This document shows, piece by piece, positions 1 through 42,424 of a stretch of 42,424 nucleotides of DNA; position 1 is the first letter of the stretch, and every line of letters begins with the position of its first letter. Under the pieces are notes generated by a model that was not told the origin of the DNA, ran no database searches, and saw nothing but the letters and a program-made list of their open reading frames with translations. The DNA comes from Bacteroidota bacterium (lineage in GTDB: Bacteria > Bacteroidota > Bacteroidia > Bacteroidales > CG2-30-32-10), in NCBI GenBank assembly GCA_013377115.1, contig JACAAW010000011.1, positions 1 to 42,424 of the forward strand, read 5' to 3'. A program made the translations under genes and the position numbers.

Positions 1-63
1 AAAATAATGAACAAGGATTAACGATTTTTGATTTCTGAAGAAACATTCATTTCCGCATTAATT

Positions 64-217
64 GGAATAACCAGACGAAACAATTTTTTGCATTTGGAAT
101 AATTTAATTCAAACCTAATTTAAAAATATGAATTTCGCAAAAGTGGTGGGTATTATTGTACTAGAATAAAAACTAAAAATATCTCTGGTTGCTGAGCCTG
201 TCGAAGCGCCAGTAGAA
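64..217 (+). repeat. Direct repeat, copy 1 (about 154 bp)
   Basis: This stretch is nearly identical to 929-1083. Both run from GGAATA near the left end through CGAAACAATTTTTTGCAT and AAGTGGTGGGTATTATTG to CGCCAGTAGAA. A few substitutions and one extra T distinguish the copies. Weaker likeness (CATTTCCG) extends about 20 bases to the left. The pair brackets the small gene at 401-742. Confidence 0.9.
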
Positions 218-262
218 AGTATGTTTGCAGTGGTCGCTTGCACTTCGACAGGCTCAGCAACC
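187..262. repeat. 76-nt palindromic element, copy 1
   Basis: A 20-base arm GGTTGCTGAGCCTGTCGAAG at 187-206 is matched by its exact reverse complement at 243-262. The inner loop differs from the other two copies. The right end continues as CGCTCAATTTTAAGCTC, exactly as after copy 3. It resembles REP/MITE-type intergenic palindromes. No transposase is nearby. Confidence 0.92.
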
Positions 263-341
263 CGCTCAATTTTAAGCTCCATCAATTTATAGAAAAATTC
301 CTTGTAAATCGTTATTGCGAGGGAAGAATGACCGAGTTGGC

Positions 342-364
342 GGCGCTCGTTTGTAACGAGTGCC
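342..364. repeat. Short hairpin repeat, left of the orphan gene
   Basis: GGCGCTCGTT (342-351) pairs with AACGAGTGCC (355-364), with one G-U pair and a 3-base loop. A close relative lies at 791-817 on the other side of the gene at 401-742, so the gene is bracketed by the same hairpin type. Confidence 0.8.
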
Positions 365-400
365 ATTTTCACTTATTTTTGATTTTTAATTCTTATATTA

Positions 401-742
401 TTATTCAAAAACCTTTACTTGCCAAACTCCATAGGCGTATTTGCGAAAAACTTTTATTGTTCTTGATCCTGAATCTTTTGAAATGGAATCTCCGACTTTA
501 TAATAGTCTTTAATTATTACGTCAGGTTCATCTAATTGAAAAAGTGTGTCCTTGAATCTTACCCAATCGCACCCTTTACTGCCTTCTTTTATTTCAGTAA
601 CTACACCATGATATTTTCGTTTTAAATATTCAGAACTAACTGGTCTAATACCTAATAAAAAGTAGATAATACTAACTCCAATCATGATAAAGAAAGTCGA
701 AATCAAGATAGTTCTTAATGTTTTTTTTCTATTTTTTTGCAT
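401..742 (-). CDS. Small single-pass membrane protein of unknown function
   Basis: The product is 113 residues. A basic start (MQKNRKKTLR) is followed by one hydrophobic segment at about residues 11-31. The rest is a soluble domain of about 80 residues rich in beta-type residues and Lys/Asp, with one Cys (GCDW). This suggests a membrane-anchored protein with a small domain outside the cytoplasm. I recognise no family. The start is the ATG complementary to 740-742; no clear promoter or ribosome site is visible. The gene stands alone between two copies of a direct repeat and two copies of a hairpin, like cargo of a repeat-bounded cassette. It looks real because its composition is that of a protein (a basic-hydrophobic N-terminus, then a balanced domain), but a decayed or non-functional gene is possible. 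Confidence 0.65.
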   Translation of the reverse strand: MQKNRKKTLRTILISTFFIMIGVSIIYFLLGIRPVSSEYLKRKYHGVVTEIKEGSKGCDWVRFKDTLFQLDEPDVIIKDYYKVGDSISKDSGSRTIKVFRKYAYGVWQVKVFE

Positions 743-790
743 TGAAAAACAATTTAATTTTATTTAAAAAGAGGTTTTGTCTCCCCACCG

Positions 791-817
791 TTGGTGCTCG
801 TTTTTAACGAGTGCCAA
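791..817. repeat. Short hairpin repeat, right of the orphan gene
   Basis: TTGGTGCTCGTT (791-802) pairs with AACGAGTGCCAA (806-817) through one G-U pair and a TTT loop. It matches the hairpin at 342-364 in core and loop position. Confidence 0.85.
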
Positions 818-928
818 CTTCACACTGTAATTTGCCAGCCCTATTGCAGATTGGCTTTTTGTTTTATTTTGTTGCTTTTGTCATTGGCATTGGTGCAAAG
901 AATTCAAAGATTCATTTCCGTAAAAAAT

Positions 929-1083
929 GGAATAGCCCGACGAAACAATTTTTTGCATTTTGGAATAATTTAATGCAAACCTAATTTAAAAATATGAATT
1001 TTACAAAAGTGGTGGGTATTATTGTACTAGAATAAAAACTAAAAATATCTCTGGTTGCTGAGCCTGTCGAAGCGCCAGTAGAA
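929..1083 (+). repeat. Direct repeat, copy 2 (about 155 bp)
   Basis: This is the second copy of the repeat at 64-217, in the same orientation and about 865 bases away. Its right end runs into the second 76-nt palindrome exactly as copy 1 does, so repeat plus palindrome form one compound unit. Confidence 0.9.
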
Positions 1084-1128
1084 GAATGTTCTTCGCATAT
1101 CGCTGGTGCTTCGACAGGCTCAGCAACC
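1053..1128. repeat. 76-nt palindromic element, copy 2
   Basis: Arms are 1053-1072 and 1109-1128, exact reverse complements. The stem extends inward (GCCAG against CTGGT) to about 26 pairs with one G-U. It has the same total length as copies 1 and 3. Confidence 0.92.
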
Positions 1129-1185
1129 CGCTCAGTGGCCCGCTTATGATTGGTGCGAAAAATTGCACGAAGAAATATAGTTATT

Positions 1186-1273
1186 CGTCATTGCCATCAG
1201 CCAAAGGCTGAGAAGCAATCTCATCATGGAAAATATTCGCTTATAAGATTGCTTCACTTCGTTCGCAATGACG
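1186..1273. repeat. Nested palindromic element, closed form
   Basis: Outer arms CGTCATTGC (1186-1194) and GCAATGACG (1265-1273) enclose inner arms AAGCAATCT (1213-1221) and AGATTGCTT (1246-1254). The same half-units occur at 27084-27154 in the opposite order. This type of sequence is a common scattered intergenic repeat in bacterial genomes. Confidence 0.85.
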
Positions 1274-1284
1274 GCAATAACTCT

Positions 1285-1360
1285 GGTCACTGAGCTTGTC
1301 GAAGTGCCAGTGGTAGATTATTCTACGTATTTCGCTGGTGCTTCGACAGGCTCAGCAACC
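1285..1360. repeat. 76-nt palindromic element, copy 3 (diverged left arm)
   Basis: The right arm at 1341-1360 is identical to the other copies. The left arm at 1285-1304 (GGTCACTGAGCTTGTCGAAG) differs at three positions. The length is again 76. Confidence 0.9.
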
Positions 1361-1390
1361 CGCTCAATTTTAAGCTCGAAAAACGGGCAC

Positions 1391-1419
1391 AAAAAAAAGC
1401 CTCAAAAAATTGAGGCTTT
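1391..1419 (-). terminator. Rho-independent terminator of the cold-shock gene
   Basis: The stem AAAGCCTCAA (1396-1405) / TTGAGGCTTT (1410-1419) has an AAAA loop. On the minus strand it is followed by a run of U (the As at 1391-1398). It lies 25 bases past the stop codon. Confidence 0.88.
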
Positions 1420-1443
1420 AGAACAAAATCTATCTGATAAATA

Positions 1444-1635
1444 TTAGATAAGTTTTACTTTTACAGCATTAAGTCCTTTTTTACCTTCTTGAAGATCAAA
1501 ACTTACTTCGTCGTTTTCTCTGATCTCATCAATTAAGTCAGATACGTGAACGAAATATTCTTTATCTGAATCATTGTCTTTAATGAATCCAAAACCTTTA
1601 GATTCATTGAAAAATTTAACTTTTCCTTCTTTCAT
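1444..1635 (-). CDS. Cold-shock-domain protein (CspA family)
   Basis: The product is 63 residues, one OB-fold cold-shock domain and nothing else. RNP1 is visible as KGFGFI and RNP2 as YFVHVS, with the usual opening KEGKVKFFN. Proteins of this family bind single-stranded RNA or DNA and act as RNA chaperones in the cytoplasm. The start at 1635 is chosen because the protein then begins right at the domain. The reading frame stays open further upstream, but the extra 20 residues are hydrophobic and overlap the promoter at 1664-1695. It is a single-gene unit with its own promoter and terminator. The family is near-certain; the exact paralogue (CspA, CspC or other) cannot be told. Confidence 0.95.
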   Translation of the reverse strand: MKEGKVKFFNESKGFGFIKDNDSDKEYFVHVSDLIDEIRENDEVSFDLQEGKKGLNAVKVKLI

Positions 1636-1663
1636 AATAATATAATAAATAAAATAATTTTTG

Positions 1664-1695
1664 CAAATGTAGTTTAAATAAATTGATAATCTCAA
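1664..1695 (-). promoter_or_regulatory. Bacteroidota-type promoter of the cold-shock gene
   Basis: On the minus strand a TTG (1693-1695) is followed after 21 bases by TACATTTG (1664-1671), a full match to the TAnnTTTG -7 element. The leader to the start codon would be about 22 bases. Confidence 0.75.
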
Positions 1696-1995
1696 TATTT
1701 ATCAATATTTCTGCATATTTCTTTTCTGTTTTGCTTGAATCTCTTTGTTTTAGGTGTATTTGTGTTTTGTAAATTCTTGAAATTTAATTAAAAGCAGAAT
1801 GTTTTCGGTAAAAATGACTATAATTTGGGTGAAATTGCAGATAAGATTTAATAAAAATTCAAATTTTCCTTGTATTTTATTTTGTTTTTTTGTGTGCAAA
1901 ATTTCATCAAATTATTTTTTTTTGAAAATAATTCATTATTAGACAACCTTTTTTCATTTTTATGTCTATATTTACGTATTCAAAATCAAAACTAT
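1696..1995. other. AT-rich spacer between divergent genes
   Basis: No gene is seen. The stretch is very AT-rich with long T runs. For the plus-strand adhesin gene the best -7 candidate is TATATTTA (1967-1974), one base off consensus and without a clear -33 TTG. Confidence 0.5.
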
Positions 1996-4900
1996 ATGAA
2001 AAAAAAATTACTCCCATTCATTATTGGTTTTTTGTTTCTTTCTTTAATAACCAATGCACAGATAACTGTTAATAATACACCTACAGCAACGCAGCTTGCA
2101 AATATTTTGGCGGGCTCAAACCTTGTGGTGTCTAATGCAGTATTAACCGGAGCCACTACTGCGAAAGGTTCCTTTTTAGCAACAAATAATAATCTGGGAA
2201 TGACTTCCGGAGTTATTTTGTCGACAGGATTGGTTAGCACTGCTCCTGGTCCAAATGGAGCTGGAAATACCTCAAATAATTTAGGAACTGCTGGTACTGC
2301 GCAAATGACCACTCTTGCTGGAGTTACTACTTATGATGCAATGACTTTGGAATTTGATTTTACGGTGCAGTCTGATATGATTCAGTTTAATTATGTTTTT
2401 GCATCTGAAGAATATCCTGAATATGCGCCACCTAACAATTCTTCCTATAATGATGTTTTTGCATTTTTTATTTCTGGTCCAGGGATTACTGGTTCAGAAA
2501 ATATTGCTTTGATTCCAAGTACAACTTTGCCAGTTACTATTAATAATCTTAACGCGATTACTAATTCTCAGTTTTATGTTAATAATACTGGGGGACAAGA
2601 TATTTCCTTTGATGCATTTACAACATTGTTGACAGCACAAAAAACTGGTTTGATTCCATGCAGTACTTATCATTTAAAATTGGTGATTGCAGACGCTGGT
2701 GATGCGGCTTATAATTCTGCTGTATTTTTACAAGAAAACAGTTTGGTTCAAGGGATTGTTGATGTTAATACCAATACAATTAGTGCCAATGATACTGCTT
2801 CTGAAGGTTGTGTAAAAGCAAGTTTTACCTTCTCATTGGATCAACCTGCTGTGATTGATAAAATTATTAATTTCCAAATTGCAGGAACTGCTACCAACGG
2901 AATTGATTATGCTCCAATTGCAAATTCACTTACCATTCCTGCTGGTCAAACTTCTGCACAAGTTTTTATCGATGCTTATTCTGATGGTATTCCTGAAGGA
3001 ATTGAAACTGTTTATATCATTTATAAACCTGAAGTCTGCGCGCCATATGATACGGCCAAGCTGTATATACGAGATAATGTCTCGATAATTTATACCATCG
3101 ATCCAACAGATCTGGCATGCAACGGAAACCAAACGGGGCAGATTCTTGTTAATGCAAGTGGAGGTTTTCCGCCTTACACTTATGAAGTGAAAGATGATAT
3201 GGGTGTCATCACTCAATATACGAATAATCCAATAACAGGACTTGATGCTGGAACTTATGTCGTTTACGTTTATGATATATATGGTTGCAAAGCCGAAGCG
3301 CAAGTTGTTGGTGGTTTATTTAATGCAGGAACAACTTTTCTGCCGGATGGTAGTGGTGTAACCTATACTTCAACCATTCCAATTTCTGGTTTTAGTTCGG
3401 GACAAACTTTAACCTCCTTGTCAATGCTTCAAAACCTATGCTTGAGTTTGGAACATTCTTATTTGGGCGATTTGGGTATTTCTATTATTGCTCCTGGTGG
3501 TCAGACCGTGATTTTAAAAAGTGGATATAATGGAGGAAGTTGTGATTTAGGTGAACCAATTGCTACTGGCCCTGTTGATGGTTCCGCAGGTTCTTTACTT
3601 ACTGATCCAGGAGTTGGATATGATTATTGTTTTAATGCATCTCCAATGTATGGCACAATGGGAGCTGAATCAAATTTGCATTATAGAAATTATACCGATT
3701 CACAAGGTCACAATTATAGTGATAATTATCTTCCTGCTGGAAGTTATACTTCCGAACAATCATTGGCTGGCCTTATTGGAACGCCACTTAATGGAAACTG
3801 GACTATCCAGGTAATTGACAATATGTATCTTGATAATGGCTATTTATTTAATTGGACCATCAGTTTTATTGGAGATTTACCCGATTCAATTGGAATTATT
3901 AATGAACCAGCTCCAATCGTAGTCAATAATTTTGTTACCAATGCTACCTGTGGAAGTAGCAATGGTGCCATTAACATTTCTGTAAGTGGATCCTATCCTG
4001 CCTTTACTTATTTATGGAGCAACGGTGCAACTACCGAAGATATTTCTAATTTAATTGCAGGTTCTTATACCGTTACAGTTACTGACAATCATGCTTGTAC
4101 CAAGGTCGTTACTTATAATGTTAGCAATAATGGTACATTGGATTTAACTTCCAATGTTACTCCTATAACTTGCGCTGGAGCTAATGTTGGGGCAATTGAT
4201 ATTACGCCAACTGGTGGTGCAACACCATATACTTATTTATGGAATAATGCTGCTACAACACAAGACCTCACTGCTTTGGCAGCTGGGACCTATACTGTAA
4301 GTGTTACAGATCAGAATTCTTGTGTTTTGGTTAGACAGTTTGTTGTTACAGCAAATACACCAATTCAAATAAATCAAATTAGTTTACAAAATGAAAATTG
4401 TGGTACACAAAACGGAGCGATTTCAGTTTCTGCAGCAGGTGGATCTGGCTCTTTTGGTTATCATTGGAGTAATGGTGCAACAACTTCTTCGATTACTGGT
4501 TTAACTGCTGGAAATTACACTGTAACAGTTACTGATGCCTACAATTGTACTGCAAGTCATACTTATACGATTATAAATGATGTTTCAAACTGTGTTACTT
4601 ATTGCTATCTTGATGTTGTCCAAAATTCGGTAACTGATGATATGTGCGGAAATGCAATAGGTGCAATAAACATAACAATTACAAATGCAACATTACCTTA
4701 TGCAGTTTCGTGGTCGAATGGCGCTACTACTGAAGATATTTCAGGATTATTACAAGGTAATTACACTGTAACCGTTACTGATGCCAATCAATGTATAAAA
4801 GTTAAAACAATTAGTGTTGGAAATAATACAGGAACATTATCGATTTCAAATTATTTAGTTACCAATGAAACTTGTGGAAGTGTTAACGGATCTATTGATA

Positions 4901-7900
4901 TTACTCCAACTGGCGGTGCATTACCTTACCAATATTTATGGAGTAATGGTGCAACTACCCAAGATTTATCGAATGTTGCCGCCGGAAATTATACTATTCA
5001 ATTAAAGGATGCCAATAATTGTACTTATACCAATTCTTATTCAGTTCTTAATAATGCAGGAAATTTAACAGTTTCTGGTACTATTGTGAATGAAGTTTGC
5101 GGTGCAGATAATGGTAGAATTATTCAAACTGTTAGTGGTGGTTTTGGATTGATTACTTATCATTGGTCAAATGCAGCTACTGTTCAAACATTAAATAATA
5201 TCCCTGCTGGAAATTATTCCTGTACCATTACTGATGCTGGCGGTTGTTCTTTAGTTAAAAATTATGTAGTTCAAAGTCTTCCTGGTAATCTTGCAATCTC
5301 AAATACAGTTATCACCAACGAAAGCTGTAATAATAATTTGGGAAGTATTAATTTAACTGTCAGCGGAACAAGTCCTTTGTATATATGGAGTAATGGAGCA
5401 ACCACTGAAGATATTTCTTCGCTAAATGCTGGTATTTATTCATGTACAATCACAAATAATCAAGGATGTACTGTTTTAACAGGACCTTTAAATGTTTTTG
5501 ATGCTCCAAGTAATATGGTGGTTTCAACCAATCAAATCATTGATGAATTATGTGGAAATAATAATGCTTCGGTTACGGTTAATATTACGGGAGGAGTTAG
5601 TCCATATACTTTCCATTGGTCTAATGGTTCAAATTCTCAAAATATTTATACCATTCATGCTGGAAATTATTCATTAACAGTGACTGATGCCAATGGTTGT
5701 CAGGCAAATTACAGTTGTGTTGTGGATAATTCACCAGGAACTTTGGTAATTCAAAATGCTGCAGTAACTAACGAAAACTGCGGTAACTCAAATGGAGCAA
5801 TCAATCTAACAATAAATGGCGGAACAACACCTTATACTTATTTGTGGAGTACTGGAGCTACAACACAAAATATTACTGGAATTCCAGCTGGTAATTATAA
5901 TGTTACTGTTACTTCGGCTAATGGATGTGTTCAGAATAGAAGTGCTGTGGTTGTAAATAACGCCAACGGCATGACTCCAACTTGGCAGATAACCAATGAA
6001 CTTTGTAGTAATTCACAAGGTGCTATTGATTTAACTGTAACTGGCGGAAATGCACCGATTGTTTATCTTTGGTCGAATGGTGCAACAACACAAGATTTGT
6101 CAAATATTGCTGCTGGAAACTATTCATGTACCATAACAGACAATACTTTATGTAAATCTCATATTGGGCCTATCACAATTAACAATACTTCTGCAAGTAT
6201 GTCAACTTCTACCATTGCAACAAACATTATTTGTGGCAGTGGTCTTGGTGCAATTAATTTGACGGTAACTGGTGGTATTGCTCCACTAACTTATCTTTGG
6301 TCGAATGGCGCAACAACAGAAGATTTAACTTCACTTGCAGCGGGTACTTATTCTTATACGGTAACGGATGTCAATAATTGTAAAGATTTTGGTTCTGCAA
6401 TTGTTACCAATAATCCATCTGGCAATATGAGTTTTACAACAAATGTAACTAACGAACAATGTAATAGTAATTTAGGAGCCATCAATAATACCATCTCTGG
6501 TGGTGCAACACCATATACATTCTTATGGAGTAATGGCGCAACAACAGAAGATTTAACGGCATTAAATAATGGCAACTATTCCTGTACAATTACCAGTTCA
6601 AACGGATGTGTTTTAAATACTGGAATTATTTCTGTTGACGATATTCCTGGAACACTTGTTATTAATACGATTACTACGGTTGATGCAATTTGTGGAAATA
6701 GTTTAGGAAAAGTTAATATCACAGTAAGTGGTGGCACAACACCATATACTTATTTGTGGAGCAACGGCGCAACAACGCAAAATATTACGGGATTAGCTGC
6801 TGGAAATTATATTGTAACAGTTACTGGAGTTGGAGGTTGCACTGTTGTTGGTCAAGCTACTGTTTTAAATGACAATGGTGCATTTAATATTAATAATTAT
6901 GTAATAACAAATGAACATTGCACCAATCATTTAGGAGCCATTGATATCAGTGTTCAGGGAGGGACAACTCCTTATACATATTTATGGAGTAATTCTTTAA
7001 CAACTCAGGATATTAGCAATTTGGCAGCTGGTGGCTATTCTGTATATGTTCACGATGCATTGGGATGTTTTACTAATGGTGCATATACGGTGATAAATCA
7101 GGGATCTAATTTCCAGATAACCAATGCAGCTATTACTCATGGTGTTTGTGGAAATTCAAATGGTTCTATAAATATTACTGCTACTGGCGGAACAGCTCCA
7201 TATCAATTTACATGGAGTAATGGAGCGCATACCGAGGATATCAGTAATTTGAGTTCAGGATCCTACACTGTAAACATTGTTGATGCAAATGGATGTAATA
7301 CCACTGGCACTTATCAAGTAAATAATTTACCTGGAACAATGGTTATTGCTGGAACTACTTCAAACGAATATTGTGGAAATGGTCAAGGTAGTGTAATTTT
7401 AAGTTTATCAGGTGGCGATAATCCATATTCTTATAATTGGAATAATTTAGCAACATCTCAAAACATCACAAATCTTCACGCAGGAAACTATAGTGTTACA
7501 ATTACAGATAATTTAGGTTGTACAGGTACTTATTCTGGAGTAGTTTCAAATACAACAAACGGTTTTGCGGCTAATGTTTCAGCAATTACTGATGAAAATT
7601 GTGGTAATCAAAACGGAGGAGTGAACATTACTGTAAGTGGTGGAATTGCACCAATTAGTTATTTATGGAGCAATGGAGCTACAACTGAAGATATTACCAA
7701 TGTTCATAGTGGAAATTATTCAGTAACAGTAAATGATGTTAATGGCTGTTCTGTGGTTCTTCCAGCTACGGTTATTAATGTTTCCGGAACTTTAGCTTTT
7801 TCTTTTACCAATACTCATGACGAAGAATGCAGTAATTCTCAAGGATTTATTGATATTCAAATTAGTGGAGGCGTAAATCCTTATACCTATTTATGGAATA

Positions 7901-9633
7901 ATGGTTCAACCACACAGGATTTAACTGGTCTTGCTTCGGGAGCTTATTCGGTAACCGTTACTGATGGTGCAAATTGTCATTTGATTTCAAATTATCAAAT
8001 TAACAATACGTCTGATATTAATGCAAGTGGAGTTGTAACCAATTCTTTATGTGCTGGAAATACAGGTTCAATAAATATTTCCTTGGTTGGTGGAATTACC
8101 CCAATTTCTTATCTGTGGTCAAATGGGTCAACAAATCAGGATTTAAATAATATTGGTTCAGGAACTTATTCTTTAACCATTACTGATGGAGCTGGTTGTA
8201 CAAACCATCAAACTTTTTCGGTATATCAACAAAATAATCCAAATCTTGCATTTATTAATGTGTTTTCAAATAATGATTATTGTGGTGGTTCAAGCGGAAG
8301 CATTAGTTTTGATGGCGTTGGAAGTGCAATGATTGGTTATTATTTAGACAATGTAAATATTGGCTGGGGCTGGGCAACAAATTTATCAAGCGGAACTTAT
8401 GTTATTTCGATTATTGATGAAAACGGTTGCAGACTCGATTCCTCAATATTTGTTGGAAATGACACTTATATTTTGCTTAATTCAAATTTTGAAAATGAAA
8501 CTTGTAGTCAAGGCAATGGATCATTGAGTGTTTCTTCAAGTACACCTGGAGTAACTTATTCATGGAGTAATGGAGCATCAGGTTCGTTCCTCGCAAATTT
8601 AAGTGCAGGAACATATTACTGCACCGTTTCTGATGGTTCTTGTTCAGTTATCGACACGCTTACTATTATCAATGAATTTGATTTTACAACTTCTACAGCA
8701 GTAACTAGTGATTATTGTGGCGGTAATGTTGGTGCAATAGACTTAACTGTTGTAGGCCCCGACGTATATCAATATCATTGGAATACTGGAGCGATTACAC
8801 AGGATTTAAATGGAATTACAAGCGGCAATTATTTATGCACAGTTACCAATTCAAATACTGGTTGCGAAAATATTGTAAATGTTTTTGTTCCATCTTCCTC
8901 TTCAGGAGTAAATTTGAATACGGTTATTTTACCTGATACTTGTAATGCTGATAAAGGCTCAATTACCAATACTGCTTTTGGTGGATCTGGGAATTATTCT
9001 TATGCCTGGGATAGCGGTCAAAATACCTTGAGTTTAACCAATATCACAGCAGGAAATTATGTATTGACAGTTACTGACAATTCTGATAATTGCCATTTAG
9101 TAATGTATTATACCATTCCAAACGTAAAATCATTCCATGTTACATCTTCATATACAGATGCAACATGTGGTTCATGTAATAATGGGACAATGTTGCTTAC
9201 ACCAATAAATAACTCTGGTTTTACAAATACTTTCAGCTATTTATGGAGTAATGGTGCGACAACGCAAAATTTAACAAATGCATTACCTGGGAATTATAGT
9301 GTTTATGTTTCCTCAAATATTGGTTGTGATACAACTATATATTTCACTATTAGTTTCCCAACAGCACTTGCTGTTCAAACAGCCAATTTGATGAATATGG
9401 AAATTGCACCAAATCCTGCAAATGATAATTTTACGGTTCTATTCAATATTCCGGATGGCAAAGAAGCCACTTTATTGATTATTGACATGAATCGTAAAGA
9501 AGTTTATAAGCAAAGTGTTGCAGGCAGAAACAAGCAATCTATTAATAGCCTCAATTTAGCACCAGGCGTTTATAATGTTGAAATTTTCAACGAAAAAATG
9601 ATGATGCATAAAAAACTGGTAATAGTTAAATAA
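1996..9633 (+). CDS. Giant SprB-like T9SS-secreted adhesin
   Basis: The product is 2545 residues. In order: a signal peptide ending TNAQ (about 1-21), a choice-of-anchor L type domain (about 22-265, with FASEEYPEY), a Calx-beta-like domain (about 275-375), one SprB-type repeat (about 380-465), a P-domain-like beta sandwich (about 468-630), about 24 modules of 70-80 residues (about 640-2455), and a T9SS sorting domain (about 2465-2545, starting at APNPANDNF). Most modules read CG-x-x-NG, then GG-x-x-PY-x-YLWSNGATT, then AGNY-x-VTVTD and a closing Cys; this is the SprB repeat (PF13573) pattern known from gliding adhesins. It should be exported by Sec, crossed to the surface by T9SS and act as an adhesin or motility adhesin. 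The start is the ATG at 1996, directly before the signal peptide; the frame is open upstream but gives an implausible leader. It stands alone, with a terminator after it. Confidence 0.93.
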   Translation: MKKKLLPFIIGFLFLSLITNAQITVNNTPTATQLANILAGSNLVVSNAVLTGATTAKGSFLATNNNLGMTSGVILSTGLVSTAPGPNGAGNTSNNLGTAGTAQMTTLAGVTTYDAMTLEFDFTVQSDMIQFNYVFASEEYPEYAPPNNSSYNDVFAFFISGPGITGSENIALIPSTTLPVTINNLNAITNSQFYVNNTGGQDISFDAFTTLLTAQKTGLIPCSTYHLKLVIADAGDAAYNSAVFLQENSLVQGIVDVNTNTISANDTASEGCVKASFTFSLDQPAVIDKIINFQIAGTATNGIDYAPIANSLTIPAGQTSAQVFIDAYSDGIPEGIETVYIIYKPEVCAPYDTAKLYIRDNVSIIYTIDPTDLACNGNQTGQILVNASGGFPPYTYEVKDDMGVITQYTNNPITGLDAGTYVVYVYDIYGCKAEAQVVGGLFNAGTTFLPDGSGVTYTSTIPISGFSSGQTLTSLSMLQNLCLSLEHSYLGDLGISIIAPGGQTVILKSGYNGGSCDLGEPIATGPVDGSAGSLLTDPGVGYDYCFNASPMYGTMGAESNLHYRNYTDSQGHNYSDNYLPAGSYTSEQSLAGLIGTPLNGNWTIQVIDNMYLDNGYLFNWTISFIGDLPDSIGIINEPAPIVVNNFVTNATCGSSNGAINISVSGSYPAFTYLWSNGATTEDISNLIAGSYTVTVTDNHACTKVVTYNVSNNGTLDLTSNVTPITCAGANVGAIDITPTGGATPYTYLWNNAATTQDLTALAAGTYTVSVTDQNSCVLVRQFVVTANTPIQINQISLQNENCGTQNGAISVSAAGGSGSFGYHWSNGATTSSITGLTAGNYTVTVTDAYNCTASHTYTIINDVSNCVTYCYLDVVQNSVTDDMCGNAIGAINITITNATLPYAVSWSNGATTEDISGLLQGNYTVTVTDANQCIKVKTISVGNNTGTLSISNYLVTNETCGSVNGSIDITPTGGALPYQYLWSNGATTQDLSNVAAGNYTIQLKDANNCTYTNSYSVLNNAGNLTVSGTIVNEVCGADNGRIIQTVSGGFGLITYHWSNAATVQTLNNIPAGNYSCTITDAGGCSLVKNYVVQSLPGNLAISNTVITNESCNNNLGSINLTVSGTSPLYIWSNGATTEDISSLNAGIYSCTITNNQGCTVLTGPLNVFDAPSNMVVSTNQIIDELCGNNNASVTVNITGGVSPYTFHWSNGSNSQNIYTIHAGNYSLTVTDANGCQANYSCVVDNSPGTLVIQNAAVTNENCGNSNGAINLTINGGTTPYTYLWSTGATTQNITGIPAGNYNVTVTSANGCVQNRSAVVVNNANGMTPTWQITNELCSNSQGAIDLTVTGGNAPIVYLWSNGATTQDLSNIAAGNYSCTITDNTLCKSHIGPITINNTSASMSTSTIATNIICGSGLGAINLTVTGGIAPLTYLWSNGATTEDLTSLAAGTYSYTVTDVNNCKDFGSAIVTNNPSGNMSFTTNVTNEQCNSNLGAINNTISGGATPYTFLWSNGATTEDLTALNNGNYSCTITSSNGCVLNTGIISVDDIPGTLVINTITTVDAICGNSLGKVNITVSGGTTPYTYLWSNGATTQNITGLAAGNYIVTVTGVGGCTVVGQATVLNDNGAFNINNYVITNEHCTNHLGAIDISVQGGTTPYTYLWSNSLTTQDISNLAAGGYSVYVHDALGCFTNGAYTVINQGSNFQITNAAITHGVCGNSNGSINITATGGTAPYQFTWSNGAHTEDISNLSSGSYTVNIVDANGCNTTGTYQVNNLPGTMVIAGTTSNEYCGNGQGSVILSLSGGDNPYSYNWNNLATSQNITNLHAGNYSVTITDNLGCTGTYSGVVSNTTNGFAANVSAITDENCGNQNGGVNITVSGGIAPISYLWSNGATTEDITNVHSGNYSVTVNDVNGCSVVLPATVINVSGTLAFSFTNTHDEECSNSQGFIDIQISGGVNPYTYLWNNGSTTQDLTGLASGAYSVTVTDGANCHLISNYQINNTSDINASGVVTNSLCAGNTGSINISLVGGITPISYLWSNGSTNQDLNNIGSGTYSLTITDGAGCTNHQTFSVYQQNNPNLAFINVFSNNDYCGGSSGSISFDGVGSAMIGYYLDNVNIGWGWATNLSSGTYVISIIDENGCRLDSSIFVGNDTYILLNSNFENETCSQGNGSLSVSSSTPGVTYSWSNGASGSFLANLSAGTYYCTVSDGSCSVIDTLTIINEFDFTTSTAVTSDYCGGNVGAIDLTVVGPDVYQYHWNTGAITQDLNGITSGNYLCTVTNSNTGCENIVNVFVPSSSSGVNLNTVILPDTCNADKGSITNTAFGGSGNYSYAWDSGQNTLSLTNITAGNYVLTVTDNSDNCHLVMYYTIPNVKSFHVTSSYTDATCGSCNNGTMLLTPINNSGFTNTFSYLWSNGATTQNLTNALPGNYSVYVSSNIGCDTTIYFTISFPTALAVQTANLMNMEIAPNPANDNFTVLFNIPDGKEATLLIIDMNRKEVYKQSVAGRNKQSINSLNLAPGVYNVEIFNEKMMMHKKLVIVK

Positions 9634-9634
9634 T

Positions 9635-9663
9635 AAAAAAGAAGGCGTAAAGCCTTCTTTTTT
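9635..9663 (+). terminator. Terminator after the giant adhesin gene
   Basis: The stem GAAGGC (9641-9646) / GCCTTC (9652-9657) is extended by six A-T pairs and ends in a T run. It begins 2 bases after the stop codon. Confidence 0.92.
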
Positions 9664-9700
9664 ATTTCTCTTTAAGCTATTTTAAAACCTAAATTCTTAA

Positions 9701-10333
9701 ATGAAATATTTTGTAATTACCTTTATAACATCGCTTTTTATTTGTTCGTGTAATTTGAAAACAAAGGAGAATTCGTTTAAAAATGATATTTTTTTAGTCA
9801 ATAATGGAGGTTGCGTTTATAAAGATACGATTCAAATTGAGAGCGTAGGAAATAATTTATTTAAAGACAAATCTGGAAATCTCTATTTCAAAACTGTTGA
9901 CAATTCTCAGGAAGGAAAACCAATGCCATTGCTTATCTCAAGATTGTATAATTCTTGTGAAGGCGATAGTACTTACGATTTGTCACGAAACATTGATTCT
10001 AAAACTTTTCGAAATCTTGGTTATAATCAGTATAAAGATAAAAAAAATGTTTTCTTTTATCAAGAAATGTTAGATGGTGGCAATATAATAATCTCTGGAG
10101 CAGATGCAAAAACTTATACTGTCATTCCACATTCATTTTATGGGAAGGATAATGCTAATGTTTACTATCAAGGTCACGAAATAAAAATTGCCGACCCAGC
10201 TTCTTTCGAAGGAGTTTTTAAAATTATAGAAACAAAAAATGGATTTGACACTATATTCAGGTATGCTAAAGATTCAAAATATTATTATGATGGAGGCGAT
10301 ACTTGTAGCAAGAAAATAGCTGAAGAATACTAA
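9701..10333 (+). CDS. DKNYY-family lipoprotein
   Basis: The product is 210 residues with a lipoprotein signal peptide ending ICSC, so Cys17 would be lipidated. The mature part holds repeated short blocks of the type YKDKKNVFFYQ and YGKDNANVYYQG, the hallmark of the DKNYY family (PF13644), a tandem beta-hairpin family of unknown function common in Bacteroidota and Fusobacteria. It probably sits in the outer or inner membrane facing the periplasm or surface. It lies between two T9SS cargo genes, 30 bases before the next; no terminator separates them, so the two may be co-transcribed. Its function is unknown. Confidence 0.85.
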   Translation: MKYFVITFITSLFICSCNLKTKENSFKNDIFLVNNGGCVYKDTIQIESVGNNLFKDKSGNLYFKTVDNSQEGKPMPLLISRLYNSCEGDSTYDLSRNIDSKTFRNLGYNQYKDKKNVFFYQEMLDGGNIIISGADAKTYTVIPHSFYGKDNANVYYQGHEIKIADPASFEGVFKIIETKNGFDTIFRYAKDSKYYYDGGDTCSKKIAEEY

Positions 10334-10363
10334 AAATAAAAACTAAAATAAATTAAAAAACGT

Positions 10364-12193
10364 ATGAAAAAAATCTACATTGCGCTATCAATTTTACTCT
10401 CATTAACTTTTATTAAAACTAATGCCCAAGTATACACTCAAGGGGATGTTACTGTTTCTCTATCGCCAAGTGGTTATCATGATTCATTGACATGTTCCAG
10501 TCAAGGTCAAATGTTGTATTCAATTACCATAAACAATTCATTTTTGGGCGACTCGGTAAAAGTTAAAGATATGTTTGGGGGTTATGTGATTTACGAGGAG
10601 GGGAATAATACCGGCCAAAATCCTTGGAATTTAATGATTCCTGTTTTTAATGCTTTTGGATTCATGAATGATGATCAGGTAACAAGCGGTTTTGCGTTTT
10701 TTGGAGGGACCGTAAATAAAGTAATTTCTGGTCCTGATACCGTTCTTAATATCAATAATTTTTACCAAATCCCAGTCCCAAATCCTTGTCAATATGGCAT
10801 GATTTCGGGAAAAGTATACGTTGATTATAACAACGACTGTATTTTTAATGGAATCGATGAAGCGTTAATTTCTATTCCAGTTTCTGCAAGCCAAACTCTT
10901 AACAGTCCTTCAATGACTTCTGCAAACTATAATGGTACAAGTAATGCAACAGGTGATTATTCTATTAAAGCATTGGAAAGTTGGATGACAGGAACTTCGG
11001 TTGGAATCCCTTCCAATTATCAATTTATTTTCCCAGCGACCTCTTGCTCTCCAGTAACCTATAACTTTAATACATTGCCACAAACTGGTAAAGATTTTTC
11101 TTTACAATGTACTAGTTTAATGGATGTTCAATGTTATGCAGGTTCGCAAGGAGTTGTTCGTCCAAATATTCCATTTATGTTATTTCCTTATGTAAATAAT
11201 ACCGGTTGCAATTTAGCCTCCGGAACATTGAAACTGGTTTTGGATCCCAATGTTGTTTATAGTGCTGGTTTAAGTTACAATACTCCAAATTCGGTGAGTG
11301 GTGATACTTTAATATGGAATTATACAGATTTAACTAGTATTAGTAATGGAGGGTATTGGCATAGCATGATGTCCAGCATTCATTTAACACCAAATGCTTC
11401 AGTAAATATTGGAGATACTTTGTGTTTTCGAATTTTCACTGCTGCCCCAGTTAGCGATGTAGATGTCACAAACAATGATTACACTATTTGTTTGCCTGTC
11501 GTGAATTCTTTCGACCCAAATATTAAAGAAGTAAGTCCAAAAGGAATTGGTGCTGCAGGAAATATCCCAGTTGCTACGAATGAATTGACATATACTATCC
11601 ATTTTCAAAATACTGGTAATGCGCCAGCAATAAATGTTTCAGTTATTGATACTTTGGATTCAGATATTCTTCTAAGTAGCTTAAGAATATTGGGAACCAA
11701 TCATTTATTATATCCAGAATGGATAGCACCAGGTGTAGTTAAGTTCAGCTTTTACAATATTAATTTACCAGATAGTACCACCAATGAACCAGCAAGTCAT
11801 GGTTTTGTGAGATTTAGCGTTAATTTAAATGCAGCATTGCCTGTTGGAACTGTAATTCAGAATAAAGCAAGTATTTATTTTGATTCAAATCCAGCAATTG
11901 TAACCAATACTGCTATTAATACACTTTCAAATTTGAGTGGAATTGATGATCTTGCTGCTGCAGAAGGCTTGGTTTCAGTATTCCCAAACCCAACTACAAA
12001 TAATTTCAGTGTTAGTTTTCCTTCAAATACGCTTCAAATCCAAATTCTAAATTCATTAGGACAATCGGTTCAAAACAAAATTGTTGATAACGAAACATCA
12101 GCAAATTTTGAATTACAAACCGCTGGAATTTATTTTATCCAAGTAAAAACGGACAAACAAATTTTAACCAAAAAATTGGTGGTGACGGAATAG
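10364..12193 (+). CDS. T9SS-secreted multidomain protein (SdrD-B-like plus DUF11/DUF7619-like)
   Basis: The product is 609 residues. A signal peptide (about 1-21, ending NAQ) is followed by a beta-rich region. Next comes an SdrD-B-like segment at about 145-235 (ISGKVYVDYNNDC-x-x-NGIDE, a possible calcium-binding loop). Then there is a region with scattered Cys, and a block at about 385-520 opening FDPNIKEVSPKG and containing a TYTIHFQNTGNAPA stretch, typical of the DUF11/DUF7619-like domain before sorting signals in Bacteroidota. The final 80 residues, from VFPNPTTNNFSVSF to KKLVVTE, are a T9SS sorting domain. It should be a surface-attached or released protein; no catalytic motif is visible. 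The start lies directly before the signal peptide, 30 bases after the lipoprotein gene, and a strong terminator follows. Confidence 0.88.
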   Translation: MKKIYIALSILLSLTFIKTNAQVYTQGDVTVSLSPSGYHDSLTCSSQGQMLYSITINNSFLGDSVKVKDMFGGYVIYEEGNNTGQNPWNLMIPVFNAFGFMNDDQVTSGFAFFGGTVNKVISGPDTVLNINNFYQIPVPNPCQYGMISGKVYVDYNNDCIFNGIDEALISIPVSASQTLNSPSMTSANYNGTSNATGDYSIKALESWMTGTSVGIPSNYQFIFPATSCSPVTYNFNTLPQTGKDFSLQCTSLMDVQCYAGSQGVVRPNIPFMLFPYVNNTGCNLASGTLKLVLDPNVVYSAGLSYNTPNSVSGDTLIWNYTDLTSISNGGYWHSMMSSIHLTPNASVNIGDTLCFRIFTAAPVSDVDVTNNDYTICLPVVNSFDPNIKEVSPKGIGAAGNIPVATNELTYTIHFQNTGNAPAINVSVIDTLDSDILLSSLRILGTNHLLYPEWIAPGVVKFSFYNINLPDSTTNEPASHGFVRFSVNLNAALPVGTVIQNKASIYFDSNPAIVTNTAINTLSNLSGIDDLAAAEGLVSVFPNPTTNNFSVSFPSNTLQIQILNSLGQSVQNKIVDNETSANFELQTAGIYFIQVKTDKQILTKKLVVTE

Positions 12194-12221
12194 AAATAAA
12201 TTGCCTTTTTAAATTGATATA

Positions 12222-12263
12222 AAAAACCGTTTATCCTATAAAATAATAGGATAAACGGTTTTT
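12222..12263 (+). terminator. Strong terminator with 18-bp perfect stem
   Basis: Arms 12222-12239 and 12246-12263 are exact reverse complements (core CCGTTTATCCTAT) around a 6-base loop, ending in a T-rich tract. It closes the unit 9701-12193. Confidence 0.92.
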
Positions 12264-12386
12264 ATTTTGCAAAATCTAAAAGTCGATATTTCCCTTAAGT
12301 GTTGATAATATTGTGTTTTGTTAGGTTGTTGTAAAATAATTTATAATTAATATAAATAAAATATTTTCAAAATAAATTATTTATAT

Positions 12387-12394
12387 TAATTTTG
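12387..12394 (+). promoter_or_regulatory. Possible -7 element for the next gene
   Basis: TAATTTTG matches TAnnTTTG and lies 44 bases before the start codon at 12439. No clear TTG is at the right distance upstream, so this is a weak call. Confidence 0.4.
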
Positions 12395-12438
12395 TATAAG
12401 GAAATGTTGCTGATGCAACAAAAATATTATTAATAAAA

Positions 12439-13299
12439 ATGAATTTTATGAAATTAACTAAACTCTTTATTTTAGCAGCCTTTTTTATTGTTTCATTGAG
12501 TCTAAATGCTCAAATTCCAAATCAAGGATTCGAAACTTGGGTAACCGATGTTGATGGAAATGTAAATCCTGCAGGGTGGGAAACTACAAATAGCTTTCCT
12601 GATATTAGCGTAAGTCAATATACTCCAGCATATGCTGGCAGTTTTTCAATGTTGATTAAAACTTTTGATCCTGGATTTATGACGCTTCCAGGTTTTGCTT
12701 CTTTTGGTTTTCCATATAATTTAAAACCAACAAAGATTAATGCTTGTATAAAAACCAATATTATGCCAGGTGATAATGTTTCGATTCTTGTTTCCTTGTG
12801 GAATGGAGATTCACTTGTTGCTTCTCCAACTAATTGCACATTTGTAATTGATTCAACCATTAACCAATTTACCTGTTTGTCATTTCCGATTACCTACCAA
12901 TCAGCTTTAATTCCCGATTCTGCTTATATTATGATTACAGCTGGGAAGTTTGGAAGCGTTCAACTTGGAACCCAAATTATTGTTGATGAATTAACATTTG
13001 GTTTTGGCACAGGAATCAACGAAATACATGATTCTTTTTCTGCTAGCCTTGAACAAAATATTCCAAATCCTGCCGTTAATTCTACGGTATTTCCTTTAAT
13101 GCTGAATAAAAGCTCAAATGTGAATTTAATTATTTACGATGTTTTAGGAAAAGAAGTGAAACATATTTCTTTTGGAAAATTAAATTCTGGAAATCATGAC
13201 CTTGAATTATCTCTTGAGGGTTTTTCAAACGGAGTCTATTATTGTTCATTCCAGGGAGATGATTTTTTAATTTCAAAAAAGATTATTGTTTCAAAATAG
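12439..13299 (+). CDS. T9SS-secreted protein with PCMD/CBM-like domain
   Basis: The product is 286 residues: signal peptide (to about residue 25, ending LNAQ), one beta-sandwich domain (about 26-195) opening NQGFETW, and a T9SS sorting domain (about 205-286, EQNIPNPAVNSTVFPL through SKKIIVSK). The NQGFE-W opening with PAGWET is typical of Bacteroidota secreted proteins with a carbohydrate-binding-like or PCMD-like (PF13201) fold. No catalytic residues can be named. ATG codons at 12439 and 12448 are both possible; both leave the signal peptide whole. It is a single-gene unit with terminators before and after. Confidence 0.83.
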   Translation: MNFMKLTKLFILAAFFIVSLSLNAQIPNQGFETWVTDVDGNVNPAGWETTNSFPDISVSQYTPAYAGSFSMLIKTFDPGFMTLPGFASFGFPYNLKPTKINACIKTNIMPGDNVSILVSLWNGDSLVASPTNCTFVIDSTINQFTCLSFPITYQSALIPDSAYIMITAGKFGSVQLGTQIIVDELTFGFGTGINEIHDSFSASLEQNIPNPAVNSTVFPLMLNKSSNVNLIIYDVLGKEVKHISFGKLNSGNHDLELSLEGFSNGVYYCSFQGDDFLISKKIIVSK

Positions 13300-13318
13300 A
13301 AACTTTTTTCAATTTATT

Positions 13319-13350
13319 AAAGCGTAGCAATTGTTACGCTTTTTTTTTGT
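13319..13350 (+). terminator. Terminator after the PCMD-like gene
   Basis: AAAGCGTAGCAA (13319-13330) pairs with TTGTTACGCTTT (13331-13342) through one G-U pair; eight further Ts follow. It begins 20 bases after the stop. Confidence 0.88.
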
Positions 13351-13546
13351 CATTTTTTTACCGTTTTCTGATTTTATCCCACCGATGGCAGTTTAATTCT
13401 GTCCCATAACTTTTATTGCCTTTACATCATGGCTTTTCAAAATTATCTTTAATAAAAATAAATTTTGTTTATGGAATCTTTATGAAAAATGAATCTTGAT
13501 TCCAAACACTCGAAAATTTAAAATTATTAATCTAAAACCATAAGTT

Positions 13547-15952
13547 ATGAAAACATTAAAATTTATTACAGAAACAAGTTTGTTAATCAGCCTGGTGCTC
13601 GTTATTGCCTTGGCAGGTGCAGTTCCAACATTAATGAATACCAAATCTTATTCCGGTTGGTTAAGACAACACGATAAAGAAAAAGATGATGATAAAACTT
13701 TATCACCTTACTTTTTTATCAATAGTGATAATCCAGAACTTGATCAGCTTCCTTTAAAAGAAACAAAAGCTGATGTTAATATTGCTGGCGTTATTGCCGA
13801 TGTTAAAATCACCCAAGTTTATACCAATAGTGGAAAAAAACCAATTGAAGCAATTTATATTTTTCCCGCTTCAACCAGAGCCGCTGTTTATGATATGCGT
13901 ATGACTATTGGTGACAGATTATTGGTTGCGAAAATTCAAGAAAAAGAAAAAGCCCGTAAAGATTACGAAGCTGCAAAAAGTGAAGGAAAAAGTGCTTCAT
14001 TATTGGAACAACAACGTCCAAATGTTTTTCAAATGAATGTTGCCAATATTATGCCTGGTGATACCATCAGAGTAGAAATGAGTTATACCGAGTTATTAAT
14101 TCCTGAAGATGGAGTTTACGAATTTGTTTATCCAACAGTTGTTGGCCCTCGTTATTCAAATAAATCAGAAGCTACAGCAGCACTAGACGATAAATGGGTT
14201 TCTAATCCTTACACTCACGAAGGTGTTTTACCAACTTATTCATTCAATATTAATTTGCATTTGGCTGCTGGTATGCCAATCAGTGATGTGAAATGTCCTA
14301 CACACGAAGTTAATATCAATTATATTACAAAAAATGATGCTGAAATAAAACTCAAGGATGCAGAGAAATTCAGTGGCAACAAAGATTATATTGTTCAATA
14401 TCGTTTGTCAGGCAATTCAATTCAAACCGGAACTCTTTTGTATAAAGGCGAAAATGAAAACTTTTTCTTAACGATGATTCAACCTCCAACTCGTCCAACT
14501 GTTGATCAAATTCCACCAAGAGAATATATTTTTATCATGGATGTATCTGGCTCAATGTCAGGCTATCCAATCGAAACTTCTAAAAAGTTATTGAAGAATT
14601 TAATTGGAAATTTGCGTTCAACCGATAAATTTAATGTGATGATGTTTGCTGGAGGTTCAAATGTTTTGGCCGAAAAATCAATTGATGCAACACAAGCAAA
14701 TTTAACAAAAGCTCTTGATATGATTGACAAACAACAAGGTGGTGGCGGTACTGAATTATTGCCAGCATTGAAGAAAGCTTTATCTATCGAAAAATCTGAA
14801 GGCTTCTCTCGTTCATTTGTTATTGCAACTGATGGCTACGTTGATGTTGAAAAGGAATCTTTTAAATTAATAAAAGACAATTTAAATAAAGCTAATTTCT
14901 TTGCTTTTGGAATCGGATCCTCAGTAAACAGATTTATCATCGAAGGAATGGCTCATGTTGGAATGGGAGAACCATTTGTTATCGTAAACGAAGCTGATGC
15001 ATCAGCACAAGCAGAAAAATTCAGAAAATACATTCAAACTCCAGTTTTAACCAATATCAAAATTAAATACAATGGATTTGATGCTTATGATGTTGAGCCT
15101 TCGAATATTCCTGATGTTTTAGCCGAAAGACCAATAATTATTTACGGAAAGTATAAAGGCGAACCCAAAGGTACCATTACTTTATCTGGAAATACTGGAA
15201 CCAAAGATTATAAATTAGATATTAATGTAGCTCAAACTGCTCCAATCAAAAATAATGTAGCATTAAAATATTTATGGGCCAGACAAAAAATTAGAATGCT
15301 TGATGATTTCACTTCTTTTGGTGATGATCCAAAATTGAAAGAAGAAATAACAGGACTTGGTTTAAAGTATAATTTATTGACCAATTACACTTCATTCATT
15401 GCCATTGATTCATTGGTTCGTAATAAAACTGGAAAATCAACTACAGTGAAACAGCCTTTACCATTACCTGATAAAGTTACTGATAATGCAATTGGAAATT
15501 ATAGTTCAGTTGGTGGTTCAGTTGGATACAAAAAAACATCTGCAAAAAGTGGAAGTTACAATTATACTCCAGCAACCAACCAATCGGTTAAAGATTTAGA
15601 AGAAGTTGAAATTGGGGACGAAAAAGTTAATGGACCATACACGGTTGTGGAAGTTATGCCTGAATTTATAGGTGGAGAAGCAGCAATGATTAAATTTTTG
15701 CAATCGAACCTTAAATATCCTGCTGAAGCTAAAAAATCAGGAATTTCGGGAAAAGTATTCGTGAGTTTTGTTGTTGGAATAAATGGAGAAATAACTGATG
15801 TGAAAATTTTGAAGGGAATTGGTCATGGCTGCGATGCTGAAGCAAAACGTGTTGTAAAAATGATGTCCAAGATGTGGAAATGTGGAACTCAAGGTGGAGT
15901 GGGAGTCCCAGTACAAATGAATTTACCTATCGAATTTACTTTGGTTAAATAA
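13547..15952 (+). CDS. VIT-VWA protein fused to a TonB C-terminal domain
   Basis: The product is 801 residues. An N-terminal hydrophobic segment (about 9-29) is either a signal peptide or a TonB-like membrane anchor. A VIT domain follows (about 55-200, with PASTRAAVYDMRM and ARKDYEAAK), then a VWA domain (about 325-495), then a linker. The last 102 residues, from VVEVMPEFIGGEAA to the end, are a TonB C-terminal domain (PF03544, with KYPAEAKKSGISGKV). The VWA metal site looks whole: D332-x-S334-x-S336, a Thr in GGGGTE, and Asp in ATDGYVD. VIT-VWA proteins form adhesion or scaffold complexes; the TonB domain usually contacts outer-membrane receptors from the periplasm. I infer a periplasmic, inner-membrane-anchored protein. 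It is a single gene with its own terminator. The partner is unknown. Confidence 0.9.
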   Translation: MKTLKFITETSLLISLVLVIALAGAVPTLMNTKSYSGWLRQHDKEKDDDKTLSPYFFINSDNPELDQLPLKETKADVNIAGVIADVKITQVYTNSGKKPIEAIYIFPASTRAAVYDMRMTIGDRLLVAKIQEKEKARKDYEAAKSEGKSASLLEQQRPNVFQMNVANIMPGDTIRVEMSYTELLIPEDGVYEFVYPTVVGPRYSNKSEATAALDDKWVSNPYTHEGVLPTYSFNINLHLAAGMPISDVKCPTHEVNINYITKNDAEIKLKDAEKFSGNKDYIVQYRLSGNSIQTGTLLYKGENENFFLTMIQPPTRPTVDQIPPREYIFIMDVSGSMSGYPIETSKKLLKNLIGNLRSTDKFNVMMFAGGSNVLAEKSIDATQANLTKALDMIDKQQGGGGTELLPALKKALSIEKSEGFSRSFVIATDGYVDVEKESFKLIKDNLNKANFFAFGIGSSVNRFIIEGMAHVGMGEPFVIVNEADASAQAEKFRKYIQTPVLTNIKIKYNGFDAYDVEPSNIPDVLAERPIIIYGKYKGEPKGTITLSGNTGTKDYKLDINVAQTAPIKNNVALKYLWARQKIRMLDDFTSFGDDPKLKEEITGLGLKYNLLTNYTSFIAIDSLVRNKTGKSTTVKQPLPLPDKVTDNAIGNYSSVGGSVGYKKTSAKSGSYNYTPATNQSVKDLEEVEIGDEKVNGPYTVVEVMPEFIGGEAAMIKFLQSNLKYPAEAKKSGISGKVFVSFVVGINGEITDVKILKGIGHGCDAEAKRVVKMMSKMWKCGTQGGVGVPVQMNLPIEFTLVK

Positions 15953-15977
15953 TTGGTGATATTTAGTTAGACAATTC

Positions 15978-16014
15978 AGCGTCGGTTTGTAAAGTGCAAA
16001 CCGATGCTTTTTTT
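15978..16014 (+). terminator. Terminator after the VIT-VWA-TonB gene
   Basis: AGCGTCGGTTTG (15978-15989) pairs with CAAACCGATGCT (15997-16008) through one G-T pair, followed by a run of T. Confidence 0.9.
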
Positions 16015-16103
16015 GTGCAAAGATTTTTGGATTTAATACTTTAGATTTCCGAAATATAAATTATTTTTACTCATTAAATTTAAATCTAAAGAACCCATAT
16101 AAA

Positions 16104-18992
16104 ATGAGAAATTTTCGGAAAATAGCTTTAGCATTCATTGGATTTTATGCATTTGTTTTATCAAACCAAGCACAAAATGTTCCATTACCAATAATTGAAC
16201 AATATACATTAGCCAATGGACTTACCGTAATTTTATCTGAGGATCATGCTAAGCCTGAGGTATTTGGAGTAGTTGTTACGAAAGCTGGAAGTAAAAACGA
16301 TCCAGCAGATGCTACTGGAATGGCTCATTATCAGGAACACATGCTTTTTAAAGGTACTGAAGAACTTGGAACAATTAATTGGCAACTAGAAAAACCACTG
16401 ATTGATAAAATTTTTGAACTTTATGATTCATTAGGGAAAACTAAAGATGCAAAAGCCCGCGAAGCAATTCAGACACAAATCAACGAGTACTCAATGAAAG
16501 CTGGAGGATATGCTATCCCTAATGAATTGGATAAAATAATAAAAAGCATTGGAGGTACAAAAGTAAATGCCAATACTTCTGCCGATCGCACAATTTTCTT
16601 TAATGCTTTTCCTCCAAACCAAATAGAAAAATGGTTGGATTTATATGCTCATCGTTTCCAAAATCCTGTTTTTCGTTCTTTCCAGTCTGAATTAGAAGTT
16701 GTTTACGAGGAGAAAAATCTCTATAATGATAATTTTTCAACAGGTTTAATTGAAACATTCAATAAGAATTTCTTTAAGAAACACCCATATGGACAACAAT
16801 CAACAATTGGAACGGTTGAGAATCTGAAAAATCCTTCCTTAACGAAAATGTATAATTTTTTCAAAACGTATTATGTTGCCAATAATATGGCTTTGGTCAT
16901 AACTGGGGATTTTAATATTGAAGAAATAAAACCAATTATTGAAAAAAAATTTGGTGTTTGGCGAAGAGGTGATCTTCCAAAATTTCCTACATATGTTGAA
17001 GAACCTTTTAAAGGTAGAGAATTTGTTTCGGCAAAATTATCACCAATAAAAATTGGTTTATTCGGCTTCAGGACACCTGCAAATGGTGATGCAGATGAAG
17101 TTGCATTAAAGGTTTGCAATTCAATTTTATCCAACGATAATCAAACAGGATTGCTTGATAAATTAACCCTTGATAGCAAATTAATGGCTGGTGTTGTTTT
17201 AACGATGCCTTATAATGACTACGGCGAAACATTTGTTCTAGCTGTACCAAAAATTCTTGGTCAGTCGCTTGATGATGCCGAGAAATTGGTAATGGGTGAA
17301 TTTGCAAAGCTTCGTAATGGTGAATTTGATGATTGGATGGTTGATGCAGTGAAGAATCAATTGTATAAAGAATTTCAATTGGATTTAGAAAATAGTCAGG
17401 ATAAAGCCTTGTTAATTTCAGAATCATTTGCTCAAAATAAAAACATCAACGATTATTTAAATCTCTATTTAAAGCAAATAAAATCAATTACTAAAGCGGA
17501 TGTTATGAATGTAGCTAAAAAGTATTATGGTGATAATTATTTAGCTTTTTATTCAAAAATGGGATTTCCTAAAAAGGAAAAATTGGAAAAACCAAATTAC
17601 AAACCACTACAACCAAAAATGAATCAGGAATCTCCTTATGCAACTGTTTTTAAAAATATCAATACAAAAGCTCCAGAACCAAAGTTTATCAATTTTAGTC
17701 AGGATGTCAAAGTAGGCCAGATATTTGAAAAAGCGGTTCTATATTATGCGGTAAATCCTAAAAATGATGTGTTTTCCTTGAAAATAAAATATGGAATTGG
17801 GGAACATAAAAATCCAAAGCTTAAACAAGCGGCTGAATTGATGAATTTATGTGGAACAAAACGTTTAAAACTAGTCGATTTAAAATCGGAATTTAGTAAG
17901 ATTGGATGCAGTTATAGCGTTTCAAGCGACGAAAGCTATATCATAATTGAGCTTGAAGGTATTGAAAGCAACATGAGCATTGCAATTAGTTTAATAAAGG
18001 AATTAATTTCTGAACCTGTTATTGATAAGGAAAAGTTAAAAGTAATTTTAGAAGGGGAGAAAACAAACCGAAAAATGGAAAATACAGAGCCGGAAAATAT
18101 TGCAAAAGCTCTTATTGAATTTGTAAAGTATAAAGAAGAATCTTCCTTTTTGAGAAGGTTATCAATAAAGGAAATGGAAAAGCTTGATGCTGATTCACTC
18201 GTTGATATTTTTAAGTCAGCGATTAAATACGAATATGAAGTTCATTATTGTGGTCAATATGATTTTGAAAAAGTACTTCCAATAATGAAAGAGAAACTGA
18301 ATAACCCACCAGATTTTATGCAAAGTGAATCTCCTGTTGTTAGAAATGAGCAGATTATTACTGAAAATACTGTTTATTTGGTCAATAATAAGAATGCTTT
18401 ACAAAGTAAGATTTATTTATTTGTTAACGGAGGAGTTTATAAAACAGAATTAGAGCCATCGATTGAGGCATTCAATCAGTATTTTAGTGGAGATTTTTCG
18501 GGGTTGGTTTTGCAAGAAATTAGAGAGTTTCGGTCTTTGGCTTATGGTGCTGGAGCAAAATATTCAATTCCCAAATTAATTGAGAAAAAATCAAGTCTTA
18601 CTGGTTTTGTTGGGACTCAAGCTGATAAAACATTAGAAGCAATTCAGGTTTTTACTGATTTGATTTCAAAGATGCCTGAGAAACCTGAACGTATTGAAAA
18701 TATTAAATCATATCTAATACAATCTGCATTAACAAACAAACCTGGTTTCAGAGATTTAACAGAAACTGTTGAAGCATGGAAACTTCGCGGATTTATTGAT
18801 GATCCTGCAAAATCAAAAATTGAAGCTTACCAAAAAATTACTTTTCAAGATTTGTTGAATTTTTATAAAACAAATATTCAGAATAAGCCTATTGCAATCG
18901 CTATTGTTGGAGATAAGAAAAGGATAGATCTTGAATTGCTAAAAAAGTTTGGTAAAATAATTGAAATAAAGGAAAATCAAATTTTTAAATAG
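16104..18992 (+). CDS. Exported M16-family zinc metalloprotease
   Basis: The product is 962 residues with a signal peptide (about 1-24, ending NQAQN). The inverted zinc motif HxxEH is whole: H75-Y-Q-E78-H79, in MAHYQEHMLFKG. The downstream acidic stretch ELEVVYEEKN (about 196-204) supplies the third ligand and follows an insertion of about 50 residues after the zinc motif. Two M16 halves are present: an N-terminal catalytic half with its M16_C partner (about 30-500) and a C-terminal inactive pair (about 540-955). Pitrilysin-type enzymes close around and degrade peptides; the signal peptide places this one in the periplasm or outside. It is a single gene between terminators. The family is firm; the substrate is unknown. 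Confidence 0.93.
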   Translation: MRNFRKIALAFIGFYAFVLSNQAQNVPLPIIEQYTLANGLTVILSEDHAKPEVFGVVVTKAGSKNDPADATGMAHYQEHMLFKGTEELGTINWQLEKPLIDKIFELYDSLGKTKDAKAREAIQTQINEYSMKAGGYAIPNELDKIIKSIGGTKVNANTSADRTIFFNAFPPNQIEKWLDLYAHRFQNPVFRSFQSELEVVYEEKNLYNDNFSTGLIETFNKNFFKKHPYGQQSTIGTVENLKNPSLTKMYNFFKTYYVANNMALVITGDFNIEEIKPIIEKKFGVWRRGDLPKFPTYVEEPFKGREFVSAKLSPIKIGLFGFRTPANGDADEVALKVCNSILSNDNQTGLLDKLTLDSKLMAGVVLTMPYNDYGETFVLAVPKILGQSLDDAEKLVMGEFAKLRNGEFDDWMVDAVKNQLYKEFQLDLENSQDKALLISESFAQNKNINDYLNLYLKQIKSITKADVMNVAKKYYGDNYLAFYSKMGFPKKEKLEKPNYKPLQPKMNQESPYATVFKNINTKAPEPKFINFSQDVKVGQIFEKAVLYYAVNPKNDVFSLKIKYGIGEHKNPKLKQAAELMNLCGTKRLKLVDLKSEFSKIGCSYSVSSDESYIIIELEGIESNMSIAISLIKELISEPVIDKEKLKVILEGEKTNRKMENTEPENIAKALIEFVKYKEESSFLRRLSIKEMEKLDADSLVDIFKSAIKYEYEVHYCGQYDFEKVLPIMKEKLNNPPDFMQSESPVVRNEQIITENTVYLVNNKNALQSKIYLFVNGGVYKTELEPSIEAFNQYFSGDFSGLVLQEIREFRSLAYGAGAKYSIPKLIEKKSSLTGFVGTQADKTLEAIQVFTDLISKMPEKPERIENIKSYLIQSALTNKPGFRDLTETVEAWKLRGFIDDPAKSKIEAYQKITFQDLLNFYKTNIQNKPIAIAIVGDKKRIDLELLKKFGKIIEIKENQIFK

Positions 18993-18997
18993 TCTTG

Positions 18998-19029
18998 AAA
19001 AAAGCTCCCTCAAATTGGAAGGAGCTTTT
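18998..19029. terminator. Shared bidirectional terminator
   Basis: AAAAGCTCC (19000-19008) pairs with GGAGCTTTT (19021-19029). T-rich flanks follow on both strands, so it can stop the M16 gene (plus) and the mini-CTD gene at 19067-19537 (minus), which converge here. Confidence 0.85.
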
Positions 19030-19066
19030 AAACATGAAAAAAGGATGCTATTAAAAATAAAAACAG

Positions 19067-19537
19067 TTATAATTTTTCTATACCATAACTTTTCGACATC
19101 TTCCCACTCATAGATGATATTTTTAATTGATAAATGCCTTTATCATAATAACTAAAGTCAATTAATTTATCAATTTTGCTACTAGTGGTTGCTAGAATAT
19201 ATTTAAGACTGCCATTACTATCAAAAAGTTGAATTATAAAATAATCTTCTATTTTGTAATTTAGATTAATTGACAAGTCATTTTTTGTAACGTATTCTCC
19301 TCTTAGTCCTGCATCTGATACATTCAAAGAAATCATATTTGTATCAGAAACCTCATTCAATTCTTTTATTAAAAATTGACTAATATTAACGGAAACAGCA
19401 TTGTTATATTCTTCTTCATCATTTGTTACTATTGGCTTAAAACTTAAATCTTGTTTAAATGAATTTAAATTTTTTGCTGAAAGATTTCCAATAAGACTTA
19501 TTGCTATTATTATTTGAATAATTATTCTTGATTTCAT
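19067..19537 (-). CDS. Mini-CTD secreted protein 1 (diverged paralogue)
   Basis: The product is 156 residues: a signal peptide (about 1-21), a short region of about 55 residues, then about 75 residues shaped like a T9SS sorting domain (IIQLFDSNGSLKYIL, then DKGIYQLKISS, then a C-terminal GIEKL). It is the most distant of three tandem relatives (19067, 19723, 20403) but keeps the order V-x-IS-x-F, a central beta pair and a GIEKL/IEQL end. An upstream motif shared with the others lies at 19593-19615, and a -7-like TAAATTTG lies at 19564-19571 on the minus strand. No function is recognisable. If the CTD-like part is a true sorting signal, little cargo is left; it may instead be a stand-alone domain that resembles a CTD. 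Confidence 0.8.
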   Translation of the reverse strand: MKSRIIIQIIIAISLIGNLSAKNLNSFKQDLSFKPIVTNDEEEYNNAVSVNISQFLIKELNEVSDTNMISLNVSDAGLRGEYVTKNDLSINLNYKIEDYFIIQLFDSNGSLKYILATTSSKIDKLIDFSYYDKGIYQLKISSMSGKMSKSYGIEKL

Positions 19538-19592
19538 ATTTTTTATTTTTCTGATTTGATATTCAAATTTACAAATAAGCAGATTTGATTGG

Positions 19593-19615
19593 AATAGGTA
19601 TCTACACTCATTTTT
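19593..19615 (-). promoter_or_regulatory. Shared upstream motif, copy 1 (diverged)
   Basis: This is a weaker copy of the motif upstream of all three mini-CTD genes (plus-strand reading ATAGGTA...ACTCATTTTT). It begins 56 bases before the start codon. Confidence 0.5.
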
Positions 19616-19632
19616 ATTTGTGGTAAACCCTT

Positions 19633-19666
19633 AAAAAAAAAGCCCCCTCAAACCACTAAGGGGGCT
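19633..19666 (-). terminator. Terminator of mini-CTD gene 2
   Basis: AGCCCCCT (19641-19648) pairs with AGGGGGCT (19659-19666); the A run at 19633-19640 gives the U tract on the minus strand. The loop CAAACCACTA is nearly the same as in the terminator of gene 3. Confidence 0.9.
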
Positions 19667-19722
19667 ATCAAACATGAAAATAAAAACTAATTAAAATAAA
19701 TCAAAACCAAAATTAACTGAAC

Positions 19723-20205
19723 CTATAATTGTTCAATGCTATAATATTTTATTAAATTTCCAAATTGAGAAGAAATCTTTAAAGTATAAATCCCCTTTGG
19801 AAATGAACTTAAATCAACCTTCTTTTGAAAAGAATTTGATTTTATGGTTTTATGGTAAAATGAAGATCCAGTTTTGTTAAAGAATTCAATAATATAATAT
19901 TCTTCAATTTCATTTTTAATATTTATTTGAATGTTATTTGTGGATAAAACCGGAATAACTTCTAAAGTTGAATTTGTTAAAGTGGAAAGCATATCACTTT
20001 CTTTTAAAATAAATTTGCTTATTCTAACCGGCGTGGTTGTTTCGTAGTTAAAATCATCTCTTACAACAATATTACCTGGATCTTGCATTTCAATACTTGA
20101 ATTTGTACAAAATAATTCATTGGCATTATCACCTTTTTGACCAAATAAATTTACTGTAATAAAAAATGCTGTTGCTAGGAAAAAAAATATTTTCTTGTTT
20201 TTCAT
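19723..20205 (-). CDS. Mini-CTD secreted protein 2
   Basis: The product is 160 residues with a signal peptide (about 1-22, ending LFGQ). It is closely similar to the next gene over about 115 residues: both have VV-x-DD-x-x-YETTTP, TNSTLEVIP, YYIIE-F, SGxxxYHKTIKSNS, and end in SSQFGNxxKYY-x-IEQL. The last 75 residues follow the T9SS CTD pattern (a strand, a G, an IDLS-type turn, PKG-x-YTLK, a final K-rich strand). The two genes clearly arose by tandem duplication. The gene has its own terminator and the shared upstream motif (20275-20297). Small secreted or surface protein; the role is unknown. Confidence 0.85.
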   Translation of the reverse strand: MKNKKIFFFLATAFFITVNLFGQKGDNANELFCTNSSIEMQDPGNIVVRDDFNYETTTPVRISKFILKESDMLSTLTNSTLEVIPVLSTNNIQINIKNEIEEYYIIEFFNKTGSSFYHKTIKSNSFQKKVDLSSFPKGIYTLKISSQFGNLIKYYSIEQL

Positions 20206-20274
20206 TGTGTGGGTTTTGTGTTATTCTTAGAAAAATCTAATGAAGCAAATTTCTATTAAATTCAGAAATCAGAC

Positions 20275-20297
20275 AATAGGTGCCAACCCTCATTTTT
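20275..20297 (-). promoter_or_regulatory. Shared upstream motif, copy 2
   Basis: The plus-strand reading is ATAGGTGCCAACCCTCATTTTT. It begins 70 bases upstream of the start codon of mini-CTD gene 2 and matches copy 3 at 18 of about 22 positions. Confidence 0.6.
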
Positions 20298-20302
20298 CTT
20301 AA

Positions 20303-20336
20303 ATAAAAAAAGTCCCCTCAAACCACTGAAGGGACT
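20303..20336 (-). terminator. Terminator of mini-CTD gene 3
   Basis: AGTCCC (20311-20316) pairs with GGGACT (20331-20336), with an A run at 20304-20311 giving a minus-strand U tract. The loop is almost that of the terminator at 19641-19666. Confidence 0.88.
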
Positions 20337-20402
20337 AAAACTTACACGAAAATAAAAAACTACTTATTAAAAGAAAGATAAATAAATAAACCAGGTAAAA
20401 AA

Positions 20403-20879
20403 CTAAAGTTGCTCGATATTGTAATATTTTACAACGTTTCCAAATTGAGATGATACTTTTAGAGTGAAATCACCTTTTGGAAATGCGCTTAAATCAATTT
20501 TCTTTTGAATTGAATTTGATTTAATTGTTTTATGATATATAGTTGCTCCGGATGTGTTAAACAACTCAATTATGTAATATTGTTCTGAATCATTTTTTAT
20601 GTTTACTAAAATATTGTTACTAGAGGCTATTGGAATAACTTCCAAAGTAGAATTGGTTGAAACAATTTTTGTTTCTAAATCAGTTATAATAAAATTACTA
20701 ATGGTAATAGGGGTAGTTGTTTCATAGCTGTTGTCGTCTTTAACAACTATGCCTTTTGGTTCACCAACTCCAAAACCAGTAATATTATTACTTGCATAAA
20801 GATTGTCTTTTTGAGCAAATAAATTTCCAGAGAAAATAAATGCTGCAAATATTGCGGTGTATAATATATTTGATTTCAT
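20403..20879 (-). CDS. Mini-CTD secreted protein 3
   Basis: The product is 158 residues, close paralogue of the gene at 19723. The start at 20879 is chosen because a good signal peptide (MKSNILYTAIFAAFIFSG, ending LFAQ) begins there. The frame is open 30 codons further up, but that leader has no signal-like order, would cover the spacer, and would run into the shared upstream motif. A short variable stretch (about 23-50) precedes a CTD-like domain (about 75-158). The upstream motif starts 89 bases before the ATG, inside the divergent region shared with the histidine kinase gene. Function unknown. Confidence 0.85.
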   Translation of the reverse strand: MKSNILYTAIFAAFIFSGNLFAQKDNLYASNNITGFGVGEPKGIVVKDDNSYETTTPITISNFIITDLETKIVSTNSTLEVIPIASSNNILVNIKNDSEQYYIIELFNTSGATIYHKTIKSNSIQKKIDLSAFPKGDFTLKVSSQFGNVVKYYNIEQL

Positions 20880-20967
20880 GGTTGTAAGTTTTAAAATTAT
20901 TATTACTAAATATTTTGTTTTGCTTTTTTCTATGATACAAATATCCCCCAAATTGGTAAACGAAACC

Positions 20968-20989
20968 ATAGGGGCTAACCCTCATTTTT
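20968..20989. promoter_or_regulatory. Shared upstream motif, copy 3, in the divergent region
   Basis: The plus-strand reading is ATAGGGGCTAACCCTCATTTTT, with an inverted repeat AGGG-GCTAA-CCCT. It lies between mini-CTD gene 3 (minus) and the kinase gene (plus), 72 bases before the kinase start, so a factor bound here could act on both. Confidence 0.6.
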
Positions 20990-21039
20990 AGAAAATAGGT
21001 GTTTTTAGCATTGTTAATAAAGGAATATTTGTTTAATTT

Positions 21040-21047
21040 TATCTTTG
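21040..21047 (+). promoter_or_regulatory. -7 element of the kinase operon
   Basis: TATCTTTG matches TAnnTTTG and ends 13 bases before the start codon, so the leader would be very short. The nearest upstream TTG (21011-21013) is 26 bases away, longer than usual. Confidence 0.5.
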
Positions 21048-21060
21048 AAATTAAAAACGA

Positions 21061-22932
21061 ATGCAAAAAAAATATTTAAATATTTCTATAGCAAGTCAAC
21101 AAAAAGACGATATTGAATTAATGTCTCAATTTTTGAATCATAATTTCAATGTCAAAATTCAAGAAATTGTTAATTTTAGTTATAGATTGGATGAGAATTT
21201 AAAATGTTCTGATGTTTTAATCTTGGATTACCGTGTTTTAAATGAAAACAATGGAATCATCCAAGAAATCAGGCATGAAATTCCGAGTTTAAATATTATT
21301 ATTATTTCTGAAAATAATGATTTGAATTCATTCTCGGAGATAATTGGTCTTGGCAAGATATTGTTTGTTTTATTACCAATTGATTATAATAAATTTAAAC
21401 AAGCCATCGAAGTATGCTATGATTTGGCTAAAAGAGATCAAAACTGTTTAGCGCAAAAATCTGAATTATTTAAACTCAAGCGTAATTTCAATTTTGAAAT
21501 TAGTATAAAAAAGCAGGCTGAGGAAGAGGTATATAAATTTCTTTATGCAATTGAACAAAGTCCTGTTACGGTTCTTATCACGGATACAAAAGGAAATATT
21601 CAATACGCCAATCCGAAATTTACTAAAGTTTCAGGATATTCATTTGATGAAGTTATTGGAAAAAACCCTAGCATTTTGAAGTCTGGTAAACAATCTGATG
21701 AGGTTTATAAAGAAATGTGGGAATCGATTAGTAAAGGAATCGATTGGTCAGGTGAGTTTCAAAATAAAAGGAAGAATGGCGAATTATATTGGGAAATGGC
21801 ATGGATTTCTGCAATTAGAAATAAAGATGGAGAAATATATAATTACCTTGCTGTAAAAGAAGATATCACTCAAAGAAAGGAAGCCGAAGATGCTTTACGC
21901 AAAAGTGAGGAATTAAATAAATATATTATTTCAGAGCTACCCTATTCTTTGTTTATTCACATTAATGGTGTTATTGTTTTTGCTAGTAAAGCATTTTCAT
22001 TATTGACCGGGCTTACAAATAAAGAACTTATAAATAAGCGAATTTTGGATTTGCTGGATGACAAAAATATTGAAGGAATTAAAGAAAAATTAAAGCAAAG
22101 AGCTTTGGGAATTGATATTCCTGATTTCGAATTAGGATTAAAAACGAAAAAAGGTTTAAAAATAGTTTCTGTATCTGGCCGAAGGATCAATTTTGAAAAT
22201 CAGGATGCTATTCTCGTTGTATTAATTGATATAACTGAAAAAAAGCAAAATGAAAATTTAGTAAGAGAGAAAATTTTCCGTCAAAAATTTTCAAAACAGT
22301 TAATTGATTATCAAGAAGCTGAAAGAAAAAGGATTTCTGCTGAATTGCATGATGGAATTGGCCAAGATGTATTGGTGATTAAAAACCATGCCTTACTTGG
22401 ATTGCATGAAAATATGGAAAAAGAAAAATTAATTAAACAATTGAACCTTATTTCCGAAACAGCTTCAAATACGATAACCGAAATTAGAACCATTTCTCAC
22501 AACCTTCGTCCTATTCATTTGGAAAGGTTGGGTCTTACCGAAGCTATTTTTACAATTATTGAAAATGTTGCAAAATCATCGAATATTGATTTTATAAAAG
22601 CTATCGAAAATATTGATGGTTTGGTTCCAAAACAAATGGAGATTAATATTTATCGAATTATTCAGGAAGGAATTAGTAATATTATTAAGCATTCAAATTC
22701 TAAAAAAGTTGAAATTTTAATAAAAAAATTAAAGAATAAAATTCGGATAACCATTAATGATAATGGAGAAGGTTTTATTCTTGAAAAAAGTAATAGAAAT
22801 TCTCAATTTGGTTTTGGATTGTCTGGTATTAGTGAGCGAGTGGAGATATTAGATGGGATTTTAGAAATTAATTCAGTCATTGGAAGAGGAACAACAGTTA
22901 ATGTTCTGATTCCTTTTAAGCAAAAAAATTAG
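21061..22932 (+). CDS. Soluble PAS-PAS sensor histidine kinase with receiver-like N-terminus
   Basis: The product is 623 residues with no membrane segment. Domains in order: a receiver-like fold (about 1-125; LILDYR keeps an Asp, but the usual Lys-Pro reads LPID, so it looks degenerate), PAS 1 (about 148-262, ending in a PAC segment DITQRKEAE), PAS 2 (about 275-392), HisKA_3 with the phospho-acceptor H430 in ERKRISAELHDGIGQD, and an HATPase_c domain (about 515-620; N-box EGISNIIKHS, G1 NDNGEGF, G2 GFGLSGI). It would autophosphorylate and pass phosphate to the LuxR-type regulator encoded 3 bases downstream. The input must be cytosolic. The gene is divergent from mini-CTD gene 3, across the shared motif. 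Confidence 0.94.
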   Translation: MQKKYLNISIASQQKDDIELMSQFLNHNFNVKIQEIVNFSYRLDENLKCSDVLILDYRVLNENNGIIQEIRHEIPSLNIIIISENNDLNSFSEIIGLGKILFVLLPIDYNKFKQAIEVCYDLAKRDQNCLAQKSELFKLKRNFNFEISIKKQAEEEVYKFLYAIEQSPVTVLITDTKGNIQYANPKFTKVSGYSFDEVIGKNPSILKSGKQSDEVYKEMWESISKGIDWSGEFQNKRKNGELYWEMAWISAIRNKDGEIYNYLAVKEDITQRKEAEDALRKSEELNKYIISELPYSLFIHINGVIVFASKAFSLLTGLTNKELINKRILDLLDDKNIEGIKEKLKQRALGIDIPDFELGLKTKKGLKIVSVSGRRINFENQDAILVVLIDITEKKQNENLVREKIFRQKFSKQLIDYQEAERKRISAELHDGIGQDVLVIKNHALLGLHENMEKEKLIKQLNLISETASNTITEIRTISHNLRPIHLERLGLTEAIFTIIENVAKSSNIDFIKAIENIDGLVPKQMEINIYRIIQEGISNIIKHSNSKKVEILIKKLKNKIRITINDNGEGFILEKSNRNSQFGFGLSGISERVEILDGILEINSVIGRGTTVNVLIPFKQKN

Positions 22933-22935
22933 AAT

Positions 22936-23613
22936 ATGTTAGAGCCTGAAGGAAAAATAATCAAAATACTTATTGCCGACGACCATCCTATTTTTAGAAA
23001 TGGTCTAAAATCGGTGATTGAATCTGTAGCTAATTATTCAGTGGTTCATGAATCTGATAATGGGGAAGATGCTTTTAAGTACATTTGTGAAAATGAAATT
23101 GATCTTGCTATTTTGGATGTTGAAATGCCTATTATGGATGGCTTTGAAGTTGCGAAGCAATTACATGTTGAAAAAAAGTCTTTAAAGATAATTTTTCTTA
23201 CAATGTTCAAGGAAGAACGATTTGTGAATAAAGTGTTAGATCTTGGAGTAAAAGGTTATGTTTTGAAGGAAAATGCCGTTATTGATATTTTGAATGCAAT
23301 AAAAATTGTGAGCACGGGAAATAAATTATATATTAGTCCCATAATTGAACATTATTTGGAAGCTAGGAATACAAAAGCCGAATATAATTATAAAGAGAGT
23401 TTTGAAAGTCTTACAAATTCAGAAAAGAAAATATTGAAATTGATTTCTGAGAACAAATCTTCAAAAGAGATTTCTGAATTGCTATTTATCAGTGGTAAAA
23501 CGGTTGAAAACCACCGTAGTAATATTTGTAAAAAACTCGAACTCACTGGAAGCAATGCTTTATTTAAGTTTACAGTTGATAATAAATTTCTAATTGATAA
23601 AATGCATTTTTAA
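22936..23613 (+). CDS. NarL/LuxR-type response regulator
   Basis: The product is 225 residues: receiver domain (about 9-125) and GerE/LuxR helix-turn-helix (about 160-215, LTNSEKKILKLI to KTVENHRSNICKKL). Key receiver residues are all present: D15-D16, phospho-acceptor D61 in LAILDVEMP, T89 and K111. The gene starts 3 bases after the kinase stop, so the two are translated together and form a cognate pair. The regulator probably binds inverted repeats near its own locus; the motif at 20968-20989 is a candidate site. The family is certain; the targets are inferred. Confidence 0.95.
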   Translation: MLEPEGKIIKILIADDHPIFRNGLKSVIESVANYSVVHESDNGEDAFKYICENEIDLAILDVEMPIMDGFEVAKQLHVEKKSLKIIFLTMFKEERFVNKVLDLGVKGYVLKENAVIDILNAIKIVSTGNKLYISPIIEHYLEARNTKAEYNYKESFESLTNSEKKILKLISENKSSKEISELLFISGKTVENHRSNICKKLELTGSNALFKFTVDNKFLIDKMHF

Positions 23614-23622
23614 ATTTTTTTT

Positions 23623-24123
23623 ATGAAAAAATCGTTTTTTGTTGCTGTTATTATTTTTGTTTCGTTTTCGGTCTTTGGTCAAGTTAAGGAAGTTATTTAT
23701 CATCCTGAATCAAATGCAGAAACCGAATTATCAAATGCCATTTCAAAAGCCAAAGCTGAGAATAAAAATATTCTCGTTCAAGTTGGTGGCAATTGGTGCA
23801 AATGGTGTTTGCGCTTTAATAAGTTTTGTCATGATACTTTGGCGATTGATTCAGCAATAAAAGCAAATTACGTTGTTTTGCATGTCAATTATAGCAAGGA
23901 AAATGAGAATTTTGAATTATTGCAGAAATTTGACAATCCTCAGAGGTTTGGATTTCCTGTTCTATTAATTTTGGATTCGAAAGGTAATAGATTGCACACA
24001 CAGGATTCAGGTTTCCTCGAATCTGGTGAAGGTTATGATAAGGATAAGGTGCTCACATTTTTAAAGCAGTGGACTTTTAGTGCTGTAAACCCTAAGAATT
24101 ATTCACCTAAATACAAAAAGTAA
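23623..24123 (+). CDS. Exported thioredoxin-like protein
   Basis: The product is 166 residues with a signal peptide (about 1-20, ending VFGQ). A thioredoxin fold follows with the redox motif W58-C59-K-W-C62 and a likely cis-Pro in GFPVLLILD, as in the thioredoxin_7/DUF255-type family. It should act in the periplasm in disulfide reduction or exchange. It starts 9 bases after the response regulator stop and is the last gene of the operon, ahead of a terminator. Co-expression with a two-component system next to secreted-protein genes may mean a role in their folding, but the mini-CTD proteins have almost no Cys, so that link is weak. Confidence 0.88.
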   Translation: MKKSFFVAVIIFVSFSVFGQVKEVIYHPESNAETELSNAISKAKAENKNILVQVGGNWCKWCLRFNKFCHDTLAIDSAIKANYVVLHVNYSKENENFELLQKFDNPQRFGFPVLLILDSKGNRLHTQDSGFLESGEGYDKDKVLTFLKQWTFSAVNPKNYSPKYKK

Positions 24124-24190
24124 AGCCTTTCGATTTTATTAATTATCCTGGTTTTTCTGTTAATTAAAATTTTGAAACTGCCCAAATCGG

Positions 24191-24224
24191 AATCAACTTT
24201 AATAAGTTGATTGAATTTTTTTTT
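24191..24224 (+). terminator. Terminator of the kinase-regulator-thioredoxin operon
   Basis: AATCAACTT (24191-24199) and AAGTTGATT (24204-24212) form a 9-bp stem with a TAAT loop, followed by GAA and a run of nine Ts. Confidence 0.85.
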
Positions 24225-24389
24225 CAAAAACACAACCTTTTCTTTTCTAAATCGTTAAAACAAAACATTTATTAAAAAAATATAATTGTTTTGACTTGTA
24301 AAACTATCGTTATTATTAAGTTTTGGATTTTTTATCCGACGAATAACATAGTTTATTAGTGACAATTTAAACTTAAAAATAACTAACAG

Positions 24390-26660
24390 ATGAAAAGAAT
24401 TTTTACATTTCTTGTAATGATATTTGTTCTGTTTTCTATTTCTACAAATGCGCAACCCCTAAATGGAACTTATACTGTGGGAGGTGAAAATCCTACTTAC
24501 AAAACTCTAAAAGATGCTATCAATGGATTGGTTTTAAATGGTATTTATGGACCTGTCGTATTGAAAATTCGCGATGGAATTTACACAGAGCAAATAAATT
24601 TTCAACCAATTCCTGGAACAACTGAAAAGAATAATATTACAATAGTCTCAGAAAGTAATGATAGTACAAAAGTTACTTATGTTTTTTCGCCAACTCAAAG
24701 TGAAAATTACGTTCTAAAACTTTTTGGTTGTGATTATATTAATTTCAGTAAAATAAGTTTTCAATCAAAAGGTACTGATTTTGCATCAGTTGTAAAAATT
24801 GAGAATGGAGCTACTTTTAATTCATTCAATGGTTGCGTTTTTGAAGGAGTGTTTACCAATAATATAACAACCGACCTTAGTTTGGTTTTTGAAGGTGATG
24901 GAAAAAACAATGGAAATAAATTCCAGAATTCAGTATTTAAAAATGGTAGTATTGGATTGTTTTTTAATACTGGAGAAGCTTTGGTTGTTTATCATAATAA
25001 ATTTATTAATCAATACTATAAAGGTATAGAATTGTCCTATACTCCGAGTGTTATCGTTAATGAGAACGCAATAACTACTAGTACAGGAAATAATGAATAT
25101 ATTGCAATTGATGTTCAGTATAGCGAACGAAATATTGTCATTTCAAATAATCGGATCAATTTCGAAAGTGGCTATTATGGTATTTATTTATATTTCTGCA
25201 ATGGAACTGCTGATAAGCAAGGGATAATAATGAACAATTGTATTGGTATTTCTGGGAAAACTGGAACTGCCTATGGGATTTATGTAGGTTATTCCAATTT
25301 CTTAGCTTTTTATCATAATACAATTGATATTATTCGACCTGTGTATTCATCCAGAGCATTTAGCCAATCTGGTTCAAACAGCAGTGGAAATTTGAAATTG
25401 GCGAATAATATTTTTGCGAATTTGGGTGGTGGTTTTGCAATGTATGTTGAGCAACCTGCTTCTATTACCGGATCTAATTATAATAACCTTTTTACTACCG
25501 GCAGTATTTTTGGCTACTGGGGAAGTGCTAGAAAAGACTTTTCGGAATGGAAAACCGCAAGTGGAAAAGATGCCAACTCTATTTCGATAAATCCTGAATT
25601 TAGGACCGTATTTGATTGTTATGCACAATCCTTTATGCTTGACAATAAGGGGATTGGGATACCAGAAGTAATAATAGACATTAATGGTGAAAAGCGTGAT
25701 AAATCAACTCCTGATATTGGTGCTGTTGAATGGGCCGCTCCATCAAATGATGCAGGAATTGTTTCAATTGATAAATACCAGACCTTTTGTGTCTCTAAAA
25801 ATTCTGTTTTTGTAAATCTGAAGAATTTTGGATTAGAAGCTTTAAAGAATGTGAAAATTAACTGGTCAGTTAATGGAGTAATACAAAAACCATTTGTGTG
25901 GGAAGGTGACTTAGGACAGTCGAAAACACTCGAATCAATTAAGATTGGGGAGCAAAACTTTTCATTAGGGAAACAATACACTGTAATTGCATGGACGAGT
26001 AATCCAAATAATTCGAATGATGCTTTTTCTTTTAATGATACCGCAAAAGTATTGAATTCATATATTGCAATGACTGGAAATTATACGATTGGTGCAAACG
26101 GAAATTATAAAAATTTCAAAGATGCAATTTCTGATTTAGAACGAGGTGGAGTTTGCGGAAATGTGGTTTTTACAGTTAAAAATGGAACTTATAATGAGCA
26201 AATTACTATTAATGAAATTTCGGGAACCAATGCTCAAAATACTGTAAAATTTGTTTCTGAAACAAAAGATAGTACAAAGTTAATTATCGTTTTTAGTCCA
26301 ACTTCTGTCAAAAATAACTATACTTTAAGATTTAATGGATGCGACTTTGTTACATTTTCGCATATGAAAATAAAATCTATAGGAACAATATATTCAACCG
26401 CTATAAGAGTTGAAAATGGTTCCACAAATAATGGAATTACTAATTGTATTCTTGAAGGAATGCAGTGTACAACAAATTCTATTGAATCAAGTGTGCTATC
26501 TGAAGGCCCGGGAAAAAATACCAATAACATTATTAAAAACAATAATATTATTAATGGAAGTATAGGTATTTATTATAGCTCTGGAAGTGGTTCAGTAATT
26601 GAAGATAATAATTACCAAAACCAGTTTGCACAAAAATGCCAGTGGTGGAGAAAGTACTAA
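24390..26660 (+). CDS. Truncated secreted beta-helix protein (probably broken)
   Basis: The product is 756 residues: signal peptide (about 1-21, ending TNAQ), a right-handed beta-helix domain (about 25-455), an Ig-like CARDB-type segment (about 460-555), then a second copy of the first domain's start (from about 560). The copies align block by block (GxYTxG, FKDAIxxL, YxEQI, VFSPT, GCDxxxFS, NGSIG). Copy 2 stops matching at NQF, where copy 1 reads NQYYKGIEL, and the protein ends 10 residues later. No T9SS sorting domain is present, though its kin here have one. The stop codon overlaps a 49-bp perfect palindrome. I infer loss of the 3' part by deletion or rearrangement. One base less in the AAAAA run near 26634 would keep a frame open for about 25 more codons, but with no beta-helix likeness, so a simple frameshift does not explain it. 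Confidence 0.8.
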   Translation: MKRIFTFLVMIFVLFSISTNAQPLNGTYTVGGENPTYKTLKDAINGLVLNGIYGPVVLKIRDGIYTEQINFQPIPGTTEKNNITIVSESNDSTKVTYVFSPTQSENYVLKLFGCDYINFSKISFQSKGTDFASVVKIENGATFNSFNGCVFEGVFTNNITTDLSLVFEGDGKNNGNKFQNSVFKNGSIGLFFNTGEALVVYHNKFINQYYKGIELSYTPSVIVNENAITTSTGNNEYIAIDVQYSERNIVISNNRINFESGYYGIYLYFCNGTADKQGIIMNNCIGISGKTGTAYGIYVGYSNFLAFYHNTIDIIRPVYSSRAFSQSGSNSSGNLKLANNIFANLGGGFAMYVEQPASITGSNYNNLFTTGSIFGYWGSARKDFSEWKTASGKDANSISINPEFRTVFDCYAQSFMLDNKGIGIPEVIIDINGEKRDKSTPDIGAVEWAAPSNDAGIVSIDKYQTFCVSKNSVFVNLKNFGLEALKNVKINWSVNGVIQKPFVWEGDLGQSKTLESIKIGEQNFSLGKQYTVIAWTSNPNNSNDAFSFNDTAKVLNSYIAMTGNYTIGANGNYKNFKDAISDLERGGVCGNVVFTVKNGTYNEQITINEISGTNAQNTVKFVSETKDSTKLIIVFSPTSVKNNYTLRFNGCDFVTFSHMKIKSIGTIYSTAIRVENGSTNNGITNCILEGMQCTTNSIESSVLSEGPGKNTNNIIKNNNIINGSIGIYYSSGSGSVIEDNNYQNQFAQKCQWWRKY

Positions 26661-26707
26661 AAGAATATACTACAAAAGTTTTCAAAACTTTTGTAGTATA
26701 TTCTTTT
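26659..26707. terminator. 49-bp perfect palindrome between convergent genes
   Basis: Arms 26659-26682 and 26684-26707 (24 bases each, AAAAGAATATACTACAAAAG...) are exact reverse complements around a single C. It begins inside the stop codon of the beta-helix gene and ends 1 base before the stop of the DUF3127 gene. It can act as a terminator in both directions, but the stem is far longer than those of other terminators here. Confidence 0.85.
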
Positions 26708-26708
26708 C

Positions 26709-27056
26709 CTAAAACGGTAAAGAATCAGTTTCTTCTGGTTCAAAAGCACCAGGATCGGAACTATCTGCAATTGGCCCTTGATTTGATGATTGACTTGTAG
26801 TTTTTATCATCCAAGCTCTTGCTTCAGTGAACCAACGACCATTTCCTTCTCTACTTTCCAATTCGAAAGAGACATTTACTTCATCACCTACATTGAATGA
26901 AAATTTGTCAATTTTATCACCCCAAAGACTGAAACAAACTTTTTTTGGATAATCAGAAGCGGTTTCTATTACAAATTCTTTTTTTCTCCATGTTCCGTTT
27001 TTTCCTTCTCCAGTAACAAGTGGATTTACAACAATTACTTTTCCAGTGATGTCCAT
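26709..27056 (-). CDS. DUF3127 OB-fold protein with SSB-like tail
   Basis: The product is 115 residues. The first 90 form the DUF3127 domain, nearly restricted to Bacteroidota, with the family's KKEFVIET, YPKKVCFSLWGDK, VGDEVNVSFELESRE and RWFTEARAW blocks. A disordered Ser/Asp/Glu-rich tail ends TDSLPF, like the acidic tip of single-stranded DNA-binding proteins (D-D-D-[IL]-PF). I infer an SSB-like single-strand nucleic-acid-binding protein that may recruit partners through this tip; this has not been shown for the family as far as I know. The stop lies against the palindrome; a repeat element lies just upstream of the start. Confidence 0.88.
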   Translation of the reverse strand: MDITGKVIVVNPLVTGEGKNGTWRKKEFVIETASDYPKKVCFSLWGDKIDKFSFNVGDEVNVSFELESREGNGRWFTEARAWMIKTTSQSSNQGPIADSSDPGAFEPEETDSLPF

Positions 27057-27083
27057 TTATATGATTTTTTTAGTTTTTAATTG

Positions 27084-27154
27084 AGATTGCTTCATCTGCC
27101 TATTGGCCGATTCGCAATGACGTCATTGCGAGGGAGGAACGACCAAAGCAATCT
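27084..27154. repeat. Nested palindromic element, open form
   Basis: Outer arms AGATTGCTT (27084-27092) and AAGCAATCT (27146-27154) surround a perfect 18-bp palindrome CGCAATGACGTCATTGCG (27113-27130). It is the same half-units as at 1186-1273 arranged in reverse order. It lies between two minus-strand genes, close to the upstream gene's stop. Confidence 0.88.
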
Positions 27155-27160
27155 ATTTCT

Positions 27161-27922
27161 TTAGTTATTTATTCGTTTGATAATTCTTAATTTATGAGAG
27201 TATTTTTGTGTTTCTGTATTGAAAATGCCTTGATGATCAAGGGTATCAATTCTAACTTTTCCAGAAGCATGAATTATTTTTGACTTTCCTAAATAAATTC
27301 CGACATGTATGATATTTCCTTCTTCATTATCAAAAAAGACAAGGTCACCTTCAATAGCTTCGTTAATAAAATCAATTGTTTCTCCAATTTCTGCTTGCTT
27401 GTTTGCGTCACGAGGAATTTGAATACCATTAATTTTGTATACCATTTGTGATAATCCCGAGCAATCAATTCCAAAAGGGGAGCGCCCACCCCATAAATAA
27501 GGACTTCCCAAATATTTTATGGCGGTATCAATCAAATCATTTTTTTGAAATGGCTGATTACTTTTCCTTATTTCTCCATTAATATGATAATTCAGGTTTT
27601 GGAAATTCACTGTATTGTCTTTTATATCGGAAAGAGAGCTACCAAGGACAATATTTATTCTTGCATCCTTTGATTCCAGTGATCCAGAAATTTCATTAAA
27701 AATATTTTTGCCTGAATTTTCAATTGAAAGTGTTTTTGAAAATTGTTTAATATCAATCCATCCTTCGTAATCATCAATTGTTGTGATGATTTTTGCCCAT
27801 TTTTCAAAGCTTTCAATTATTTGAAATGTTTCTCCAAATAATATTTGGTTGGTCATTTCGCTGAGGTCGGATGGTTCTTTCCTGACAGGAATCATACTTA
27901 GTAAACAAATTCCGTATTCCAT
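27161..27922 (-). CDS. NlpC/P60 (C40) peptidase with SH3-like domains
   Basis: The product is 253 residues. SH3-like segments fill about 1-120 and the NlpC/P60 domain about 125-250. The catalytic set is visible: C154 in FGIDCSGL, H206 in NIIHVGIY, and a following polar residue H218 in IIHASGK. Such enzymes cut gamma-D-Glu-diaminopimelate links in peptidoglycan or its fragments. No signal peptide is seen, so it may work on recycled muropeptides in the cytoplasm or be exported by another route. The ATG at 27922 is chosen: the frame extends seven codons to a TTG at 27943, but that TTG lies inside the -7 promoter element and the protein family opens MxYGICxLSxIPVR at this point. Confidence 0.93.
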   Translation of the reverse strand: MEYGICLLSMIPVRKEPSDLSEMTNQILFGETFQIIESFEKWAKIITTIDDYEGWIDIKQFSKTLSIENSGKNIFNEISGSLESKDARINIVLGSSLSDIKDNTVNFQNLNYHINGEIRKSNQPFQKNDLIDTAIKYLGSPYLWGGRSPFGIDCSGLSQMVYKINGIQIPRDANKQAEIGETIDFINEAIEGDLVFFDNEEGNIIHVGIYLGKSKIIHASGKVRIDTLDHQGIFNTETQKYSHKLRIIKRINN

Positions 27923-27940
27923 ATTGGCAATTATTTTATG

Positions 27941-27971
27941 CAAACCTAACGATTATTCTGAAATTTACCAA
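27941..27971 (-). promoter_or_regulatory. Promoter of the NlpC/P60 gene
   Basis: On the minus strand TTG (27969-27971), 20 bases, then TAGGTTTG (27941-27948): a full Bacteroidota -33/-7 match. Transcription would begin near 27935, only about 13 bases before the ATG at 27922. Confidence 0.8.
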
Positions 27972-27973
27972 AG

Positions 27974-28411
27974 TTAAAAATTAGTTAAAATTTCCCAGTC
28001 TTCTATTTCTCCATTGATAATAGTAAATAGTGGGTGAGGTGGTATTGAATTATTCTGATTGTTTTCTTTGAATTTTCGGGGATCTCTGGTTTTTAATTTA
28101 TTTTGAAGATGGGTGAATTCATAATTCAATTGTTCAGAATTTAAGGATATTTTATCTTGAAAAATTGGTTGATTTATTTTATTTATATTGAAATTAAAAC
28201 CTCTTTTTTGAGATTCGAAATAAACTTCCTGAAGATAAAAATTGATTGCATTTAAAGGGTTTGCATTTTTCTTGAATCTCGATAACTGTGGATGGAATTT
28301 ATAACCTCTGGTTTTATTTTCTAAAACATTTTTTGCCAAAAGTGTTTCTCTCCAGAGGGCAACCAAGCCTTTAGAGTCCAATAAACTGGGATGTAACGAC
28401 CATATTCTCAT
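27974..28411 (-). CDS. Pyrimidine-dimer DNA glycosylase family protein (Pyr_excise-like)
   Basis: The product is 145 residues. It opens MRIWSLHPSLLDSKGLVAL and continues WRETLLAKNVL, then GYKFHPQLSRFK, the conserved blocks of the Pyr_excise family (PF03013), whose phage T4 member DenV cuts DNA at UV pyrimidine dimers. The bacterial family members of this form are shorter or different in their C-terminal part, and activity is not shown for most. The start at 28411 is chosen because the family begins exactly there; the frame is open upstream but overlaps the susD terminator stem and the end of susD. It sits on the same strand after susD, separated by that terminator. Confidence 0.85.
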   Translation of the reverse strand: MRIWSLHPSLLDSKGLVALWRETLLAKNVLENKTRGYKFHPQLSRFKKNANPLNAINFYLQEVYFESQKRGFNFNINKINQPIFQDKISLNSEQLNYEFTHLQNKLKTRDPRKFKENNQNNSIPPHPLFTIINGEIEDWEILTNF

Positions 28412-28430
28412 TTTGTAAAGGTATAAAAAC

Positions 28431-28455
28431 AAAAAGCCCCAGAAAGGGGCTTTTT
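28431..28455 (-). terminator. Terminator of the susC-susD operon
   Basis: AAAAAGCCCC (28431-28440) pairs with GGGGCTTTTT (28446-28455) around AGAAA. The U tract is contained in the stem's AT part on the minus strand. It begins 18 bases after the susD stop. Confidence 0.92.
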
Positions 28456-28472
28456 GAAAGAATAAGGATCTT

Positions 28473-29972
28473 TTAGTATTTATCCCAGAATAATTTTGTT
28501 GAAACAGCATCTCCGTTTGGAGTAATAGATTGTAAATTTATTGAAGCTGCAGCAGCTGTAAAATTAACTCCATTTAAAGTTTGTTCAGCAATTGGGAAAG
28601 TATAACGTACAGGTACATCAGAAAAAGCACCTGGAGGAGCAACCAATACTGGAAAATCAAATTTTCTCCATGATTGCCATCCTTCAAATCCACGATTATA
28701 CATTGCAATCCATTTTTGAGTACCAATTTTTTGCTTAAAAGTACCTGTTGCAGTAGTATAAGCAACTGATGCTTGAGCAAGATAAGTGTTAGCATCAGTT
28801 ACGGTTCCTCCCCAATAGGTGATAGAAGCAGTAATTCCTGCGTTATAATGAGATTCAGCTGTTCCACCAACAGCAAAAGAATTTTCGGCTGCTTCCGCTA
28901 AAAGGAATTCTACTTCAGCATAATCTAAAATAGTACCTTCAAAAGTAGGATCTTGTATAGCTCCAGCAACATGAGAAAATTTCGAATATCTATTGTAGAT
29001 ACCGTAAGTACCTCCAATATATACCGCTGGATAAGTACCTGGGACAGTTGAAGTGTCTTTTAAAGTGAAAAAGAATGGACGACGAGGGTCATTCAAACCG
29101 TTCATAGCATCAACTATAGTGTTTGCTGGAACAAAGTCATGTCTACCACTAGAAACTAAATCCACATAAATTGGATTAGCATTGGGTGAACTGCTAAGAT
29201 AAACGATTCTAGCATTATCAGCATTAGAGGAAAATACATTTGGTGCTGCAGCTTCAACAGTAGTTTTTGCTAAAGTAGGGTTAACATCAGATAATAACAT
29301 TCCCATTCTCAATTTAAGAGAATTTGCAAATTTTATCCAACTTGCAACATCACCTCCATACATATTGTCAGCTGTACCAAAACTTTCAGCAGCGGCATCC
29401 ATATTTGAAATAGATAAATTAATTCTAGTGATTAAATCTACATAAATATCCAATCCCTTATCATATTTTGGCAAAGGAATGTCAATGTTTAATGCTTGAG
29501 AATTTAATGAAGTATTTATCGCACCAGAATAAGGAACATCACCAAAAGATTCAACTAAAACGCTATATGTATAAACATTAAGTGCTTCAATAATAGCGAG
29601 TTTGTTTTTAAGAATCGCTGGATCTTCTAATGGATTGACGTTCTCTTTTAAAAATTTTGAAGCTTGATCTAAATTTTTCAATACTTTTAAATAAAGTCTA
29701 TCCCAATGATTGTCAGGAATAGATCTATTTGTTAAATTGTATTTAGCTTCATCATAATAAGTGGTTTCTGTCCAATATTGAGCAAAAAGTCTAAAAACGT
29801 TATTATTAACGTTGGTACTTACCATTTGGTCAAATAGGTTTTTTTGAGCACCTGTAAACAGTGTTTCTCCTGTTACTACAGAAGGGTCTTTGGTGTTTTG
29901 ATTCAGATCCTCTAACTTCGAACATGAAGCAAAAACCATGAAGACTGAAATAATCATTAATATTTTTTTCAT
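28473..29972 (-). CDS. SusD/RagB-family outer-membrane lipoprotein (SusD-like_2)
   Basis: The product is 499 residues, with a lipoprotein signal peptide ending FASC (Cys17). The body matches the SusD-like_2 branch (PF12771): TGAQKNLFDQMV near the start, YWTETTYYDEAKYN, a central VESFGDVPYSGA, and WIKFANSLKLRMGM, ahead of the C-terminal half with EVEFLLAEAAEN. The protein would sit on the outer membrane surface over its SusC partner and catch a nutrient for transport. It is the second gene of the pair, 11 bases after susC, with a terminator. No glycoside hydrolase, protease or sensor adjoins, so the substrate cannot be read from context; it could be peptide or glycan. Confidence 0.94.
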   Translation of the reverse strand: MKKILMIISVFMVFASCSKLEDLNQNTKDPSVVTGETLFTGAQKNLFDQMVSTNVNNNVFRLFAQYWTETTYYDEAKYNLTNRSIPDNHWDRLYLKVLKNLDQASKFLKENVNPLEDPAILKNKLAIIEALNVYTYSVLVESFGDVPYSGAINTSLNSQALNIDIPLPKYDKGLDIYVDLITRINLSISNMDAAAESFGTADNMYGGDVASWIKFANSLKLRMGMLLSDVNPTLAKTTVEAAAPNVFSSNADNARIVYLSSSPNANPIYVDLVSSGRHDFVPANTIVDAMNGLNDPRRPFFFTLKDTSTVPGTYPAVYIGGTYGIYNRYSKFSHVAGAIQDPTFEGTILDYAEVEFLLAEAAENSFAVGGTAESHYNAGITASITYWGGTVTDANTYLAQASVAYTTATGTFKQKIGTQKWIAMYNRGFEGWQSWRKFDFPVLVAPPGAFSDVPVRYTFPIAEQTLNGVNFTAAAASINLQSITPNGDAVSTKLFWDKY

Positions 29973-29983
29973 AATACTTTTTT

Positions 29984-32900
29984 TTAAAAATTAAGTTTAA
30001 GATTAAATCCAAAATCACGAGTTGAAGGAAGTGAACCGGTTGTATATCCTTGTAGATTTCCAGCACCTAGGCCAGATTCAGGATCAACATAAGGGATGTT
30101 TTTGAATATGGTCCATACGTTTGAGCCAACAACACTTAAAGTTGCACCAGTAAAAAAACATTTGGTGAACATTGTTGAAGGTAAAGTATAAGATAAGGAA
30201 ATTTCTCTTAATTTAACGTAAGTTGCATCATACACAAAGGCAGCATTAGGTAAGTTTGCAGCATATCCGAATCCAGTATAATCATAAGCTTCGTAGCGAG
30301 TTGTGTTTACTGTTCCGTCTGCATAAACTCCTTCATTAATATAACCACCAGTAGCATTACCAGGAATTAAACCGCTTGAAGGATCACTTGTAGTATTATA
30401 AACAGGATTTCTCACAGGATTACCTAAATCATTAATATAAGCAGTTTCGTCATACAATCCAGTTGACATACCATAATACATATCTAATGAGAAAATGTCG
30501 CCACCTTTTTGCATGTCAATTAAGAAACTAAATGCCCAATTTTTGTAGGTTAGAGTATTGGTGATACCACCATTCCAATCAGGATTAACATTTCCAATTA
30601 CATTATCGGAAGTTGAAGTTTGTAAATAAGCTCCAGTAGTTTCATCAATTATTCTTTCTGAAGCTATTGGATTGTCTGGGTGAAGATAAACATAGTCAGT
30701 TCCACAAATAACTCCATAAGCTTCACCAACTCTAGCATTAATAGTAACACCTCCTTGGAAAGTACCTAATTGCAAATTGTCAACACCTTCTATCAAAGAT
30801 AAAACCTTGTTGGTGTTTTTTGCCCACATAATGTTTACATCCCATTTGAATTTACCTTTTTTAACTGGTGTAAGCATTAAAGCTAATTCAACTCCACTAT
30901 TTTGAATTTCACCTGCATTAATCATTTTATATGCATATCCAGTTGAAGAGGAAATAGCTAATGGCATAATTTGATCAGTTGAATTAGTTTTGTATAAAGC
31001 TAAATCAAAACCAACTCTTCTGCCAAAGAAGAACATTTCCAAACCACCTTCTAAACTATTTGTTTTTTCTGGTTTTAGTTCTGGATTTTTCTTAGTTGAA
31101 TTTGCAGCTGTTATGGTAGAATTGTAAGCTGTTAAGAAAGTATAATTATCAGTTAATTGATCAAAACCAGGGCTATTTCCTACCATTGCATAATTTAATC
31201 GAACTTTACCAAATGATAACCATTCATATTTAGTTAATAAATTTGAAAAAATCAAACTACCAGCAATTGAAGGATAGTAATAAACTGCGTTATCTACAGG
31301 AAGAGTTGAAGAATGGTCGCGTCTAATAGTTCCTGATAAATAAGCAAGATTTTTATAGCCCAAATCTGCACTTGCATAAAGTCCATTTACCCCAATTTTT
31401 GATGATAATTCCTTAGAATAGGGAAGTGGGTCGGCACTATTTTGAAGAGAATATAAACCAGGGATTACTAAGCCACCACTTGTAGATGAAATAAGTCTAT
31501 CGTAATTTGTTCTTCTAGTATTTGAACCAATAACTCCCTTTAAATTTAAGGCTTTAGATAAATCTTTGTGGAAATTTAACATCAAATCATAGTTTGTTTC
31601 ACTAAAACTAATGTCTCTTCTTAAGTAGCCAGAACCTTGATCACTTCTAGTACCACTACCGTCAGCTCCAGAAGTACCTATTCCAAAAGGAGTAGGAATA
31701 CTTCCAACTGCTCTTCTTTCCTCCTCTAATTGACTGTATGTATCAGTTGATGCTCTTCCATAAACATCGAACCAATCATTAACTTGATAATTTAATGCGA
31801 TATTACCAATAAAACGATTTCTACTATCAGTTTCATAGTTTTCGTAACGAGTCCAATAATAATTGTCCCAATAAATTGGTTGCGGATCAGTAGGATCAGC
31901 ATAATTCCAAGTCACATTTCTTAAATTATTATCATACATGTCTTTTTGGTCTTGAATATCAACATTAGTTTCCATCCATTGACGGAAGGAGCCCATGATA
32001 TTATCACTATAACCTGTTGAGTTTCTTCCTTTACCTTTTTGTTTGGAGTAGTTTGCAGAACCAGTTGCTACCAATTTATCAGTAACTTTCCAACTTCCGT
32101 TTAATAAAACATTATCTTTTTTCAATTCACTATTTGGCATTAAACCATTTTGTTTATAATTGGTATAAGATAATCTATAAGAACCTAAATCGAACGAATT
32201 GTCAATAGAGATACTATTGTTTAAAGTAAGAGGTTTTTCGAAAAAAGTATTAGGACCATTTTTTGCAGCCACCCAAGGGGTTGCTTTCATGTAATTTGGA
32301 GATTTTGGATCTACTGCATCCCATTGATAAACCAATAAGGTAGGATCAAATTTTGGACCATAAGAAGCATCATCAATCATATTTGAACATTGTTCATCTA
32401 CTCCATCGCCATTAATGTCAGAGTAAGTCCAATAGTCTCCATAACCTGCTCCATATTGATTCTGATATGTTGGCATGGTGCTTTTATCAAGGAATCCCAT
32501 GGTGATACCTGAATTAAATGTAACTCCAATACCTTTTTTTGTTGTTCCAAGTTTAGAAGAGTTACCTTTTTTGGTTGTAATCATAACAACTCCACCTGCG
32601 GCTCTAGATCCATAAAGTGCAGTTGCAGCAGAACCTTTAAGTACGTTTACTGATTCAATGTCATCAGGATTAATATCTGATGCAGCATTTCCATAATCGT
32701 AACCTATACCAGCTTGTTTTTGTGAAGTAGTATTTGTAATGTCATTACTAACAGGAACTCCATCAATAACGTATAAAACTTGGTTGTCACCAGTTAGAGA
32801 TTTGCTTCCACGTAAAATTACATTTGTGGAACCACCCATATTGGTTGTTTTCTTAATTTGAACTCCAGAAACTTTACCTGATAGAGAATTCATAAAGTTA

Positions 32901-33313
32901 TCTGATTTTACTGTCGAAACATTATCACCTTTAATTTCTTGAGTCGAATAACCCAGAGATTTTTTTTCACGGGTGATACCCAATGCAGTTACAACAACTT
33001 CGTCCATTCTCATAATGTCGCTTTCTAGAACAACATCAAAAGAATTCGATTCAGTTAGAATAACTTCTTGTTTTTTCATTCCAATAAAAGAAAACATTAA
33101 TTTTTTCTTTCCTTCAGGAACTGAAATTTGATATTTTCCGTCGATATCAGTAACTGTACCAACAGTTGTGCCTACAACACTAACGTTTACTCCTGGTATG
33201 GATTTGCCATCATCTTTGGCTGTAACCCTTCCAGAAATTGTACGTTTTTGTGCATTGGCAACTTGAATGCTAATAATCAGTAGCATAGCAAGAAATGCAA
33301 ACATTTTTTTCAT
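29984..33313 (-). CDS. SusC/RagA-family TonB-linked outer-membrane protein
   Basis: The product is 1109 residues. A signal peptide (about 1-21, ending ANAQ) precedes a carboxypeptidase-D-like regulatory domain (about 24-110, ISGRVTAKDDGKSIPGVNV). The TonB box DEVVVTALG is next (about 104-112), then a plug (about 120-240, with VLYVIDGVPV and KGSAATALYGSRAAGGV, the classic SusC motif), and a 22-strand beta barrel ending FNLKLNF. It imports large solutes across the outer membrane with energy from TonB and is paired with the SusD-like gene 11 bases downstream. The upstream spacer to rplS has no regulator gene. The TonB domain protein at 13547-15952 is an unusual TonB candidate in the same window. 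Confidence 0.96.
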   Translation of the reverse strand: MKKMFAFLAMLLIISIQVANAQKRTISGRVTAKDDGKSIPGVNVSVVGTTVGTVTDIDGKYQISVPEGKKKLMFSFIGMKKQEVILTESNSFDVVLESDIMRMDEVVVTALGITREKKSLGYSTQEIKGDNVSTVKSDNFMNSLSGKVSGVQIKKTTNMGGSTNVILRGSKSLTGDNQVLYVIDGVPVSNDITNTTSQKQAGIGYDYGNAASDINPDDIESVNVLKGSAATALYGSRAAGGVVMITTKKGNSSKLGTTKKGIGVTFNSGITMGFLDKSTMPTYQNQYGAGYGDYWTYSDINGDGVDEQCSNMIDDASYGPKFDPTLLVYQWDAVDPKSPNYMKATPWVAAKNGPNTFFEKPLTLNNSISIDNSFDLGSYRLSYTNYKQNGLMPNSELKKDNVLLNGSWKVTDKLVATGSANYSKQKGKGRNSTGYSDNIMGSFRQWMETNVDIQDQKDMYDNNLRNVTWNYADPTDPQPIYWDNYYWTRYENYETDSRNRFIGNIALNYQVNDWFDVYGRASTDTYSQLEEERRAVGSIPTPFGIGTSGADGSGTRSDQGSGYLRRDISFSETNYDLMLNFHKDLSKALNLKGVIGSNTRRTNYDRLISSTSGGLVIPGLYSLQNSADPLPYSKELSSKIGVNGLYASADLGYKNLAYLSGTIRRDHSSTLPVDNAVYYYPSIAGSLIFSNLLTKYEWLSFGKVRLNYAMVGNSPGFDQLTDNYTFLTAYNSTITAANSTKKNPELKPEKTNSLEGGLEMFFFGRRVGFDLALYKTNSTDQIMPLAISSSTGYAYKMINAGEIQNSGVELALMLTPVKKGKFKWDVNIMWAKNTNKVLSLIEGVDNLQLGTFQGGVTINARVGEAYGVICGTDYVYLHPDNPIASERIIDETTGAYLQTSTSDNVIGNVNPDWNGGITNTLTYKNWAFSFLIDMQKGGDIFSLDMYYGMSTGLYDETAYINDLGNPVRNPVYNTTSDPSSGLIPGNATGGYINEGVYADGTVNTTRYEAYDYTGFGYAANLPNAAFVYDATYVKLREISLSYTLPSTMFTKCFFTGATLSVVGSNVWTIFKNIPYVDPESGLGAGNLQGYTTGSLPSTRDFGFNLKLNF

Positions 33314-33616
33314 AGTTAAAATTTTTAGTTAGACAAAATTCACATCGAAGGTATTAAACTTTTTTTTAAATAAATAATTATTTATCAATAAAAATCGATA
33401 TAGTTGCGTATTTCATTTATTTATTAATTGTTTTAACCTATTTTTACATTTGCAGATAATTGGTTTTGTGGAGTTTGAAAGAAAATAATATTTGATTATT
33501 TGTAAAATAAAATTGTTAATAAAAAATATTTATCACAAATTTGCAAATAATAAAAATAAACACGTATATTTGCACCCTGTTTAAAAAAAGTGAATAATCT
33601 ATAATAATACAATAAA
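33314..33616. other. Divergent spacer between susC and rplS
   Basis: No gene is seen. Very AT-rich. It holds the rplS promoter (33541-33572). For susC the best -7 candidate on the minus strand is GAATTTTG (33334-33341), one base off consensus, with no clear -33 element. Confidence 0.6.
33541..33572 (+). promoter_or_regulatory. Promoter of rplS
   Basis: TTG (33541-33543), 21 bases, then TATATTTG (33565-33572), a full match to the Bacteroidota vegetative promoter. The leader would be about 38 bases. Confidence 0.85.
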
Positions 33617-33976
33617 ATGGGCAAAGCGGAATTGATAAAATTTGTTGAAAAGGAAGCATCTGTTGCTAAAGAACTTCCAACATTCAAAGCTGGTGATACT
33701 ATTACAGTTCATTATAAAATTATCGAAGGTACAAAAGAACGTATTCAGCAATATCAAGGTGTTGTTATCCAAAGAAACAGCGAAGGTGCTACTGAAACTT
33801 TTACAGTTAGAAAAATTTCTGGAAATATTGGTGTAGAAAGAATTTTCCCAATAGGTTCTCCATTTATTGATAAAATTGATGTTAATAAAAGAGGTGTTGT
33901 TAGAAGAGCTCGTATTTATTACATCAGAGGTTTAAGAGGTAAAAAAGCCCGTATTAAAGAAAAACGAGTTAGATAA
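33617..33976 (+). CDS. rplS: Ribosomal protein L19
   Basis: The product is 119 residues, the usual length. Family blocks are clear: [44 protein letters not shown], and a basic end [22 protein letters not shown]19 sits at the junction of the two ribosomal subunits. It is a single-gene unit here: no trmD or rimM adjoins, unlike in many bacteria. It has a strong promoter and its own terminator. Confidence 0.98.
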
Positions 33977-33994
33977 TAACTTTGAAGATATTTT

Positions 33995-34019
33995 AAAAGC
34001 TCTGTTTTGCAGGGCTTTT
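33995..34019. terminator. Terminator between rplS and the TMTC-like gene
   Basis: AAAAGCTCTG (33995-34004) pairs with CAGGGCTTTT (34010-34019) through one G-U. T runs follow on the plus strand and the minus-strand stop codon at 34021 is adjacent, so it may serve both convergent genes. Confidence 0.85.
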
Positions 34020-34020
34020 T

Positions 34021-36156
34021 TTATTTGCAATAGCTTTCGATTGCCTGCCTTGCTTCTTTTAAACCGAATTTTTCGGCATTTTTCCAGTCTTCACAAGCCG
34101 AATTTAAATTTCCTTTTTGTTGATTAATGAAAGCTCGACCGTAATATGCCGGTGCAAATCCTTGATTAATCTCAATTGTCTTTGTGAAATCCTGAATGGC
34201 ACCATCTAAATCATTTATTTGAGCTTTACAATTGGCTCTCGAAAAGTAGAATTCTGCATTGTTCGAATTTAATTCAATAGCTTTTGTGAATTGAATAATA
34301 GCTTCTTTCAAGTTTTTGAAAAGCTTATAATATTTCCCTTTTTGAAAATAGATTTCATAATTATTGGGATTCAATTTCTCTGCAATAGCTAAATTACAGA
34401 AAGTTTTGTTAGAATCATTTTTTAAAAAGAATGCTTTTGCTTTTGAAATATAAAATTTGTCGAGTTGATCATTCAACGAAATGGCTTTATCAAAATCTCT
34501 TATTGCGAAATCCAAATTTCCAACATTTAAAAATGCATTTCCTCTGTTAAAGTAAGCCAATTCGAAATCGGGCATTTTTGCAATTACTCTATTACAATCG
34601 TCAATTGCTTTTTGATTCTCATTTGTTTCTACATAAACGCAGCTTCTATTATAATAGGCTTTGATGAAATCATTTTTAATTTTTATTGCCGAATTAAAGT
34701 CTTTCAAAGATTCAGAAAAATTATTCTGATTAAAATATGCCAATCCTCTGTTATTAAATGATCCAGCATAATTTGGATTAACATTAATTGAAGTTGAATA
34801 ATCTTCAACGGCAGCTTCGATTTTGCCTAAATCCATTTCTGCATCACCTTTATTTACATACGCAAGATAATTTTTGGGATTTTTCTCAATAACATCTTGC
34901 CATAGTGTTATACTATTTTTCCATACTTCCACTCTCTGAAAACTAGAAAATGCGAAAATTGAAATAGTTCCAATAAAAATGATTTTGAAAAATGGCGAAA
35001 ATTTTAAATAGTTCTTTTTGTTAAGAATATTTTCAAAATAATAACCGACAATAAACCCATATCCAATAAATGAAAGATAAGAATATCGATCACCTGCAAT
35101 TGAATCTCCAACTGCTAAAATTGGAAGGACTGGTAATATCAGTGATAGAAAAAAAAGTATTCCAAAAACAACCATTTTCAATTGTTTTCTATACCTGAAA
35201 ATAATAATGAAAATGAGGATTACGAAAACCGCTGCCAGATAATATTCAATTGGTAGAAAACCATCCACCTTTTCTGGATAGCTATATTTTGCGCTTAAGT
35301 TAATTGGAAAAACAAATTTGAAAATGTAAAAGAGAATTGCAAAAAGGCCTAATATTATTCTGTCAAAGAAATGATATTTCGACATTTCAATTACATCATT
35401 CATTAAACTCGCAGCGTTGAGACTGATAATTCCAAAAATGGTGGAAAGCAAAATAAAAGGGATTTTATTGATTAAATTTTGTTTGGTAATTTTACCATCA
35501 ATGAAATAATCAATTGCGAATAATGTCAGCGGAAAACTGATTGCTGCCGGTTTTGAAAATAATGATAGTGTAGCAAAGAGAATTGTTAAAAGGAAGAATT
35601 TCTTGTTTTTTTTATCCTTTCTGAATAAAAGGTATGAAATCAGTCCAAGAAGGTAGAACATTGAAAATAAAACGTCTTTTCTTTCAGCTAACCATGCAAC
35701 ACTTTCTACATGCATCGGGTGAATTGCAAATAGAGCCACTGAAACAATTGTTATTGTTGAATTTTTGAAAAGTAATTTTGTGAAAAAATAGACTAGAATA
35801 ATATTTATTAAATGATAAACTAAATTCATCAAATGAAATGCTTTTGGGTTCATTCCCCAAATAAAACGGTCGAAAATCCACGATAAAGTTGTTAATGGAT
35901 GGTAGAGTCCGTTTTGAGAATTTGTAAAAAGTTTGAAGAAACCAACTTCACTGAAATTTGAAACAAACAGATTCTTATAAATTAAAACGTCATCATCATA
36001 ATTGGTGAATCCGAAGTTTTTTAAATTGAAAAAAGAAATTACTGTAATTAGAAGAATGCCAAACAATAAAAAGACTTCGATGTTTTTGGTTTTTTTATCA
36101 TTTACTGAAGGAACAAATTCAGCTTTTTTCGTATTCTTTTTGTCCTTTAAATTCAT
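34021..36156 (-). CDS. TMTC-like membrane glycosyltransferase with TPR tail
   Basis: The product is 711 residues. The first half (about 27-405) holds about 10-11 membrane spans. An early acidic motif YDDDVLIYKN (D54-D56) lies just after span 1, and HPMHVESVAWLAERKDVLF follows at about 145-165. Both are shared with GT-C transferases of the TMTC (DUF1736) type, which in animals mannosylate proteins; bacterial relatives are mostly uncharacterised. The last about 295 residues are about 8-9 tetratricopeptide repeats. GT-C enzymes use lipid-linked sugars and act on the outer face of the inner membrane. It starts 7 bases after the PorE-like gene, so the two are one operon. Sugar donor and acceptor are unknown; a non-enzymatic role is possible. 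Confidence 0.82.
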   Translation of the reverse strand: MNLKDKKNTKKAEFVPSVNDKKTKNIEVFLLFGILLITVISFFNLKNFGFTNYDDDVLIYKNLFVSNFSEVGFFKLFTNSQNGLYHPLTTLSWIFDRFIWGMNPKAFHLMNLVYHLINIILVYFFTKLLFKNSTITIVSVALFAIHPMHVESVAWLAERKDVLFSMFYLLGLISYLLFRKDKKNKKFFLLTILFATLSLFSKPAAISFPLTLFAIDYFIDGKITKQNLINKIPFILLSTIFGIISLNAASLMNDVIEMSKYHFFDRIILGLFAILFYIFKFVFPINLSAKYSYPEKVDGFLPIEYYLAAVFVILIFIIIFRYRKQLKMVVFGILFFLSLILPVLPILAVGDSIAGDRYSYLSFIGYGFIVGYYFENILNKKNYLKFSPFFKIIFIGTISIFAFSSFQRVEVWKNSITLWQDVIEKNPKNYLAYVNKGDAEMDLGKIEAAVEDYSTSINVNPNYAGSFNNRGLAYFNQNNFSESLKDFNSAIKIKNDFIKAYYNRSCVYVETNENQKAIDDCNRVIAKMPDFELAYFNRGNAFLNVGNLDFAIRDFDKAISLNDQLDKFYISKAKAFFLKNDSNKTFCNLAIAEKLNPNNYEIYFQKGKYYKLFKNLKEAIIQFTKAIELNSNNAEFYFSRANCKAQINDLDGAIQDFTKTIEINQGFAPAYYGRAFINQQKGNLNSACEDWKNAEKFGLKEARQAIESYCK

Positions 36157-36163
36157 TGATAGC

Positions 36164-38212
36164 TTATTTACCAGTAATCACAAATTCTGTTCTTCTGTTC
36201 ATGGCTCTGCCGGCTTCAGTTTTATTTGTTTCTATGGGCTGGGTTTCTCCATAACCGTGATATTTAAGTCTGGGAGCTTTAATTCCACTTGCAATTAAAA
36301 AGTCATAAACAGATTTTGCACGATCATCAGATAGCTTCATATTTGATTCGTCGTTACCAACATCATCAGTATGACCATTAATTGAAACAGAAATTTTAGG
36401 GTTTTCTGTCAAAAATTTCATGAATTCTTTAATTACAGTTTTTGAATCATCGTTTAATTCAGCTGAATTTGTGGCAAACTTAATGTCGTTGAGTTTATAT
36501 GCTGCACCAATTTCGATTGGTTTAACTTCAAAATTCACTTTAGCGGGTTTCTCAACTGCAGTATCATTTTTTGCAAAATATTTCGAATCATAAGCATAAC
36601 CATCTTTTTGAACCGTCATGATATAATCATTTTTGAAAAGGACAGCTATGGCATATTTTCCTGTAACTGAATCAATCGGAATTTCAGTAATTTGTTTGGT
36701 TAGGGCATTCTTTAGTTCAACTTTTGCTCTGACAGGCTCATTGGTTTTTTGATCCTTGATTTCACCGGTTAACAGCAAAACTCTTTCTGGTCGAGCATCA
36801 GGATATAATTCGAATGAAAATAAATCCCAGCCACCAACACCAACATCATTTAGTTTGTTGGATGAAAAGTAACCAAGTTTTCCATCTGTGCTCACGAAAA
36901 AACTTAATTCATCAGCTTGGGTATTGATAGGATAACCAAGGTTTTTTGGTTTCGACCATTTGCCATTGGTTTGCATTTTCGAGAAGAAAATATCGTAGCC
37001 ACCCAATCCCATATGTCCTAAATAGGTGGTGTCTTTTTCTTCATCTCGATAATCTGCGGAGCAAAAATATAAGGTTTGGCTATCCGTATGAATAAATGGA
37101 GATTTCTCATTTCCTGGGGTATTTATTTCTGGTCCTAAATTCTTGGCCATACCCCATTCGCCATTCGCATCTTTTGTTGTTTTGTAAATGTCATAACCGC
37201 CATAACCACCAGGTCGGTCGCTGACGAAATACAAGGTTTTTCCATCAGAGGAAATTGTTGGCTGAGATTCCCATGTATTTGGATTATTGACTTTTGGACC
37301 CATATTTAAAAGAGGACTCCATGAGTCGTTTTCAAAAACTGAATACCAAATATCTCCATTATAATAAGATGATTTCTTTTTTCCCACCATTACATCTTCC
37401 CACCGGTTTGCGGTGAAATAAAGATATTTATTGTCAATGGTAAGTGTTGGACCTCCTTCGTTATCGCCTTCATTAAATGGAACACTAAGAGCGCTTCCTT
37501 TATCAAATTCGCCATTTTTCCCTCGGATGCTGAACATGAATTTTTCTTTAAACTTCTCATCTTCACCTGGTCGACTATTTTTGGAAACAGGAATTTTCAT
37601 TTTTCTTGTGAAAAAAGCAACTTCGTTATCGGGAGATATAATTGCTAGATATTCATCTTCTAAAGAAGAAATACCTTTTACAACTTTAGGCTCAAACGGG
37701 ACTTTTGCTTTGGTTATTCCATCATAAAATTTGGCATAGGATTGCATTTTTTCGGCCCTACTATATTCCATATCCGATTTTACTTTGTCTGGATCTTTTA
37801 TAAATTTTGCCAAATTTTCTGCAGCCAAATCATATTTCTCAGCATTGAAATAAATATCACCTAAATAATAATAAACGTAAGGGTCGTATTCAGGGCAAAT
37901 TTCCACAACTTTTAAAAAATGTTTTTCTGCAGCGGTAAAATTTGGATCTTTTCTTTTAATGCAATTTAATCCTAAAAGAAAATAGGCATCAGCGTATTCA
38001 GGCTCAATCTCTATTGCATCTTTTAGAAGTTTGTTGGAAACAGGATACTGTTTTGTTTTGAAAGCATCAACGGCTTCCTGGTAAAGTTTCTTGGCTTTTT
38101 TATTGCTGATTTCTTCACATTTTTCTTGCGCATTAGTATTTATGGCAAAAAGGAAATTTGCAATTAATACTAAAATAAAGAGACCCTTTTGAGTATTCAA
38201 GTATTTTCTCAC
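36164..38212 (-). CDS. PorE-like TPR / beta-propeller / CRD / OmpA protein
   Basis: The product is 682 residues. In order: signal peptide (about 1-28, ending TNAQ), TPR repeats (about 35-150), a PD40/WD40-like propeller (about 190-460, with repeats such as GKTLYFVSDRPGGYGGYDIY), a carboxypeptidase-regulatory-like domain (about 475-550), and an OmpA C-terminal domain (about 565-682, NGHTDDVGNDESN-x-x-LSDDRAKSV, with the Asp and Arg that hold diaminopimelate). This order and length match PorE of the type IX secretion machinery (about 670 residues). PorE is a lipoprotein, whereas this protein has an ordinary signal peptide, so it may be a paralogue. Bacteroidota often have several. The start codon is GTG (revcomp of 38210-38212); no ATG lies near. 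The TMTC-like gene follows at 7 bases. Confidence 0.85.
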   Translation of the reverse strand: MRKYLNTQKGLFILVLIANFLFAINTNAQEKCEEISNKKAKKLYQEAVDAFKTKQYPVSNKLLKDAIEIEPEYADAYFLLGLNCIKRKDPNFTAAEKHFLKVVEICPEYDPYVYYYLGDIYFNAEKYDLAAENLAKFIKDPDKVKSDMEYSRAEKMQSYAKFYDGITKAKVPFEPKVVKGISSLEDEYLAIISPDNEVAFFTRKMKIPVSKNSRPGEDEKFKEKFMFSIRGKNGEFDKGSALSVPFNEGDNEGGPTLTIDNKYLYFTANRWEDVMVGKKKSSYYNGDIWYSVFENDSWSPLLNMGPKVNNPNTWESQPTISSDGKTLYFVSDRPGGYGGYDIYKTTKDANGEWGMAKNLGPEINTPGNEKSPFIHTDSQTLYFCSADYRDEEKDTTYLGHMGLGGYDIFFSKMQTNGKWSKPKNLGYPINTQADELSFFVSTDGKLGYFSSNKLNDVGVGGWDLFSFELYPDARPERVLLLTGEIKDQKTNEPVRAKVELKNALTKQITEIPIDSVTGKYAIAVLFKNDYIMTVQKDGYAYDSKYFAKNDTAVEKPAKVNFEVKPIEIGAAYKLNDIKFATNSAELNDDSKTVIKEFMKFLTENPKISVSINGHTDDVGNDESNMKLSDDRAKSVYDFLIASGIKAPRLKYHGYGETQPIETNKTEAGRAMNRRTEFVITGK

Positions 38213-38241
38213 GATATTGATTTTATGTTAAATATGTTACG

Positions 38242-38270
38242 CAAAATAATATTTTTTATTGTAGTTACAA
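38242..38270 (-). promoter_or_regulatory. Possible promoter of the PorE-like operon
   Basis: Minus strand TTG (38268-38270), 18 bases, then TTATTTTG (38242-38249), one base off TAnnTTTG. It lies 30 bases upstream of the GTG start. Confidence 0.4.
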
Positions 38271-38296
38271 AAAGCGTAAATTATTTCAATGTTTTT

Positions 38297-38350
38297 GGGC
38301 TAAAGCCCGATTTCCATTTTTCTAAATAAACCACGACCTGAAGGTCGTGG
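38297..38350. repeat. Twin-hairpin intergenic repeat
   Basis: Stem 1 is GGGCT-AA-AGCCC (38297-38308); stem 2 is CCACGACCT-GA-AGGTCGTGG (38331-38350), a 9-bp stem. Such paired hairpins are scattered between genes in many Bacteroidota genomes. Here it lies after the AsmA-family gene and may end its transcript. Confidence 0.8.
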
Positions 38351-38402
38351 CTAAATATTTATTTGTTGATTTGACACTTTTTTGTATCCCCAAAAGCAAA
38401 TG

Positions 38403-41210
38403 TTATTTTATTTTGTCAGCTTCTTTTTTTGCGTCATCAAGAATTTTATTTGATTTTGTATCTGCTTCCTGATTCAATTTTGCAGCTTTGGTTTTTGCTT
38501 CCTTTACCAATTTGTCTGCGGCTTTTTGAGCAGCAATTTTAGCAATTGGATTACTAGCATCTTTAACCAATTTTTTCCCCTGAGCATCAGCCTCAGCAAT
38601 TAATTTATCTCCAGCTTTTTTGGCTTCTTCACGAATTTGATTTGCTTTTAATTGAGCATCGTCAAGAATTTTCTTAGCTTTTGCGCTAAGATCTTCTTTT
38701 ACATTCTGCACCTGTTCTTTAATTTCTGTTTTTATTTCTTCTTTTTTCTTGTCGATTTCTTCTTTTGCTTTGTTTTTCAAATCGTCGATTGCTTCATTCA
38801 TTGACCCTTTTAAACCAATTTTTACAGTAGGTTTTTTAATGGTTCCGCCTAATAGAATATCAACTTTAACCATATCGCCCAATTTTGCATTGGCTCCTTT
38901 TGAATTCGCTTGAGAAACTAAATTGTTTAAAACGCTGTTTGCTTGTGATCCAAATTCACTTCTGGGAATTTCCATGTTAATCACATAATTAATGGATTCG
39001 TCTAAAGCGCTATAACCAGAAACAGTTCCTTTGATTTTTTCATATTTAATATCAAAAGGTTTTACATGAATTTTTCCATCAAGAATGCTGAAAATTAAAT
39101 CAATTTTCTCGATAACCATTTTGCTTAGCTTGTCTATTTTTAATTCCTGAGCAATTTTATTTAATGGTTCAAATTTGGTTACTGTTATTTTTGATGTGTT
39201 CAAACCTCCATCGCTAACAATTGATTTCAAAATTGGCATCATACCTTCATCAAGAGATGTTTTAATGTTGAATTTTGCAGAGAAGTTTCCAAAAGTTTTT
39301 TCTGCAATTGGAGCAAATTTCTTTATGGTTACAAAGGTTTTATAAGATTGTTGAATGTCAAATTGATTGATATTCAAATTGAAATCTACTGCAGGTTTTC
39401 TTGGATTTTTTGTGTTATAGCTTCCGCTTACTGCCATTTTTCCACCAAGCATATTGATGTTTAAATTGTTTAAGTCAATTTGCTCGTTGCGAATTAAGAT
39501 TGCGCCATTAACGTCTGACATATCGTAATTGTCGTAAAGTAATTTATTGAAACTGGCATTTAAGGTGAAATCCAAATTTGCTGGCACTTTAAAGACCGTT
39601 AAATTTGAAGTGGTATCTGTTGCCGGCTTTTGAGCAGTTTCGTCTGTTGTCAAAAATTCATTACAGTTAAAATAATTGGAATTAACCGCAAAGGTTCCTT
39701 TTAACAATTCATTTTTGAAAAAATACGCCATGTAATTGTTGATTTTTCCTTTTGCAGCAATATCGCTTTTCCCCATTTTTGCGTTGAATGCAACCAAATC
39801 AAGGTATTGAGGAGTGAAATCCAATTGTGCGTTGGTAATATTTACCCCATTTGGAAAATCTTTGCTTTTATATTTTAAATTTTGAATCAGTAAATTTCCT
39901 GCGGCATTAAATTCATCATATTTTCCTTTATCCACTGATGACATGCTTCCTTTTAGCTTAACATCAGCAGTAAATTGTCCATTCAGGTCTTCGTCTTTTT
40001 CCAAAGGATAAACCAATTTTACATCGGCTAAATTTATTTTTCCTTTAATTGCAGCATCAATTAATGCATCTGAAACAGGTGTGCTGACCAATAATTTAAT
40101 ATCCATTGGATTTCCGGCCATTTCGAAGTGCATTTTTGGAATATTGATAACCGTATTGTCTGCGCCACCACCTTTATTCGAAATTTTTGCATCAACTTGA
40201 ATATTGGTTACTGCTTTTGGTAAATCAGGATATTTGAACATCGCATTTTGAATTTGAATGTTCAAAGCAAATGCTGGTAATGATTTTGAGTTATAGATTC
40301 CTTTTGCAGAACCATCAAAAGCCAATGTTCCTTTGGTTTCTATTTTGTCGAAATCCTTTGAATAAACACCAGGAATTAATGATAAGAAATTTTTAAATTC
40401 GCTTTTCTTTGCTGAGAATTTCAAATCCATGTCAATGTCATCTTTTGGCATAGCAAGCCAACCATCAAATCCAAAAGTCAAATCGTTGAGTTTAATTTCA
40501 TTTTCCTTGAAAGTGTATTTGGAATTCTTTAAATCGGCTTCTAAATCTGCACTAACGTTGAGTTTCGCTTTATTGAAATATTTTACGCCATCGTAAGAAA
40601 AGTTCAATTCTGCCATTTCTGTTTCCGTTGAAATAGAAGTATTGTCAGCAGTGAAATCTCCTTTTAATGTATGATTCATATCTTTTATTTTAAGATACAT
40701 TTTAGAATCATCATCTTCGTACCAAATATTTCCCTTAACAATTTCGAATTTTTTAAGGGTCATTTTAAAAGTGGAAGGTTCTTCAACTTTTTTTGTTGTG
40801 GTATCTGCTGATGGTTTGCTGATGTCCCAATTTGCTTTTCCACCTTTTAAAACTTTAAGATGAAGCTTTGGTTGATCCAATTTAATCTTTTTTATTTTAT
40901 AATTGTCGCCTTTGATAACACTCATCAAATCAATGGATGCGTAAAATGTTGGAATATTTGCCAAAGTGTCTTTTTGGAATTCATCAATTCCAATTACTGT
41001 TAAATCGTTTAGCTCCAAACTGAAATCAGGAAAACTCCTGAAAAGAGAAAGTCCATAATCTTTAAAATCAACTTTTGCATTCAGTTGTTTATTGACTTCG
41101 TCTTTTACTTTTTGAACAATTTTATCTTTGAAAATAAATGGAAGAACGATAATGGCAATAAGTAAAATCAAAAATAGGATTCCTGTTACTTTTAGAATTT
41201 TTTTTATCAT
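38403..41210 (-). CDS. AsmA-family protein with long charged helical tail
   Basis: The product is 935 residues. A single N-terminal membrane anchor (about 5-27) is followed by the AsmA N-terminal block (KAKVDFKDYGLSLFRSFPDFSLEL) and a long repeating beta structure to about 800, typical of AsmA/TamB-like proteins that bridge the periplasm and are linked to lipid transport and outer-membrane upkeep. Residues 802-935 differ: a Lys/Glu/Ala-rich run of heptad-like or 11-mer-like repeats (KAK-x-x-L, EADxK, ILDDAKKEADKI), surely helical or coiled coil. The gene follows aroC by 10 bases, so both share one transcript. The family is firm; the tail's role is unknown. Confidence 0.88.
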   Translation of the reverse strand: MIKKILKVTGILFLILLIAIIVLPFIFKDKIVQKVKDEVNKQLNAKVDFKDYGLSLFRSFPDFSLELNDLTVIGIDEFQKDTLANIPTFYASIDLMSVIKGDNYKIKKIKLDQPKLHLKVLKGGKANWDISKPSADTTTKKVEEPSTFKMTLKKFEIVKGNIWYEDDDSKMYLKIKDMNHTLKGDFTADNTSISTETEMAELNFSYDGVKYFNKAKLNVSADLEADLKNSKYTFKENEIKLNDLTFGFDGWLAMPKDDIDMDLKFSAKKSEFKNFLSLIPGVYSKDFDKIETKGTLAFDGSAKGIYNSKSLPAFALNIQIQNAMFKYPDLPKAVTNIQVDAKISNKGGGADNTVINIPKMHFEMAGNPMDIKLLVSTPVSDALIDAAIKGKINLADVKLVYPLEKDEDLNGQFTADVKLKGSMSSVDKGKYDEFNAAGNLLIQNLKYKSKDFPNGVNITNAQLDFTPQYLDLVAFNAKMGKSDIAAKGKINNYMAYFFKNELLKGTFAVNSNYFNCNEFLTTDETAQKPATDTTSNLTVFKVPANLDFTLNASFNKLLYDNYDMSDVNGAILIRNEQIDLNNLNINMLGGKMAVSGSYNTKNPRKPAVDFNLNINQFDIQQSYKTFVTIKKFAPIAEKTFGNFSAKFNIKTSLDEGMMPILKSIVSDGGLNTSKITVTKFEPLNKIAQELKIDKLSKMVIEKIDLIFSILDGKIHVKPFDIKYEKIKGTVSGYSALDESINYVINMEIPRSEFGSQANSVLNNLVSQANSKGANAKLGDMVKVDILLGGTIKKPTVKIGLKGSMNEAIDDLKNKAKEEIDKKKEEIKTEIKEQVQNVKEDLSAKAKKILDDAQLKANQIREEAKKAGDKLIAEADAQGKKLVKDASNPIAKIAAQKAADKLVKEAKTKAAKLNQEADTKSNKILDDAKKEADKIK

Positions 41211-41220
41211 GATATTTTTT

Positions 41221-42300
41221 TTAAATTTTTACAGATTTATTTCTTAAAAAATGATCTAATAGGGTAAGAGCAGCCATCGCTTCAACAATTGGAATGGCAC
41301 GTGGAACTGCGCATACATCATGTCGACCTTTTCCTTCAATCGAGATTTCTTCATTTTGCAAATTCACGCTTTTTTGTGGTTTCATTAAGGTTGAAATTGG
41401 TTTGAAGGCAATATTGAAGAAAATTTCTTCTCCATTACTTATGCCACCAAGAATTCCGCCAGAATTATTTGTGTTAAATCCAATTTTATTGTTTTCAATA
41501 ATTAGTTCATCATTCATTTCAGAACCTTTCATTTTTGAGGACATAAAGCCAGAGCCATATTCAAAACCTTTAACGGCATTAATGCTCATCATAGCTTTGG
41601 CTAAATCCGCATGCAATTTATCGAAAACTGGTTCGCCTAGGCCAATTGGACAGTTTAATATTCTACAACTAATAATACCACCCAAAGTATCACCTTCTGC
41701 TTTTACTTTTGTAAGAAGTTCGAGCATTTTTTTTGAAGTTTCCAAATCTGGGCATTTTACTTCGCTGGAATCAATTTCGTTCTGGGAAAAGTTTTTATTT
41801 ATTTCAGGAATGCTAATATTTCCAATTGAGGATACAAAAGCTGAAATAGAAATTCCAAATTTTTTCAGAATTGATTCAGCCAAGGCACCAGCAATAACTC
41901 TTGCAATTGTTTCTCTGGCCGAAGCTCTGCCGCCGCCGCGATAATCACGAATTCCATATTTTTGTGAATAGGTGTAATCGGCATGTGAAGGACGAAAGGC
42001 ATCTTTCAAATGCTCGTAATCTTCGGATTTTGTATTGGTGTTTCTAACTAAAAAAGCAATAGGAGTTCCGGTTGATTTGTTTTCGAAAATTCCTGAAAGA
42101 AACTCAACTTCATCTGGTTCTTTTCTACTGGTAGATGCTGCTGAATCATTTGCTTTGCGATTGGCAATTTTATTATTGATAAATTGATAATCTATTTCTA
42201 TTCCGGCAGGACAACCATCAATAATTCCTCCGATAGCAGAACCATGAGATTCGCCAAAAGTTGTTAGTTTAAATAATTGTCCAATGCTATTTCCTGCCAT
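41221..42300 (-). CDS. aroC: Chorismate synthase
   Basis: The product is 359 residues, of usual length. It makes chorismate from 5-enolpyruvylshikimate-3-phosphate with reduced FMN, the last step of the shikimate pathway. The family signatures are present: GESHGSAIGGIIDGCPAG near the start, DAFRPSHADYTYSQKYGIRDYRGGGRASARETIARVIAGA, and GRHDVCAVPRAIPIVEAMA near the end. The start ATG is at 42300. A TAATTTTG -7 element lies at 42308-42315 on the minus strand, so the leader would be almost nil. The AsmA gene follows at 10 bases. Confidence 0.98.
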   Translation of the reverse strand: MAGNSIGQLFKLTTFGESHGSAIGGIIDGCPAGIEIDYQFINNKIANRKANDSAASTSRKEPDEVEFLSGIFENKSTGTPIAFLVRNTNTKSEDYEHLKDAFRPSHADYTYSQKYGIRDYRGGGRASARETIARVIAGALAESILKKFGISISAFVSSIGNISIPEINKNFSQNEIDSSEVKCPDLETSKKMLELLTKVKAEGDTLGGIISCRILNCPIGLGEPVFDKLHADLAKAMMSINAVKGFEYGSGFMSSKMKGSEMNDELIIENNKIGFNTNNSGGILGGISNGEEIFFNIAFKPISTLMKPQKSVNLQNEEISIEGKGRHDVCAVPRAIPIVEAMAALTLLDHFLRNKSVKI

Positions 42301-42307
42301 AATAAAA

Positions 42308-42315
42308 CAAAATTA
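42308..42315 (-). promoter_or_regulatory. Possible -7 element of aroC
   Basis: TAATTTTG on the minus strand fits TAnnTTTG. It ends 8 bases before the start codon, so the transcript would be leaderless or nearly so. No TTG lies at the right distance upstream. Confidence 0.4.
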
Positions 42316-42424
42316 GATAAAATAAACAACTTTGTTTTGATTTTAGTCGAAAGAATTTAACAAAAATATTAACAGAATAAATTTGAACTGAATACAAAAA
42401 AAGTTTTGTAAAAAAATAGAATGT
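42316..42424. other. AT-rich right edge
   Basis: No gene is seen in the last 109 bases; they are AT-rich and hold no clear hairpin. Confidence 0.5.

Follow-up and report, generated by a model that had tools for sequence, protein, structure and literature searches.

Organization of the locus

The window, a stretch of 42,424 nucleotides, is contig C13 of a Bacteroidota assembly (4.02 Mb in 296 contigs, with an estimated completeness of 94%). It carries three small minus-strand genes, here called mini1, mini2 and mini3, next to a two-component gene pair on the plus strand:

19005..19021, minus strand: weak intrinsic terminator after mini1, common to the convergent gene at 16104-18992
19067..19537, minus strand: mini1, 156-aa exported single-domain protein
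19641..19666, minus strand: intrinsic terminator after mini2, 11-bp stem and T tract
19723..20205, minus strand: mini2, 160-aa exported single-domain protein
20311..20336, minus strand: intrinsic terminator after mini3, 11-bp stem and T tract
20403..20879, minus strand: mini3, 158-aa exported single-domain protein, ATG at 20879
21040..21047, plus strand: probable -7 box of the kinase operon, TATCTTTG, with a short leader
21061..22932, plus strand: soluble histidine kinase with a receiver-like N-terminus, two PAS domains, HisKA_3 and HATPase_c
22936..23613, plus strand: NarL/LuxR-type response regulator, receiver (PF00072, 1.4e-27) and GerE (PF00196, 1.3e-14)
23623..24123, plus strand: exported thioredoxin-like protein with a CKWC motif

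In line with a preliminary description of this DNA, which had recognized three minus-strand genes for exported proteins of 156-160 residues, each mini protein starts with a hydrophobic N-terminal signal; a lipobox cysteine is found in none of them. The second and third copies, described there as close paralogues, share 56% identity, and each of them shares 35% with mini1. At the DNA level, the coding sequences are 61-69% identical. These three are the only members of the family in the genome, all of them at this locus. A longer in-frame ORF of mini3 runs from 20969, beginning within the box region described below, and is unlikely to reflect the real start. As each mini gene is followed by its own stem-loop and T tract, the set looks like three one-gene units and not an operon.

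The regulator gene starts 3 bp downstream of the kinase gene, and the pair is divergent from mini3. This layout, with a soluble PAS kinase and a LuxR-type regulator facing the third copy, had been noted before and holds, as do the domain assignments: all domains of a NarL/LuxR two-component pair are present, namely receiver and GerE in the regulator and HisKA_3 and HATPase in the kinase. The kinase sequence shows no hydrophobic stretch of the kind expected for a membrane span. Its N-terminus (21061-21480) resembles a receiver domain (PF00072, E 0.0024) that retains the Asp and carries Leu where the Lys of the Lys-Pro pair is usual; it is probably a pseudo-receiver. The thioredoxin-like gene follows 9 bp after the regulator gene and probably belongs to the two-component operon as its third gene. 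Elsewhere in the window, positions 1870-9633 encode an exported protein of ~2590 aa in which ~75-residue repeats (GGxxPYxYLWSNGATTxDL) form a long array; this protein also has a T9SS CTD.

A shared box at fixed distance from a -7-like element

Read in gene direction, AAAAATGAGKGTNNNNNCCTAT is found upstream of every mini gene, an exact form of the common upstream motif that had been reported for the three copies. The promoter features are:

19564..19568, minus strand: ATTTG of the presumed -7 box of mini1 (TAAATTTG), its G 30 nt after CCTAT
19594..19611, minus strand: putative activator-type box of mini1, ATGAGTGTAGATACCTAT
20246..20250, minus strand: ATTTG of the presumed -7 box of mini2 (GAAATTTG)
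20276..20293, minus strand: putative activator-type box of mini2, ATGAGGGTTGGCACCTAT
20938..20942, minus strand: ATTTG of the presumed -7 box of mini3 (GATATTTG)
20968..20985, minus strand: putative activator-type box of mini3, ATGAGGGTTAGCCCCTAT, in the divergent mini3/kinase region

In all three promoters, exactly 26 nt separate the end of the box from a TTTG that is each time part of ATTTG, and the box end lies exactly 30 nt before the G of this -7-like element. The full TAnnTTTG is present in mini1 only. Transcriptome mapping in a flavobacterium places the TAnnTTTG box at -12 to -5 (PMC9723704). If this position is valid here, the mini box would lie at about -52 to -35, immediately before the promoter core and in the place of a class-II-like activator site. 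At -43 of the kinase operon, no such box is present.

The AGGG-GCTAA-CCCT inverted repeat proposed earlier is indeed perfect in mini3, but AGGG-N5-CCCT is perfect in that copy only. The palindrome ATRRG-N8-CYYAT, a form chosen post hoc, describes all mini copies better.

The box starts AAAA-ATG and is readable as codons (ATG AGK GTN NNN NCC TAT = M-[RS]-V-x-[TP]-Y), so that the conserved block might consist of short upstream reading frames for leader peptides; in mini1 and mini2 the frame also closes before the mini start. The mini3 frame, however, runs into the gene, and the downstream peptides share nothing. Moreover, the exact 26-nt gap to the -7-like element would go unexplained and, with ATTTG downstream of the box, the box itself would usually be untranscribed. 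We therefore consider leader peptides very improbable.

Conservation of the box

The conservation of the upstream regions was evaluated against 60 sets of dinucleotide shuffles, optimised over all offsets. In a 54-nt register, the three intergenic regions share 24 identical columns, versus 18.8 +/- 1.0 (maximum 21) in the shuffles. Comparing the mini1 promoter with those of mini2 and mini3, 16-18 of the 22 box letters are identical, whereas the spacer (5-6 of 25) and the upstream flank (7-10 of 36) are at chance level, which argues that the box has been kept by selection and does not reflect recent duplication. Since the three genes are paralogues, upstream regions might have been duplicated together with them, leaving a functionless box as a mark of shared ancestry. 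This explanation is largely refuted by the chance-level flanks of mini1, by coding DNA that is only 61-69% identical and by the retention of box and ATTTG at exact spacing, and we regard it as highly unlikely.

Genome-wide distribution of the box

A genome search for the motif, suggested in the preliminary description, returned the exact box core ATGAGNGTNNNNNCCTAT three times in 4.02 Mb, at the three mini genes and at no unrelated gene. Within the window, allowing up to two mismatches, only the three mini sites were found, all exact. Five one-mismatch copies of the core occur genome-wide, none of them with TTTG at the required spacing. A search for box and TTTG together at fixed spacing returned three exact sites, three sites with two mismatches and no one-mismatch site; the composites with two or three mismatches mostly lie within genes.

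One two-mismatch match, C147:3530-3577 (L157, L160), is intergenic and reads ATAAGGGTATTCACTTAT-N26-TTTG. The gene downstream, whose ATG follows the start of the box by 85 nt, codes for a 791-aa exported protein with a G8 domain and a strong T9SS CTD. The site reads ATAAG-N8-CTTAT and, together with the mini boxes, fits ATRRG-N8-CYYAT. Genome-wide, this palindrome with spaced TTTG has five exact matches, at the three mini genes, on C147 and on C249. Each of the five is intergenic and precedes a gene for an exported protein, whereas matches with one mismatch mostly lie within genes. The relaxed palindrome was picked after the C147 match was known. Because of this post hoc choice, the C147 gene is graded only a good candidate for an additional regulon member, as judged from its upstream sequence. 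The near-palindromic boxes upstream of a gene for a 661-aa PD40-OmpA protein (C249:4329-4376, L162) and of a gene that runs off its contig and encodes an exported protein of at least 812 aa (C79:2484-2531, L161) mark a weak and a still weaker candidate target, respectively.

Identity of the mini proteins

The mini proteins had been described as consisting mostly of a T9SS-CTD-like domain. This holds at the level of the fold only. With TIGR04183, mini1, mini2 and mini3 score 18.7, 19.1 and 17.3 bits, all below the cut-off of 23, and the matches extend from profile position 7-11 to position 63-66 out of 72, so that the first CTD positions are missing. With PF18962 (cut-off 27), the scores are 22.4, 30.0 and 25.8, and one of the three passes. 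For comparison, at least 150 T9SS CTDs in the same genome score 40 bits or more.

The DUF3244 profile (PF11589, gathering threshold 25) matches mini3 with 25.4 and mini2 with 20.0, and does not match mini1; ordinary CTDs of the genome also pass it, and the DUF3244 and CTD families are thus not cleanly separable by profile. Among solved structures in the PDB, DUF3244 proteins are the best relatives of the mini proteins both by sequence and by predicted fold. The AF2 model of mini3 is good for the C-terminal ~100 residues only (~60-158; pLDDT ~72-92 in blocks of ten), residues 1-59 having a pLDDT below 50. It matches 3d33 (DUF3244) with a probability of 1.00 and a TM-score by target of 0.62-0.66, at a modest Foldseek E of 1.4e-3, and it also matches the CTD of mirolase and a chain of the SprA complex. 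According to this model, the mini proteins are Ig-like beta-sandwich proteins, with the fold common to DUF3244 and T9SS CTDs.

Like the members of DUF3244 (PF11589; 3d33, 3sd2, 4g5a), of which 3d33 and 3sd2 are among the top fold matches of mini3, they are small exported Bacteroidota proteins with one Ig-like beta-sandwich. They differ by an extra linker of 35-40 residues before the domain, and mini1 and mini2 remain below the cut-off. In the literature searched, DUF3244 receives passing mentions only. A second point of comparison is provided by T9SS type A proteins of ~160 aa that are mostly CTD (L069, L074-L078), which resemble the mini proteins in size, signal peptide and C-terminal Ig-like sandwich. 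Unlike the mini proteins, these proteins of relatives (159-175 aa) pass the TIGR04183 cut-off with matches from position 1, and they carry a different N-terminal part, a segment of the SAGG/SSGG type.

It follows that the mini proteins are better named DUF3244/CTD-fold proteins than T9SS cargo, given the missed CTD cut-off, the absent first positions and DUF3244 as the closest fold. They are probably envelope or surface accessory proteins. The earlier reading as CTD-dominated decoys found no support in these comparisons. A broader version, in which the mini proteins are T9SS cargo made almost only of a CTD and serve in surface display, as decoys or in PorA-like envelope signalling, would be compatible with the regulatory model below and can point to the weak Por_Secre_tail matches, to the fold matches with the mirolase CTD and the SprA-complex chain and to a genome rich in T9SS cargo. 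Set against the TIGR04183 scores of 17-19 bits, the missing profile start, the same-size proteins of relatives that pass with matches from position 1 and the better DUF3244 match in both sequence and fold, it appears doubtful. More generally, since the profiles of DUF3244-like and CTD sandwiches overlap, a weak Por_Secre_tail match on a small exported protein need not indicate T9SS cargo.

A candidate local two-component regulon

A positioned common site lies upstream of all three candidate target genes neighbouring the regulator, as in a local regulon. Control of the mini genes by the adjacent regulator appears reasonably probable from sequence, and we favour, as moderately probable, a full model in which the pair switches on the three mini genes through the box. 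The soluble PAS kinase would phosphorylate the LuxR/NarL-type regulator, a dimer of which would bind the 18-bp imperfect palindrome ATRRG-N8-CYYAT, centred near -43.5, where the box would overlap the place of a -33 element. The bound regulator would recruit the housekeeping Bacteroidota polymerase to a poor promoter with its ATTTG -7-like element. Activation would turn on the three mini genes as separate units, each encoding a small Sec-exported protein with a single Ig-like beta-sandwich, and one large T9SS cargo elsewhere may be switched on as well.

The proposal that the regulator drives the three genes through the motif thus gains from an exact box that is specific to the locus, conserved relative to its flanks and placed as for an activator; the identity of the regulator is inferred from adjacency. 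LuxR/NarL-type regulators have a known kind of binding site with which the box is compatible, and the step from box to regulator rests on this site type together with adjacency and the private exact box. An alternative is that the box is a genuine activator site bound by another regulator, the neighbouring pair having other targets, such as just its own operon with the thioredoxin-like gene. Further LuxR-type regulators are indeed encoded elsewhere in the genome, one of them (contig C290) 42% identical to the regulator at the locus, and the kinase operon, with a probable -7 box of its own, lacks the mini-type box at -43. On the other hand, the exact box occurs only beside the pair at the locus, and the C290 locus has neither mini gene nor box. 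Binding by another regulator therefore seems unlikely.

The local regulon preferred here resembles NarL/FixJ-type local regulons in its HisKA_3 kinase and LuxR-type regulator, in the palindromic site near -43 and in targets that adjoin the regulator. It departs from them in its private box, its private target family and a soluble kinase with a degenerate receiver-like N-terminus. A CTD protein is also tied to a two-component system in the PorA-PorXY-SigP system of Porphyromonas gingivalis. PorA, however, possesses a FimH-like N-domain and stands upstream of PorXY-SigP, the cascade that governs T9SS genes (PMC7712824), whereas the mini proteins would be targets of a LuxR-type regulator. We see the locus as a neat but fairly ordinary local regulon, in which a regulator, its probable 18-bp box, the promoter position and a closed target set all lie within 4.6 kb. 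To our knowledge, the sites of LuxR-type response regulators in Bacteroidota have rarely been assigned from sequence.

Possible redox input

The best solved matches of the first PAS domain of the kinase (PAS1) include MmoS (3ewk), NifL (2gj3) and Aer (8dik), all FAD redox sensors. Aligned to the flavin-pocket residues of MmoS, listed in PMC9668731, PAS1 keeps the Thr and the Asn, has Pro in place of His132 and has a residue other than Arg at the Arg195 position. Despite the resemblance in structure matches, two of the four pocket residues are thus replaced, and redox sensing by the kinase is a lead only. The thioredoxin-like neighbour fits a redox theme and proves nothing. A more far-reaching reading, in which a lineage-specific redox two-component system with its own DNA code drives the private Ig-like mini proteins and selected T9SS cargo, the mini proteins acting as partners or gatekeepers of CTD proteins, is improbable at present; if true, it would amount to sensor-controlled remodelling of the cell surface.

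Distribution among relatives

No mini orthologue was detected in profile searches of 99 relatives, 393 genomes of the order and 395 of the phylum, a sampling that includes five other genomes of the family and is partial for order and phylum. Peptide scans of GTDB genomes likewise returned no orthologue of the mini proteins or the kinase. The kinase N-terminus had no orthologue among 295 genomes and the regulator none among 60; plasmid records yielded no orthologue either. Small CTD proteins of relatives (L069-L080) were rejected as mini orthologues, as they belong to another subfamily. In two of these relatives (L075:4828-6249 and L076:5123-6471), a kinase and a regulator of the LytTR type, not the LuxR type, directly precede a mini-CTD protein of 159-175 aa, followed in turn by an exported protein of the 'FKYQAIARD' type. 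Neighbouring genes for a mini-CTD protein and an FKYQA-type protein recur in L069, L071, L072, L075, L076 and L079.
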